The notes under the pieces are model-generated. The model did not search any database, was not told where the DNA came from, and saw only the letters and a program-made list of their open reading frames with translations. This document shows positions 1-64,000 of a stretch of DNA of 64,000 bases, piece by piece. A program made the translations under genes and the position numbers. Positions within the stretch are counted from its first letter, which is position 1, and each line of letters begins with the position of its first letter. This stretch comes from Malus domestica (Eukaryota; Streptophyta; Magnoliopsida; Rosales; Rosaceae): contig NC_091666.1 of NCBI RefSeq assembly GCF_042453785.1, positions 26,494,501 to 26,558,500 on the forward strand, written 5' to 3'.

Positions 1-740
1 AGGGTTCAACATACTTTGTGTCTTCGACACTTGCTACAATGTGCCTCGACACCTTGCCCATATTCTCACTAACCAGGTGATGAAATGTGAAGAAGGAACT
101 CATCTTCATGCTACCAACCAGGTGATGAAATGTACAATTCGTACTCTCTTTCATGCCACCAACCAGGTGATGAAATGTACAACCCGTACTCTAATATCAT
201 TTGGCAACTTGCCACTCATGTCACCAACCAGGTGAATAAGGAACTCATCTTCGTGCCACCAACCATGTGATGAAATGTACAACCCGTACTTTAATATCAT
301 TTGGCAACTTGCCACTTATGCCACCAACCAGGTGAAGAAGGAACTCATCTTCATGCCACCAACCAAGTGATGAAATATACAACCTGTACTCTATTTCGTG
401 CCAATCATTTGGCAACTTGCCACTTATGCCACCAACCAGGTGAAGAAGGAGCTTATCTTTATGCCACCAACCAGGTGATGAAATGTACAACCCGTACTCT
501 AATATCATTTGGCAACTTGCCACTCATGCCATCAACCAAGTGAAGAAAGAACTCATCTTCGTGCCACAAACCAGGTGATAAAATGTACAACTCGTACTCT
601 CCTTCATGCCACCAACCAGGTGATGAAATGTACAACCGGTACTCTAATATCATTTGGCAACTTGCCACCCATGCCACCAACCAGGTGAAGAAGGAACTCA
701 TCTTCGTACCACCAACCAAGTGATGAAAGCAACTCACCAT
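1..740 (+). repeat. ~100-bp complex tandem array, CACCAACCAGGTGA type
   Basis: The motifs CCACCAACCAGGTGA and GATGAAATGTACAACC alternate with TTGGCAACTTGCCAC. The last recurs at about 201, 301, 409, 509 and 654, giving a ~100-bp unit with insertions. Short open frames here on both strands are by-products of the repeat. The reverse complement of the core motif recurs at 10880-11100 and 28135-28370, at the same place in elements A and B. Confidence 0.85.
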
Positions 741-1000
741 TTATTCCACCCACTAGAAGACGAGTGGTACAACTTGTATATGTGAACTCCTAGCATTCAC
801 AAATAATAAAAAACCATCAAGCTTGACAACTCAACTAGGGGATCACTTATGCCCAACAAGAGTCATAGTCACCAACAAAGTCTTATTGCAAGCCAACAAT
901 AACTTCAATGTATGGCATACGAAAATCAAGCTATTCAGCCCTCTTGCATCTGCTTCAGACATTTCCCCTCTGTAACAATGCAAACACTACAACTCGTAGA

Positions 1001-1570
1001 AAACTTCACACACTCTTGATTAAGACAGTGTGAAGCAAAACCAATTTATGGTGCCAACAAGAGCTTCATCAAAGGAGTTCAACCACAATTCTCAAAAGCT
1101 TCACACATTATTGATCAAGATAGTGTGAAGCAAAACCAATTTATGGTGCCAACAAGACCTTCATCAATGGAGGGTAACCACAATTCTCAAAAGCTTCACA
1201 CACTCTTGATCAAGACAGTGTGACGCAAAACCAATTTATGATGCCAACAAGAGCTTCATCAAAGGAGTTAAATCACAATTCTCAAAAGCTTCACACACTC
1301 TTGATCAAGACAGTGTGAAGCAAAACCAATTTATGGTGCCAACAAGAGCTTCATCAATGGAGGGCAACCACAATTCTCAAAATCTTCACACACCCTTGAT
1401 CAAGACAGTGTGAAGCAAAACCAATTTATGGTGCCAACAAAAGCTTCATCAAAGGAGTTCAACCAAAATTCTCCAAAGCTTCACACACTCTTGATCAAGA
1501 CAGTGTGAAGAAAAATCAATTTATGGTGCCAACAAAAGCTTTATCAATAGAGGGCAACTACAATTCTCAA
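1001..1570 (+). repeat. Exact-period 95-bp tandem repeat, six copies
   Basis: The anchor GTGTGAAGC occurs at 1028, 1123, 1218 (one substitution), 1313, 1408 and 1503, exactly 95 bp apart. Each unit contains TTCACACACTCTTGATCAAG, TTTATGGTGCCAACAAGA and a CTTCATCAA block. Copies alternate between two subtypes (AAAGGAGTTCAACC and AATGGAGGGCAACC), which suggests an older 190-bp two-unit duplication step. Confidence 0.92.
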
Positions 1571-2154
1571 ACCTTCGAAGCAAATTCAAGACTGTTCGAA
1601 GCCCCAGAAGACGAAGGCAATAAATGCCTTTGGAACAAACCCACAAACCTCTGATGATCAAGTAAAATCTGACCATCAGATTCCTGCAACTGGTCGAGCT
1701 TCCTCTTCATGTTTGTAGCATAGTCATGTGCGAGCCTGTGCAACTGTTTATTCTCATGCTTGAGCCCTCTGATCTCCTGTTTGAGACTTATCACTTCAGC
1801 CGCCAATGATTTAACTTGGTGGGTTCGAGCAAATAGGCGTTGGGCCATATTAGACATAGAACCTGCACACTGAACATTGAGAGCCAGAGAATCCTTAACA
1901 GCCAACTCATTAGACCGTTTGGAAAGTAGTCTGTTATCTTTGGGAGTGAGAAGGTTCTTCGCCACCACCACAGCGGTCATATCATTCTTCATCACAGAGT
2001 CCCCAACGGTAAGAGGACCAATAGGGGATAAGAAGGATGGGCACCATATATTGTCTTGAGAATGCATGGTTGCCTCTTCACCAAAGTTCAAGTCAAAACG
2101 ACAGTCGGATGGGCTAGACATTCTCAGAAATGATGAAGGAGAAATGAGGTGCAA
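1567..2154 (-). CDS. 195-residue antisense ORF of E1, coiled-coil protein of unknown function
   Basis: This is an uninterrupted 195-codon frame running against the sense direction of the element, between the 95-bp and 64-bp arrays. The N-terminal third is Ser/Pro-rich. Residues ~105-165 are rich in Leu, Lys, Glu and Gln with heptad-like spacing (SLAAEVISLKQEIRGLKHEN), consistent with a coiled coil. I recognise no enzyme motif. I believe similar frames recur in Rosaceae genome annotations as hypothetical proteins, which would fit a TE-borne gene, but that is recollection. The plus strand upstream of the ATG (2155-2260) has a possible antisense promoter: read on the minus strand it contains CTTTTATAAGGGCAC near 2235. 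Antisense ORFs upstream of the 3' LTR are known in some plant LTR elements. Confidence 0.5.
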   Translation of the reverse strand: MHLISPSSFLRMSSPSDCRFDLNFGEEATMHSQDNIWCPSFLSPIGPLTVGDSVMKNDMTAVVVAKNLLTPKDNRLLSKRSNELAVKDSLALNVQCAGSMSNMAQRLFARTHQVKSLAAEVISLKQEIRGLKHENKQLHRLAHDYATNMKRKLDQLQESDGQILLDHQRFVGLFQRHLLPSSSGASNSLEFASKV

Positions 2155-2539
2155 TAAATCTCTGAACTAAGGGGAAAATTCCTACAAGCAATAACTCTCT
2201 TAATGTACTTCTTGTACATAATTTGTGCCCTTATAAAAGAAAGGGCAACATGGCCGTTGGTTCAAAAATTGAAGAGGCACCACTATCTGGATTTCGAAGA
2301 GGCACCACTTTCCATACACAACATCAGCTCATCGGGTACCACAAATAACTTTGCCAAAGATCTTTGACAAAGGTTAGACACATAAATTTTGAAGGTCCAG
2401 CTACCCTACTATTACCCATAAGGGTAAAGGAACAGCACCATTGCTTGATAACTAGAAAATCCCAATGTGTGTCAGCTTTCGTGCTCTGTGGCAAGGCAGA
2501 TTGGCAAAAATACCCAACCTTTACTCATATTCGAGAAAA

Positions 2540-3060
2540 CACTCCCAACAAGATTGCTTGTTCAAAAATTAAAGAGGCATCGCTCTCCGAATCTCGAGAG
2601 CCCGATTCCCAACAGGATTACATGCTTAAAAATTGAAAAGGCACCGCCCTCCGAATCTCGAGAGCCAGACTCTCAACAGGATTACTTTCTCAAAAATCGA
2701 AGAGACACTGCTATCCGAATCTTAAAAGTCAGACTCCCAACAGGATTACTTTGTCAAAAATCGAAGAGGCACCGCTCTCTGAATCTCGATAGCCAGACTC
2801 CCAACAGGATTACGTGCTCAAAAATCGAAGAGGCACCGCCTTCCGAATCTCGAGAGCCAGACTCCCAACATGATTACTTTCTCAAAAATCGAAGAGACAC
2901 TACTCTCTGAATGTCAAGAGTCAGACTCCTAACAAGATTGTTTTCTCAAAAATTGAAGAGGCACCGTTCTCTTAATCTCGAGAGCTAGATCCCCAACAAG
3001 ATTACTTGTTCGAAAACCGAAGAGGCACCGCTTTCCGAACTTCGAGAGCCAGATTTCCTT
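2540..3060 (+). repeat. Exact-period 64-bp tandem repeat, about eight copies
   Basis: The anchor AACARGATT occurs at 2611, 2675, 2739, 2803, 2867, 2931 and 2995, always 64 bp apart, with a partial copy before the first. Each unit contains AAAAATCGAAGAGGCACCGC and GAATCTCGAGAGCCAGA (an XhoI-like palindrome). The 147-codon plus-strand frame at 2467-2910 is a repeat artefact: the period is not a multiple of three. Confidence 0.92.
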
Positions 3061-4362
3061 GGATAAAGCTTGTCTACAATCTTCACACGCAACATCAACT
3101 TTCCAGATACCACAAACCACTTTTTCAAAGTGCTCTGACAAAGTTAAAACATATGAAACTTGCAGCTCCCATTACATTGCTATGACCAAGAAAGGTAAAG
3201 CAATAACACTACTACTTATTGTTAGGAAGACTCCTATATATGTCGACCTCCATCCTCCATAGCAAGGCAGACCTGCAAATAAAAAAAAATGCTCAACTTT
3301 TCTTCACATCTGAGAGGGCACTCTCAGCAGAGTCTCTTGAAATACTCAGTTTCTTTTCCTCTCGATAATACCTCTACAAACAAGCCATACCAGAGCAAGA
3401 GTATCTCATATCATCAGGGTTAAAAGCAAGAGTATCCCATATCATGCTTTTTCCCTGGTTTTTCCTTTGGTCTTGTTCTTACCTGCAAAACAAGGAGAAA
3501 GAGAGTAATCAGTCAGCACTTGGAATCAAGCTTCCAGTCAGGAACTGACTGCCTAGAACCCTTTGCCTGATTACTTACTTGGCATTACTCTCGAGTACTT
3601 ATCTTCAACATCTTATGCTTCAAGAGAAGATACCACATCTACCTAAGGAATAGATAGGGCAAGTGAGAAAGATAAAAAGAAGCATGTGGAGACTAGCATA
3701 ACAGAACACGTGTCGATACATCCACTACTTTGTCAACAACAAAAGTATCCTATATCATCAGGGTCAAACATACTCTAGATTTGATGGACTTGTTTTGACC
3801 CTCAAATTCTTGAGTCGGCCTTATACTCTGTAGGAAACCAGAAAACCCTCCAGTCCAGTTCAAGAATAAGCCTGTGGAAAGTTACTTATTCAAAAGCAAA
3901 AGTATCTCATATCATCTCTTCTCCATTTGCTTCTCCTTATCCTTGTTGTTGTTTACGACACAAGGAGAAGGAGAACAATCAACCGGAAGTCGAAGTCGAA
4001 CCTCTGATCCAGGTTGCTTGCTTGGAAGTTTGATTACTTACCTTGTCTGTTACCTCCTTCGGCAAATTTCCTAGCTCGGCGACTTGGGGGACTCCTACTA
4101 TAGGGTTTGTATTGCACTTGACCAAGCCCGAAATTACAAGTAAGCTTCAAGTGAAATTGATACATTACCTTGTGCATCTTCATCAGTTAAAGATACCATC
4201 CTTGGATGGAGGAAAAGTACTTCCAGAGAAGATGCCACATCTACATATAAGACAGATAAGGCAAGTGAAAATGATACCACACTTCGGTACTTAGAAGTTT
4301 CGTGATTACTCAATGGCTTGGATCTTGCAAGTCCTCAACCGAAGAGCTTCCCTCACTCGGGA
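3061..4362 (+). other. Non-coding 3' interior of E1
   Basis: No coding frame can be supported. Diverged direct repeats are visible around AGAGTATCTCATATCATC (near 3400, 3430, 3740 and 3900) and ACAAGGAGAAAGAGAG (near 3500 and 3960). These look like two or three imperfect copies of a ~450-bp block. Confidence 0.5.
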
Positions 4363-4376
4363 ACTTAGGGGAGCAC
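4363..4376 (+). promoter_or_regulatory. Polypurine tract of E1
   Basis: ACTTAGGGGAGCAC abuts the LTR start TGTTTGTACC. It fills the role of plus-strand primer and fixes this LTR as the 3' one. The equivalent in elements A and B is ACTTGGRGGACTAC. Confidence 0.7.
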
Positions 4377-4891
4377 TGTTTGTACCATACTCGACCAATC
4401 CCAAAACTACTGAGCACCGGTCAACGTTATACCATCAAGGACCCAGAAGAGTTTCCCTCCAACCAGGAGGCCAATCACAGCGTGATACATGTCGACATCA
4501 GAGGCCAATCACAGCGTGATACATGTCGACATCAGAAGCCAATCACAACACGACACATGTCAATGTCAGAATGAAACTAGAAACTCTCTTCTATAAATAG
4601 AGATCATTCTCTCACAATATTTTCTAATATCATTTGTACTAAATCATTCACTTGTACTCACTAAAGGAGAGCTTGAACCTATGTACTTGTGTAAACCCTT
4701 CACAATTAATGAAAACTCCTCTACTCCGTGGACGTAGCCAATTTGGGTGAACCACGTACATCTTGTGTTTGCTTCCCTGTCTCTATCCATTTGCATACTT
4801 ATCCACACTAGTGACCGGAGCAATCTAGCGAAGGTCACAAACTTAACACTTTCTGTTATACCAAAGTTCTCACTGATTTTGTGCATTAACA
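4377..4891 (+). repeat. 3' LTR of E1 (515 bp)
   Basis: It begins TGTTTGTACCATACTCGACC and ends TTTTGTGCATTAACA. Within it a 34-bp unit (GGCCAATCACAGCGTGATAC and following) is repeated three times from 4469, the third copy diverged. This is a CCAAT-containing, enhancer-like triplication in the U3 region. A TATA box follows at 4592. Confidence 0.85.
4592..4599 (+). promoter_or_regulatory. TATA box in the E1 LTR
   Basis: TATAAATA lies about 25 bp after the 34-bp triplicated CCAAT repeats, at the normal U3 position. It would drive transcription rightwards into the Copia remnant and, from the missing 5' LTR, through E1. Confidence 0.6.
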
Positions 4892-5088
4892 TAATTTATT
4901 ATATTGTTGCTTAGAGTGCAAGCTACTAAGGCCATTATATATAGCTTGTAACTAATAAGAAAGAAAATATTATTCTCAAAAGATCTTTTTCTCTGATCTC
5001 TCTCAATCTTCGACTTCTCTCTCTCTCTCTCTTTTCTCCTTCTCTCTTCTGCATAACCTTCTTCTTCAATATCCTTCAATGGTTTGCA
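4892..5088 (+). repeat. Copia 5' LTR remnant
   Basis: It matches the 3' LTR from about 13508 to 13672 (TATTGTTGCTTAGAGTGCAA, the CT-rich block, CCTTCAATGGTTTRCA). Its first ~70 bp are displaced by E1. It contains the U3/R boundary region GGCCATTATATATAGC, with a TATA-like core. Confidence 0.85.
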
Positions 5089-5100
5089 TGGTATCATCGC
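5089..5100 (+). promoter_or_regulatory. Copia primer-binding site (initiator tRNA-Met type)
   Basis: TGGTATCATCGC begins directly after the LTR terminus TTTGCA. Plant Copia elements typically use TGGTATCAGAGC, complementary to the initiator tRNA-Met 3' end; the last bases here have drifted. Confidence 0.75.
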
Positions 5101-5300
5101 CGGAACAATCATAAAAGCTTGACGGTTTTTCGATCTTGATTTCATTTGCTTCCGCTACAATCTGTGATCGTGTTTTGGTACATTGGTGTGCTTTGACTTC
5201 AACCTTTCTTCTGGTTCTTCACTCTCCAAATGGTGCTCACCATGTGTTTGTGATTTGCTCCCTCTCAATATTCTTTGCGATTTCTCTACAATCTGCAACA

Positions 5301-6586
5301 ATGGTGACAGTTGCTCAGTTATAGATTCTACAGTCTCCAATTACTTCTTTGATTTCATCTGTCTCAAGCTCGGTGAATATGAAACTGGATGAGACGAACT
5401 ATTTGGCTTGACATTTTCAGATGCAATTACTTCTTGAAGGCCATAGCATAATTGGTTTAGTTGATGGTTCAATACCTTGCCCTACCCAATTTAGTCAAGA
5501 TTCTTCTGATAATTCTGCATTTTTGTCTGGTGATTCTTCTACAAGGGTTCCATCCGATGACTACAAAGTTTGGAAGATGCATGATAAGGCATTAATGCAG
5601 TTAATCACTGTAACTTTGTCTCTTGGTGCAGTTTCTTGTGTAATTGGAAGCACTAGCTCCAAAGAATTGTGGACTCGCCTTAAAGAACAATTCTCTATAG
5701 TTACAAGAACGAGCATTTTTCAACTCAAATCCGAACTTCAGACTATAGATAAGGGTAATGATTCTATCACAATATATCTGCAGAAAATTAAAAAAGCAAG
5801 AGATTTATTGTCTGTTGCTGGTGTATTCTTTGAAGATGATGATATTGTGATCCTTACACTAAATGGTTTGCTTGCTAAATTCAATACCATAAGATTTGTG
5901 ATTAGGGGCCGTGAGACTGTGATATCATTGAAAGATCTTCGATCTCAATTACTTGTTGAAGAAACTTTGCTTGAAAATGTCTCTAATTCACCTGTGTTGT
6001 TTGCACTATGGCACAAAGCAATAACTTACCTTCCAAGAATCAGCCTTTTCCCATTTCTGGTGGCAATCATGCTAGTCCCAATTCAAATGCATATAAGTCA
6101 TTCAATAACAATAGCAAAGGTAGGAATCGGTTCACTCCTAACTTCAATCCGAAGTATGGTAATCACAAGAATTTTCATTCAAATCTTGCTCTTGGAATTC
6201 TTGGTACTTCACCACCAAGATCAAATAACTATGGATTTCATTCTCAAACTTGTCAAATTTGTGGGAAACACAATCATTTGGCCTTTACATGTAGATTTAG
6301 AAACATAAATTCTTCCCAAGGTTGTCAAATTTGTGGCAAAAACAACCATCTTGCTGATACTTACAGATATCAAAACACAGGTGCTTCCTCAAGGTGTATC
6401 ATATGTGGGAATCTGTATCACATTGCAGAAACATGCTTTCAAAAGAATTCTACTTCTCAACTGAGTGTTATGCATGCTATAACACCTCATGGTACCTACT
6501 TTCCATTCACAGTGCCATTTGCACCATCACAGCAACAAGTATGGCTTACTAATTATAGTGCCAATAATCACATGACTTCAAAGTAA
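5301..6586 (+). pseudogene. Copia gag polyprotein (pseudogene)
   Basis: The natural start is probably the ATG at 5301, but a TAG follows within eight codons and a TGA replaces a conserved Trp codon at 5409 (context LDETNYLA-stop-HFQMQ). The capsid region continues to ~6000 in one frame, then shifts to the frame at 6008. Three nucleocapsid knuckles follow: CQICGKHNHLAFTC is intact (CX2CX4HX4C), the second has its last Cys replaced by Tyr, and CIICGNLYHIAETC is intact. Several zinc knuckles in tandem are unusual for Copia, where one is common. The product would package element RNA. Confidence 0.85.
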
Positions 6587-7554
6587 AGTAATCTCTCATT
6601 GGCAACTCCATATCCATCAAATGAGACAATCCAGATAGCTAATGGTGAAGGTTTAGCTATATCTCACATTGGTTCTACCCTTCTCAGAACTCCAATGCAG
6701 CCTATTAAGCTTAATTTTATCCTTTATGTGCCAAAATTGTCTCAAAATCTGTTATTTGTGCATAAGATTTGTTTAGATAATAATTGTTGGTTGATTTTCG
6801 ATGCATTTTCATTTTGGATTCAGGACAAAGCCATATGGAGGATCCTTTACAAAGGGCTGTGTAACAATAGATTGTACCCCATCATCTCACCAAGTTCTCA
6901 TGCAGCAATTCTCAAAGGAAAACTTGCAGCTTTTCTTGGAAAACAAGTTATCAACAATATTTGGCATAAGAGACTAGGTCACCCCTCTAATTCAATAGTC
7001 TCTCAAGTTCTCATATCTACAAATGTTCCTTGTGTTGCTGATAGAACACCTTCACTGTGTCAAACCTATTTAGAAGGAAAATTTAGCAAACTACCATTTT
7101 CTCCTTCAGTAGTAAAGTCTGTCAAACCTTTTGATATTGTTCATAGTGATGTGTGGGGTCATGCTTCTTGCATGTCTTTAAAAGGATTCAAATACTATGT
7201 GACCTTCATTGATCATTGTAATATTGTTGGATTTTCCTTATCTACAATAAAAGTGATGTTTCTACCATATTTGTTTCCTTTTACAATTTCATTTTAAACT
7301 TGTTTCAAGTATCCATTAAAACTCTCCAAATTGATAGTGGTGGTGAGTATATTAATAAGGCATTTCAAAAGTTCTTATCTGATAAAGGAATACAACATCA
7401 AATGTCATGTCCTCATACATCAGAACAAAATGGCATAGCAGAGAGAAAACACAAACATATTATTGAAACATCCGTCACTTTGTTACAAACTGCTTCCTTC
7501 CTATCCTTATTTTGGTCATTTGCTTGTCAAACCTCAGTGTACTTAATCAACTGA
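6530..7554 (+). pseudogene. Copia protease and integrase (pseudogene)
   Basis: The protease active-site segment reads VWLTNYSANNHMTS where the family has an Asp-Ser/Thr-Gly triad, so the catalytic Asp is lost. A stop follows at 6584-6586. The GAG-pre-integrase block (IWHKRLGHPSN) and the integrase core continue from 6599: the first catalytic Asp lies in FDIVHSDVWG, the second in LQIDSGGEY, and the Glu in SEQNGIAERKHKHI. Frames break at 7297 and 7554. Confidence 0.85.
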
Positions 7555-7699
7555 ATGCCATCTTCTGCATTGAACAATTAGTCTCCATTTCAATTGCTAC
7601 ATAATTCCATACTTGAGACCCAAGATTTGAAAGTTTTTGGCTGCTCTTGTTATCCTTGGTTAAAACCTTACAACATCACTAAATTAGAACCTACAAAAT

Positions 7700-9420
7700 G
7701 TGTCTTTTTTGGGGTATACATCTAAGTATAAAGGATATCTCTGTTATAATGTGTCTAGAAACAAAGTCTATATATCTAGACATGTGATATTTGATGAGAT
7801 AGAGTTCCCTTATCTTTCTTTAACTACTACACATCAATCTACTCCTTCTTCACCACTGCCTTCACTCATACAAACACCAAGTCCAGTTCCATATCACAAC
7901 AATGTTCTTGTTTTACCAGAGTCACAACATCACTTCATTATGAGTTCCTCACCAGGTCCCACACAATTAAGTTCAAGTCCCACACTTAGTGTCATGCCAA
8001 ATACTGTCATTAATCAAACTTCATAAGGCTCTACTACAATTCCAGTTACAATTTCAAGTTTAAATGCAGAAGATTCAACTTCCCATCAATCCATTGCTAC
8101 ACCAACAACATATCCCTTGTCTCCTACATTCCTTGTGGCACTTGAATTCCAACATAAACAATTGCAAGTGATTATATCCATTCCTCCAGTTAATCTCCAC
8201 CCTATGCAAGAGTGGCATTATTAAGAAGATTGCTCTCCTTGCTGATGTTCAAGAAAATTGAGGAGTTAACTTGACTAAAGTTGAACCTGCAACATATAAA
8301 TCTGCCTTAAAATCCCCAATATGGCATAAGGCCATGAAAGATGAGCGTTCATCTTTACATAATCAAGGTACATGGTATTTGGTTCCACTACCAAAGCACA
8401 AGAACTTAGTTGGTTGCAAATGGGTATCTAAGATAAAAAATAATGTTGATGGTTCAATTGGGAGATATAAGGCACGATTAGTAGCTAAAAGGTTTAATCA
8501 AGAAGAATGTATAGACTATGGGGAGACTTTTAGTCCAGTTGTTAAACCAACAACAGTGCGATTAGTTTTAGCTTTATCAGCACACTTTGGCTAGACATTG
8601 AGACAGTTGGATGTGAAAAATGCCTTTCTTCATGGCATATTGCAGGAAGAGATGTATATGGCACAACCATCTGGATTTGTTGATATTAGACATGAAGACT
8701 ATGTTTGCAGGTTACATAAGTCTTTATATGGATTGAAACAAGCACCAAGGCCCTGGAATGAGAGATTCGCCACTTTTTTACCATCTTTGGGGTTCAAGTC
8801 CACATTTGCACATTCATCACTGTTTGTGAAAGTTGTGGACAGTTATGTGGTAATCTTACTTTTTATGTAGATGACATTATTATCACAAGCAATGTAACCC
8901 AAGCAATCACTGAGGTTATTCAATCTCTTACCAAAGAGTTTGATATAAAAAACTTAGGACCACTACACTATTTTATGGGGATTCAAATTCTGCAGAAAAA
9001 GGATGACTTGTTTCTTTCTCAAGGCAAGTATATTACAAATTTGTTAACTAAGTCTGAAATGTTAATGTCTAAACCATGTGCTACTTCATGCTTACCCTAC
9101 AACAGATTGCTCAAAGATGATGGGAAACCTTATAATAGTCCTGCACTTTATAGAAGTTTGGTTTGAGCTTTACAATACATGACATTCACTAAACCTTACA
9201 TTGCATTTGTAGTGCATCAGGTCTGTCAATTTATGCAAACCCCTATAGAGTCACATTTCATGGATGTCAAAATGATCCTCAGATACTTAAGGGCTACTCA
9301 AGGCTTTGGTATTCATTATGTCAAGGCTTCACTGGATATTACTGCATATAGTGATGCAAAATAGGCTGGAGACCGTAATGATAAAAGATCAACTATTGGA
9401 ATGGTTGTGTTTTTGGGTTC
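7700..9420 (+). pseudogene. Copia reverse transcriptase and 5' half of RNase H (pseudogene)
   Basis: 7700-8030 is the variable linker. RT begins near 8300 (WHKAMKDERSSLHNQGTW) and includes the conserved GCKWVSKIK, GRYKARLVAK, DVKNAFLHGIL and LYGLKQAPRPW. The active-site YVDD lies at ~8866-8878, but in a different frame from the preceding block, after a TAG at 8868. RNase H starts near 9179 and is cut by element A just after VVFLGS at 9420. Frames also break at 8594 and 9166. Confidence 0.88.
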
Positions 9421-9758
9421 TGTTGATGCACAAAACCAGAGGTCTTGGAATAACGTAAATCCGACCGTGAATCTGCATGTAATGTAAATAACACAAGATG
9501 TATCGTGGTTCACCCCAAGGTTTGGGCTACGTCCACACTGATTGTATTGTATTTCTCTGAGAAGTGAGGGAGAGAGTGTGAGAGCTTTGCTCTAGATAGG
9601 AGAGGCTTAGGGTTTGTGAGGGTGTGAAGGCCCTTTTATAGAATACGGACTCCTCACTTATTACATAGTTGCCCATTCCTTTATCACATAATTACATTTA
9701 AGTCCCCCTGAGTATTTGTATGAGATCTAAATACGAGGCCCTAAATATCGTCTAAACA
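9421..9758 (-). repeat. 3' LTR of element A
   Basis: On the plus strand it starts TGTTGATGCACAAAACC and ends CTAAACA. The minus-strand TATA box TATAAAAGGG lies at 9640-9631. A purine-rich ACTTGGAGGACTAC immediately precedes it on the minus strand (9772-9759). Confidence 0.92.
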
Positions 9759-9972
9759 GTAGTCCTCCAAGTCTTTAGTCAAGAGAGTCTTTTGGCTGGA
9801 GACTTGAAATTCAGTCCATGTGTGGGCCGAAGTAACTAGATGTTGCCTTGAACTGATACTTGATATGAGGCGGTGCTCAATCTGAAATGATGCTCAACTA
9901 GAAATATCACACGCTGTGAGGCTGCTCGGTTCGTGGCTTATGTTACCTTGGTTGGCTCGGCTTATGGCATTT

Positions 9973-10390
9973 GAAAGTGAGGGAGTCCCTTTTATAGAAT
10001 AAGGGTTCGCTCCTCAATACATAAATGATGGGCTAGAGTTGATGCTCGTGGCGAGGCGGTTGCTTAGTAGGCGGCGATGCTCTCTAATGAAGGTGAGGGA
10101 GTCCCTTTTATAGAATAAGGGTTCGCTCCTCAATACATAAATGATGGGCTAGACTTGATGCTCGCGGCGAGACGGTTGCTCAGTAGGCGGCGATGCTCTC
10201 TAATGGTGGTGAGGGAGTCCCTTTTATAGAATAAGGGCTTGCTCCTCAATACATAAATGATGGGCTAGAGTCCCCCAAATATTTTTCATAAGTGCTATCT
10301 AATGAAAGTGAGGGAGTCCTTTTTATAGAATAAGGGTTCGCTCCTAAGTACATAAATAATGGGCTAGAGTCCCCCAAGTATTTTTCATGA
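9973..10390 (-). repeat. 116-bp tandem repeat, each unit carrying a TATA motif
   Basis: GGGAGTCC starts at 9981, 10097, 10213 and 10312, spaced 116, 116 and 99 bp. Each unit contains CCCTTTTATAGAATAAGGG, which on the sense strand of the element is the same TATAAAAGGG context as the LTR promoter. The units therefore look like amplified LTR U3 sequence placed inside the element near its 3' end. Element B has two such units at 27536-27680. Confidence 0.88.
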
Positions 10391-10539
10391 GGCCTAATTG
10401 AGGCCCAATATATAGTACATAATGTAGTCCCTCAAGTCTTCGGTCAATAGAGCCTGTTGGTTGGAGACTTGAAATTCAATCCATGTATGGGCCGAAGTGG
10501 TGGTTGTTCGGAGGCGGTATTTGTATACCCTGCACTAAA

Positions 10540-10900
10540 GCTTTGTAGGTGAAGCTTTGCAAGTGAAGCTTTGAAGCTAGAGCTCTATAAATGAAGCTTT
10601 CGAAGCTAGAGCTTTTGTAAATGAAGCTTTTGAAGTTGTAGCTCTGTAAATGAAGTTTTTGAAGCTAGAGCTTTTGCAAATGAAGCTTTTGAAGCTGATT
10701 GACATGAGTGATGCTCATGAACGTTTGATTGACATGAGTGATGCTCATGAATGTTTGATTGACATGAGTGATGCTCAGTGATGTTAACATGAGTGATGCT
10801 CATGAATGTTGACATGAGTGATGCTAATGAATGTTTATGTATGATTAATATGAGTAATGCTCATGTATAATATGAAGTACTAGGCGTACTTTTGATCACC
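10540..10900 (-). repeat. 30-bp and ~35-bp tandem repeats with a short sense ORF (10606-10815)
   Basis: GACATGAGTGATGCTCATGA recurs at 10701, 10731, 10761, then at 25-bp spacing. GAAGCTTTTGAAGCT repeats fill 10540-10690. Read in the sense direction of the element, the 30-bp period gives ten-residue peptide repeats (HEHHSCQSNV) in a 69-codon frame. Each unit also contains the inverted pair ATGAG/CTCAT. The counterpart in element B is 27756-28145. A protein product is doubtful. Confidence 0.6.
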
Positions 10901-11110
10901 TGGTTGGTGGCATGAATGGCTAGTTGCCAAATTAGACTACGGGTTGTACATCTCATCACCTGGTTGGTGGTATTAGCGGCGGGTTGCCGAATAATTTTGG
11001 AGTACTGGGCGTACTTTTGGTCACCTGGTTGATGGTAATAGCGGCGGGTTGCCGAATAATTGTGGAGTATTGGGCGTACTTTTGATGACCTGGTTGATGC
11101 TATTTTGGGT
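10880..11110 (-). repeat. TCACCTGGTTGGTGG repeats of element A
   Basis: The core TCACCTGGTTGRTGG recurs about every 60-70 bp, followed by GGCGGGTTGCCGAATAAT and TACTGGGCGTACTTTTG. These are the reverse complements of the 1-740 array of E1, so they occupy the same sense-strand position in the family. Confidence 0.8.
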
Positions 11111-11595
11111 TTATGGGCCTTTACCCTCTACACAACATTCCAGCCCATTTATTTTAGGCTTTGCCGTTTTTTTTTTTTTTTTTTGGTATTATTACCCTCT
11201 GATGGGGTTTATACAGATGTCTCTGAGAGATAAGAAAGATAAATTACATCATTCAAGAATAAGGAAAGTAAACCACATCACTCTGGTGGGGTGGGTGTTT
11301 ATTCCTTGCTTTTGCTTTCTCTTTTCTTTTTTTTGCTTTTGTTTTTCGCTTTTGCAGATTTGTGTGCCTGCTATCCGTAGCTTTTCTGTGGGTAGTTGAC
11401 AAAATAACGAAAGCACCAACCGCTATCATTTTCAGCTTTCAACTAAAGAAAGCATAATTCTTTCTTTTCTCTTTTTTGCTTTTTCGTCATGTGAGCACAT
11501 GACTGCACCACTTGCAAGCAGAATGGTCGTTCTAAATGGACCGAAAGTCATGAGTATGGTGAAGGCTCTCTGTGATGCTTTCTGCGGCAGACGTC
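11111..11595 (-). other. Element A interior without recognised content
   Basis: Poly-T tracts and CTTTTGCTTT-like low complexity fill 11170-11500. The plus-strand frame 11499-11864 is the mirror of the captured multifunctional-protein fragment and is not a gene. Confidence 0.5.
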
Positions 11596-12125
11596 ATTCC
11601 AGCTTAGCTTCTTCCCTTCTTCAGACAGGATTGGCTTCGATGAAAGCATTATTTCAATTGCCTTCTGAAGCCCTACAAGCTTTGGAAGACGTTGTGTGCC
11701 TCCTAATCCAGGAATCACTCCAAGAGACAACTCTGGAAGACCAAGTTGAGTTCTTGGAGCAGCAACACGTGCATGGCACCCCAATGCCCACTCCAAGCCA
11801 CCTTTTAGTGCAAGTTTTTCGACGGCAGCAACAACAGGTTTTTTCTAACCTTCAAGTGTGTTGAGCATAAAGTCAGCAGATACATCGGGCATAACCAAAA
11901 CATCTCCAGACTTGTGAACTTTCTCGAAAACATTGATATCGAAACCGGTTGAAAACTGTCCTCCACTGCCAGTCAAAACGATCACCTTGACGTCATTTCA
12001 CCTCTCGGCCTCCTCGAATTTTTCCTTCAATGCCGTCGTTTCGCCTTGTTGGCAGGTGGATTGAAGATGGTGATAACTGCAACGCCGTCGTTGTCGACCT
12101 CCAAGGTGACCTTGGCCTTGCCCAT
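11596..12125 (-). pseudogene. Captured fragment of peroxisomal beta-oxidation multifunctional protein (enoyl-CoA hydratase domain)
   Basis: Reading on the minus strand from the ATG at 12125, the product opens MGKAKVTLEVDNDGVAVITI. It then covers the N-terminal enoyl-CoA hydratase domain of the plant MFP2/AIM1 family: VIVLTGSGGQFSTGFDINVF near residue 45, then CHARVAAPRTQLGLPELSLG and GVIPGLGGTQRLPKLVGL (crotonase signature region), ending after SEEGKKL near 11598. The 82-codon frame at 11548-11796 is the intact tail. Damage includes a short deletion with frameshift after PPAN, a TGA after EEAER, and a TAG in place of Cys before KKPVVAAV. No intron is visible over about 175 codons, whereas MFP genes are multi-exon, which points to capture from spliced RNA. 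It lies in sense orientation 580 bp after the primer site. Confidence 0.88.
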
Positions 12126-12129
12126 GTCG

Positions 12130-12277
12130 GCAGTGGCGAAGAGGCGAGGTCAGCGAGATCGAGAAGTGTTGAATATCCAGAAAGCGTTCAGAGGGTTCCT
12201 GGTGAGGGAAAGTGTGAGAAAGATCTCAACAATCCGAGTCGAGGTCAGCGAGATCGAGAAGCGCATTTCGAGGTGAG
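12130..12277 (+). pseudogene. Captured IQ-motif / BAG-type chaperone-regulator fragment (antisense in element A)
   Basis: On the plus strand, 12172-12276 reads NIQKAFRGFLVRESVRK followed by IRVEVSEIEKRISR. IQKAFRGFLVR fits the IQ calmodulin-binding consensus, and the following Glu/Ile/Arg-rich helix resembles the start of a BAG domain as in plant BAG proteins. The direction is opposite to the multifunctional-protein fragment, and the two abut. A 22-bp direct repeat (CGAGGTCAGCGAGATCGAGA and two more bases) lies at 12145-12166 and 12240-12261, bracketing the IQ segment. The family call rests on a short stretch; another IQ-domain protein is possible. Confidence 0.5.
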
Positions 12278-12686
12278 AGGCAGTGGATTTGGAATTTGCT
12301 GCTGATGTGTTGAGTCGGTGTTGATAAGATTTTCTATGTCTCTCATCCTTGTCCTCACCACACTGGTGACCAGTACGGCGGCGGTGCCAAGTGTCTAGAC
12401 CCAAAGGATCTTCAAGCCCAGACTCAACTCTCTTGGCATTTTCTATTCTATTTCTGCTTTCTGCATTTGGTTTTGCTCGAGAGTCGATTTTGGCTAGTGT
12501 GTTTAGTGAGGATGAAGTGGTGGTGGTTTAAAGAGAAGGCTGGACATAGACATCTCTTTGGAGGAAATGAAATGAAAGGTTTTCTGAAAAATCACCAAGA
12601 GGGAGGTTTTGGGTTCTTCGGTTGTACAGCTTCACGATGGTGATGAAAAAATTGAGAGAAAACCGACATAGCTTTTCATATCGATT
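12278..12686 (-). other. 5' leader of element A
   Basis: No recognised coding sequence. The part next to the primer site, ATGAAAAGCTATGTCGGTT on the minus strand (12682-12664), is conserved at the same place in element B (29995-29977) and could be a packaging signal or a very short upstream frame. Confidence 0.5.
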
Positions 12687-12704
12687 CCCACAGACGGCGC
12701 CAAA
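12687..12704 (-). promoter_or_regulatory. Primer-binding site of element A
   Basis: The minus strand reads TTTGGCGCCGTCTGTGGG directly after the 5' LTR terminus ATCAACA. TGGCGCC plus the GTCTGTGGG extension is a common plant LTR-element primer-site context and fixes the orientation. Confidence 0.85.
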
Positions 12705-13041
12705 TGTTGATGCACAAAACTGGAGGTCTTGGAACAACGTAAATTCGACCGTGAATCTGCATGTAATGTAAATAACACAAGATGTATTGTGGTTCACCCC
12801 AAGGTTTGGGCTACGTCCACATTGATTGTATTGTATTTCTTTGAGAAGTGAGGGAGAGAATGTGAGAGCTTTGCTCTAGATAGGAGATGCTTAGGGTTTG
12901 TGAGGGAGAGGATGCCCTTTTATAGAATAAGGACTCCTCACTTATTACATAGTTTCCCATTCCTTTATCACATAATTACATTTAAGTCCCCCGAGTATTT
13001 GTATGAGATCTAAATACGAGGCCCTAAATATGGTATAAACA
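12705..13041 (-). repeat. 5' LTR of element A
   Basis: It matches 9421-9758 base for base over most of its length. The minus-strand TATA box (TATAAAAGGG, 12924-12915) would give a start about 30 bp downstream, leading through R/U5 into the captured gene fragments. Confidence 0.92.
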
Positions 13042-13046
13042 GGTTC

Positions 13047-13436
13047 TAATCCCATTTCATGGTCATCTAAGAAGCAAAATATTGTTTCTTGATCATCCAC
13101 TAAAGCTGAATATCTGGCTTTATCAAGTACAGCTGCTGAACTTGATTGTTGCACTTTCTGCATGTTCTAATTGTAGATAAGCCACTTCTTTTCTGTGACA
13201 ATTTATCTGCCATAGCACTGACTTGTAATCCAATTCAGCATCAACGTATGAAACACATTGAGGTTGATGTGCATTTTGTTCGAGAGAGGGTGGCAAAACA
13301 ACAATTGCAGGTGCACTTCGTGTCTTTGAACGAGTAGTTTGTTGATATATTGACCAAATGACTTTTTACTCCTCTTTTTCAGACTCATTGTGCCAATCTT
13401 AGGCTCAGTTTCTCTGCCTCTAAGCTTGAGGGGGGA
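13047..13436 (+). pseudogene. 3' half of Copia RNase H
   Basis: The frame resumes after element A with NPISWSSKKQNIVS and STKAEYLALSSTAAE, the classic Copia RNase H block. It continues through FCDNLSAIALTCNPIQHQRM and KHIEVDVHFVRERV. Stops occur (TGA in IVS-stop-SSTKAE and TAG at 13336-13338). The purine tract TTGAGGGGGGA follows just before the 3' LTR. Confidence 0.88.
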
Positions 13437-13600
13437 TGTAGGAGTATTAAAGATCCTATGGTAATGAAATGGACATGTATCAAGAGATTATGAAGATAGT
13501 TAAGTTTGTTATATTGTTGCTTAGAGTGCAAGCTACCAAGGCCATTATATATAGCTTGTAACAAACCATTGTAACTAACAAGAAAGAAAATATTATTCTC

Positions 13601-13631
<31 letters not shown>

Positions 13632-13672
13632 TATGCATAACCTTCTTCTTCAATATCCTTCAATGGTTTACA
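13437..13672 (+). repeat. Copia 3' LTR (236 bp)
   Basis: It starts TGTAGGAGTATTAAAG and ends CAATGGTTTACA. It includes a TATATATAGC core and an 18-unit CT tract (from ~13600) that is imperfect in the 5' copy. Confidence 0.88.
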
Positions 13673-13951
13673 ATATGATCATATTAACCTATATCTTTAT
13701 CATATATCAAACTATTAAATCATGAATAATTTGTCTGCGAAAGTTGTGATGGCTCAATTATGTGGTATAGGTTAATTGTAAGTTCAAAAGACCTGGAAGA
13801 ATGTGTCTACAAACCGGAGATGTGCTTAGTTTGGGTTGGATCGATTTTGGGTCTAAATCACAAACTAAATCGGACACTTTGGTTTGCGTAAATTTAAAAC
13901 TACAACCGAACCATAAAAAACTTAAAACCCAATTACATTGGTTTACCAATA

Positions 13952-14066
13952 GGGTTGTGATTTTCACACACCCTTAATTACCTTTCCCACACCCCTTCTT
14001 ATTTTTTAATACTTAATTGATATCTTACTATTTACTCTTTCATATATACCCTTTTTACTTTTTGAC
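13952..14066 (+). repeat. Left TIR of the MULE
   Basis: 115 bp matching the reverse complement of 17884-17998 with only a few substitutions. It is a likely transposase-binding site and promoter; a CT/CCC-rich 5' leader follows at 14100-14340. Confidence 0.92.
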
Positions 14067-14345
14067 TTTTAAAAGTTGTTTTTTATTTTTGATCTACTTG
14101 GAATGAATCTCCCCTGCTCCCCCATTCTTCTCCCGCTTCTTCCCCAAACCCAGACACCTCCCGCTTTTTGCCCAAACCCAGACACCTCTCGCGGCCCAAT
14201 TCCCTCGCCGCCGCAAATATTTCCACTGCTTCTTCGGAGCCTCCCACTCCCTCCGCCGAGCCCAACGAGACCTATTCTGAAATTTCCACTGCTTCTTCTC
14301 TTTCCGTTCCCCTGTCCTCTTTATTACTTCTTGTGAAAACCCACA

Positions 14346-17333
14346 ATGGATGACCTGTTAATAACAGATGAAGAGCTCCAGATGGACATTGAGTTGCAGA
14401 AGATATTGGATATGGCATGCAAGGAGGATGGCATGGAAGACATTTCAGAATGCATTCCTCCTCTTAACACTTTTGATGGTAAGTTTCTAAAGTATTTTCT
14501 CAAATTATTAAGATTGATTTTGGAATTTAGGGTTTTTGTTCTCTTCTTGCCTCAATTTGTTTTTTAGGTTTAGTTTTTTCTTTCCCTAATTTGTGGTTCA
14601 AATGTCAATTGAATGAATGAATACTGGTGGTTTAAGATAAATGTATCATGTAACAATGAAGTAACTGAATCCAGGGGAAGAAATTTAGAAAAATGCGTCA
14701 AGTAAACAGAAAATCACAAAACTAAGTTTGTAAATGTTTTTGACATTAGAATTTTTTTTACGAGAATAACGAAAAATTAGGCAATGCTCAGAGACTAAGG
14801 AGCAAAAGATTAAAAACTACCATGCTTACGTGAATGCACCGGGCAATGCTCTATAACAGATTTTTCTCTCATGTACACGGTACACATGCTATTTACACAT
14901 CTAGATAAGAACCGTTAGATTGAAAATGAACAGACGAGATAAAAAGTATGATTGATATATTTTTTTTGTTTGAAATCTCTAAGTTAAATTCTTGGTGTCT
15001 TTTGCCCAAAACAAAATCTCGGTGTCAACTCTGTAATCCAAACACTTGAACTTCAAATGGAGCAAAAAATTACCTATTCCTCATAAAAACTGGAGCAAAA
15101 ATGTACTTTAACTATTGGTTTGTGTTGGGGTTTATAAAAACTGGAGCAAAAATGTACTTTTGCCCAAAACAAAAATTGGTGTCAACTCTGTACTCATAAA
15201 AACGGAAATAATAGAGAATAATTGATTTGTGTTGGTTTTGGGGAAATTAATTTTCTATTGGAATCTATTGGTCCCCAATACACTTTAACTTAATTGTAAA
15301 TTGGTATTAGGTTTAATTGTTGTGGTTTTACCTAGGCTCCATGTTTTGGTGTAAACTTCAATGCTTTGGTATAAATTTGATACTTAAATGTCTAGCCCAT
15401 TGATAAAAAGTATATATTCTACGTATATAAATGTGTTGGTTTGTGATATATAGGAAGTCAACCAACGATTGATGAGCCCGATAAAATGCTCTCTTTGTTG
15501 GCGAAATGTTTTGAAAGTCGAGAAGACCTCATCGGGGAAGTTCGTAAGATAGCATTAATGCAAAGGTTTGCAACCGTTATTAGAAGATCTAAGACAAATG
15601 CATATGTTGCTATTGGTTGTGATAGAGGTGGGGATTATCGAGCCTCTAAAACTTCACTAGATGAAAGAAAAAAAAACTCAGGATCCCGCCTCATAAATTG
15701 TCTATTTGAAGTCAGGGGGCGTAAAAAGAAATGTGAAGAATTTTGGAAGCTAGAGATAAAAAGTTTATTGCATAACCATGAACTTTCACATGACATGTGT
15801 GGACATCCTTCTTGTCGTCAATTTTCACAAGAGGAAATCTTACGAATTAAAGAAATGAGTAAGGCTGGTATACCACCACTCCAAATTCTATCTTCGCTTC
15901 GGCAAGGCAATCCTCATCTTCAAGTAGTTTCTCGAAACATCTATAATCTAAGAGCTAAGATTGTGAAGGAGAGTCTGGCTAGGCGTCCAATTATTCAAGC
16001 ATTATTAGAAGAACTTGGTGAAGGTGGTTTCACTTATAACATTGAGTATGATCATGAAGGCCACTTGACTCATTTGATCTTTGCTCATCCCTTGTCTATA
16101 GAGTTGACCAAGAGCTACCCATATGTTTTTATGATGGATTGCACATATAAGACCAACAAGTATAAGATGCCATTATTGGATATCATAGGAGTTTCAAGTT
16201 TCAACACATCCTTTTATTCTTGTTTTGTTTTCATGCAAAATGAGAAAGAAGAGGATTATGTGTGGGCTCTAAAAATGTTTAGTAAGATTTGGGGAGTTGA
16301 TAATCATCCTATGGTGATTATAACGGATAGGGAGTTGGCATTAATGAATGTTGTACGCATTGTCTTTCCGAGTACCTCCAATCTTTTGTGCGTGTGGCAT
16401 ATTGAGAAAAATATACTTGCAAATTGTAAAGCTCATTTTGAGGAAGAAGTTGATTGGATTGATTTCATTTCTACTTGGACAATTTTAATCCAATCTCTTA
16501 ATGAAACATCATTCAATGAAGCTTGGAGTCGTTTTGAAGTTAAGTACGAGGAGAAGAAATTTGTTTTGAAATATATTCTTGGTACTTGGCTTCCATATAA
16601 AGAAAAGTTTGTAAGTGCATGGTCAGAGAAAGTTACCCACTTTGGTAACCGTGTTACTTCAAGAGCCGAAGGTGCACATGCAACACTAAAAAAATATCTT
16701 CAAGTTTCAACTGGAGGTCTTCGCGAGGTAAAAGAAAAAATATGCCTTGCTATTGAAAATCAATTTCAAGAAATCAAAACTCAACTTTCAAGTGAAAAAG
16801 TTAGAGTTTCACACAAGTTTCGACTTCCCTTCTTCAAAGAGGTTATTACTCATGTATCTAGATTTGCATTGAATGAGTTATATAATCAATATTGAAGTCT
16901 TGCAACTAAATGACATACATCCACAATGGAGGATTGATAGAAGATTGTTTGTCAATGATCGTCATGTAAGCTTGGACAATGAACAAGATCAAATAAGCGG
17001 CCTTCTATTGGAGTTTAAAGATAAGTATGAAAAGTTGCCTCTTACTCAAAAAGAGGATACCAAAGGGCAACTTTGTGAATTTATTGATACTTCTCTTCCA
17101 TTAACTCTTGAGCCTAATGTTAAACCTCACAAAGGTCGTCCAATGGGTTCTAAAAATAGAAAAGAATCAAGCTCTACACAGCGTGGTCCTTCAAAGTTTG
17201 AAATAGTGGAGAAGGCTCAGAAACGTGCTCGACGGGTATGTCATTTCTTTTATTTATCTTTTAATATTGTCTACTGTGGTCATGATTATTTATATATACG
17301 TATAACTTAATGTTCATTGTTTATAGGTGTGAT
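14346..17333 (+). pseudogene. FAR1-related MULE transposase, internally deleted
   Basis: Exon 1 is 14346-14478 (MDDLLITDEELQMDIELQKI), then an intron with GTAAGT...TATAG, then exon 2 from 15454 to the TGA at 16893-16895, giving 524 residues. A FAR1-type DNA-binding region comes first. The MULE domain follows, with candidate DDE residues in FMMDCTYKTNKY, VIITDRELALMNVV and SRAEGAHATLKKYL. The next frame (16873-17237) resumes with NDIHPQWRIDRR, a conserved C-terminal block ending GRPMGSKN and GPSKFE. Between NELYNQY and NDIHPQW the SWIM zinc finger (CXC...CXH) normally present is missing. The break is therefore a deletion plus frameshift, and the element may no longer move itself. Confidence 0.88.
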
Positions 17334-17883
17334 GAGCATAATGATTTGCCAAAGAAACTTTTTGTTAATAATAGCTTAGATGTGTAAAGAACACATTAAG
17401 GTACATATATTTTTGTTGATTTTTCCCCATAAAAATACTAATTAAGTTTGTAATTTTCTTTCCTTTTGTTGACATGTTTTTATTTTCTTGTAGGTTGGAG
17501 TGCATGGGTTTCATATCTTTTTGGTAATATTGACATCTCCTTTTGAACACAAGATTAAAGGCCAAACATAGTGTAGGCAGAATGTGAAAGCTTGTAATGA
17601 TATCTGATGTATTTTTTGGGGCATGAGGCTACTATTATGGGGATTAAAGTGTATGTGGATTGCTTACTAGTATTTTGTACAATTCATGTAACTTATGCAT
17701 ATATGCTATATCATTAGGTAATCGTTTTATTTTTATTTATATAATAGGTGTTTTATACTTGTCTTGGGATCTCTCAGATTAGGCAGTAGAGCTTGAGTTA
17801 CAAATTGGCATATATGGTTGAGTGTTAGAAAAAAAAAAAAACAAGTTTAAAATAAAATACAAAAGTATTCTAAAATTCCAATG

Positions 17884-17998
17884 GTCAAAAAGTAAAAAGG
17901 GTATATATGGAATAGTAAATAGTAAGATATCAATTAATTATTAAAAAATAAGAAGGGGTGTGTGAAAGGTAATTAAGGGTGTGTGAAAATCACAACCC
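17884..17998 (-). repeat. Right TIR of the MULE
   Basis: Reverse-complement partner of 13952-14066, followed by the TACCAATA duplication. Confidence 0.92.
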
Positions 17999-18277
17999 TA
18001 CCAATATTGCATTTTGGTTCGGTTCGATTTGTGGTTTAACATGTATCTACTACCAAATAAAAATTCAAAGCTATGTCATAGTAAAATATTAGGAAAAAAA
18101 ATTGTTCTTTTTATTTATAATTATCAAATTGCCAATCCCGAAACTTAAATTGACAATATTCTCATAGCTTCAAAATACTTTCTCATAAGTCGACTAAAAG
18201 TCTCAAACTTCTAATCTCATAACTTCAAGATGTTTAGTAAAATATTTATAAAAAAAAATAACATTGTATATACACGT

Positions 18278-19092
18278 TCATATAATGTTACAATAAAATT
18301 AAAAAAAAAAAACCCAAACCAAACCAAACCAAATGGTTTGGTTTGGTTGAAACTATATATAAACGATACGATAATTACAATAAATTTACCTAAATTACAG
18401 AAAATAAATTTCGAACTTGAGTGCAAATGGTGAAGCAAATTGCTCTAACTATTTTGGTTAAACTCAAGTCCAAAAAAAACCTATATGTAGGCTTTGCAAC
18501 ATTACTCTAACTAGCTCGACTAAAACCCTTTCATATAATGTTACAATAAAATAAAAAAATAAAAAATAAAAAAAACCCAAACCAAACCAAACCAGCCCAA
18601 ATGGTTTGGTTTGGTTGAATTTTTTGCCCACCTCTACTATATATAAACAATACGATAATTACAATAAATTTACCTAAATTACAGAAAATAAATTTCGAAC
18701 TTGAGTGCAAATGGTGAAGCAAATTGCTCTAACTATTTTGGTTAAACTCAAGTCCAAAAAATCCTATACGTAGGATTGCAACATTACTCTAACTAGCTCG
18801 ACTAAAACCCTTTCATATAATGTTACAATAAAATTAAAAAATTAAAAAAAAAAAAACCCAAACCAAACCAAACCAACCCAAATGGTTTGGTTTGGTTGAA
18901 TTTTTTGCCCACCTCTACTATATATAAACGATACGATAATTACAATAAATTTATCTAAATTACAGAAAATAAATTTTGAACTTGAGTGCAAATGGTGAAG
19001 CAAATTGCTCTAACTATTTTGGTTAAACTCAAGTCCAAAAAAACCTATATGTAGGATTTGCAACATTACTCTAACTAGCTCGACTAAAACCC
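18278..19092 (+). repeat. Three-copy ~250-280-bp tandem repeat with a palindromic core
   Basis: Units start at TCATATAATGTTACAATAAA at 18278, 18531 and 18813. Each contains AACCAAACCAAA next to TGGTTTGGTTTGG (a perfect hairpin), then ATACGATAATTACAATAAAT and TTGCTCTAACTATTTTGG, ending CTAGCTCGACTAAAACCC. Copies 2 and 3 share an extra segment TTTTTTGCCCACCTCTACTA absent from copy 1. The hairpin core is also present once, weakly, at 18010-18035. Confidence 0.9.
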
Positions 19093-19235
19093 TAATCCTA
19101 ATGCATTCACTCAACAATCTTCCCTACAATCTGTGTCTGCCTTTCAAAGATAAGGACATTGGGTTTTATCATAATCATTGAGTACCAAATTAAGCACGAT
19201 GGTTGGGACCGAGGCCATGGCCCCCATATATATAA

Positions 19236-19787
19236 GGGAGTTTTAATGAAAAGCTCATGATACAGTTCACTTTAACGAAAAACCACATTTTTACACTAAA
19301 AAGTCAAATCTGATACTATTCACTTTACTCTTTATTTTATCCTTATCGTTAAAACTCAAAGTTTTCAAACCATTTTGATTAGTTTTCCTTATATATAACC
19401 CTACGTGAAAGCAAAGCTGCATGGCAAAGGACCCCTTGGCCATTGAATGGCATTGTCCCTTTTGTCTATGGATGAAGAGGAAAGAAGGTGACACTGATTT
19501 AATAGGGCATGGGCAATTGAGCATTTGCCCTGGACAAGGAAGGAGTTCGAATTCCACTAGGTTTTTATATTTTTTTGTTCCATGCATTGTTATAATTCCA
19601 ACAACAATTGTTCTAGGATTTTTTATTTTTTTTTAGAAAACTAATGAAAATAGCTTGAAAACTTTGAATTTTAACGATAAGGACAAAATAAAGAGTAAAG
19701 TTAATAGTATCAAGTTTGACTTTTTAGTATAAAATGTGATTTTTCGTTAAAGTGAACAGTACTACGGATTTTTCGTTAAAACTTTTT
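19236..19787. mobile_element. MITE with ~150-bp inverted arms
   Basis: The left arm (19236-19391, GAGTTTTAATGAAAAGCTC, ACTTTAACGAAAAACC, TTATCCTTATCGTTAAAACT) is the inverted copy of the right arm (19636-19787). The centre (19392-19635) is unique. The short frames here (19291-19587 and 19421-19636) are not genes. Confidence 0.78.
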
Positions 19788-19904
19788 TTTTTTTCATTTT
19801 AAAAACGTCCCATCAAATATTTTTGATGGTATAATGACATGAGAGATTCTTTTATGCGGAGCCCAATTGGAGGTAGTGTGAGAGGAAGGTGAGATAAAAA
19901 AAAT

Positions 19905-20062
19905 GAAGTTTTAATGAAATATTTTAGGTATTGTTCACTTTAAACGAAAAAAATATTTTTACTCTAAAAAATCACTTCTGGTATTATTCATTTACAACAT
20001 ATTTTTGTCATTTTGATTAAAACTCAAAATTTTCAAATCATTTTTATTAGCTTTCCTTAAAA
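19905..20062. repeat. Solo arm of the same MITE family
   Basis: GAAGTTTTAATGAAATATTT, GTTCACTTTAAACG and TTTTGATTAAAACTCAAAAT repeat the left arm of the 19236 MITE at lower identity; no right arm follows. Confidence 0.65.
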
Positions 20063-20850
20063 ATAAAAAAAAAACCAAATCTCGCACGACAAATTAGAGA
20101 ATAAAGTAGAGGAGGATCTTTTATGTCTGGACTTGCAGAGAGAGAGGTGACCTAATCCGGTCTTCAGAAATTAGAATTTCTTGACATAACGAGATCCTTG
20201 AATAGAAATACATGCCTTTGATTTGTTTTGAACAACAAAAAAGCTTTTCCTTTACAAAATAATAGAGCATTTTGTACTTTTGATTATGTGATGAGGGTAC
20301 CAACTCATATTCTAGATTTTTAAATTTTTATTTGTTTATGTTTGAGCTTAGTGTCAACCTCATTCATTCACAAACAAATCACATTAGTTGGCATTAATAG
20401 TTGATGGTTATGCTGCCACTTAATGTTATCGTGTAGCAATATTTTCCTTTTACTTTTAAGTAAGAGGTCTAACTTCAAATTATAGGAATGACAAGTTCGA
20501 TACCAATTTATTCCCCCATCTCTGTAACGTAAATATAGTGTTGTACCAAAAAAAAAAAAAAAGTGATGCTCATGGTGATACACAAAATCATGATGGATTT
20601 TTTTTTCATCTTTTACTTATGTTTTAAAATCTTTGCGGCATTTCTAATTTTTCGTTCATTATTCTGACTAAGAATGTGACTAAAAGCTCGAAGAGCCCAC
20701 TTGATTGCTTCTTATTTCTTAATTAATACATACGATATTATCTACAATAGAATAATTTGAACAGTGAACCACCATAATTCTAACAATAGATCACAAGGCG
20801 ATGAATGACGTGCTCAAATCTCCTTACAATTTAGCTTGGTCTAAGGTGTC
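20063..20850. other. Intergenic, nothing recognised
   Basis: AT-rich sequence with poly-A/T runs (20549-20561). It is upstream of the sialyltransferase-like gene and may hold distal promoter elements. Confidence 0.5.
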
Positions 20851-21136
20851 ATGGGCCTAGGCCCATACATCAATTAAGCTAAAAGTCCGGCCCGTAAATT
20901 TGGGCCGCAATGAACTGGGCCACTTACAACTGCAATTACGCGGGGGGTCTTCTTCGTCCCTCTTTTCCTGTTACTCGGCGCGCTGTAAGCACAAGGAGCA
21001 AGAAAGCAAAGCGAGTTCTTCTCGAGAGATCCAGAGCTCGCTCGCTCAGAGGTAGCAGTTCAAAACCAGATCTTCAAATTATCAGAAACACGCAGGGAGC
21101 TTCGCGTCGCCAAAAAGTTTGAAGCTTTCGAAGCCG
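20851..21136 (+). promoter_or_regulatory. Promoter / 5' leader of the sialyltransferase-like gene
   Basis: GGGCCTAGGCCCA, GTCCGGCCCGT and TTTGGGCCGC resemble plant site-II/telobox-type GGCCCA promoter motifs. The sequence becomes GC-richer than its surroundings up to the ATG. No clear TATA box is seen, as is common in housekeeping genes. Confidence 0.45.
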
Positions 21137-24100
21137 ATGAGGCTTTTGCGGTTGGCGTTCGTGGTTTCTGTACTGTTCGGATTGGTCGCCATTCTCATCT
21201 ACATCATCGGCGTCGCCGATCTCTGTATGCTTCTCTCTCTCTCTCCCCCCCCCTCTCTCCCCTCTTTCTCTCTATACAAGTTTTGATTTTGTGTATGTTT
21301 ATGTGTGTGGCTGGAATTCTGTGATGTAGATGAGACGCATCGGCTTACGGAAGAAGATGTGGAGGCGCTGCATTCTTTGCAGACCGGTTTCCAGAAGTGT
21401 GTGGTGAGCCGTCTGGAAATTTCTTTTCTATTTTATATGTATATGTGTTTGTGTGTGTACGTACCAATTGAAACTTCTGCTCTTTTTTTTTGTATGTGTT
21501 CTGAAAAAAATTATATGTCTTTTGGTTGGTAGAACATGGTAATGTATGTTGAATTGAGGTACTAAAAAATGGGGTTTGTTTGTGTTGTGAGAAATTTCGG
21601 AATGTTGGGGATGTCATATTCATATGATTGTGATGCAGGCTGCAAATGGATTAGGTTTGCAAGCCGCGCTCGGTAAAGATTACTGTCAAGTCATAATGCA
21701 GTTTCCTGCTGACACCATTCCTAAATGGGTGAGTTCTTTTTCCCGGTTGAAATGTTCAGCGTTTGAAAATGCGTGTATTTGGCATTTGAGTTGGGAATAG
21801 GGATAAGATACCGTAATCTTTAAAATGAAAAGAAAGGGTGTTAAACTAGTTTTTTTGTATTGATTCGTAGTCTCTTTAAGCAATATTGTTTAGATGTTGA
21901 AGTGTCTCGGCATCTATTTGCCCGCTATTTTGGTTGTAGACTAATTTAAGTTGCTCCCGTGGGCAAATCTCTTCTCTGAATTTTATTTGTAAACAGAAAG
22001 ATATTAAAACCGGTGAGCTTGAAGGCTTATCTTATGAGTTTGATCTTTGTGAGGCTGTGGCTACATGGGAACAGGTTAGTGTTCTATCATTCGTAGAGAT
22101 GCGATCTGACATTACTATGTCAACAAATGAGATATGCAACTGTGCATGTTGAAATCAATTTCTTCTTTTTTGTCTCGACCTTTTCAATGTTAAGTTTGAT
22201 TTTGTTTTATGCTTTACAATTGATTTGTTATTCAGTGAGTTGATTGCTCAGGTGCGGAATAGTACCACAATACTGACCAGGGAGTTCATTGACTCTTTAC
22301 CAAACGGATGGGAGGATTATGCGTGGCGTAGGATTAACAAAGGAGATCACCTGTTAGTACTGCTCTAGATACTAGTTTCAGAATGAAAAATAATTTGATG
22401 AACATGTAGTTGATTTACTGTAATTCTGTGTTGCAGCAACCGCTGTAAGAACAAGACACTATGCGTGGAAAAACTTTCACTGGTACTCCCTGCAACACCA
22501 CCATATGTTCCACGGATGTTTCGCCGATGTGCTGTGATTGGAAACTCAGGAGATCTTTTGCAAACAAGGTTTGGAAAGGAGATTGATGGCTATGATGTTG
22601 TTATTAGAGAAAATGGTGCACCAATTCAGGTCAAGCTGATTCTTTTTAGAAGTTTGGAATAGTGATGCTTACTTGACTTTGAGAAATCTTCTTACTTTTT
22701 TGTTCTTCTGCAGAACTACACTGAATACGTGGGGAAGAAATGCACATTTCGGCTTCTTAATAGGGGATCTGCTAAAGCTCTTGATAAAGTCGTGATGTTA
22801 GACGGTATGGTAAATGGTCCACTTTGTTGTAAATATGGCATATTTACTGGAGTAAACACTAAGTATAAAGTTATTGCAGAGTCAAGAAAGGAAGCATTGA
22901 TCATCAAAACAACAATTCATGACGCCATGAACCAGATGATTCGGGTTTGTATATTGTTATTCAATAACTTGTTGTCTTGACTTAATACTCAACCAAGTCC
23001 TTGTTGCTGCATATGTTTGTTTTACCTGCAAAGAGTACCGATGTTTTGTTTGTACAAATTTTGATTGCCATCTGCAGGAAATTCCTATAAAAAATCATGT
23101 ATATCTCCTGCTAGGTGCTTCCTTTGGTTCTGCCGCAAAAGGAACTGGGCTCAAGGCTCTTGAATTTGGGCTCTCTATATGTGACTCAGTAGATATGTAT
23201 GGTTTCACTGTTGATCCGGGATATAAAGAATGGTAATGAAAATTTTTCTACTCTTTCTGCCAACATCCCCTACAAAATGCTTTCTCACAGATTTAAAATG
23301 TTTACCTGATAAAGGATTTTGAAAATATTTTTTCAGGACTAGATATTTCTCAGAAGCCCGACAAGGCCATACTCCTCTACATGGTAGGGCATACTACCAG
23401 ATGATGGAGTGTTTGGGCGTAAGTGTTTAATTTTCCTGTTGTCATTCTTGAAAGTGCTATATGGAGGAAGAAACCTCCTTTTATGGATCCCAGATGGTAA
23501 ATGTTTTAGCCAATAAATTGCAAATTGTTCAAATAAAGTTTCAAGAGTCCAGAACTGTAGCGTCTTTTGTTTGTTTATTTTAGAAAAGTACTTACACCTT
23601 CTGCTTATTATGTGAGAGAAGTGGATAATGTGTACTGGGTAATTTTTCTTATTTGTTATTGATACTTTTTATTTCTCTTTGTTAAGCTTATCAAAATTCA
23701 TTCGCCTATTCGAGCTGATCCAAACCGTGTTGTGCAATGGGTACCAGAACGAAGTTTAGTAACTGCTGCTAGAATTGCATCCGAGAAATTGTTGAGGTAA
23801 CTTACAAAATTTATTTATTTAATGAAAAAAAATCAGATTCAATTCTTTAAAATGTGCAGCTATTATCATGAGCTTGAGTTCAACCAAGATTGAGTCATAC
23901 ATCTTTATGAATTACATATATCGCTATTACAGTTAGGAACTTCTGATGCAACCCTACATAACTGTCCCAGTAAGAGGATAAGTACTATTGTTTGTAGTCA
24001 GCTGGCTCGTTGCTACTGACTATCTCTAAACTCATGAAATAAGTTCATAAATAGAGTAAGAGAAGTTCCATTACATTGATGGAGCTTAAAAGATGCAAGC

Positions 24101-24462
24101 TCTCCTCAATATTCGGTTGTTTATATAGGGAACTTCTATTCGTCACGTGATGCTTTATCTTTCTTGTACATTTCTGATTTTTAGTTCTGCATTGTGTTGA
24201 GGGTTTTCTATCTCAAGTTTTTCATTATATTGTTCCACTTCAAAGTGGTAATTGTGTTTTTGTTTATGTCTATAGGAGGATTGGAGCAGGGTATGTAGAT
24301 CCACTGCGTATGTGTTCAATTGTAAAGAAGCAAGTCAACCTAAAGCTGACATCATTTCTAAGTCTAAGAAAGGCCGCTATTAACCATCAGAAATATGTGA
24401 AAAGTGCAACCTTATACCCTCTGGAGCGTAGTCCTCGGCATGGTATGCTTTGCACTGTGTGA
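21137..24462 (+). CDS. SIA2: Sialyltransferase-like glycosyltransferase (GT29), SIA2 type
   Basis: Twelve exons with consensus GT-AG borders: 21137-21224, 21330-21403, 21639-21728, 21997-22074, 22252-22352, 22437-22629, 22714-22804, 22880-22944, 23078-23232, 23337-23418, 23687-23796, 24276-24462. They join to 437 codons plus TGA. It is a type II Golgi protein: a short cytosolic N-terminus, one membrane segment at residues ~5-26 ([19 protein letters not shown]), then a lumenal domain. The L sialylmotif reads [20 protein letters not shown] with VIRENGAP. The S motif reads [32 protein letters not shown] fits motif III. Plants lack clear sialic acid, so the donor is uncertain; Arabidopsis relatives (SIA1/MGP2, SIA2) act in pollen and wall pectin, possibly with a Kdo-type sugar. 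The length is closer to SIA2. Intron 7 (22805-22879) is 75 nt with no stop in frame. Confidence 0.92.
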
Positions 24463-25480
24463 ACCATTTAAAGTTGAGGTTACTAGACCGTTCCTTGCAC
24501 CGAAGCAACTAAACAAATCTGTCAACCCAATTTCTTGGTCCAAGCGCCATACTTAAGCTAATGTACGTAGAAATGAGTAGCAGCTCTAAATTGTTCAGGA
24601 AGGAGATCAACAGGAGCCTACTCAGTGTAGAGTTTGGAAAGAGCTGTAAGTTTCTTGGCACCCTGCATTCAACATAATATTGATTTTTCCATCCAAAAGG
24701 AAAATATTAGGCTGAGATATGAAGATTCAGTCCTTAGCATCGGTTCACAGTTTGTTTTTTCGGAATTAGCATTGTCGTATATGAGGTTTTACAAATGATT
24801 CTTTGGACACAAGACAGGCCGTGATTTATATAAATTCTCTTGTATCTGAAAATTCTGATCCAATAGCTTGTATGAACGGGAAAAATGCAATTCAAATAGC
24901 ATGAACTTCTGGTGTGTGCAATGCATGACACTTTTTTTCTGACGACATAGTTGAGTACCTGCTGTTATTTTGCTTTTAGATGTACTTGCAGTTGACTGGT
25001 TACAAAAATTTTCTTGAGGGAATCGAAAATACTTGGTTTTTATGTTTGGATTATTTTTAATTAGGGGCAAATTACATTTTGACACTTCCACGTGAAATCT
25101 TCTTTTTGTAATTTTGACAAGTCACCTAAGTACATGTGTCCACATCGTGATAGCAACTTGTATGAAACAGGTTCATCGTCCTGTGACTTCTTGATCCAAT
25201 AATATTCTGGCATGTGGAGAAAATCTTACACATGACATTTGACATTATTGGACTCGGATACCATGGTGATGCTGAACCCGTTTTATGCTTCTTTCTCCCA
25301 CTTCATTTTAAACGCAAGGATTGTAGCAGTGTTCTTTCTTGAGTTAAATGTAATTGAATGAAAGAGGGTAGATGGAAAACTACCTCATTCTCTTTACTTT
25401 TGGTCTATCCTTTAGATTCCATACCCCTTTTACTAGTTTCTGTTCTTCTGTTTGTAAAAATTAGAATTAGTATTATTATT
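24463..25480. other. 3' UTR and intergenic, nothing recognised
   Basis: No coding sequence. Minus-strand frames at 24734-25091 are not supported by any motif. Confidence 0.5.
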
Positions 25481-25489
25481 TAGTGATAC

Positions 25490-25630
25490 TTCAGATGGCG
25501 ATTTTTGGCGCAACAGAAATGTTACTCTTTTGTGACTAAAAGATCACGAGTTCGAGTCGTGGAAATAGTCTATTTGCAAAACAAGCGTACTGTAGACGTC
25601 CTTCCTCTCGAGCTTTGTTGGCTTGGAGTT
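25490..25630 (+). repeat. Au-SINE-like fragment
   Basis: GATCACGAGTTCGAGTCGTG is a pol III B-box context and matches, as I recall, the 5' tRNA-derived region of the plant Au SINE, as does the following GAAATAGTCTATTTGCAAAA. The 3' tail is diverged and cut. Confidence 0.5.
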
Positions 25631-25667
25631 GCCTTTTATATAGTAGTATTTATTTGATATCAGATTT

Positions 25668-25758
25668 TTTTTTTTTTTTTTTTTGAAGTAGAAGAAACAA
25701 TATTACCTGCAATAAGATGGGGATGGGGATGGGGATGGGGATGGGGATGGGGGGGGGG
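25668..25758 (+). repeat. Poly-T and (GGGGAT)n microsatellite
   Basis: About 18 T residues, then from 25716 seven GATGGG-type units ending in a nine-G run. G-runs at 6-bp spacing could form a G-quadruplex. Confidence 0.85.
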
Positions 25759-25902
25759 CTTAGATAAGAATTGAACCTAAAACCTTTTCACTTGCATGTG
25801 AAAAGGAATATCATTAAACCGTAGTACAAAGTGGCAAATGAAAGATTTTAAATTTGATTTTTATAACAGACCCATTATAAAGGGGCCAATAGAATCCTTT
25901 TC

Positions 25903-26091
25903 GAATCCTTTTGGTGAGGATCTTGGGGATTTGTGAATCGTGTCCGTTTATCGTACATCGTGAGATTAGTTTTTGTCAGATACTATTTGTGTTTAATTTT
26001 AAATAAAAATATTTAAAATAATTTATGACCGCACGATGTACGATGAATGGGCATGATTCACAGATTCCCGGAATCCTTACAAAAAGAATCC
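25903..26091. mobile_element. Small foldback MITE (~190 bp)
   Basis: The left arm GAATCCTTTTGGTGAGGATC...TTTATCGTACATCGTG pairs with the right arm CACGATGTACGATGAATG...GGAATCCTTACAAAAAGAATC, a ~65-bp inverted repeat with an AT-rich loop. The family is common in this kind of genome. Confidence 0.72.
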
Positions 26092-26500
26092 GGTAAGAAT
26101 CTGAATTCATAAAGGGTCGCCGGATTCATAAAGGGGGACAAAAGAGAGAATTTAAACTGGAATTCTACCTTATATTGTCTAATAATACACCTTTCTTTTA
26201 ATTAAGGAAAACAAAAAAATGGTATCTCTTAGGCCATCTCCAACCAATGGCTGGCTAGTAGGCTCATTTTAGTCATCTAGCCCTCCAGGATATTAATATT
26301 TTAATGAACAGTACAGGGTCATATTTGTCTCAATCTCCAACCAAGGGCCAAAGGGTCATAGGGCTCGTTTTAGCCCTGTCACAAAAAACCGTCTCCAACC
26401 GAGGGCCAAACATAATTTATTATTTAAAAACTAAAACTTAAATTCAAATCCAACAGCGAAGTGACGTCAGCTAGTCGTTGGATTTGAATTTTTTTTTGGC

Positions 26501-26508
26501 TATAAATA
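26501..26508 (+). promoter_or_regulatory. TATA box of the Harbinger transposase
   Basis: TATAAATA lies about 70 bp before the first ATG (26571). Confidence 0.5.
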
Positions 26509-26963
26509 AGGTGGATATTGGGCTATAATTCACACAACTTTGAATTTAATCTATTTCAATTCAAGTTTGCAATGAATTCCAACTTTGGAAAGTTCAAATA
26601 AGGCGCAACAAACAAAATAGAGCAGCAGCTATGGTGTGTCAACCAACTGAGGAACAACATTAATGGGATGGCTCTGTTGCTAGTCGCTCTTACAAACCAT
26701 GAAACAGAGCGATGATGCATGCCAATTTGATGAACAACTACTTCAACCCCAACTCGGTGTACACAGAAGAGGATTTCAAACATCGCTTCCAGATGAGGTG
26801 TTATGCCTTCGAGCGTTTACTTCGTGATGTCCAACACGTCAATCCATACTTTCGACAGAAGTGGGACAGAGCAGGCCGCCTTGGTTTCTCACCTCATTAG
26901 AAGGTTACTGTTGCACTCTGAATGATGACCTATGGCTCCCCAGCTGATTCAATGGATGAAACC

Positions 26964-27321
26964 TGTAATGCACAAAACCGGATGGGTCTTGGAACAACGT
27001 AAATCCGACTGTGAATCTGCAAGAAAGTAAATAACACAAGATGTATCGTGGTTCACCCCAATGTTTGGGCTATGTCAACACTGATATTGTATTTCTCTGT
27101 TTGTGAGAGGATTGTGAGGGAGAGAGAGCTTGAATATGAGAGTGAAGCTTTACTCTGAATCTCAGAGCTTGAGGATTGTGAGGGTGAGGATGCCCTTTTA
27201 TAGACTAAGGGCTCCTCCCCTTTTTACATATTTGTCCCTTCATTTATTACATAATTACATATGAGTCATCTGAGTATTTATACGAGATCTAAATATGGAG
27301 GTCCTAAGTATGGTACAAACA
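26964..27321 (-). repeat. 3' LTR of element B
   Basis: It opens TGTAATGCACAAAACCGG on the plus strand and ends ATGGTACAAACA. TATAAAAGGG lies on the minus strand within it. Confidence 0.9.
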
Positions 27322-27535
27322 GTAGTCCCCCAAGTTTTCAGTCAAGAGAGTCTTTTGGCTGGAGACTTGCAATTCAGTCCATATGTGAGCCGAAGTAACT
27401 AGATGTCGTCTAGAACTGAATACTCGATATGAGGCGGTGCTCAATTTGAAACGATGCTCAACTAGAAGTAGCACATGTTACAAGGCTGCTCGGTTTGTGG
27501 CTTATGTTGCCTTGGTTGGTTCGGCTTGTGGCGTT

Positions 27536-28370
27536 AAAGGTGAGGGAGTCACTTTTATAGAATAAGGGCTCGCTTCTCAATACAAAAAAGATGGGCTAGA
27601 GTTGGTGCTCTCTAATGATGGTGAGAGAGTCCCTTTTATAGAATAAGGGCTCGCTCCTCAGTACATAAATAATGGGCTAAGTCCCCCAAGTATTTTTCAT
27701 GATGCCCAGTTGAGGCCCAATATATGGTACATAATGTAGTCCCTCAAGTTTTCAGTCAATAGAGTATGTTGGCTGGAGACTTTAAATTGAATCCATGTAT
27801 AGGCCGAAGTGGCGGTTGTTCAGAGGCGGTATTTGTATACCTTGCACTAAAGCTTTGTAGGTGAAGCTTTGTAAGTAAAGCTTTAAATATGAAACTTTTG
27901 TAAATGAAGCTTTTGAAGCTAGTGTTCTTGAAGCTGGAGCTCTGTAAATGAAGCTTTCGAAGCTGATTGACATGAGTGATACTCATGAATGTTGACATGA
28001 GTGATGCTGATGAATGTTGACATGAATGATGGTCATGAATGTTTATGTATGATTGATATGAGTGATGCTCATGAATGTTTATATATGATTTGACATGAGT
28101 GATGCTTATGTATAATTTTGGAGTACTTGACGTACTTTTGATCACCTGGTTGGTGATAATAGCGGTAGGCTGCCAAATAATTTTGGAGTACTGGATGTAT
28201 TTTTGATCACCTAGTTAGTGATAATAACGGTAGGCTACCGAATAATTTTTTGTAGTACTGGACGTACTTTTGATCACCAATCACCTGGTTGGTGATAATA
28301 GCAGCAGGCTACCGAATAATTTTTTGTAGTATTGGATGTACTTTTAATCACCTGATTGGTGATAATAGAG
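27536..28370 (-). repeat. 3' tandem-repeat block of element B with a 129-codon sense ORF (27756-28145)
   Basis: 27536-27680 holds two TATA-bearing units. 27840-27965 holds GAAGCTTTTGAAGCT repeats. 27966-28110 holds TTGACATGAGTGATGCTCAT repeats. 28135-28370 holds four GATCACCTGGTTGGTGATAA units. A 129-codon minus-strand frame spans the middle and has peptide repeats such as YINIHEHHSYQS. It is the counterpart of 10606-10815 in element A. Shared open frames through the 30-bp repeats hint at, but do not prove, a protein. Confidence 0.6.
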
Positions 28371-28767
28371 GGCGTGGCTCTTTTGGATATATGGGTCTTC
28401 GCCCTCCACACAACATTCCAGCCTATTATTTTGGGCTTACTGTTTTTATTTTTTTATTTTTTATTTTTTTATTTTTTTATTTTTTTATGATCACCTTTTG
28501 ATGGGGTTATACAGATATCTTCGAAAGATAAGAAAAATAAATCACATCATTCAAAAATAAAGGTTTCGATAGTTGCAGATCGTTGGTGCGTACTGGGTTG
28601 TTGCAGATCTTTTTCCATGTGCATATTCTAGTGGCTTCTTCAGAAAAGTGGGAACATGCATGATGAAAGTTTTCTTTTTCAAAAGTTGATGGCATATTCT
28701 GCTCTGTCATCGTGCCAAGTTAGCTCCCTTAATCAACAAAGAGCTTGGGTTACTATGCATTAATTGC

Positions 28768-29142
28768 TCATTTTCCTGTCACTTTTTCTTTTTCTGCGTA
28801 GGCGCAATAGACAACCCACTTAACAGCGGATTGCATGTTACTCTCCAGCTCTTTCCTCTTTCCATCAGGACCTACAGTAGGCTGCATAATTCCCTTTATT
28901 GTAGTAGGACTTACAGGAAAGAAGGCGATGACCTGAATAAGCACGGGCCATTGGAGGTCGTGCATTAAGTTGAAGTCGATGATGTGGACATAATCGTGAC
29001 CGTCGAATGCTTCCAGGATGGCCTGATTGGAGGTGAAGTGCGCGAATTTGAGATAGGGGCAGTCCTTGTAGAAGTAGTGGTAGAGAAGCTCATTCTCGTG
29101 AACCGATCTAGAAGCCGAGCCGACGGTCTGCGACGAGAAGAT
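28768..29142 (-). pseudogene. Captured GRAS-domain fragment fused to an unknown tail
   Basis: On the minus strand a single stop-free frame from ~29142 reads CPYLKFAHFTSNQAILEAF and VHIIDFNLMHDLQWP, the VHIID core of GRAS transcription factors, closest in feel to the DELLA-type subgroup. After VLIQVIAFFP (~28915) the similarity stops. The frame continues 48 more codons as VSPTTIKGIMQPTVGPDGKR and following, to a TGA near 28768; I do not recognise that tail. The result is an in-frame chimera of two sources. No GRAS DNA-binding or C-terminal SAW part is present. Confidence 0.78.
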
Positions 29143-29197
29143 TCAGCAAGTGGAGTCCCTTGACATGAGTGATGAGGTCAGCAATGGAGTCCTGAAG

Positions 29198-29708
29198 AGT
29201 GATGAAACCACACAGAGCCTCAAAGTGGGTTGTGGCTAAGGCCATGTCAGGCTTGTGATTAGCCTCCTTGTAAACATTTGGCATGAAAAATCTTGGCCAA
29301 ATCCTTATCTGGGTGTGCCTGTATCGATAATGCCTTCCCCACAGAAAGCACCTTGAACAAAAAAGGGAGGTCAGAGCCCCATTTTTGGATCACTTTCTCA
29401 CCACGCACATTTGGGTTTTTGGAAATCCAATCTTTGAGAGATATAATCTGAGATCCAATTGGGAAAAACCCATTATTCTCATCCGAATTCTGAATCAAAA
29501 AGGAAGGTCCGGACTCATGGGTTCCCATCCAAAATTCAGCATATTAGTTTTTTGGGTTAATCCCAGAACCAGAGTTGAAAGTAGATAGCCTGGCCACTTG
29601 GGAATCTTGTCCCATCTTCCCCCAGTCGTAGATCTGGAGCAGTATGCAGACAGAGACTTTGTGCTGCGTCACCGCGAAAGCCCCCGGCGGTTTGACAATA
29701 CCCGCCAT
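29198..29708 (-). pseudogene. Captured mannose-6-phosphate isomerase fragment
   Basis: From ~29708 the minus strand encodes IYDWGKMGQDSQVARLSTFN, a TAA, then YAEFWMGTHESGPSFLIQ, SLKDWISKNPNVRGEKVIQK, DLPFLFKVLSVGKALSIQAH and PDKDLAKIF. After a frameshift near 29290 it continues NVYKEANHKPDMALA and HFEALCGFITLQ. This is the N-terminal metal-binding half of type I phosphomannose isomerase (fructose-6-P to mannose-6-P, the first step of GDP-mannose and ascorbate supply); the QAHPDK segment is conserved in the family. It is in sense orientation, 310 bp downstream of the primer site, with no intron visible. One stop and one frameshift make it non-functional. Confidence 0.9.
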
Positions 29709-30017
29709 TCTCGCTGTCGCAGGTTTGGCTCAGAGCGAAGGGGAGTGAAGTCTCCATGGAAATCAAAACCCAGTTGCAGGAATAAGGTAAGAGAGAAGCA
29801 GAAATAAAAGGTTGAAACTTGAAATTATTGGGCTCCAAAACTGTTGGGGAAGAGTCTTAGCTTCGGTTAATCGTATATAAAGGAAAGAGAGAGATTTAGT
29901 TTCTTGGGTTTTACAGATATCACGGTGGATAGTGGTGGTTGTTTCACGGTGGTGAGATGAAAAAATGAAAAAGAACCGACATAGCTTTTCATGTCGTTTC
30001 CCACAAACGACGCCAAA

Positions 30018-30376
30018 TGTTGATGCACAAAACCGGAGAGGTCTTGGAACAACGTAAATCCGACTGTGAATCTGCAAGATAGTAAATAACACAAGATGTA
30101 TTGTGGTTCACCCCAATATTTGGGCTACGTCCACACTAATATTGTATTTCTCTATTTATGAGAGGATTGTGAGGAAGAGAGAGCTTGAATATGAGAGTGA
30201 GGCTTTGCTCTGAATCTCAGAGCTTGAGGATTGTGAGGGTGAGAATGCCCTTTTATAGACTAAGGGCTCCTCCTATTTTTACATATTTGCCCCTTCATTT
30301 ATTACATAATTACATTTGAGTCCCCCGAGTATTTATACGAGATCTAAATACAAAGGCCCTAAGTATGGTACAAACA
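30018..30376 (-). repeat. 5' LTR of element B
   Basis: It is near-identical to 26964-27321. TATAAAAGGG on the minus strand at 30257-30248 is the promoter for the captured fragments. Confidence 0.9.
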
Positions 30377-30844
30377 AAACCTATGATATGTCTGAGTCTA
30401 CATGCCTTGATACTCTTGAACAATTATGTGACACAATTGTTCATGTTTACAAAGACGAGTACCTCCGCGAGCCAAATCAAGAAGATATGAATCGGCTTCT
30501 TTGCAAAGCTGAAAATTGTGGGTTTCCAGGCATAATAGGGTCATTAGACTGCATGCATTGGGATTGGAAGAACTGTCCCACCGGATGGCAATAAGGCTTT
30601 AGCGGAAGGTCAAGAAAGCCAACTATTATGTTAAAGGTGGTTGCCTCATATGATACATGGATCTGTCATGCTTTCTTTGGAGTCCTTGGATCCCAAAATG
30701 ACATTACAGTTCTTGGGCGTTCACATCTCTTCAATTGCCTGACGGAAGGTAAAGCACCTCAACTTGACTACTACATTAAATGTCGTCAATACAATATAGG
30801 GTATTACTTGGCAGATGGCATCTACCCAAAGTGGGCGACACTTG

Positions 30845-32405
30845 TGTAACGCCCCGCCCCCGAAATAGTTATTTCGGGAAATGATTTTGATGATAGGCCC
30901 AATTTAATTCTCTTGATTAACTTACTATCAAAAGTTAAGGTTCTTTACTTTAAATTCCTTAATTTCACAAATGGTCTAAACCATAATTCTCTTATCAACA
31001 CACACCATTATTCAATTATTTTACCAATTTATTTCCATTTTCTTCTCTTAGATTAAGATTCCAACTAAATATTAATTCTCGATTATTTAAGGCTGCATCT
31101 AACGCTGTTAGCCTGCCTACGTACCCTTGAGCGGGATCAAGCCTTTCATAATTCACATTTCAATTTCAAATCTTTCCCAAAAATATTCAACGAACGGAAA
31201 TGTTTCACATTAGTGTTACTTTATCAAAACCCTTCAATTTAATATCAAATACGTACTTAGAATAATGAAATATGCATCAAATGGCGGTGTCGGCCCCCTG
31301 GTCATGCTCCGCTGCCGGTGGCAGTGGGCTGCCTCGACTTGCTGGAAAAATACAACTAATTCTAAAAATTCTGAAAATTTACAGAAATGAAGATCTCAAT
31401 GAGTAAAGCAAACTTTATACCTGTGGCGAAATACAATTTGGCCTGAAAACACCACAAATCGGCCTCGAACCGTCGGAAACCCAAGAAATAGGTTGTTTCA
31501 ATCCATCATTTCTGGTGTTCCGCCGCCCCCAAGGTGGTTTGGGCTTTGTTCCTGGACTCCCCAGGACTCGAACCACGGTGGAAATTGACCGTGTTACTTT
31601 CACAATTGGCGAAATCAACACTGTCCACCCCGTGCACCCATCAGTGCATTTTCCACGGGACTTAAGCTGAAATATCTCAAATTTCTTACTATAATTTAGA
31701 TAGGGGAGGTCGAAAACACTCTCCCAAGGCATAAATTGAAGAAATTCAACGGAAGTAAGACAGAAAACCATCGAAAACCGTCGCGGGAGCCCATAATCCG
31801 AGTCGGGTCATTGGGTCCAAGGTGATCCGGTGTCTCCACCTTCTCTCATTTCCCATCCCGACTACCTTCTCCCATTTGTCCCCCTCCCCCTTTCCTTCTT
31901 CCTTTTTCTCCTTTCTAACCTTTTCTTTTCATCATAGCCGTCCCTTTTCTTTTCATCTTTCATCTCGACCACACACGTGGCACAACACTTTGCTCAAGAT
32001 TTCTGGAGCCTTCTAAATGGAAATAAAATTACCAAAATATCACTGACTTTAAACGTTAATAACTTCTTCATTATAACTCCGTTTCATGAACGGTTTGCGC
32101 CTGTGTGTTCGTGAGATCGAGCTCTATTAAAAAATATAAATTGTGATCTTAAAAGGTCTACGGTTTTTAAATAATTAATTTCCAAACTTCAAACTTCGTA
32201 ACTAGTTTAATTTAAAACTAAACTCAAGTAAATTAATATAATTTCTCAAAAAATAACATAATATCTCAATAATCTAAATACGTAAATTATAATAATTTCC
32301 GGAACAAAACTTTAAAATTTCCCAATTCTATTTCCATAACCATAAATCGATTTATTTTCGATTTTCCTCCACATATTCATATATTTAAAATTTCAGGGTA
32401 TTACA
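30845..32405 (-). mobile_element. Solo LTR of a Gypsy-type element (1561 bp)
   Basis: Plus-strand ends TGTAACGCCCCGC and GGTATTACA with a perfect ACTTG duplication (30840-30844 and 32406-32410) inside the Harbinger transposase. The opening TGTAATACCCTGAAATTT on the minus strand and the AAGGGTACGTAGGCAGGC block are typical of Gypsy-type LTRs in this lineage and put its sense on the minus strand. There is no internal region, so it arose by recombination between LTRs. The 118-codon minus frame at 31415-31771 lies in the LTR and is not assigned. Confidence 0.88.
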
Positions 32406-33029
32406 ACTTGTCCAAGAAATTCCAAACCCTAGGAATGATGTGGAAAAGTTGTTTACCTTACACCAAGAGGCATACCGGAAAGATGTTGAGAGAGCTTTCG
32501 GTATTCTACAAGCACGGTGGAAGATCATCAGTGAACCGGCAAGAGGGTGGAGTCGAGAAAATTTGGACTCCATCATGATGTCTTGCATCATATTACACAA
32601 TATGATAGTGGAGGATGAGCGAGATGGGTATATTGATAGAGAGTTCGATGACGACCAAGAAGATCCAAATAGATCAAGAAGGGCTGGTGCAAAAATATAT
32701 GATAGGCCTAATTTGCCTTTTAATCCAAGAACTGGTAGTATCTCTATAAATGAGTACATGAGGCGCTATAGAATGAGACGTTCTCGTGCCACAAACAAGT
32801 ACCTACAACAGGATCTTGTTGCACATCTTTGGGCCAAAAGAAGCATGGAGTAATCGTTTAAGTTTTACGTTGTTAAATGTTTTTAAAAATGTTGTTTAAG
32901 TTTCATGTTGTTAAATATTTTTTTTATGTTGTATAATTTTTATGTTGGTTAATGTTATTTAATGTTGTTTCATATTGTTTAATGTTGTTTCATGTTACTT
33001 AATTTAATTTAATGTTGTATAATGGCTTA

Positions 33030-33430
33030 GGAAATTATAGGAAAAAAATAGAATTTAAAAAAAAATATGAAACAAATTTTGTAAATTAGAAGTTATAGGA
33101 AAAAATAGAATTTAACAAAAATATGAAACAAATTTTGTAAAATAGAAGTTATAGGAAAAAAAATAGAATTAAAAAAAAATATGAAACAAATTTTGTGAAA
33201 TAGAAGTTATAGGAAAATATGGAATTTAAAAAAAATATGAAACAAATTTTGTAAAATAGAAGTTATAGGAAAAAAAATAGAATTTAAAAAAAATATATAT
33301 GAAACAAATTTTGTGAAATAGAAGTTATAGGAAAAATGGAATTTAAAAAAATATGAAACAAATTTTGTAAAATAGAAGTTATAGGAAGTTATAGAAAAAA
33401 AATAGAATTTTAAAATAGAAGTTATAGGAA
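33030..33430 (+). repeat. AT-rich 54-62-bp tandem repeat, about seven copies
   Basis: AGAAGTTATAGGAAAA recurs at 33088, 33144, 33202, 33258, 33320 and 33374, each followed by TATGAAACAAATTTTGT. It lies in the 3' non-coding part of the Harbinger element. Confidence 0.85.
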
Positions 33431-33862
33431 ATTTTTTGTAAATAAAAATAAATAAATAAAACTGTAAAAAAAAAATTAAAAAATAACGGCTAGTTGACAT
33501 CAGCTAGCCATTATATTCAAAATTTTCCCTACTATTCGTGTCGGTTATAACCGACATTATTGCTCTTAATCCTGTCGGTTATATCCGATAGGAAATCTAA
33601 CAGTTTTAAGCAAAAATAGAAGCCAACCCTTTAGTCCTTTCGGATTCTGTGAGGCCTACGAGCCCTATGGCCTAGCCCTCGGTTGGAGACGATTTTCAGG
33701 CTATTTTTTGCCCTTTGGATCTTTTGGTTGGAGATGACCTTACCACAAAAAAAAAAAAAAAAGGATAAAGAAACAAATGACATCAATTAGAGTCTAATAA
33801 TTGTGTACTAGTACCTATAATTATGGATCATCGATTTTGGAAGAATGTTAAGGAACATCTTA

Positions 33863-35275
33863 GGGCTGGTTTGGTATTACTATGCTTTGAAAAAAAAAAC
33901 TGCTTCTGCTGTGCTGTGAGAATAAACAACTATGAAATAAAGTAACAGAGTGTTTAGTAAACCTTTTTGTAAAAGTGCTTTTGGAAAAGAAAAAAAAAGC
34001 AGTATTATAGTGTTTGTTAAATTTTTATGTAAAACAGCTGTAACTGTGTGAAATGACCAAAAAATGTATAATACTAGATGTGCCATTAATTTAATTTTCT
34101 TAAGTCTTCCCCATTTATTTTCTCCATCTGCATCGAGAAGTCTCTCCCAATACCCCACTACTGAACCAGACTAGGCTAGGTCACCAACAAATTCCACTCC
34201 CTTATCGAAGACCACCACCGCATCAATACCAACCGCAATCCCTCGAACACAATCCCTGCTCTCTCGACAAAGATTTGGGAGAAGTTGTGGGAGAGTTCCC
34301 ACTTAATTGTCTACTGCATTTTTCACAAGTTTTAAATTGGGGCCATAGCAGTATGGTGGAAATTATTCAAAGGCTTATGTGCCCACCTTATTAGACAAGT
34401 GGGTATCCATATATCAGTATCTTGAAAGGTACTTAGTTGAGAAGAGTAGTAGATATGGAAAGAAGATGAAGATGCTTGAACTAGGAATGCAGGAGATAAG
34501 AATATATTTCAGGCTCTTCTTGTTATCGTCTGTTCTTTTAATGTTCATGTTCTGTTCCATAATTTCAAAAAAGCAAGTGTGCTAGACCAATTGTTTATGC
34601 TATTGCAATATGATATTAAGAAACAACTACGTGTTAAAAAGCTTCGTGTTGTACTGTATTGATCGACGAGCTTCCTTTCACTTATGACGCCCTTGCGGGA
34701 CGCCTCGAGTGGGTTGACGTCGTCAATGTCCATGTCCATGGTGGAGCCCTAGTCTTCCATGTCGTTGAAGAAGTCCATCATCGTCGGCCTCGTCACTCTG
34801 AAACCTAGATTACCTAGAATCGCAGATCACTCATATTACCGAGAAATCCAAATCTTCCAATTCTACCTTCCAATTATTCAATTCAATATTCCAATTACCC
34901 AGAAATAGAGGTTGAAAAAAGGAAATTTACCTTTTTATTGATGAAGAGTGCTCAAACCAGATGAGAGGGAGAGATCGAGCTCGAACGGAAAGAGAGAGAG
35001 CTGGACAAAGGGAGTGGGTGAGAGAGAACAACGAAGAGATGGGTGAGGGTAGGTTTGGGAATTTGGAAGTTTCATTTAATGAACACTATTCATCCGTGTT
35101 TTGGAGAAAAGAAGCTTGTTTTTCAAAGCTTATTTTTGTTGCTTCACGTTTTTAGCTTATTTTCATCCAAAATTGTGAAAATAAACTGTTTTAAGTGTTT
35201 ACCAGACATTTTTTTTAGCTTAGTTTTTTTTTTATACCCAATTTTTTTAAAAGAACCTCAGTACCAAACTAGTAC
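33863..35275. mobile_element. Probable non-autonomous TIR element (hAT-like ends)
   Basis: GGGCTGGTTTGGTA at the left mirrors TACCAAACTAGTAC at the right, with AAGCTTATTTT/AAAGTGCTTTTGGA-type subterminal repeats. The interior (34160-34960) has no recognised gene; a minus-strand frame at 34545-34739 is Asp/Met-rich and unassigned. No clean target duplication was found, so the class is uncertain. Confidence 0.45.
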
Positions 35276-35386
35276 TTAATGTCTTGAATCCACAATTATT
35301 TCCATGGAAATTATAATTTCTTGCATCACAAGGGTACATGTGATAGTAAATGCAATTTTTATACAAAATTTGTGTTGAAACATCAT

Positions 35387-35388
<2 letters not shown>

Positions 35389-35428
<40 letters not shown>
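35389..35428 (+). repeat. (CT)n microsatellite
   Basis: About 19 perfect CT dinucleotides. Confidence 0.95.
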
Positions 35429-36200
35429 AACCAAGAGACTTGACATTCAAACGAAAATTAGAAAAAAAAAATCTTATATGGAACAGGTCCACTGCTCTTT
35501 TCATTGGAATGGATTGGGACCAGCAAAACTTGCCATTCAAATTTGGAATCCATCTTGGACCTGGAGTGGATAATGGATGGATTCACCAAAAAGAGAGGGG
35601 GGGGGGGGGCAACTTAATATTGGCGAAAATAATAAGCAAGATAAACTTCAGGCAGCTTTTATTGACTTTTTTAAAAATTCATTTTTTACTTTTTATACGT
35701 TTTTATCAATTTGTAAATATTGGATCGAATAAATTGAAATAAAGCAATGGTAAAAAATTTAACAAAAGCATATAAAAAATAAAAATCAATGTGTGAATAC
35801 TACTACCTTTTAAAAAAATTTATGAAAAACAAAAACTATAAAAAGATTCAGAACAGAATAATTTTTTGAACTGTCAATGACAATTTTCAAAGAAGGAATC
35901 ACATCATAATATTTTCATGTGCCATTTATGAAAATGAGCATTTTTGGTCATCACACTAAACTTTGGTGTGGGTTCATTACTACATCTAATTACATGTCAT
36001 GTTTAATTTTACTTAACTCTGATTAACTTTTTAAAAAATTACAAAAATAATATTTAATATGAAAGTTAAAGAGTAATGTGAAAAACCACATGACACATAA
36101 TTAAATATATTATGATGGTAAGTAAAAATGTTTCATTTATGAAAATTTGGGATTGAGAATAAAGATATCTTGTGGTCAATGGGACATTCCCATCTGATGA
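35429..36200. other. Intergenic, nothing recognised
   Basis: AT-rich with a ten-G run at 35600. The frame 35440-35742 has no recognisable motif. Confidence 0.5.
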
Positions 36201-36611
36201 TAACATGGAGAGAGTGACAAGTGTCACCCTCCTGTAGACTCCAACACACCTTCTCTCTCACCCCCAAAGTCCCAAAGTTTCTCACTCATCACTCACTGAA
36301 ACCTTCTCCTTCTCTTTATCTCTCCCTCATCAATCACTTCATTTACTTCACAAAACTCACTCTCTCTCTCTCTAGAAAACGACCAAAAGGACAATCTTGT
36401 AGGCACATTGAACACAAGAAAGAAAGCACTACATCGCAAAGGCCAAAGAGCCCCCTTTGCTTCTCCCCCCCCCCATTTTTTCAATTAACCAAAAAAAAAA
36501 AAAAACACAGAGAAATCCGGAAAGTTCGAGTCTTCTTCTGAGAGAAACTCAAATCCCAGCAAATAAAATTGGATTTTAGGGTAAAAAAAGGAAAATAAAA
36601 ATTGGGATTCG
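36201..36611 (+). promoter_or_regulatory. 5' leader of the SAM-domain gene
   Basis: Pyrimidine-rich CTCTCT and CCCC tracts (36250-36480) are typical of plant 5' UTRs, and CACATGACACATAATTAAAT lies further upstream. The sequence is A-rich just before the ATG at 36612. No TATA box was assigned. Confidence 0.45.
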
Positions 36612-37544
36612 ATGGCGGAGATTCAACCGCAGCCGGTGAGTCAGATCAACGGCGGAGGGCAGTTCTTGACGGGTTCATCCGAGACGGTAGGATCGAAGCG
36701 ACAGCGGAGGCCCAGCGTCCGATTGGGCGACATCGGAGGAGACCAGCCGTACGATTCGCAGGTGCGCCGCGCCACCAAGCAGTGGAAGTTCCCGCCGGAC
36801 CACCGCAAAGACGCCAACAAGTCCTCAAAGATTCGACCTTTAACGAATTTGAGCTCAGTTGGGGAGTTCCATGAAACCCTAGACGGCGAAGACAGAGAGG
36901 GCAATCTTGATAGTGTTGCCATTGGGAGCTGGAAGGTCAAGGACGCCACGAAACGGGCTTCGAACGTCACCAAACGGGTCAGATCCAATTGGGTATCTTC
37001 CAAGATTGACGAAGGTGGCGGCGGCGGTGAAGGGGACGAGAAATTCAGTGGAGCAGAGGACGTTGATGAAGGGTATCATCGGGATTTCGAAGTCGAAAAC
37101 TCGGAAAGTCCGTTGAAAGAGCAGAGCCCAATTCATAGTTCAGAGAATTTGGGCGTGGATGGGCGTGCCAATGGAAGGGAGCTGCTTTACCATGGAAGTA
37201 GAATACCCATTAGGACTAGGATTTCGGAGGGTAGGGACAACCATGATGGTATTGAGCTATCCGGGCCGTCGGATACCGATGCCAGGGATTGGAATTGCAG
37301 AGGAACAAGTGGGGATAGAAATGGGAATGAAGGAAGAGAGAGGTGTGGGGAAGATGGGGTTAGGGTTTGGCTCAATGGGTTAGGGTTAGGGCGGTATGCG
37401 CCGGTGTTTGAAATTCATGAGGTGGATGATGAGGTATTGCCCATGTTAACATTGGAGGACCTCAAGGATATGGGGATAAATGCAGTTGGGTCCAGGAGGA
37501 AAATCTATTGTGCAATTCAGAAGCTTGGGAAGGGATTTTCTTGA
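36612..37544 (+). CDS. SAM-domain protein, plant type (310 residues, single exon)
   Basis: The first 240 residues are low-complexity and charged: Arg/Lys-rich to ~130, including VRRATKQWKFPPD and NVTKRVRSNWVSSK, with a Gly run, then Ser/Glu/Asp-rich. A sterile alpha motif covers ~249-308 (VRVWLNGLGLGRYAPVFEIH, LTLEDLKDMGINAVGSRRKI). SAM domains mediate protein or RNA binding by helix-bundle oligomerisation; this plant family has no defined function that I can state. The start is chosen as the first ATG after an A-rich leader. From memory, Arabidopsis has relatives next to LCB2 genes on chromosomes 3 and 5; here an LCB2 relic lies 4 kb downstream. Confidence 0.9.
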   Translation: MAEIQPQPVSQINGGGQFLTGSSETVGSKRQRRPSVRLGDIGGDQPYDSQVRRATKQWKFPPDHRKDANKSSKIRPLTNLSSVGEFHETLDGEDREGNLDSVAIGSWKVKDATKRASNVTKRVRSNWVSSKIDEGGGGGEGDEKFSGAEDVDEGYHRDFEVENSESPLKEQSPIHSSENLGVDGRANGRELLYHGSRIPIRTRISEGRDNHDGIELSGPSDTDARDWNCRGTSGDRNGNEGRERCGEDGVRVWLNGLGLGRYAPVFEIHEVDDEVLPMLTLEDLKDMGINAVGSRRKIYCAIQKLGKGFS

Positions 37545-38825
37545 CTTTTGCTTTTGTGACTGTTGGCAAATGAAACACCGAAATCGAAAAGAAAAAAATC
37601 CCCAGCCATGTCAATGTAAGAGACATGCCTGCAAGTAAAACTGGTTTGGGCTTTTTGGTTATATTTTCACTCTCAAATCTCAACTCAGTAGTATTTTGGA
37701 TGCGTAGATTTTGTTTTTCATTGCACTATTTACTCTCTTTTTCATTCTATCGATGGGGTACAATTTCAGATCCTTATACTTCATTTTGATAGTAATGCTG
37801 AACTAGTTGTAGTCATCCATTGATCATAGTGAGACCGAGATGAGATATGTTGTTTTCTTATTTGGCTATAGCCTTTAGAACAGAATGGGTAAGAGAAACG
37901 CCTAGAATTGGTTACAGGAAGGATCAATTGTAATATCTCGTTTCCGTTCATTATTTCCACCAAGCATGTGGAATAGTTTTGAGCTGATGGCCCGTCTAAT
38001 CTATATAATGATTTCCTAGATTGTCTTCTGTTGAATTTAAGCTTACTTTATCTATTAGGCCTCCTGTTTCTATGATGTACAGAGTTGTATATAGAAAACT
38101 ATGTTATCTTACTGTTGCATTCGATTTTGGGTGATGCTGCAAAGCATTCCGCACATTTACTACAGGTTTTTTGCCGTAAATGTGGCGTTTATTTGGAGCC
38201 AGATTTGGTTAGTGGATCAACTGATCAAGTTAGACCAAGTATATACATATCTGGTTGGTTTATGAAAGAGTAGATATAGGCAAGGAGTTGAATTTTGGAA
38301 GTCCAATTTGGATTCTTGTGGTTAGGAGAGGGGGACTCCTGAAAGTTGAGATTAGATGTACAGAGTTGTATGGTTCTCTTAGGGTGATTAAAAGGTAGAT
38401 TGGATGGCAGTGGAGGTGATGTTCTCCCGATGTTATCTTTCCCGCAGAACCAGGACGGGGATTTAGAGTCTAAGAGGTCAGGCATTGCTGTTACAATATC
38501 CTTGATCGAGGAGGGTTGAAGTTTAATGCTGAGTTGGTCAGAGGGAAAGCTTGCTTTCTAGTTCCAGAAGGCATTGCTTCCTTCACCAATCTTAACCCCG
38601 GTAAGATGAGCTTCTGCAGATCTAGGGCAGGGTTAACAAGGTTGAGTATCGCAGGGTATTAGTCGTGCATCTCTTCCAAAAGACGGTATAAAATGAAATT
38701 GTGAGACATGGATGTCTAGTGTTAGGAATCGCAGTTTGAGCACCGAGTCATCCAAGGCTCGATGAATTGCCTTCTTGTTGTACATGTAAAATTCAATACT
38801 GCATTGCATCTTGATTTTGTCTTCC
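37545..38825. other. 3' UTR and intergenic, nothing recognised
   Basis: No supported gene. The 38300-38700 region (e.g. AAGGCATTGCTTCCTTCACC) could be a decayed retroelement piece, but no motif was conclusive. Confidence 0.45.
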
Positions 38826-38854
38826 CTATATATATATATATATATATATATATT
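38826..38854 (+). repeat. (TA)n microsatellite
   Basis: About 14 TA units after CTTCCC. Confidence 0.95.
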
Positions 38855-40560
38855 GACAAAGTTTAGGATTGGTAGCGTAGGTAACTTTCACTAGCTGGTT
38901 TTAGTTTCTCAATAATTTTCAGGAAGCATGACTTTGGTCTGTCAACAGTAAACAAATTCGAGTTTTATGATCAATGTGTACTTATGTCATCGTTATTCTG
39001 GTGTTTCCCAATATATGTGTGTACAAATCTACAAAGTTTCATGACGAATGTGGATTTAAGAGTTTTAAGTTTGTCTTCTTTTCTTTTTCCAGGGAAAGTT
39101 GAGCCTGCAAGACACCTATTTGTACGCGGTACGTATTTATGTAAAGGCTTTGCTTGTGTAGTTTTATCACCTTGTTTTTATAGTATGGTTAGTGAGTTTT
39201 CATTACTGCTGTATATGATTAGCCAACAGCTGCCGATAGAGGCATTTCATTAGAATTTACAACGGAACCAGGCCGTCTCTGAGATTTTGGGGCCTGTGCG
39301 AAATTTATAAAAAGGCTCCTTCTTAAGATAGCTTTTCAAAAAAAGTAAGACAATATATTGATGGTAGAAAACAATAACTTAAATCAAAACAAACTTAAAG
39401 ACTCACTGATTGTAAATTTATAAATGTCATTAAACAATAAATAAAAAGAGCTACAAACATAACTTTTACTAAATAATCAAAATCACTCAATTTTACACAA
39501 CCAATAAAAAAAATTCAAAAACTCTAACTTCAAAGTTTCACTTGAATATATAGCATTATTATATAATCGAATTGAAAAAAAAAAAAAACTGTTTTTAGGT
39601 GTTGTTGTTAGCATTTCAAATATCTCATTGTACATTCCAAATTTTTATATTTAGAAAGGGAAAAAAAAAATTTCCACTTATGGATTATGAGGAGTGCACA
39701 ATGAGATTTTAATGTTCTAATAAAATCAATTATTTTTTTAATATCTAGCATAATTACATATAAATTTTAGATGAAAATCTTTTTGGAGCTCCTCAAATTT
39801 GGGGTTCCTGATCGCTCTCCCCCAACGCCCCCTCTGAACGGAACCTGTTGATGGTCCGAGGTTCGGATTAGAAATCACTGTCTTTATCATACAAGATTAG
39901 TGAGGTCTCATCTAAGTTTTGCGAAACCCATCAATTTCTTCATCCTCGTCTTACTTTGCACTTCAATGTCATCCTTGTCGTCTAATTCTGTCGCGTGCAA
40001 ATGCATGCTCTCTTGAAAAAATAAGTGACAAAGTTGTTACCTTTGGATTGCTGCAACATGGTTAGAGATGAATCGCAACAATTTAAACTTTCATGTATCA
40101 AAGTGGGATTTCCCCAAATTATAGACATCTGAATGATGAGAATTTCACAGCAGCCGTTGAGATTGATCTAACGGCTAAGAAGGGCGTTGTGCAAATATAT
40201 GTTGTGTATATAGCTAAAGGTGGTTGTGCCTGTGAGCATGGGGTCCCACTCCCTCTGCTCTACTTCTCTCCGAATCTCCCATTCCGGATTACGCAGGCTG
40301 AGCAATTTGGACTTACAGGACATAAACTAAATTCATTCCTAATCAATACAACAGTGCTGAGGTAGAAACACACAACCGATATTCAAACGAGTGGGAGATG
40401 CATTTGTACAAATTTCATCGATACAATTTTACAAAGAAACCGATATAAAGATTTAATGGTATTATACATGACTAATAGCAAGTCCATCGGGAGTGGATTG
40501 CCAGGCACCTAGCACATTTTTAAGGCTAAATGCCTCACATTTTTCGGCAGGAATTTTTGC
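38855..40560. other. Intergenic, diverged repeats only
   Basis: 39255-39850 starts GGAACCAGGCCGTCTCTGAG and ends near CCTCTGAACGGAACC, possibly an old TE with GGAACC-type ends. No gene is supported. A 38-bp segment AGCAAGTCCATCGGGAGTGG at 40479 is repeated at 40574, at the edge of the next element. Confidence 0.45.
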
Positions 40561-40571
40561 TGGATTGTAAG

Positions 40572-41326
40572 AGCAAGTCCATCGGGAGTGGATTGTCAGG
40601 CACCCATCACCCAAAACAGGCCGGCCCCTTGCCAAATCACTTCAGTCCAGCCTAATAGGCTGGCACCCAACCCAAGCCTAGACCGGACCCAGAATCGACA
40701 AACCCAACAACTGGGGCATCTGAATCGTTCGGGTGTGCATCGTTGGGCAAAGTTGCCATCATGGGCACACAAGTCTGACCTGCGGAGACAGAGGCTACCT
40801 GAGAACGGTCCGATTTAAGAGCAACAGTAAGTGGCGCCACATGCAGAATGAAGATAAGTGTTGGCAGGGATGAAAGCAGCAATAGTGCTGTGGTGGAGTT
40901 AGGGCTTGAAGGCGCCGACGAGCAACCCAATGGTGGAAAGTGTGATGAGGTTTGAATGGATCTTACTGGCAAGGACGGAACCCATATAGAAATGAGAAAG
41001 AAAGAGCAACCCAGTCCCCATCCAACTAGTGGTACCAAGTGATGGAACCCATTTAGAAAGTCAAAAGAAAAGGGCAAATCCAAAGAAATTAAGAAAGTAA
41101 ACAATTAGTAATATTTTTTTTATAAAGTCAGAAATTAAAAATAAAATTTTATTTATTTATTATTTTATAATAAAAATAATAAGAATTTAATAAAATTGAG
41201 TTGGCTATTTTTTGTTAAGGGTGAAGATGCATTTGGTCTATTACTGTTTATTGGGTCTATCATTGTTCATTTAGTGGATTAAATAGGATGGATGCTGGCG
41301 CATTTTTTTAGGAGTGTACCTGCTCT
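40572..41326. mobile_element. Candidate PIF-type MITE (TAA target duplication)
   Basis: GAGCAAGTCCAT at the left mirrors GTGTACCTGCTC at the right (9 of 12 positions), each flanked by TAA. The interior is non-coding; the 150-codon minus frame at 40652-41104 has no recognisable domain. It separates the LCB2 relic from whatever lay beyond it. Confidence 0.45.
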
Positions 41327-41334
41327 AAAAACAT

Positions 41335-42896
41335 TATGCGAATTACAGGGGAAATCGTTGTCTCCGAGAACCTGAAAGCCCATCGTCTACAACTCCGACC
41401 ACAAGAAGTTCGTTGTTTTCGCGAATCCGTCTGAGTTTTGAGCCCCTCTACTAGTACCGTCCTCTCCAAAAATGACCTTCATAGAAGATATGATCTGTTG
41501 AGCAGCTGGAGGTGAAGGCGAAAATGATGCGAGGGCGAGGAAATGAGAAGCGAAAACTAGGTTAACAAAAATGAACAAGAGTACCAACCTCGGATGCAGC
41601 TATATAACCATCACATGATTCATGCTGGGCAGCCTTCTAACTTTGTATTTTATAGGATTAAGTATTATGTTTTCTATGGTTGATGAGCTAAAATGTCGAA
41701 AAAATGGGTCTTCGTTAATGTTGTATATGCTGTGAAACAAAATGCAGTGCGTGACTGTGATGTTTAGTTGTCTATCAAGCCTTCGAAATCCCCAAATTTT
41801 GTAATTTTCAAGTTGTTAAAAAAAACATGTAGAGGGATGAAAAAAAGGGTAAATGGGTAAAAAAAAGGATAAATGGGTTCAAAAACGGATAAATGGTTAT
41901 GGTTAAATGGGTAAACGGTTATGGTTAAATGGGTACACGGTTATGAGTATGATTAACCATTTATAAACGGTTATGGGTACGGGTATAACCGTTTATGCAA
42001 TTACCCAACGGGTAAACGATTATGCCGGTATGAACATAAACGGTTATGAGTAAATAACCGCGGTTACCCGCCCACTATAACATTGCCCATCCCTACACAT
42101 GAACCAAATGGTTTTGTAAAAGTTGCCATTATTATAGCACATCTGCAGTGTCGACGCCTAATAATTCACAGACATCTCTTCCCATTTTTCCAACTGCTCC
42201 GATGCTGAGAGCCTCATCCCAGTACACATATGCCTGCAACAAACACCAAGGAGACAGCAATGGTAATGCTTAGTTCATCTGTTGAAAAAACACTAAAGTG
42301 AAATTATTCTGAAAAGATCACTTGGCAATCTAACAAGTACATCACCTTGTATTTCTTACAGGTTGCAACAACCTCTACAACAACGATTATGTTCTTCCAC
42401 GCCTATGTGTTATAGGTTGCCCCTCAACTATTTGCTCTCTCAAAATCTTCTCCAAGCGCCAAGGCGCTAAAACAATCAAGATATAGAGAGCCAAATAAGT
42501 AAAGAGAGCTTCAGATTCAATCGCGCTCGCGATGAGAGCGGTATAAAACTTACAATTACGCTCGAAATGTTCAACTTCCGCTCCTGAGCCTCGGGCATTA
42601 CCCCCATTGACACGACTGCTACAAGTACTCACGGAAAACTTTTCCGATGACTGGATCCCACGAGGCGTGCAGTGCTCATCCGACGCAGCAAAGCCTAAAT
42701 AATTATACGATCCCAAATAGAGAGACATACGTGTCTTTGCTGTTCATCTGCATCGAGCACATTTCGAATGATTAATCTGCGAAAATTGGAAGGAAACAAA
42801 GAAAGTTGGTTTAAAATTACTCACTTGAGTATATCCTCGGAAACACGTTCAACTACATCAAGAGCACTTGCTATTGGTCTTCCAAAGTAATCCTAC
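41335..42896 (-). pseudogene. LCB2: Decayed serine palmitoyltransferase LCB2 gene
   Basis: In gene order on the minus strand: 42893-42825 DYFGRPIASALDVVERVSED after an acceptor AG; 42725-42600 LYLGSYNYLGFAASDEHCTP; ~42465-42390 LEKILREQIVEGQP, with the intervening HNELEE region lost; 42400-42345 IIVVVEVVATCKKYK after a frameshift and deletion; 42237-42140 AYVYWDEALSIGAVGKMGRD (Leu replaced by Trp and His by Leu in the YLDEAHS cofactor-binding motif); 41510-41340 SPPAAQQIISSMKVIFGEDG, a TAG, then MGFQVLGDNDFP. Exons stay split by intron remnants, so it is a genomic, not processed, relic. The PLP-lysine segment is not found. LCB2 with LCB1 makes 3-ketosphinganine in the ER; this copy cannot. 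Confidence 0.9.
41840..42105. repeat. GGTTATGGGTAAA/GTAAACGG short-repeat block
   Basis: Runs of AAACGGTTATGGTTAAATGG and ACCGTTTAT-type inverted copies, ending ACCGCGGTTACCCGCCCACT and GCCCATCCCTACAC. This resembles the internal repeats and terminal GGGATGGGCA motif of some hAT-type elements. It lies within an intron-sized gap of the LCB2 relic. Confidence 0.5.
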
Positions 42897-43027
42897 ACAG
42901 ATTATCAACCACGGAACTTTGGCATCCTAATCTCAAATATGTGTGTATATATAGGTATATATGCAGGAAAGCATTTTGGTATTTTTATACAAGCGATATT
43001 CTAATTTAAACTAATTTAAGCTACATG

Positions 43028-44680
43028 CATTACACCATAAACTGCCTTTAATAGCATGTTTTTATAGCATATTTTTATGAAAATGCTTTTCTTTCTTTTT
43101 TTGAAAGAAATGTCATGTTACAACATTTAATAGCCTTTTAAAAACTTAAATAGGGTTTCTTGGCCATACGCTATCAAAAGTTTAAATATATATATTTTTT
43201 AAATAAAGTTTAACGCTAACAAAGAAACGCAGCAGCTTAAAAGAAAAAAGAAACTCGATTTATAAATAAAAAATAGTTTTGGGTAAACTCATATTACGCA
43301 GAAGCACACTTTCTCCATCGTCCTGCTTGTCGTCTCCATCACAAATCTACGTTGTCGACTCAGAATATCACCATTGCAATCTATCTTTCTCGCATATCTT
43401 CACAATCGCATAGCCGCGCAACCACAATCACACAGCTGCACGCATCCACAATCGCAGTCAGTTCCCTATTGCAATCGCCATTGCAAGCTTGCAAGGTCAG
43501 ATTAGACCAAATCATTGCTGCGGACATCCACAATCGCATGGAGTTCCCAATTTTACAAAAGTTACCTATATGCTCTAGGATTGGTAATTAGGGCTTGGAT
43601 TTTATGAATCACATATATATGCTCGTTCATGTCTTCTATCACTCTCTTTGTGATTTTCATCTAATATAGATTTGTTTTTTTTGTAAATATTCTACCCTAG
43701 GATTGAAACTATAGGCAGATTATAAAAAAGTTGAAGCTAAATCGCAATCTCATTGTCGCACAAATAATGAGCTCGATCAGCATTGATAAGCTACAAATTA
43801 CCCTTTATTTGGTAAGATTTGTAATTATGTAATTTCTTGGTGTCTAACTCGAAGCTTGATCAAGTACAGTTAGTTCTTACCCAATAGAGGGAGCTTTCTA
43901 GCTTATCAATGTTGGTTGAGCTCATTGTGCCACAACGAGATTGCGATATAGATTCAACTTTTTTATAATCTGGCTGGAGTTTCAATTCTGGGGTAGAATA
44001 TTTACTAAAAACAAAACAAAAAAACAAAAATATACTATACTAGACGAAAATCACAAAGGGAAGGATAGAAGAATAAACAGCATATACGTAACTTTTGTAA
44101 TCTAAAAACCCTAATTTGGAAAATGTTTCAGATGCAAATAAAATTTCTACAACCAAAGGCAGATGAAAATACTGGAATAAGCATACGATTTGATCTAATA
44201 TGACCTTGCAGCTTGCAATGGCGATTGCAATTGGGAACTTACTGAGATTTTGGATGTGCGCAGCAGTGCGATTGTGGTTACGGGGCTATGCGATTGTGAA
44301 GATATGTGAAAGAGAGACTGCGATAGCGATTTTCAGAGTCTACGACGGAGACGTATGTGGCGACAATGACGACGACGGAGATTTGTGATGGCGACGGCGA
44401 CCAGGACGACAGAGAGAGTGTGCTCTCTGAGCTTACACGAAACTATTTTTATAATCGAGCTTCTTTTTGCTTATAAGCTACCATGTTTCTTTGTTAGCAT
44501 TAAACTTTATTTAAAAAAATATATACATATTTAAACTTTTGATAGTGTAGGAACGCTATATTCAGTTTTTAAAATGCTATTAAATGTTGTAACATGACAT
44601 TTAATATCATTTTCATAAAAATTAAAAAAAAAAAAAAAACGCTATACAACTTGCTATTAAAAGCAATTTTTGGTGTAGTG
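43028..44680. mobile_element. Giant foldback element (1653 bp, arms ~780 bp)
   Basis: The outer ends CATTACACCATAAACTGC and GCAATTTTTGGTGTAGTG are inverted copies. The match continues through TTCACAATCGCATAGCC (43400 and, inverted, 44290), TTGCAATCGCCATTGCAAGC (43471 and 44215) and AACATTGATAAGCTA-type sequence (43775 and 43905). The non-paired centre is only about 60 bp (~43820-43880). The right end CACTACACCAAAAATTGC resembles CACTA-type TIRs, but no 3-bp duplication is seen. ORFs inside are arm artefacts. Confidence 0.8.
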
Positions 44681-44895
44681 AGCCCAACCTGTTGGCGTTT
44701 GATTCCAATTTTTTATTCTTTTAGCAAGATTATAATTAAAACAATCTAATTTGTACAAATACTCTAACTTACGGAGAGCAAAGTTTGAGCTTGAGTGCAA
44801 AGGAGACGGGAACATTTTCTTTACTAACTGGCCGAATTCACATATGAGAGATTAGATCATATTTTTGTATGAACAAACCATATAAACAAGTTGAA

Positions 44896-46638
44896 TATCA
44901 GAGTGCGACATAACCAAGACTACAAAATGATAGGAATATTATTAAACAAACAAGAATGTCGAAACGGCTACAAAATTTCAAGAGGCTACATCGTGACTAA
45001 TATTTTCTCGACTGAATAACAAGCATGCTATTTATAATAAACTAACTCTAATCCTAAAAGGTAAGAAATCAAAACCCTAATACTAACTGGTTAAGCCCAG
45101 AAAACCATGGCGATATACGACATGGGTTTGCAAACAAGCAGATGAGAACTGGCACACGTGCAAACTGGACTTGACTAGACTTGTCGTGACTGGTGAACTT
45201 GACTTGACTTGATTGGCAAACTTGACTTGACTTAACTTGCGAACTTGACTTGACTTAATTGGCGAACTTGACATAACTTGACTGGCGAACTGGACTTGAT
45301 TGGATTGGCAAACTGATTATGGCTGGCAAACTAATTCAGGTTTAGATTGGCTAGTGTTGAGAGTATGGAAAAAATCCGTTACTAAACAAATGAGATTTTC
45401 ATATCTCAGTTGTAACAACAAACAACAAAAATAAAACAACTACTATCACTCGAATGATCATAGGTCTAAGCACTCGAGTGACGGTCACAAAACAATTCCT
45501 AATAGGCTAACAACTTGCACGGGCCAAAACTAGCTTGACCATTTTTTGCCCTTTGCCCATGTGGGCCAAAACCTCAAACATTTTTTTTTTTACTTTTTCC
45601 TTTTCTTTTTGTTTTCTTCTTTTTTTTTCTTTTCTTTTCTTTCTAATAGAAAATTAACACAGCAAAAGCAACAGTGGGTACAGTGGGTACTGGTGAATGG
45701 TTCAGACGAACGGCTGGGACTGGGTCGGGTTGCAGCGAGCCTGTGCGAGTCGGGTTGATCAGATGTGTGTCTGGGTTAGAGCACCAAACTAGTGCGGGTT
45801 GAGTAGGTATGGTGCATGTATGGTTCTGTCTGTGCTGGTGCTTGGTGGGTGCGAGCAAGTGCAGCAAGGACGGAGAGATTTAGGACTGAATTCAAGCAGG
45901 TGGTGAGACTGGTTCGAGGCAAGCGAGATGCAGGTTCAATAGGTGCAGATCAAAATGGTGCAAGAGGATCTGGTACGGCTTGACAGAGATGGGTCAGGTA
46001 CGGATTGTTCAGTCGTTGTGCCCTGAATTAGGGTTTTATAGTTTGAAAAAAAAAAGGAATAAAAAAGGAAACTAAATCAGTTGCTGAACCAACCCTCTGC
46101 CCCGTCGTCGCTTGGCCATCGTACCAGACCATCACCATCATACTGCCGCAGCAACTAGAAACCCAGAACACGACCTACTGCAAGCGGCCTCCGCAAACCT
46201 GTCGTCCCTCTGTTTCAAAAATCTAATCGAAGTCTATATCCCGACTCGCATTCCGATGCTGCGCCAGACCGTGTCGAACCTGATCCGTCGCCATCCTTGC
46301 TGCACCGCTTCTGTCCCGCATCACTGCAATTAGTTCTCGCCGCCACCGTCCATCACCACCCGTTGCCAGACCCGCCTGAACAATCCGCTCCCGACCCATC
46401 TCTGTCAAGCTGTACCAGATCCTCTTGCACCACTTCGAATATCAGAGTGCGTCGTAATCAAGACTACAAAATGATAAGAATATTATTAAATAAACAAGAA
46501 TGTCGAAACGATTACAAAATCACAAGAGGTTACATCGTGACTAACATAATCTAATAACAAGCATACTATTTATAATAAACTAACATTAATCCTAAAATGT
46601 AAGAAATCAAAACCCTAATAATACCGAGTTAAGCCCAC
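44896..46638 (+). repeat. Pair of ~200-bp direct repeats 1.5 kb apart
   Basis: 44896-45097 and 46437-46638 share AATATCAGAGTGCG, AAGACTACAAAATGATA, ACAAGAATGTCGAAACG, TACATCGTGACTAA, GCATRCTATTTATAATAAAC and TAAGAAATCAAAACCCTAAT. This is probably LTR sequence of a small or deleted retroelement. The enclosed 45100-46436 has a GC-richer stretch (46085-46430) with short frames but nothing recognised. Confidence 0.7.
45165..45320 (+). repeat. ~30-bp ACTTGACTTGACTT tandem repeat
   Basis: GCGAACTTGACTTGACTTAA-type units occur five to six times with drift. Confidence 0.8.
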
Positions 46639-47159
46639 AAATCCAAACATTCAAATAAATAAAAAAACTAATATTTTTCAACATGGTTGCCATGGTTACC
46701 TATGTTAAAGTGTCTGTTACCACCTTCGTTAATCATGCCCTGATTGTCTCTTCCAGTCCCAGATTCCAACAAATCTACCACTACTGCATTTCTCACTCTG
46801 ATGCTTTATACTTAAAGCATGACCCCATGTAACAAGTTCCCTTGTAATATCCAGACAACTAAGACAATTGAAATTTTATTTTTGGTTAAAGTTAATGCTG
46901 TTGATCAACTTCGTATATTTTCGAATAAATTGACAAGATATATTGTTCGGTATTATAACCACAACACAAGCATGAGAGTTGCAGTTTAAGCATCCAAAAC
47001 AGTCAAGCCGCAGCTTGATTGTTGCACCTTTTCTAGTAATACATACATTGTTTCACGGTAAAAAAAAAATGTTTACCACATATATAGACAGGGTTCCCCC
47101 ATCAGACTATCATGAAATCTGTGAGCGATCATATATATTGGGAAATCTGCATATAGTAT

Positions 47160-48140
47160 AAAAAATCAAGGAATACTTTGGATGTGGTCCCTAATCCTTT
47201 ACATTCTTTAATTAAAACCTTAATAATATTCAAAGTTTGATCAAAGTCCCTTGACTTTGTACACCTCATTTTATTACTATTAATATTTATATTTTTATAG
47301 TTTTGACATTAATTGTTTGATATTTTATGAGATTTATAATCTTATAAATTTAAAATCCATCATTCTAATACTATTAGAAACGGTTACAATAAAAAAAATT
47401 CAAACATTTTGATTTAATAAATTGATGAAAACTATGTAAAAATGAGAAATAATAAATGGCAAAAGAATGTATCCATAGTGTTAAAAAAATTGGTACATTT
47501 CACATATAACAAAGTGGTACATTAATAAAGAAGAATGAGTACATTATAAAACTAAAAAGAAAATATTACAAATGAATTTTTAGGGTACATATAAAAGATT
47601 AAAAAAAAATTATGAGTACAAATGAATTTTTAAAAAGTATAACTAAAAAGAAAATACTACAAATTTTAAAAATGTTGCAAATTAAAAGTGGGTACAAACT
47701 AAAAATATAAATATATGTTACAAAGTTTAGGCATAAAACATAAATATACCATGTAATTTTTCTATCATTGATTAAATATACAATGGCATGTGACGGTATA
47801 AACATGGGTACAAACACAAATATAACTTTAAAAAATTGGGTGCAAGAAGAAACTAATATATGGGTACAAATTATAAATGAAAAGAAATTGGTACAAATTA
47901 AAAAATATTTGCAAATTAAAAATAGGTACAAACTAAAAATAAAAATATATGATAAAACATTTAACCATAAATATAAATATACTAATTGTAACATTTTTAA
48001 CACTAAATGAATATATTTAAAAATAAAAATATTTTATTATTCAAATAATTAATGATGTTATTAATACCCAAGGATCTTGATCAAAAATTGAAAATGAATA
48101 GGATTTTAATCAATGAAGTAACAAAAAGAAGGATGTGAAC
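47160..48140 (+). repeat. AT-rich GGTACA-type repeat element, copy 1
   Basis: It is rich in GGTACAAAT and GGGTACA motifs and ends GGATTTTAATCAATGAAGTA. The same element is present inverted at 56180-57080 (e.g. ATTAATGATGTTATTAATAC against its complement). No TIR, ORF or target duplication could be defined. Confidence 0.7.
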
Positions 48141-48425
48141 CTAATTTTCCCAAAAATCAAATAAGTGTGAGATGAACGCATGTGATTTTAGCTCGTCGCA
48201 AACTTTGATCCACTACCGTCCGAATCCGCATTTCTTGCTAGGGTTTGAGTGGCGATCGAATGCGTGGGAAGTACCGTTTTCAATCACCAGCTGCAAATTG
48301 TGATGCTATGCATACTCATAAAATGTACCTCTAGACATTTTATATATACATACTGCCGTAGTCACATCAAAATGTATATCCAATATATAGTAAAACGACA
48401 TCAGTAGAGACTTAACTCCATATGC

Positions 48426-48640
48426 ATGGAAGAGAGGAAAGTCTAGCATGAAAGATAAGAGCCAGTCAGACAAGCCGAAGGACAACTTGCTTACCTAGAA
48501 ATCCTAATATATATAGGCTCAAGCGTTAACTTGTCAGTAACTTTTGCACATATGAGATCTAATTAGGCAAGTCATCCCTGGCTACCAAACATGGCTCTTC
48601 ACCTTCATACAAGACTTCTCTTCCTCTGAATTTTAATTTG
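48426..48640 (-). ncRNA. MIR169: MIR169-family microRNA precursor
   Basis: Read on the minus strand, TAGCCAGGGATGACTTGCCT (from 48584) differs from canonical miR169 by one base (A to G at position 7). Opposite it, GCAAGTTGTCCTTCGGCTTG (48490-48471) matches the miR169 star sequence closely. The two pair along nearly their whole length with one bulged base and G-U pairs. The stem continues below the duplex: AAGAGCCA, ATGAAGGTGAAGAGCCA and GGAAGAGAAGTCTTG on one side match GAGCCAGTC, ATGAAAGATAAGAGCCA and GAAGAGAGGAAAGTCT as plus-strand complements, giving arms of ~65 nt. The loop is about 70 nt. miR169 targets NF-YA transcription-factor mRNAs and responds to drought and nutrient stress. No promoter was assigned. 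Confidence 0.8.
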
Positions 48641-48649
48641 TTGCCTATG

Positions 48650-51600
48650 TTCTCCATTGTTAAACTAAGCTTCTATTTATAGGTAACAGATCGGAGGTTG
48701 CCTAGTCATGCTGCAACTAACTATATCAGTGCAGAAGATATGGATCGAATATATTCGTTCCTCCAATTAGAGGCTAGCAAATTGTATCCATTTGATCTTC
48801 ATGCATGTGCTGCAACTTATGCGTGTTGATGTTCGATGTGCTAGCAAGCTCATCCTGCATGGATAAGTACTGATGAGTCTCAAAATTTATAAGTCAAAAG
48901 GTACAAATTAAAGGTTTCACTTTTGCATACCACGCCACAATAGCAAATAGAATATGTTGGTCGTCGGTGGTCAAGCAACTTGCACTGAATTTGTTCTCAA
49001 TCTTCATTTGACCTTTCAGTATTATCTGTGCTATTTCATGAAAAATATTTAGCTTGCTACAATTAAGAAGTCGCTACGATTAATCTAATGTTACATATGT
49101 ATATGAATTTTTCTTTTTATGATTTTCGATGAGATATTTTCGTATGTGACTAAATACGATTTGCAATTAAGTAAAATGACATTAATTTATAAAAATTCAA
49201 GTTTTATTCATACAACATTTGTGCATGCAGTCTAATTCTTCGTATCTTTTTAATCTTTATACCATTTAGATTACTTCTACTCACAAATTTGACTCCTTTA
49301 CAAACTCCAGTTAGCTAGACTTACTATAAAATGGGGCGAAGGCCACCGGTTTCTTAGCCACAAGTCTAACAACTGTGGCCTTTGTTGCTTAGGCCATAGA
49401 TAGTCCGCATCTGAGGCTACTAATTAGTCTCTCATAGATAACATATCGAAATGCATTATTACATAAGTAGCAGATGGTAGTTATTGTAGGTAGTTGATAT
49501 ATGCGAGATGCACAAATCAATCAAAGATTGACAAACACTCATGTCGTTGTGGACAATTGCACTCATAAAGCTCTTCTACCTATTGAATACTAAATCGAAG
49601 GTGCATCGATAAATACTCTTAACCAGAGCTATAAGTTTTTTAGTGAAGCTGCAATTTGAAGTCACAAGTATATAACATTATAAGTGGTGAGGTGGTTACA
49701 GTCTTCGTCTTCATCTTCAACTCTTCTCAACCTTCTCCTAATATAAATGGAGGATCATATATTTCTTGGTTGGCAGTGAGCCATCCAACCCAATCTATTT
49801 CCAATTTCCTCATTGACATTCTCCTAACTACAAAAAGGACTGCAAACAAAATTGTTTTGACCTTGATTGATAAATCACATCCGGCATCCTTAAAGATAAG
49901 ATCTGATAGGATTTATGGTATGAGGTGACACGACTCTCCTTGACCTTCTTTTATGATCCCTTCGTGAGCTCGCTTATTCCAAAGTTCCTCACCTGCTGTA
50001 TGATAGTAAGATCTCAACCGCCATGTCAAATTCCCACCCAACAAAAGAGGAAAATAATGGTAAAACCATCCAACTTAATCACCAAATTCTGTTTACAATA
50101 ATATTCCAAGCTTGTTACTCAAAAAAGCAACAAGTCCCATCGCTTCACTTGCTTCAACTTTATTTGGTTTTGGGTTCTTCTCGAGGGCAATTACAAAGAA
50201 TACTTGTGCCCGTGGAATGGTGGATGTGTTTTGGATTGATTTGATTCTTCTTGTTAGACCGGCCGGCTTCATGGCTTGAGATGATATACAAACAATTTTT
50301 CGGAAGCAAATTAAATGTTAGGGAAAATGCATTCTCGTACGGATTGCTTGGATAATTAGAGTTTACCTTCATTGTGTTTTATCATAAAAGATTTGGAGTT
50401 ATATTTAACCACGTTTTTAATGGGCGATACATGCAATGAATTCCACATTAGTAACCTCTTGTTTTTCAAGTAACAAAAGACTCATCATCAAGTCATGTTA
50501 AGTCATGGTTAGGTTACGGTCTTTTCACGATTGGAACAGTCCAGTTGGGGTCAAGTCTAGTTGGTATTCGAAAGGAAGTTGCTCTAATACAATGTCAAGA
50601 TTTCAAAGTTGGGCCATCGGCCGTTACTAATTATATCGATATTGTCGCAACCACTTGCACAACCCGACATGTGTTGCATTTTATCACACAAAATCTCGAT
50701 GTTATTAGTAATGAAACCATTCATTTATAGATAAAAATATATTCTTTCATACTTAAAATAGTAGCATCACGTGATAGCATGAAGATCACACTTGGATATC
50801 TTCGGGATTTACAGCCTTTACGGCGGGGGCCAGATAGATAGAATTCATCTAAGTTCAACTTGCATTACGTCGGTCGTAGAGGAGAATCTTGCGCACAACT
50901 AATATATATCCTCTTCCCAAAACAAGAATTTTTTTTTTCCTGTTGAGATATGAGTAGTGCTACATTGAGCATTTATTTGTCTCATCATGTCCATTTCTGT
51001 TAGACATATGGTACAAATAGATGGTTAAAATGACATTTTTGTTCATCTAATTTCCTCTACCACCTAGTAATTGATCTATGTGGATTAAGTTTTATAACAT
51101 GGTGGAAAATTATATAGGCAATAAATTGGTTATTCTTTTTCACAATGCATCTTAATATTTACCGATTCGACATGAAAAATGAGGTTTTTTCCCTCAGTAA
51201 AACTGGGGTGAAGTTGACCCAATATATTCAAGCAAAATTCGCAATGAAACGTCAAAACAAAGAAAAACATAAAATTTATACAAGGTAGCGATTTTCTCAC
51301 TTCTCTATTTTAATCATCTATGTATGCCCGTTAAAAGAGCGCAGAAGACTAACAAACGAGTGCGAAAAAATCCCTACACAAACAAGCAACTAAGCAAAAA
51401 AATCAACCTCTCCCATGCATATTGAACCAAATCAAGCCATATCAACATTGAGTGGAGGGCTTGCAGAGCTGCCAAGATTGCTGTTTCTCACATTGAAAAG
51501 CTACAAATAGTACCCCCTGACTTTTATTATAAATTTTGAGCTCTTGATTGCTAGCAAAGATATCATATCATAGCAACTTGTTATAAATGACTAGCTAAGA

Positions 51601-52060
51601 GATTGTTTTCATTTCTCCAGTGTAAGTAATGAGTTATTTTGGTGGTTAATTAAGGTATTTTCCTTCAACTTATTGCGGTTTGAGTTTAAACTCTCATTTC
51701 TTTAAGTAATGTAAATTACACTTGTATTATCGTTTGTATTAAAAAATTTCTCCCTTAATTAAACTTTAGAGTAAAATTGTCGCTTCTACTAAGACAAAAA
51801 AATATTTTAAAATTAGTTGACGGTGCAAATTGGGAGAGTGGACATAAAATGAAGAGATATAGGAGAATATAATCGATTGCATGAGTTTTTCATTTATTTT
51901 GGGTGGAAAGGAAGGTTGCATGGGTTTGACTTTATTGGCATACATGGTAAAACGTAATTATTGATGCTAATCATTGACTTTATCAAGAATATGAATACTA
52001 ATCATTTTTCTCCATTTGACCCAAAAAAATAATGAAAATAATAAAATTTGTGATAAAACA
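48650..52060. other. Long intergenic stretch, nothing recognised
   Basis: Frames at 49656-49928, 50023-50244 and 50545-50730 show no domain, codon bias or splice pattern. AT-rich with scattered unique sequence. It may hold MIR169 regulatory DNA on the upstream (right-hand) side. Confidence 0.5.
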
Positions 52061-52066
52061 TGGAGA

Positions 52067-52231
52067 AATTCTAAGGAGACTCTCAAATTTGGATTTTTTG
52101 TGGATTCTCCGCAACCTCACATTTTAACGTCGATTTTTATGTCAATATTTATAAAATATTATGCAAAAAATTTGAGATGACAAAGAGACCAAGAAAAGTC
52201 TCGCTTTTGATCGAGTCTTCTAGCATTTCTC
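52067..52231. mobile_element. Small MITE, copy 1 of a tandem pair
   Basis: GAGAAATTCTAAGGAGACTC at the left mirrors GAGTCTTCTAGCATTTCTC at the right, ~165 bp long. Confidence 0.65.
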
Positions 52232-52261
52232 AAAAAGAAAAGAAAAGAAAAAGAAAATAAT

Positions 52262-52424
52262 ATAGAAAAATACAAAGGAGACTCTCGCAAAGTGGGACTC
52301 TCTAGGAACTTTTCGCCACCTCATGTTTTTAGCACAATTCTCATTATAAAACATTGTGCAAAAAAATGAGATGGCGTGAAGCCCCACTTTAAAAGTCTTC
52401 TTAGCATTTTTCCATATTACATAT
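52262..52424. mobile_element. Small MITE, copy 2 of a tandem pair
   Basis: GAAAAATACAAAGGAGACTC at the left mirrors AGTCTTCTTAGCATTTTTCC at the right. Same family and same interior motif (CACCTCA, ATGCAAAA) as 52067-52231, 30 bp away. Confidence 0.65.
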
Positions 52425-53405
52425 TTTATATTAAATATCATCAAATGGAAGGCATCATAATTTTTTATTTGTAGTTGCTATTTTAGTGCATGATGCCAAC
52501 ATCAACATGATCGAGATTTCATTCAACATTCATGATAAATAAGGTTATGTTATTGCAGCTAGCACCAATTAATATTAATGGTTACGTACGTGTACTTGAC
52601 TACTAATTAAGTTTCCATAAAACAACTCCTCTTTAAACTTCCATGCACTACTAATCTTGTCTTGCCAGTGCTTTAAGATGGTAATATATTTAAATAAAAA
52701 TGCGAGGAAACAAAAAATATATTAGTTAAAAACAATAAGCATCTAGAATTCTTGCCGTGTAAATGAAGGTGATTGGACCACGATTCTTATTTCTAATGCA
52801 TATTGGTTTGCATGAAAAAATTAATTACAAATTTTACGTATAAAAAGGGAAAACAAAATCTCAAACAATCACATTTTCGAGTATTAATATTGGGGTAGAT
52901 AATTGACCAATAATAATAAATAAAAAAATAATTGACCAATAATCCCCAAAGTTTCACGAAGGAGTAGAATTTTCTGAATTTCTTCTCCTCCCCTCCCCCT
53001 TCCTCTTACTTTCATATTTTTCTTTCTCACTCTATAAAGAAGACGATACAAAACATTGACGTAACTTAATCGTGATCGTTCAAATAGAAGAAAATTATAG
53101 AGAAACGAAATTTGGAGAGAAGATAATCCTACTCCTTAGTGAAATGGTGGTCCTTAATTTCCAGTTGACATGGAATGGTGGAAATGAAGTTAATTTGTTC
53201 GTATTTATATTTTGTTGGGACTTTATGGGCTATTCATTTGCAAATTAGTATTCGTGGTTATACTTTTAATTATGTTTACTGTGAAGTGAATATGGATTGT
53301 GGCAGTAAACGGGACGAGCTTGATTTTTAATTATAATTATATGATCACTTTTGTGCGTGTGTGTGTGTGTTTTTTTTTTTTTTTTGAACAAATGATATTA
53401 TTTAT

Positions 53406-53844
53406 GAGTAAATTATAGCTATGGTCCCTTAACTTTAACTCAATTAGAGCAATGGTCCCTCAACTAAAAATTCATTACCATTGATCTTTTAACTCATCAA
53501 AACGTGTAGTTATGGTCCCTCAATTAAAAATCCATTACCATTGGTCCCTCAACTTTAATTCAACTGGAGAAATGATCCATTAACTTTAACCCAATTGTAA
53601 CAATGGTCATTCCAACATAGCTCGTTTTGACAAAAAATTTGACGTAGTTGACGAAAATGACCATAATTACACACTTTGATGAGTTGAGAGACCCTAATTG
53701 TATAAATGGTCATTCCAACATAACTTATTTTGACAAAATTTTGATGAAATTGATGAAAATGATTATAACTACACATTTTGATAAGTTGAGGGACCAACAG
53801 TAATAGATTTTTTTTAGTTGATGGATCATTGCTACAATTTACTC
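53406..53844. mobile_element. 439-bp TIR element with an 8-bp target duplication
   Basis: The ends GAGTAAATTATAGCTATGG and, inverted, GAGTAAATTGTAGCAATGA are flanked by perfect TTATTTAT (53398-53405 and 53845-53852). The interior carries repeated TGGTCCCTCAACT/AGTTGAGGGACCA and TGGTCATTCCAACATA segments, so arms and centre are built from one short motif. An 8-bp duplication suggests a hAT or Mutator class. Confidence 0.85.
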
Positions 53845-54119
53845 TTATTTATAAAGGATAAGAGAGTGAGTTAAACCTTACAATTAACTCGCAATAATAT
53901 GGTTCAAATTCGCATTTGGTCAGAATCGAACCTAAGAGTTTGATTTAATGATTTTTTTCAATGTAATTTTATAAAAATTTGATCTACAGTTTAAGGATTC
54001 GTGAAAGATTTTCTTTATATCTTTTCTATATTAAAAAACAAATATTCTTGCTTAGCTATAAATCATAATTGAATTTTAAAATCAAGATTGTTGAAGATAT
54101 ATTTTAGTGTAATATTTTT

Positions 54120-54480
54120 ATGAATTTTTTTTATGAAAACAAGTGGGACACGGACTGCGACTCCCCAATAAATAAAAAATGTAGAAGGTCATGGGTTCGA
54201 TACTCCGAGTTTGGTGAGTCTGATTGATTGTGACCATGGGGAGGGTGAAAATTCTCATTACCTTTGAAGGCCATAAAGGGGTGGATAACCCTGGTTTGCC
54301 ACAAGTTGTCCCTCTTTTTAAAAAAGAAGAAAAAAAATGAAAACAAAAAGAATAAAATTTGAGTAAAACAGATAGAGCACACACTAATAAACTTAACATT
54401 TGTTGCAAGTGACCATTTACCATTGTGATGGAAATAAGTTGTGCTTTTACATTCCGGCGTGGATTCAAACCCTTCGGCTT
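54120..54480 (-). repeat. Dispersed repeat with pol III-like B box
   Basis: CATGGGTTCGATACTCC on the plus strand, and the segment CAAGTGGGACACGGACTGCG, look like a family repeat. The two overlapping minus-strand frames (54118-54468) are by-products. A SINE origin is possible, but no A box was placed. Confidence 0.35.
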
Positions 54481-56170
54481 CCTAATCTAACATCTAACCA
54501 CTAATGCTATCGTCTTATCAAAACAAAACAAAAACTTAATATTTGTTTAATAATTATTTTGTTTTCAGCTTTATTTATTTATTTATTTATTTTGAACACT
54601 TGCAATCTTGTGCGATAGCTACTTTTAATTTTCAATAAAGTAAAAATGAAAACGTCTCCTTAACTAAACAATTCCAATAATTTCATTGCAATTTCCCCCT
54701 CAATTTAAATAAAGTTCATAAATAAAAGGGTAATAATAAATAAATGGTTAATTACCAAAATATAACCAATAAACAAATGGTAAAAGTATCTTTCAGTCGC
54801 TTTTTTTTCCTTAAATATCCAGTGAGGTAGACGCGGTGCTTTTACTTTCCAGAGTCATAAACACGTACATATATATATATATGGTCAGACTATCCCGGCA
54901 AAAAGTCACATGCTTAATGTCCAAGCAACTCGTCAACCTCTCCCGTCACAGCGCAATCCCATTAGCCAAGCCCAGCATTGACTCTGACTCGTAATCCAAT
55001 CCAACGGTCCAGAAGCGGCTGTGACGATAACGGTGAGAGACAACTGGAGATTCCGAGTTCCCGGAAAGACCAGGAGACTTGGGACCTTTCGCTTTCCTAC
55101 CTGTCACTAAAACTTTAAAAAGCAAGTCAATTGACGAGGGCAAGGGTTAGGGGTAGAAGTTTTATTTATTATTATTATTTTTTTTTGCTAGCAAATAAAA
55201 TTCATTAAATATCTATAAACAGGCATATGATATTCCTTCAGAGGTAATAAGGACATCGATTAAATATCTATAAACTGGCATATGATATTCTTTAAAGTTT
55301 CATTTTAAATGCTCATGTTTTTATAGTAAATTTTCATCGAAGACAACTGATCTCTATATTAACATATCTATCGATATTTCTATAAATTTACATATTGGTA
55401 TTTCTACGAGTACTGATATTCTAAACATGAGTTGGAAGAGATTAGGGCATAAAAGTGCTCGGTGGCTAGTTATTATTGACTACTTTTTTTTCTTGAGTTA
55501 GATTTTTTAAGAGCTTTAAACTTTGAAGGCCTGAGCTATTTCAGCCTAGACCAAATATATATTAAAAACTAAATTTTGTCATGTGAATGCCTATACTTAT
55601 TTGAATATATTACATATGAGATTATATTATTCACATATTTATTTTTTATTTTTATACGTCACTTATTAATGTTTTATTTTAATTTTTTTCAATTCATTCG
55701 TTATACGAATAATCAAAATAAAAAAGAGGTATGCGTGGATTACACCACCTAAATAATATGATCTAATAAAATAGGGGTATAACTGACAAGAAGGTGGGAC
55801 CGTAATTTGGCTCAAGTCCCGAGTATTATAATCTTATTTTTCAGTCGAACCTGCTACGAGGGCTAGTTGCTTCTTCACGTGCCTTGTATCTACGTGTGTT
55901 GCACGTGGTAGTAAACCAAACGGCGCGGACCGCGTCAGCGTTTCCCTCCACGTTACCTTGGTTGGCTCCACTTTAGTAAATACCATATATATTGGGCAAA
56001 ATTTAATCAACTTCTTTATTTAGGGTTTGGCTTTATTTTCACAAGTTTATAAAATTACAACTGTATGTATGTAGATTCATAGTTAAGTATTAAAGTATAA
56101 TTTGATCTAATTTTTTCAATTAACATCACTACGAAGGGTTGAGCAAAATAATTATAAGGAAAAATTAGGT
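54481..56170. other. Intergenic, nothing recognised
   Basis: AT-rich. 54940-55130 is GC-richer (CAACGGTCCAGAAGCGGCTG) and could be old genic DNA. An almost exact duplicated segment AACWGGCATATGATATTC lies at 55218 and 55273. Confidence 0.45.
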
Positions 56171-56174
56171 TTTC

Positions 56175-57080
56175 ATCATTCATTTTGCTACTCCATTGAT
56201 TAAAATCCTATTCATTTTCAATTTTTTATTAAGGTTCTTGGTATTAATAACATCATTAATTATTTTAATAATAAAATATTTTTTTATTTCTAAATATATT
56301 CATTTAATGTTAAAAATATTACAATTAGTATATTTATATTTATGACTAAATTTTTTATCATATATTTTTAGTTTTAGTTTGTACCCATTTTTAATTTGTA
56401 ATTCTTTTTTAACTTGTACCAATTTTCTTTTCAGTTTTAATTTTTACCCATATATTAATTTCTTTTTGTGCCCATATTTTTTAAAGTTTATTTGTATTTG
56501 CACCCATATATTTTTTTTATTTGTACTTTTTATTTTGCTAAATGTACCCTTGCTAATTATATGTACCCTTGCTAATTATATGTACCCATTCATGTAAAAC
56601 TTTTTAATCTTAAAATGTACTCATTCTTAAATATACTAATTTGTTATATGTAAAATGTATCTTTTTTTTTCATATAAAATCTATTCAATTTTTTTCTAAT
56701 CCATTTTTAAACTTATATGGGTACATTCTTTTTTCTTTGATTTTAAAATATATTCATGTCAAGTTTAATCGAAGAAATTTACTAATGTTATTAAGCCTAA
56801 TTTTTTTTTGTGATTTTTGAAGAATGTACCCATTTTTTGGTTAATTTTGATGAATGTACCCATGTATACACACACACTCAATAGTATATTTATATTTTTA
56901 ATCCCACAAATTATGTTTTTTATATTTAAAATCTCATTTTTATAATTTAAAAAATATAGTAACGTACAAAGAAATAAATTATCACATTAATATCAGGGAC
57001 CTCGATAAAAAATAAAAAACCAACAAGGTTTCAATCAAAGAATATTCATAATTAAGGACCGTATCCAAAGTCTCTCTAAT
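56175..57080 (-). repeat. AT-rich GGTACA-type repeat element, copy 2 (inverted)
   Basis: It matches 47160-48140 in reverse orientation: CATTGATTAAAATCCTATTC, TAATGTTAAAAATATTACAA, TTGTACCCAT-type motifs, and GACCGTATCCAAAGTCTCTC at its right end. Confidence 0.7.
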
Positions 57081-57484
57081 TATAATTATGCCAAAATGTC
57101 ATTGAAAAGTTAAGCAAAATAATTTTTAGTTCAGTGAAATTATATAGACAACTTTAGTTTTACATTACAAAGGTTTTGAGTGAAGATTGATGTCAATACG
57201 AATTACATCTAATTCTTTTTACTTAACTCCATATAGTGATTTATGTAGTCGTGGATAATAATAACTGCCGTCGATATATTAAGTTTATAAAATGAAAAAT
57301 TCAGTAGAATGTTTATGACGTCATTAACATGTATGAACAAGCTAATGTTAGATATTCAAAAGTTTTCTTTTAGCGAACACGCAAGTAAGTGAATATATTG
57401 TTGTAATTTATTCGATGTTTTTGATAAAATAAAATAAAATAAAAGTTTTCTTTTAATAAAATGTTAGATAAAATGTTTACATCT

Positions 57485-57759
57485 TGTAACTTAAAATACG
57501 GTAGCCTAATCCGAGTCCGTTAAAGGCGCGCGAGACCACTCGCGGCAGTTGCGTGTGTGCCGAAGCCGCCAGTCAAATTCCACGTCACCCCCCACTATTT
57601 CTTCTCCTTCGCGACCACCTCCCCTGCTCGTCGTCATTTACTCCAACATTTCCCTCTCTCTCTCACTCGTCTCTCTCCTCTGTAAACCCTAAAAAGCAAA
57701 CCCCCTGACTCTCTCTCTCTCTCCTCACTTTCTCTCTCTACAGAGAGCCAGCAGAAGCC
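57485..57759 (+). promoter_or_regulatory. Promoter / 5' leader of the ARM gene
   Basis: A sudden rise in GC content with GGCGCGCGAGACC, then CT-rich tracts (CTCTCTCTCACTCGTCTCTC) and TGTAAACCCTAAAAAGCAAA, a telobox-like AAACCCTAA, directly before the ATG. No TATA box seen. Confidence 0.5.
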
Positions 57760-59424
57760 ATGAAAGAACCAGAAAACGATCCAATCGCATCGTCGACCCA
57801 GCTCATCTCTTCACTCTACGACCAAATCCCACTCATCCAAACTTTCAAAGGCAAATGGGCCTTAATCCGGGACAAGCTCTCGGAGCTCCGGGCCCAGCTC
57901 GTCGACTTTGCCGACCTCCCAACCTCCACCTCCCACCCCCTCTCCCTCCACCTCCTCCTCTCCGTCTCTCAAACCCTCAGCGACGCCGTTTCGCTCTCCC
58001 TCAAATGCCAGACAGCCAATCTCTCCGCCGGCAAGCTCCGCACCCAGAGCGACGTCGACTCGATCCTGGCCCGCCTCGACCGCCACGTCGCCGACGCCGA
58101 GATTTTGATCAAGAGCGGCGTCCTCCTGGACTCCGCTGTCTCGTCCGTCAGCAGCTCCTCCAAGAGGGAGACGGTCCGGGCCGAATGCCGGAACCTGGTG
58201 ACTCGGCTCCAAATAGGAAGCGCGGAGTCGAGGAACTCGGCGATGGAGGCGCTTTTAGGGCTTCTGCAGGGGGACGACAAGCACGTGATGATCGCCGTGG
58301 CGCAGGGGATCATTCCGTTGCTCTTGCGGTTACTCGATTCGAGCTCAATCGAAACCAAGGAAAACGCCGTTTTCGCGATATCGATAGTGTCGATGGTGGA
58401 GAGCAGCAAGCACGTCTTGATTGCGGAGGGTTTGTCGCTGTTGAATCACCTGATGCGGGTGCTAGATTCGGGAAGTGGGTTCGCGAAGGAAAAGGCTTGT
58501 TTGGCACTTCAAGCTCTGAGCTTTTCGAAGGAGAACGCGAGGGCAATTGGGTCTAGAGGTGGGGTTTCGTCGCTCTTGGACATTTGCCAGGGCGGCACGC
58601 CCGGCTCGCAGGCTTCGGCGGCAGGTGTGCTGAGAAAGTTGGCTGGGTTTGCCGAGAATCAAGAGAATTTCTTGGAGGAAAATGGGGTTGGTGTGCTTTT
58701 GGGGCTTGCGAGTTCCGGGACGGCTTTGGCTCAAGAGAATGCGATTGGGTGTTTGTGTCATTTTGTTTCTGGGAGTGAAAGTTTGAAGCTTTTGGTTGTT
58801 AGGGAAGGTGGGATTGAGTGTTTGAAGAATTTCTGGGACTCTGGCTGGAACAATAACAATCGAAACCTCGAGGTTGCGGTCGAGTTCTTGAGGCACTTAG
58901 CTTCGTGTTCTCCGATTGCTGAAGTGCTTGTTTCTGACGGGTTTGTAGCTAGGCTTGTTGGGGTGTTGAGTTGTGGTGTGTTAGGAGTGAGAATTGCAGC
59001 AGCTAAGGCTGCTTATGAACTCGGGTTTTGCTCAAAAACTCGAAAGGAGATGGGTGAGTGTGGCTGCATTGACCCATTAATCAAAATGTTGGATGGTAAA
59101 GCCGTTGAGGAGAAAGAATCGGCTGCGAAGGCCTTGTCAGCATTGATTTTATACGCTGGTAATCGAAAGATTTTTAAGAAACATGAGGGTGGAATTGTGA
59201 GTTCAGTTCAGCTTTTGGACCCATCAATTCAGAATCTGGATAAGAAATACCCTGTTGCCTTATTGGCAGCGCTTGCACATTCAAACAAGTGTAGGAAGCA
59301 AATGATTGCTGCCGGTGCGCGTCTACATTTACAGAAACTCGTCGACATGGAAGTAGAGGGGTCTAAGAAGCTCTTGGAAAACCTCGGTCGGGGTAAGATT
59401 TGGGGTGTTTTTGCCAGATCTTGA
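57760..59424 (+). CDS. Armadillo-repeat protein (554 residues, single exon)
   Basis: The N-terminal ~150 residues are helical and Leu/Ser-rich (SLHLLLSVSQTLSDAVSLSL, SILARLDRHVADAEILIKSG), resembling the region before the ARM repeats in plant ARM-only and U-box proteins; no U-box is present. ARM repeats run from ~155 to 545: ALLGLLQGDDKHVMIAVAQG, GIIPLLLRLLDSSSIETKEN, ACLALQALSFSKENARAIGS, AAGVLRKLAGFAENQENFLE, ENAIGCLCHFVSGSESLKLL and AAKALSALILYAGNRKIFKK, each with the Gly/Ala-helix-Asn spacing of ARM units. Likely a cytosolic or nuclear scaffold; partners unknown. The coding 5' part is much GC-richer than its surroundings. The length matches an Arabidopsis ARM family of about 550 residues that I recall as uncharacterised. 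The ATG is the first after the CT-rich leader. Confidence 0.93.
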   Translation: MKEPENDPIASSTQLISSLYDQIPLIQTFKGKWALIRDKLSELRAQLVDFADLPTSTSHPLSLHLLLSVSQTLSDAVSLSLKCQTANLSAGKLRTQSDVDSILARLDRHVADAEILIKSGVLLDSAVSSVSSSSKRETVRAECRNLVTRLQIGSAESRNSAMEALLGLLQGDDKHVMIAVAQGIIPLLLRLLDSSSIETKENAVFAISIVSMVESSKHVLIAEGLSLLNHLMRVLDSGSGFAKEKACLALQALSFSKENARAIGSRGGVSSLLDICQGGTPGSQASAAGVLRKLAGFAENQENFLEENGVGVLLGLASSGTALAQENAIGCLCHFVSGSESLKLLVVREGGIECLKNFWDSGWNNNNRNLEVAVEFLRHLASCSPIAEVLVSDGFVARLVGVLSCGVLGVRIAAAKAAYELGFCSKTRKEMGECGCIDPLIKMLDGKAVEEKESAAKALSALILYAGNRKIFKKHEGGIVSSVQLLDPSIQNLDKKYPVALLAALAHSNKCRKQMIAAGARLHLQKLVDMEVEGSKKLLENLGRGKIWGVFARS

Positions 59425-60599
59425 CGATGGAAGACTTGACGAATGCCGAATTTCGGAGTATAGAGGTACACGAAGATGATTCATTCATCTGTATGTACAA
59501 AACTTGTGATTACTTATAGTTTTGGCTTTGTTTTTCCTGTCTTTTTTCCAACCATGTTTATCATTGGTGTTCATTCATGCTAGAAAACTTAAATTAGCTT
59601 CACTGTATCTAGTTTTGGTGACCTAACTGGATAAGCGTTCTTTGCTTTCTCAACAAAAAGCCAATGATTGATGTTGCTGCCTGATTGCGAGTTCATACAT
59701 GTGTAGTAAACTTTTTGCGACTTCATTGACTTAACAATCTAGCCAACCATAGTTCGTAAAGATTGAGCCTTGTATAGATCGAGGGATAAAAGAAAAAGGG
59801 AGAAGCCAGAAGGGAAAACCGAAGTGCGAAAATCATTACCTACCAACGATTTGTAAGGTTGAATTTTCTGTGTCATCTCATAGTTTAATGTTAATTTTTG
59901 TATCAATATGTTAAAACATTATACAAAAACGTGAAGCGACGGAGAGTAAAGTTTTCTCTTTGTCAAATTTCTGAGTATTGGTCAATTCATGAAAATGAAC
60001 AAATTTGCAGTTAGGTCCCTGTTTACCTAATCCTTGATTAATTTGATGAAAGTTTTGGACCTGGAGGACAATTGATAATTATATAATAAAACAAGAGGGG
60101 GGCCAGAACCATGTGCTAGGACCCTATTACTGGATTATTTGCATTACTGTCTCTATTATGTTCCTCCCCTGTAATGCCAGTTTCTTGTAATCTGGTATGC
60201 CCCATTACCCATTATCACCCTAATCATCTTCTGCACTCATCTCTCGTCTTTTGCAAGTGTCAAATCTGTTTGGCTCTTGGCTGCACGTTGGAGACAGTCT
60301 ATCTATTTAATGGGTTGTATATTCCGTCGTGTCTATCTTTCTGGCGTGACAAGTAGATAGATACGAGAAGATATACAACCGTAGATAGCTAAGATTATCT
60401 CTTGGGACTGATTTTGTAATTGAGTAGCGTTCATCAGATTGCCGTACAAGTTATAATCTCAATTCTTTCAGCTAATTTGATGGTTTAAAGTTTTGTGGTT
60501 AAGAATCATGTGGCTTTGTTGATGGAGCATGTGCTTTTGTTCTATCGGTTGCCCAATTTTGCACTCCTGTGTTGGCAAATCTCCTAACCATTATTTGCC

Positions 60600-60600
<1 letters not shown>
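59425..60600. other. 3' UTR and intergenic of the ARM gene
   Basis: 59850-59975 has MITE-like GTGTCATCTCATAGTTTAAT and ACATTATACAAAAACGTGAA, similar in interior to the pair at 52067-52424. No gene is supported. Confidence 0.45.
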
Positions 60601-60639
<39 letters not shown>

Positions 60640-60640
60640 G
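60601..60640 (+). repeat. (TA)n(CA)n compound microsatellite
   Basis: About 11 TA units followed by 9 CA units. Confidence 0.95.
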
Positions 60641-61039
60641 CAATTCCAGATGGCAAATCAACCCAATGGATAACTATTAAAACCCGTTAAGTGTAATACA
60701 AAGTCGGAATGAACTAATTTGGAAAGAAAATGACTATGATTCTGTTTGCTTTGTTGGATTGTTCCTAATTGGAAATGAAATAAGACAGCTAGTGGGTTTT
60801 GGTGGCCCATCTTTAAATTCTTCACCTTATTATTATTATACTCTCTAATGGATCTTTGGAGAAAATACGGTCAAAGTGTGATTTTTAGTGATGAAAAGAT
60901 GTAATATTCTCACTTAATCCAAAACAAGAAACTTCTATGTGGCTTTTTCTTAATTATTTTTTACAAACAGTATTCTAATAGCGTGAACATGAATACTAAC
61001 TTAACTAATTGACTTAACTTACGTAAATTGTAATAGATA

Positions 61040-61545
61040 TGCTTTGATTTGCATCATCTACTTTGGTACTACAATGTCCCATTGCCACCCCTTTTCTTAT
61101 TGTCTTTTTACTGGTGGTATTTGGTTTTCGGTGTTGTTCAAGTGTGGTGTTCCTTGGCTAAGGTTCGCTTGGCCTTTTTTTATCATGTGGGCTGCTAACC
61201 GTTGGAAGGGAAAATCTTTATCGTTGATGGGGTTGAAGTTTTATCTTGTAGCTACTATGAATTATGCATGGAAGAGCGGAACAATCGTAAATTCAAGAAC
61301 TCGTGTCAACTCGCTATGGTGGTTCTCAACTCAATTGAGTCCATTATTAGACTTAGGTTGAGTTCTTTGAAAATTATCCATTCTGCTGCTAATGAGTTTA
61401 TTTAACGAAAATGGAATATCTCCAAGAATAATTAGTGTTTGTTATTACTGCTCTGGTGCAACGTTGTTGGCTTGGTTGCTGCAGCTTTTTTATGCTTGTT
61501 TGTATTATCTTTTCTCTTCAATGTATTTTATTTATCAAGAAAAAG
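61040..61545 (+). pseudogene. LINE (non-LTR) ORF2 C-terminal remnant
   Basis: The frames 61044-61361 and 61202-61405 together carry segments such as FGVVQVWCSLAKVRLAFFYH and MEERNNRKFKNSC, which resemble the zinc-binding RT-tail region of plant LINEs (H/W..ERNNR.F). At least one frameshift and one stop. A poly-A-like end (AAGAAAAAGAAAAAAGC) follows at 61538, as expected for a LINE 3' end. Confidence 0.55.
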
Positions 61546-62003
61546 AAAAAAGCAGGGTACTGTTTGCTGAGTTGAAAGATAAGGGAAGGGAGTTGATAGA
61601 CATTGCCGATATTAGTGGAGTTTGGGTTGCGGTATTTCGGAGCCTATAAATAGATGTTGCGGCCCATATGTATCAATACGTGTATTCGGCTCTGTGTTCC
61701 AAATGGATAAATATACTTTGTTAATGATTAAGAGCAATCCCTTTAATAGTCCCCTGAAAAATCTAGAGGACACCCTACCAAATGCCAATCACTTAACATC
61801 CGTCTGGAAGTACTTTTAAAATAATTAAATGAAGTACTAGAAACTAACAAAAGACATGGTGCTAAAATCAAGCATAGTTACGTTCTAGTATCCATGTAAT
61901 TGACTCACTTAATGAAATAAGGCTTAATCGTTGTTGTTTTGTGCTTTCAAATCACCAAAAACATTTCTAGTAGTGTTTTGGTAGAAAAAGGTCAATGTGT
62001 TTC
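61546..62003. other. Intergenic, nothing recognised
   Basis: AT-rich. A short frame after the LINE tail (ELKDKGRELIDIADISGVWV) is not assigned. AGAGCAATCCCTTTAATAGT at 61731 may be a TIR-like end. Confidence 0.4.
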
Positions 62004-62774
62004 TGTCACAGCCCGTCCCGGAGGTACTTTTGACGGGAATGTGAAATGACAGAATTGCCCTTATTGGACATTAAGGTACGTAGGTACGTAACGTTATTTT
62101 GAAAATAGCATTGGTTGGATGGGATTTTATTGGAAATTGATTTTTGGTATAATTGGTTAGGATGAAATGGAGGGTGTGGATTAATTTGGACCACACATGA
62201 CCTTCCTCTCTCCCTCTCCTTTCCCCGTGCTTTCCCTGTCTCTGTCTCTCCCTCACGAACTCACACCCTCACACACCCATATCGTACGGACCACCACCAA
62301 AACCCTTCAAAACTTGACGGATCGGGGCAAATAAGGTATGTATCTTCATCGTTTTGACGTCCTGAGTTCATTGGTACTAGTTTTAGGAAGTGAAACCTTC
62401 GATTTCACGTAGATCCCGAACCTCCATTTTTGAGGTACTGTTCATGCGAACGTAAAATGTTGTGTTTCAGGAGATTTCAAGCTTGTGGTGAGCTTTAGGA
62501 GGTCCTAAGGAAGCTCGGGGACGTTCGTTGGAGAATTTTGGACGCCGGGATCGTAGGTTTCAAGTTTGGCCGAACCCTTGGTTTTTGCAAGGTGAGATTT
62601 CGTAGTTTTTAGGCCCTAAAACTAGTCCAACGTGATAGTGCACTCTTAGGGCTTCAATTTGGTATAAAATACGAAGAAAATGGGTGAAAAACGAAGGAGA
62701 ACAGTGAGTTTGAAAATCGGCCGGAGTTCGGCCGGAGTCCGGCCACCGGAGAACCAGTCCGGCGAGGCCCTGCG

Positions 62775-62860
62775 AGGAAGATGACACGTGCACTGCACGT
62801 GCTGCGCGTGGCCAGCGCGTAGACCCGTGCCACGTGTGGCGCGTGGGGGCGCGTGGGGCT
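62775..62860 (+). repeat. GC-rich CACGTG cluster in the LTR
   Basis: GATGACACGTGCACTGCACG, CGTGCCACGTGTGGCGCGTG and similar: at least two perfect CACGTG G-boxes or ACGTG cores, plus GTGCACTGCAC-type inverted repeats, in an otherwise AT-rich LTR. A possible stress-response promoter module. Confidence 0.55.
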
Positions 62861-63389
62861 TCCAAAAATTTTTCTAAAAATATCCCGACGCTCGTGACGT
62901 CGAGTAGGTCGATGTGGTATATTCATATACCAAAATTGAGCACCGTATGAGAAGTTATTTCGAATTATTGGTGATGTGTTTAAAATTAACGTTTTTATAG
63001 TTGTTTCGCATATAGGTGAGACGTATCACGAGGACGACCGCATCCAGGGACGCCACGGGGGTTACGACCCGTCGACTTATCAGTGAGTGGGCAATTTTGT
63101 TTTCGTATTACCTATATACTATTGTTTTTCCCAGAAAAATGCTTTTATGAGAAATTATGTTTTGAAAATGCCATGCATAGAATTATTTGGAAAATGTGAA
63201 TTTCATATGAGTTATATGATTGATATATGATGCATACATGTTGCATGGTGCTGTGGAGGCACAGGTAAGTCAGGTGAGTTCATTTATTCATTGAATTGTT
63301 GTTGAGATGTTTTGAGCTCATAACCTGCACCCTAGGTGTTAGTGCTTATTTTATTCACCACACCGCACGCTCGCCTTGGATCCAAGTAG

Positions 63390-63665
63390 GTGGATGTCGT
63401 ACAGACCATGTGAGGGTCCCGACATGCCAGTCGTACAGACCATTAGAGGGGTTCCGACTGGTGGGTGACCTTAGATATGCGCGCTGATGATATGATGAGA
63501 GAAGCACTAGAGCGTATTTTTACACCTATCATCGTATAGACTACCTTACGTAGTTCCGAGTGATGTGCAGAGTAGGGCCGTACAGGTCACTGTGGTGACT
63601 CCGGCTTAGTGGGATTTTGAGCTATTGAATTAATCGTATAGGACCAACTGCAGGGTCTCCGATTG
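63390..63665 (+). repeat. Degenerate CGTACAGACC hairpin repeats in the LTR
   Basis: Five diverged copies of TCGTAYAGACC...GGTTCCGA-type units start near 63396, 63430, 63532, 63580 and 63636. The GACC/GGTTC parts can pair as small hairpins. Confidence 0.6.
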
Positions 63666-64000
63666 ATTCCTGATTTCACCTGATTTATATTTTGATTTAT
63701 GGCATGGCATGTTTTCTTGAAAATGTTAAAGATTTGAGATTTAAATGTTGAGATTTTATATGGTTATATATTTCTGGGAAAGTATACAGGTTTTTACGGC
63801 GAGGGGATATAACTGTTTTAATGAAATGTTTTGCAAAACTAATTTGTTTTACTGACCCACTCATTTTGTTTTGCGCCCCTCCAGGTTCTAGTTTAGCGGT
63901 GGTTGGCTCACGAGGTCCTTTCCGGCTTTCTGACAGATTTGGGACATGTAGGACTCACCTGAGGGTGATGTATTCTTATTTTAGTCCTACTTGACTGCAG

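Follow-up and report, generated by a model that had tools for sequence, protein, structure and literature searches.

Do two retrotransposons of one family, carrying pieces of unrelated genes within a single window of apple (Malus domestica) DNA, reflect one accident or a habit of gene capture? The window is the whole stretch of 64,000 nucleotides that was analyzed, and belongs to contig C6, one of the 19 contigs that make up the 651-Mb genome.

Two related elements with unrelated centers

Element B (26964-30376) is a minus-strand, non-coding LTR retrotransposon, laid out 5' to 3' as 5' LTR, PBS, leader, cargo, repeat block, polypurine tract (PPT) and 3' LTR (Table 1). Its two LTRs are 92.9% identical across 354 aligned bases (pair divergence 0.074), and its PBS resembles what is presumably a tRNA-Asp PBS. 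Element A has the same layout, with LTRs at 9421-9758 and 12705-13041 (94.7% identity, pair divergence 0.052) and the target-site duplication gaacc, read on the element strand.

The first-pass annotation had described A and B as sharing LTRs, leader and repeat block, and these are indeed common to both at 75-82%. It had also placed mannose-6-phosphate isomerase (PMI) and GRAS pieces in the center of B, where Pfam finds PMI_typeI_cat (3.6e-26) and GRAS (1.4e-21), and a third fragment can now be added to these (29627-29942). That the cargoes of A and B are unrelated was likewise borne out: apart from the final ~100 nt before the repeat block, the two centers do not match. In A the Pfam match is ECH_1 (3.2e-23), an enoyl-CoA hydratase/isomerase fragment that we take to be MFP2-like.

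Table 1. Features of elements B and A, in window coordinates.
Feature	Position	Strand	Basis
B, left target-site duplication AAACC	26959-26963		Sequence
B, 3' LTR (TGTT...TACA)	26964-27321	-	Self-comparison
B, polypurine tract CTTGGGGGACTAC, abutting the 3' LTR	27322-27334	-	Similar tract in other copies
B, conserved 3' repeat block (~65-nt and ~74-nt repeats), common to A and other copies	27335-28559	-	
B, conserved module upstream of repeat block	28560-28706	-	At least 28 other places among the best 40 of 224 scored
B, captured GRAS-gene fragment, sense	28921-29148	-	Pfam PF03514 and genome match
B, captured mannose-6-phosphate isomerase fragment, sense, spliced	29191-29636	-	Pfam PF20511 and parent alignment
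B, leader-proximal fragment, common to L036 at 93%	29627-29942	-	Genome match
B, conserved leader	29943-29997	-	Comparison with other copies
B, PBS TTTGGCGTCGTTTGTGGGAA	29998-30017	-	LTR-adjacent sequence
B, 5' LTR (TGTT...AACA)	30018-30376	-	Self-comparison
B, right target-site duplication AAACC	30377-30381		Sequence
A, element of the same family as B	9421-13041	-	LTRs, target-site duplication, Pfam, genome matches
A, cargo: enoyl-CoA hydratase/isomerase fragment, plus two other pieces that have candidate parents	11263-12630	-	

The right flank of B (window 30379-30847) encodes a piece of plant transposase (Pfam Plant_tran, 5.7e-54), presumably of PIF/Harbinger type, and the left flank of A (window 8600-9420) a piece of Copia-type reverse transcriptase (RVT_2, 3.2e-21); Pfam found no match in the left flank of B. 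Judging by these transposon pieces, B and A look like nested insertions. Elsewhere in the window, tandem repeats at 87-728 are related to the 3' repeat block of the family, in the orientation opposite to A and B, and window self-comparison gave no LTR match near them. Further tandem arrays lie at 1000-1576, 2541-3058 and 33020-33458, with units of ~95, ~64 and ~56 nt, respectively.

A high-copy family with conserved ends

A genome-wide search with the LTR/PBS junction of the B family (35 nt, up to 3 mismatches) found 4,557 sites, against 0 for a reversed-pattern control; the figure counts junction sites, whether or not their centers are intact, and may include an autonomous relative. A search with the LTR of B (best 40 of 3,898 first-look candidates scored) provided a sample for comparison: 20 stretches around the best matches (L031-L050), chosen by LTR similarity and not by cargo, and so a small, non-random set that leans to B-like LTRs. 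A B-type two-LTR element is present in 14 of the 20 (in L046 with a truncated 5' LTR), which makes 16 with A and B.

These 16 elements measure 2.3-5.1 kb (14 of them 3.3-4.1 kb), with LTRs of ~340-420 nt where complete and LTR-pair divergence of 0.052-0.094. The 5-bp target-site duplication is perfect in 14 and has one mismatch in the other two. Two direct LTRs with TG...CA ends, a duplication within the 4-6 bp expected of LTR retrotransposons, a PBS after the 5' LTR and a PPT before the 3' LTR are all present, save that the PBS is cut in L048 and missing in L046. Other copies match the leader in 16 of 18 internal regions (exceptions L046 and L048) and the 3' module in 17 of 18 (exception L036, which is rearranged). 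Pfam detected no gag or pol domains in the centers, which were what was scanned, as distinct from the repeat blocks (17 elements sense, 15 antisense). The family is a non-autonomous LTR retrotransposon.

Some copies have unusual structures. In L048 the cargo begins about six bases into the PBS (L048:5239-5300), and in L046 the 5' LTR ends at ~229 nt and the PBS is absent (L046:2830-3060); target-site duplications are perfect in both. Long internal stretches are duplicated in inverted orientation at L036:2949-7078 (772 nt at 96%) and L043:5195-9901 (~1.07 kb at 89%), as if from reverse transcriptase snap-back or a strand switch.

Gene content of the sampled centers

Centers were compared as cores (the internal region minus its first 110 and last 450 nt; 762-2396 nt long) from 17 copies: A, B and 15 others, among them L032, whose 5' LTR is rearranged, and L049b, whose 3' end falls beyond its stretch. 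L046 (5' side truncated) was omitted; L041, another two-LTR element, whose LTRs are A-like, and the partial, inverted or single-LTR loci L031, L039, L043 and L047 were left out of both this comparison and the Pfam scans. Of 136 core pairs, 4 have any central sequence in common, always at the leader-side end; in all, 1,086 of 20,488 central bases have a counterpart in the core of another copy. The centers also have higher GC than the flanks in all 13 elements measured, averaging 0.471 against 0.363.

What do these centers contain? Sense frames (51, from 17 elements; E ≤ 0.01) gave Pfam matches in 11 elements, in eight of them above the curated cut-off: B, A, L033 (thioredoxin), L036 (tyrosine phosphatase), L040 (Alfin), L044 (neprosin peptide), L049a (GPAT) and L050 (LTP). 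Those of L037, L038 and L042 fall below it. In agreement with this, searches against PDB matched L042 to adenosylhomocysteinase (2.4e-9) and L033 to cytosolic GAPDH (2.3e-10). In antisense, scanned in 15 of the 17 (L048 and L049b left out), there were matches in four elements, three of them above the cut-off: Vps53_N in L038, Exo70_C in L040, the element's own inverted copy in L036, and a GeBP-like match just under the cut-off in L034; nothing was found on the antisense frames of A and B. The sense bias of the cargo is modest.

Host-gene sequence is thus present in 13 of 17 centers, counting L034 and L037, which enter via Pfam matches below the cut-off only, and L049b, which enters via genome blocks. 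The Pfam, PDB and genome tests used gave no gene match for the centers of L032, L035, L045 and L048, and phmmer against PDB, run with a single frame from L035 and another from L049b, had no match at 0.01. Read by eye, L035 looks like a putative AMP deaminase and L049b like a putative protein kinase; the kinase-like piece of L049b has a two-block genomic match. With host-gene sequence in most sampled centers and so little shared between any two, the capture of genes appears habitual in the family and not accidental, as the first-pass annotation had argued from A and B.

Spliced cargo and its candidate parents

When the genome was searched with segment 28560-29942 of B as query (best 40 of 224 candidates scored), the cargo split into separate modules. 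Query 1-316, which we take to be the 5'UTR and N-terminus of APC5, is found at 93% in the family copy L036 (C17:27289984). Query 307-752 aligns to C17:29746160-29746735 in two blocks (95% and 90%), and this candidate PMI parent, on another chromosome than B, has a 112-nt GT-AG intron that is exactly absent from the cargo: in an alignment read base by base, B goes directly from AAG to GTGC at the intron site (exon junction near 29350). Query 795-1022, the GRAS piece, matches a candidate parent at C15:14154272-14154499 (92%) and a second at C2:3216937-3217152 (89%), and the 3' end of the query is the common module of Table 1. The cargo of B joins at least three host genes: a presumably APC5-like 5' end, mannose-6-phosphate isomerase and a GRAS gene.

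At the border of the first two, CAGATCTACG in L036 and CAGAACTACG in the PMI parent are alike at 9 of 10 positions, the junction stretch being CAGA[T/A]CTACG (10 nt, one mismatch); this is the one junction compared with parental sequence, L036 serving in place of APC5. The 90-95% identity between the B cargo and its parents is of the same order as the LTR-pair divergence of 0.074, and would be in keeping with capture shortly before insertion.

The cargo of A (best 40 of 817 candidates scored) is similarly composite. Query 505-1025, the enoyl-CoA hydratase/isomerase part by Pfam, corresponds to eight blocks of C2:3550833-3552449, contiguous in the cargo save for 17 unaligned bases, with seven parental gaps missing; query 161-334 corresponds to two blocks at C4:31323595-31323854 (arranged much alike on C12), and query 340-461 matches C13:8814303. 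Modules of A recur at what are putative family copies: C1:11371897 shares query 2-599 and C16:4169276 query 482-1063, each at 91%, and query 2-145 is found at at least seven more places among the best 40 of 817. Because another place shares the enoyl-CoA hydratase module at 91% and the LTRs of A differ by only 0.052, this module may be older than the insertion of A.

In L049b, pieces of cargo correspond to three blocks at C15:28640893-28641589 (similar on C2), two blocks at C6:32930177-32930877 (also on C14), and single blocks at C15:12185457 (also on C2) and C8:16169559. The first part of this cargo is also matched by C16:18789612-18790320, with a gap of 98 nt where the intron falls; this could be either a gene paralogue or an intron-retaining copy. 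Altogether, the three cargoes of B, A and L049b lack 12 parental gaps of 77-493 nt, spread over five candidate parents; one of the gaps (PMI) was read base by base and the rest deduced from block coordinates, some block ends overlapping. Within each of these elements, pieces match several chromosomes, and paired genome matches lie on chromosomes 4/12, 2/15, 3/11, 5/10, 6/14 and 8/15.

Recurrence of modules is also seen in L038 and L040. The common 3' module filled most of the best 40 scored places in the L038 search; query 1-379 recurs at C5:19923325 (93%), and 149-379 on C11, C4 and partly C3. At C6:31228352-31229165, L040 query 1-219 and 671-1309 adjoin. In L040 itself (L040:5230-6539) the same two modules are separated by 451 nt with an antisense Exo70 piece (query 212-569, 96% to C8:6298571), flanked by near repeats of ~50 nt (78% over 55 columns, gaps counted), as would be expected of a jump out followed by an imprecise return; at C14:15519674-15521126 the two modules lie 644 nt apart. 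The C6 and C14 places are putative family copies, and the pattern in L040 suggests module stacking. Since cargo modules recur at up to ~8 other places among the best-scored in the A, L038, L049b and L040 searches, capture goes together with propagation and reshuffling, instead of occurring afresh for each copy: capture is stepwise.

Possible routes of capture

The missing introns imply an RNA-based route, and several genes per element, short homology at one junction, fixed entry and exit zones and the modest sense bias together favor template switching during minus-strand synthesis. The explanation in which we place high confidence is a high-copy, non-coding family with fixed ends and an exchangeable middle, the latter acquired by template switching onto spliced mRNAs in reverse transcription. 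The fixed 5' side would comprise LTR, PBS and leader, and the fixed 3' side purine-rich tract, repeat block, PPT and LTR. Minus-strand cDNA would be synthesized inside the particle of a putative autonomous partner, which would mobilize the element in trans; reverse transcriptase would copy the 3' module, exit the element RNA at the purine-rich tract or close to it, copy one or more pieces from at least one co-packaged spliced host mRNA via short homologies, and return to the element RNA near the leader. The product would integrate with a 5-bp target-site duplication, and later rounds would add, remove or recombine modules. Antisense fragments (Vps53_N in L038, Exo70_C in L040 and the below-cut-off GeBP-like piece in L034) count against this scheme insofar as they need a second mode of switching, which may have taken place during plus-strand synthesis; the fold-back copies (L036, L043) would fit strand switching.

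A bolder version, whose truth is slightly easier to doubt than to credit, is that the family is an exon-shuffling machine: the center would be swapped regularly, most of the ~4,500 copies would each carry a distinct chimeric cDNA derived from spliced host mRNAs, and the purine tract and leader would be evolved exit and entry points. If so, one genome would contain thousands of captured fragments.

Another possibility is read-through transduction, in which a transcript runs into an adjacent gene and later recombination puts the piece inside the LTRs. The available part of PMC13317346 reports transduction for Rider and for a TRIM of A. thaliana, and this route would likewise give spliced, sense cargo. 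It would require one event per gene beside an element copy, however, and with single cargoes joining fragments that best match several chromosomes, all internal to the LTRs, it is improbable here. Processed pseudogenes made by LINEs and inserted into integrated element copies would also be spliced, but the sampled cargo, between leader and 3' module, replaces a common center instead of being inserted into one, and in B, A and L049b alike several pieces are joined; this route is very unlikely. Capture at the DNA level, whether Pack-MULE- or Helitron-like or as filler DNA at break repair, could draw on the antisense pieces and fold-back copies for support; the LTR, PBS, PPT and 5-bp duplication speak against it, as do the 12 parental gaps absent from cargoes (one a confirmed, exact GT-AG intron), and on the missing introns it is rejected as scarcely credible. 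A single non-genic center common to the family, with A and B as accidental exceptions, was the outcome against which the first-pass annotation had set its own reading, and despite the one common module just upstream of the repeat block it is ruled out for the sample, and almost certainly wrong, by 17 centers in LTR-chosen copies that are nearly all different.

Comparison with known systems

Capture by LTR elements has been described for single elements, small subfamilies or whole-genome totals (PMC4717578, and the available parts of PMC13317346 and PMC3726574). GmaRetroS15 is a small LTR element with a 5-bp target-site duplication and a three-gene chimera that includes a 5'UTR and exons without introns (PMC4717578). 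The B family resembles it in being a small LTR element with a 5-bp duplication and an intron-free, multi-gene center, and differs in size (14 of 16 elements at 3.3-4.1 kb), in its long 3' repeat block and in its thousands of junction sites. Gene-carrying TRIMs of soybean and Medicago comprise 30 elements in 7 of 289 subfamilies, are 1.2-1.4 kb long, and nearly all have at least two copies (PMC4717578). Unlike that group, the B family has cargo that is nearly copy-specific in the sample. TRIMs are limited to ~1.5 kb or less, and B-family elements, at 2.3-5.1 kb, exceed this; LARDs are defined by a large non-coding interior that is conserved within the family, usually >4 kb, whereas here centers are not conserved and 14 of 16 elements measure 3.3-4.1 kb.

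Maize Bs1 is an LTR retrotransposon with segments of three host genes, exons only (PMC4717578 and the available part of PMC13317346, which also treats Rider and abnormal template switching). Intron-free pieces of host exons inside LTRs are found in the B family too (PMI base by base; A and L049b by block coordinates); Bs1 is described, in what is available of these sources, as one element with its cargo, whereas the B family is large and its cargo changes. Rice Pack-MULEs are DNA transposons holding exons and introns (PMC4717578 and the available part of PMC13317346). The cargo of the B family, in contrast, is spliced and LTR-bounded. Pack-MULEs have terminal inverted repeats and target-site duplications of 9-11 bp, where the B family has LTRs and duplications of 5 bp. 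In rice and sorghum, 672 and 1,343 host genes lie inside LTR retrotransposons according to the available part of PMC3726574, totals that span all full-length LTR elements of a genome, whereas here a single family is concerned.

Searches of the open-licence literature turned up no title or abstract opening that describes a family with copy-specific cargo, or the B family in apple, and the available parts of a TGTT/AACA paper (PMC5659011) and a pear high-copy paper (PMC6409787) gave no lead to it. Partial gene models in such genomes might be explained by the family, and it might be a source of chimeric transcripts or of small RNAs directed at housekeeping genes. Gene capture by LTR elements is already known from Bs1 and GmaRetroS15; what looks new is a family of thousands of copies with nearly copy-specific cargo, which would serve as a natural record of template switching, with junctions, donors, orientation and age readable from one genome.
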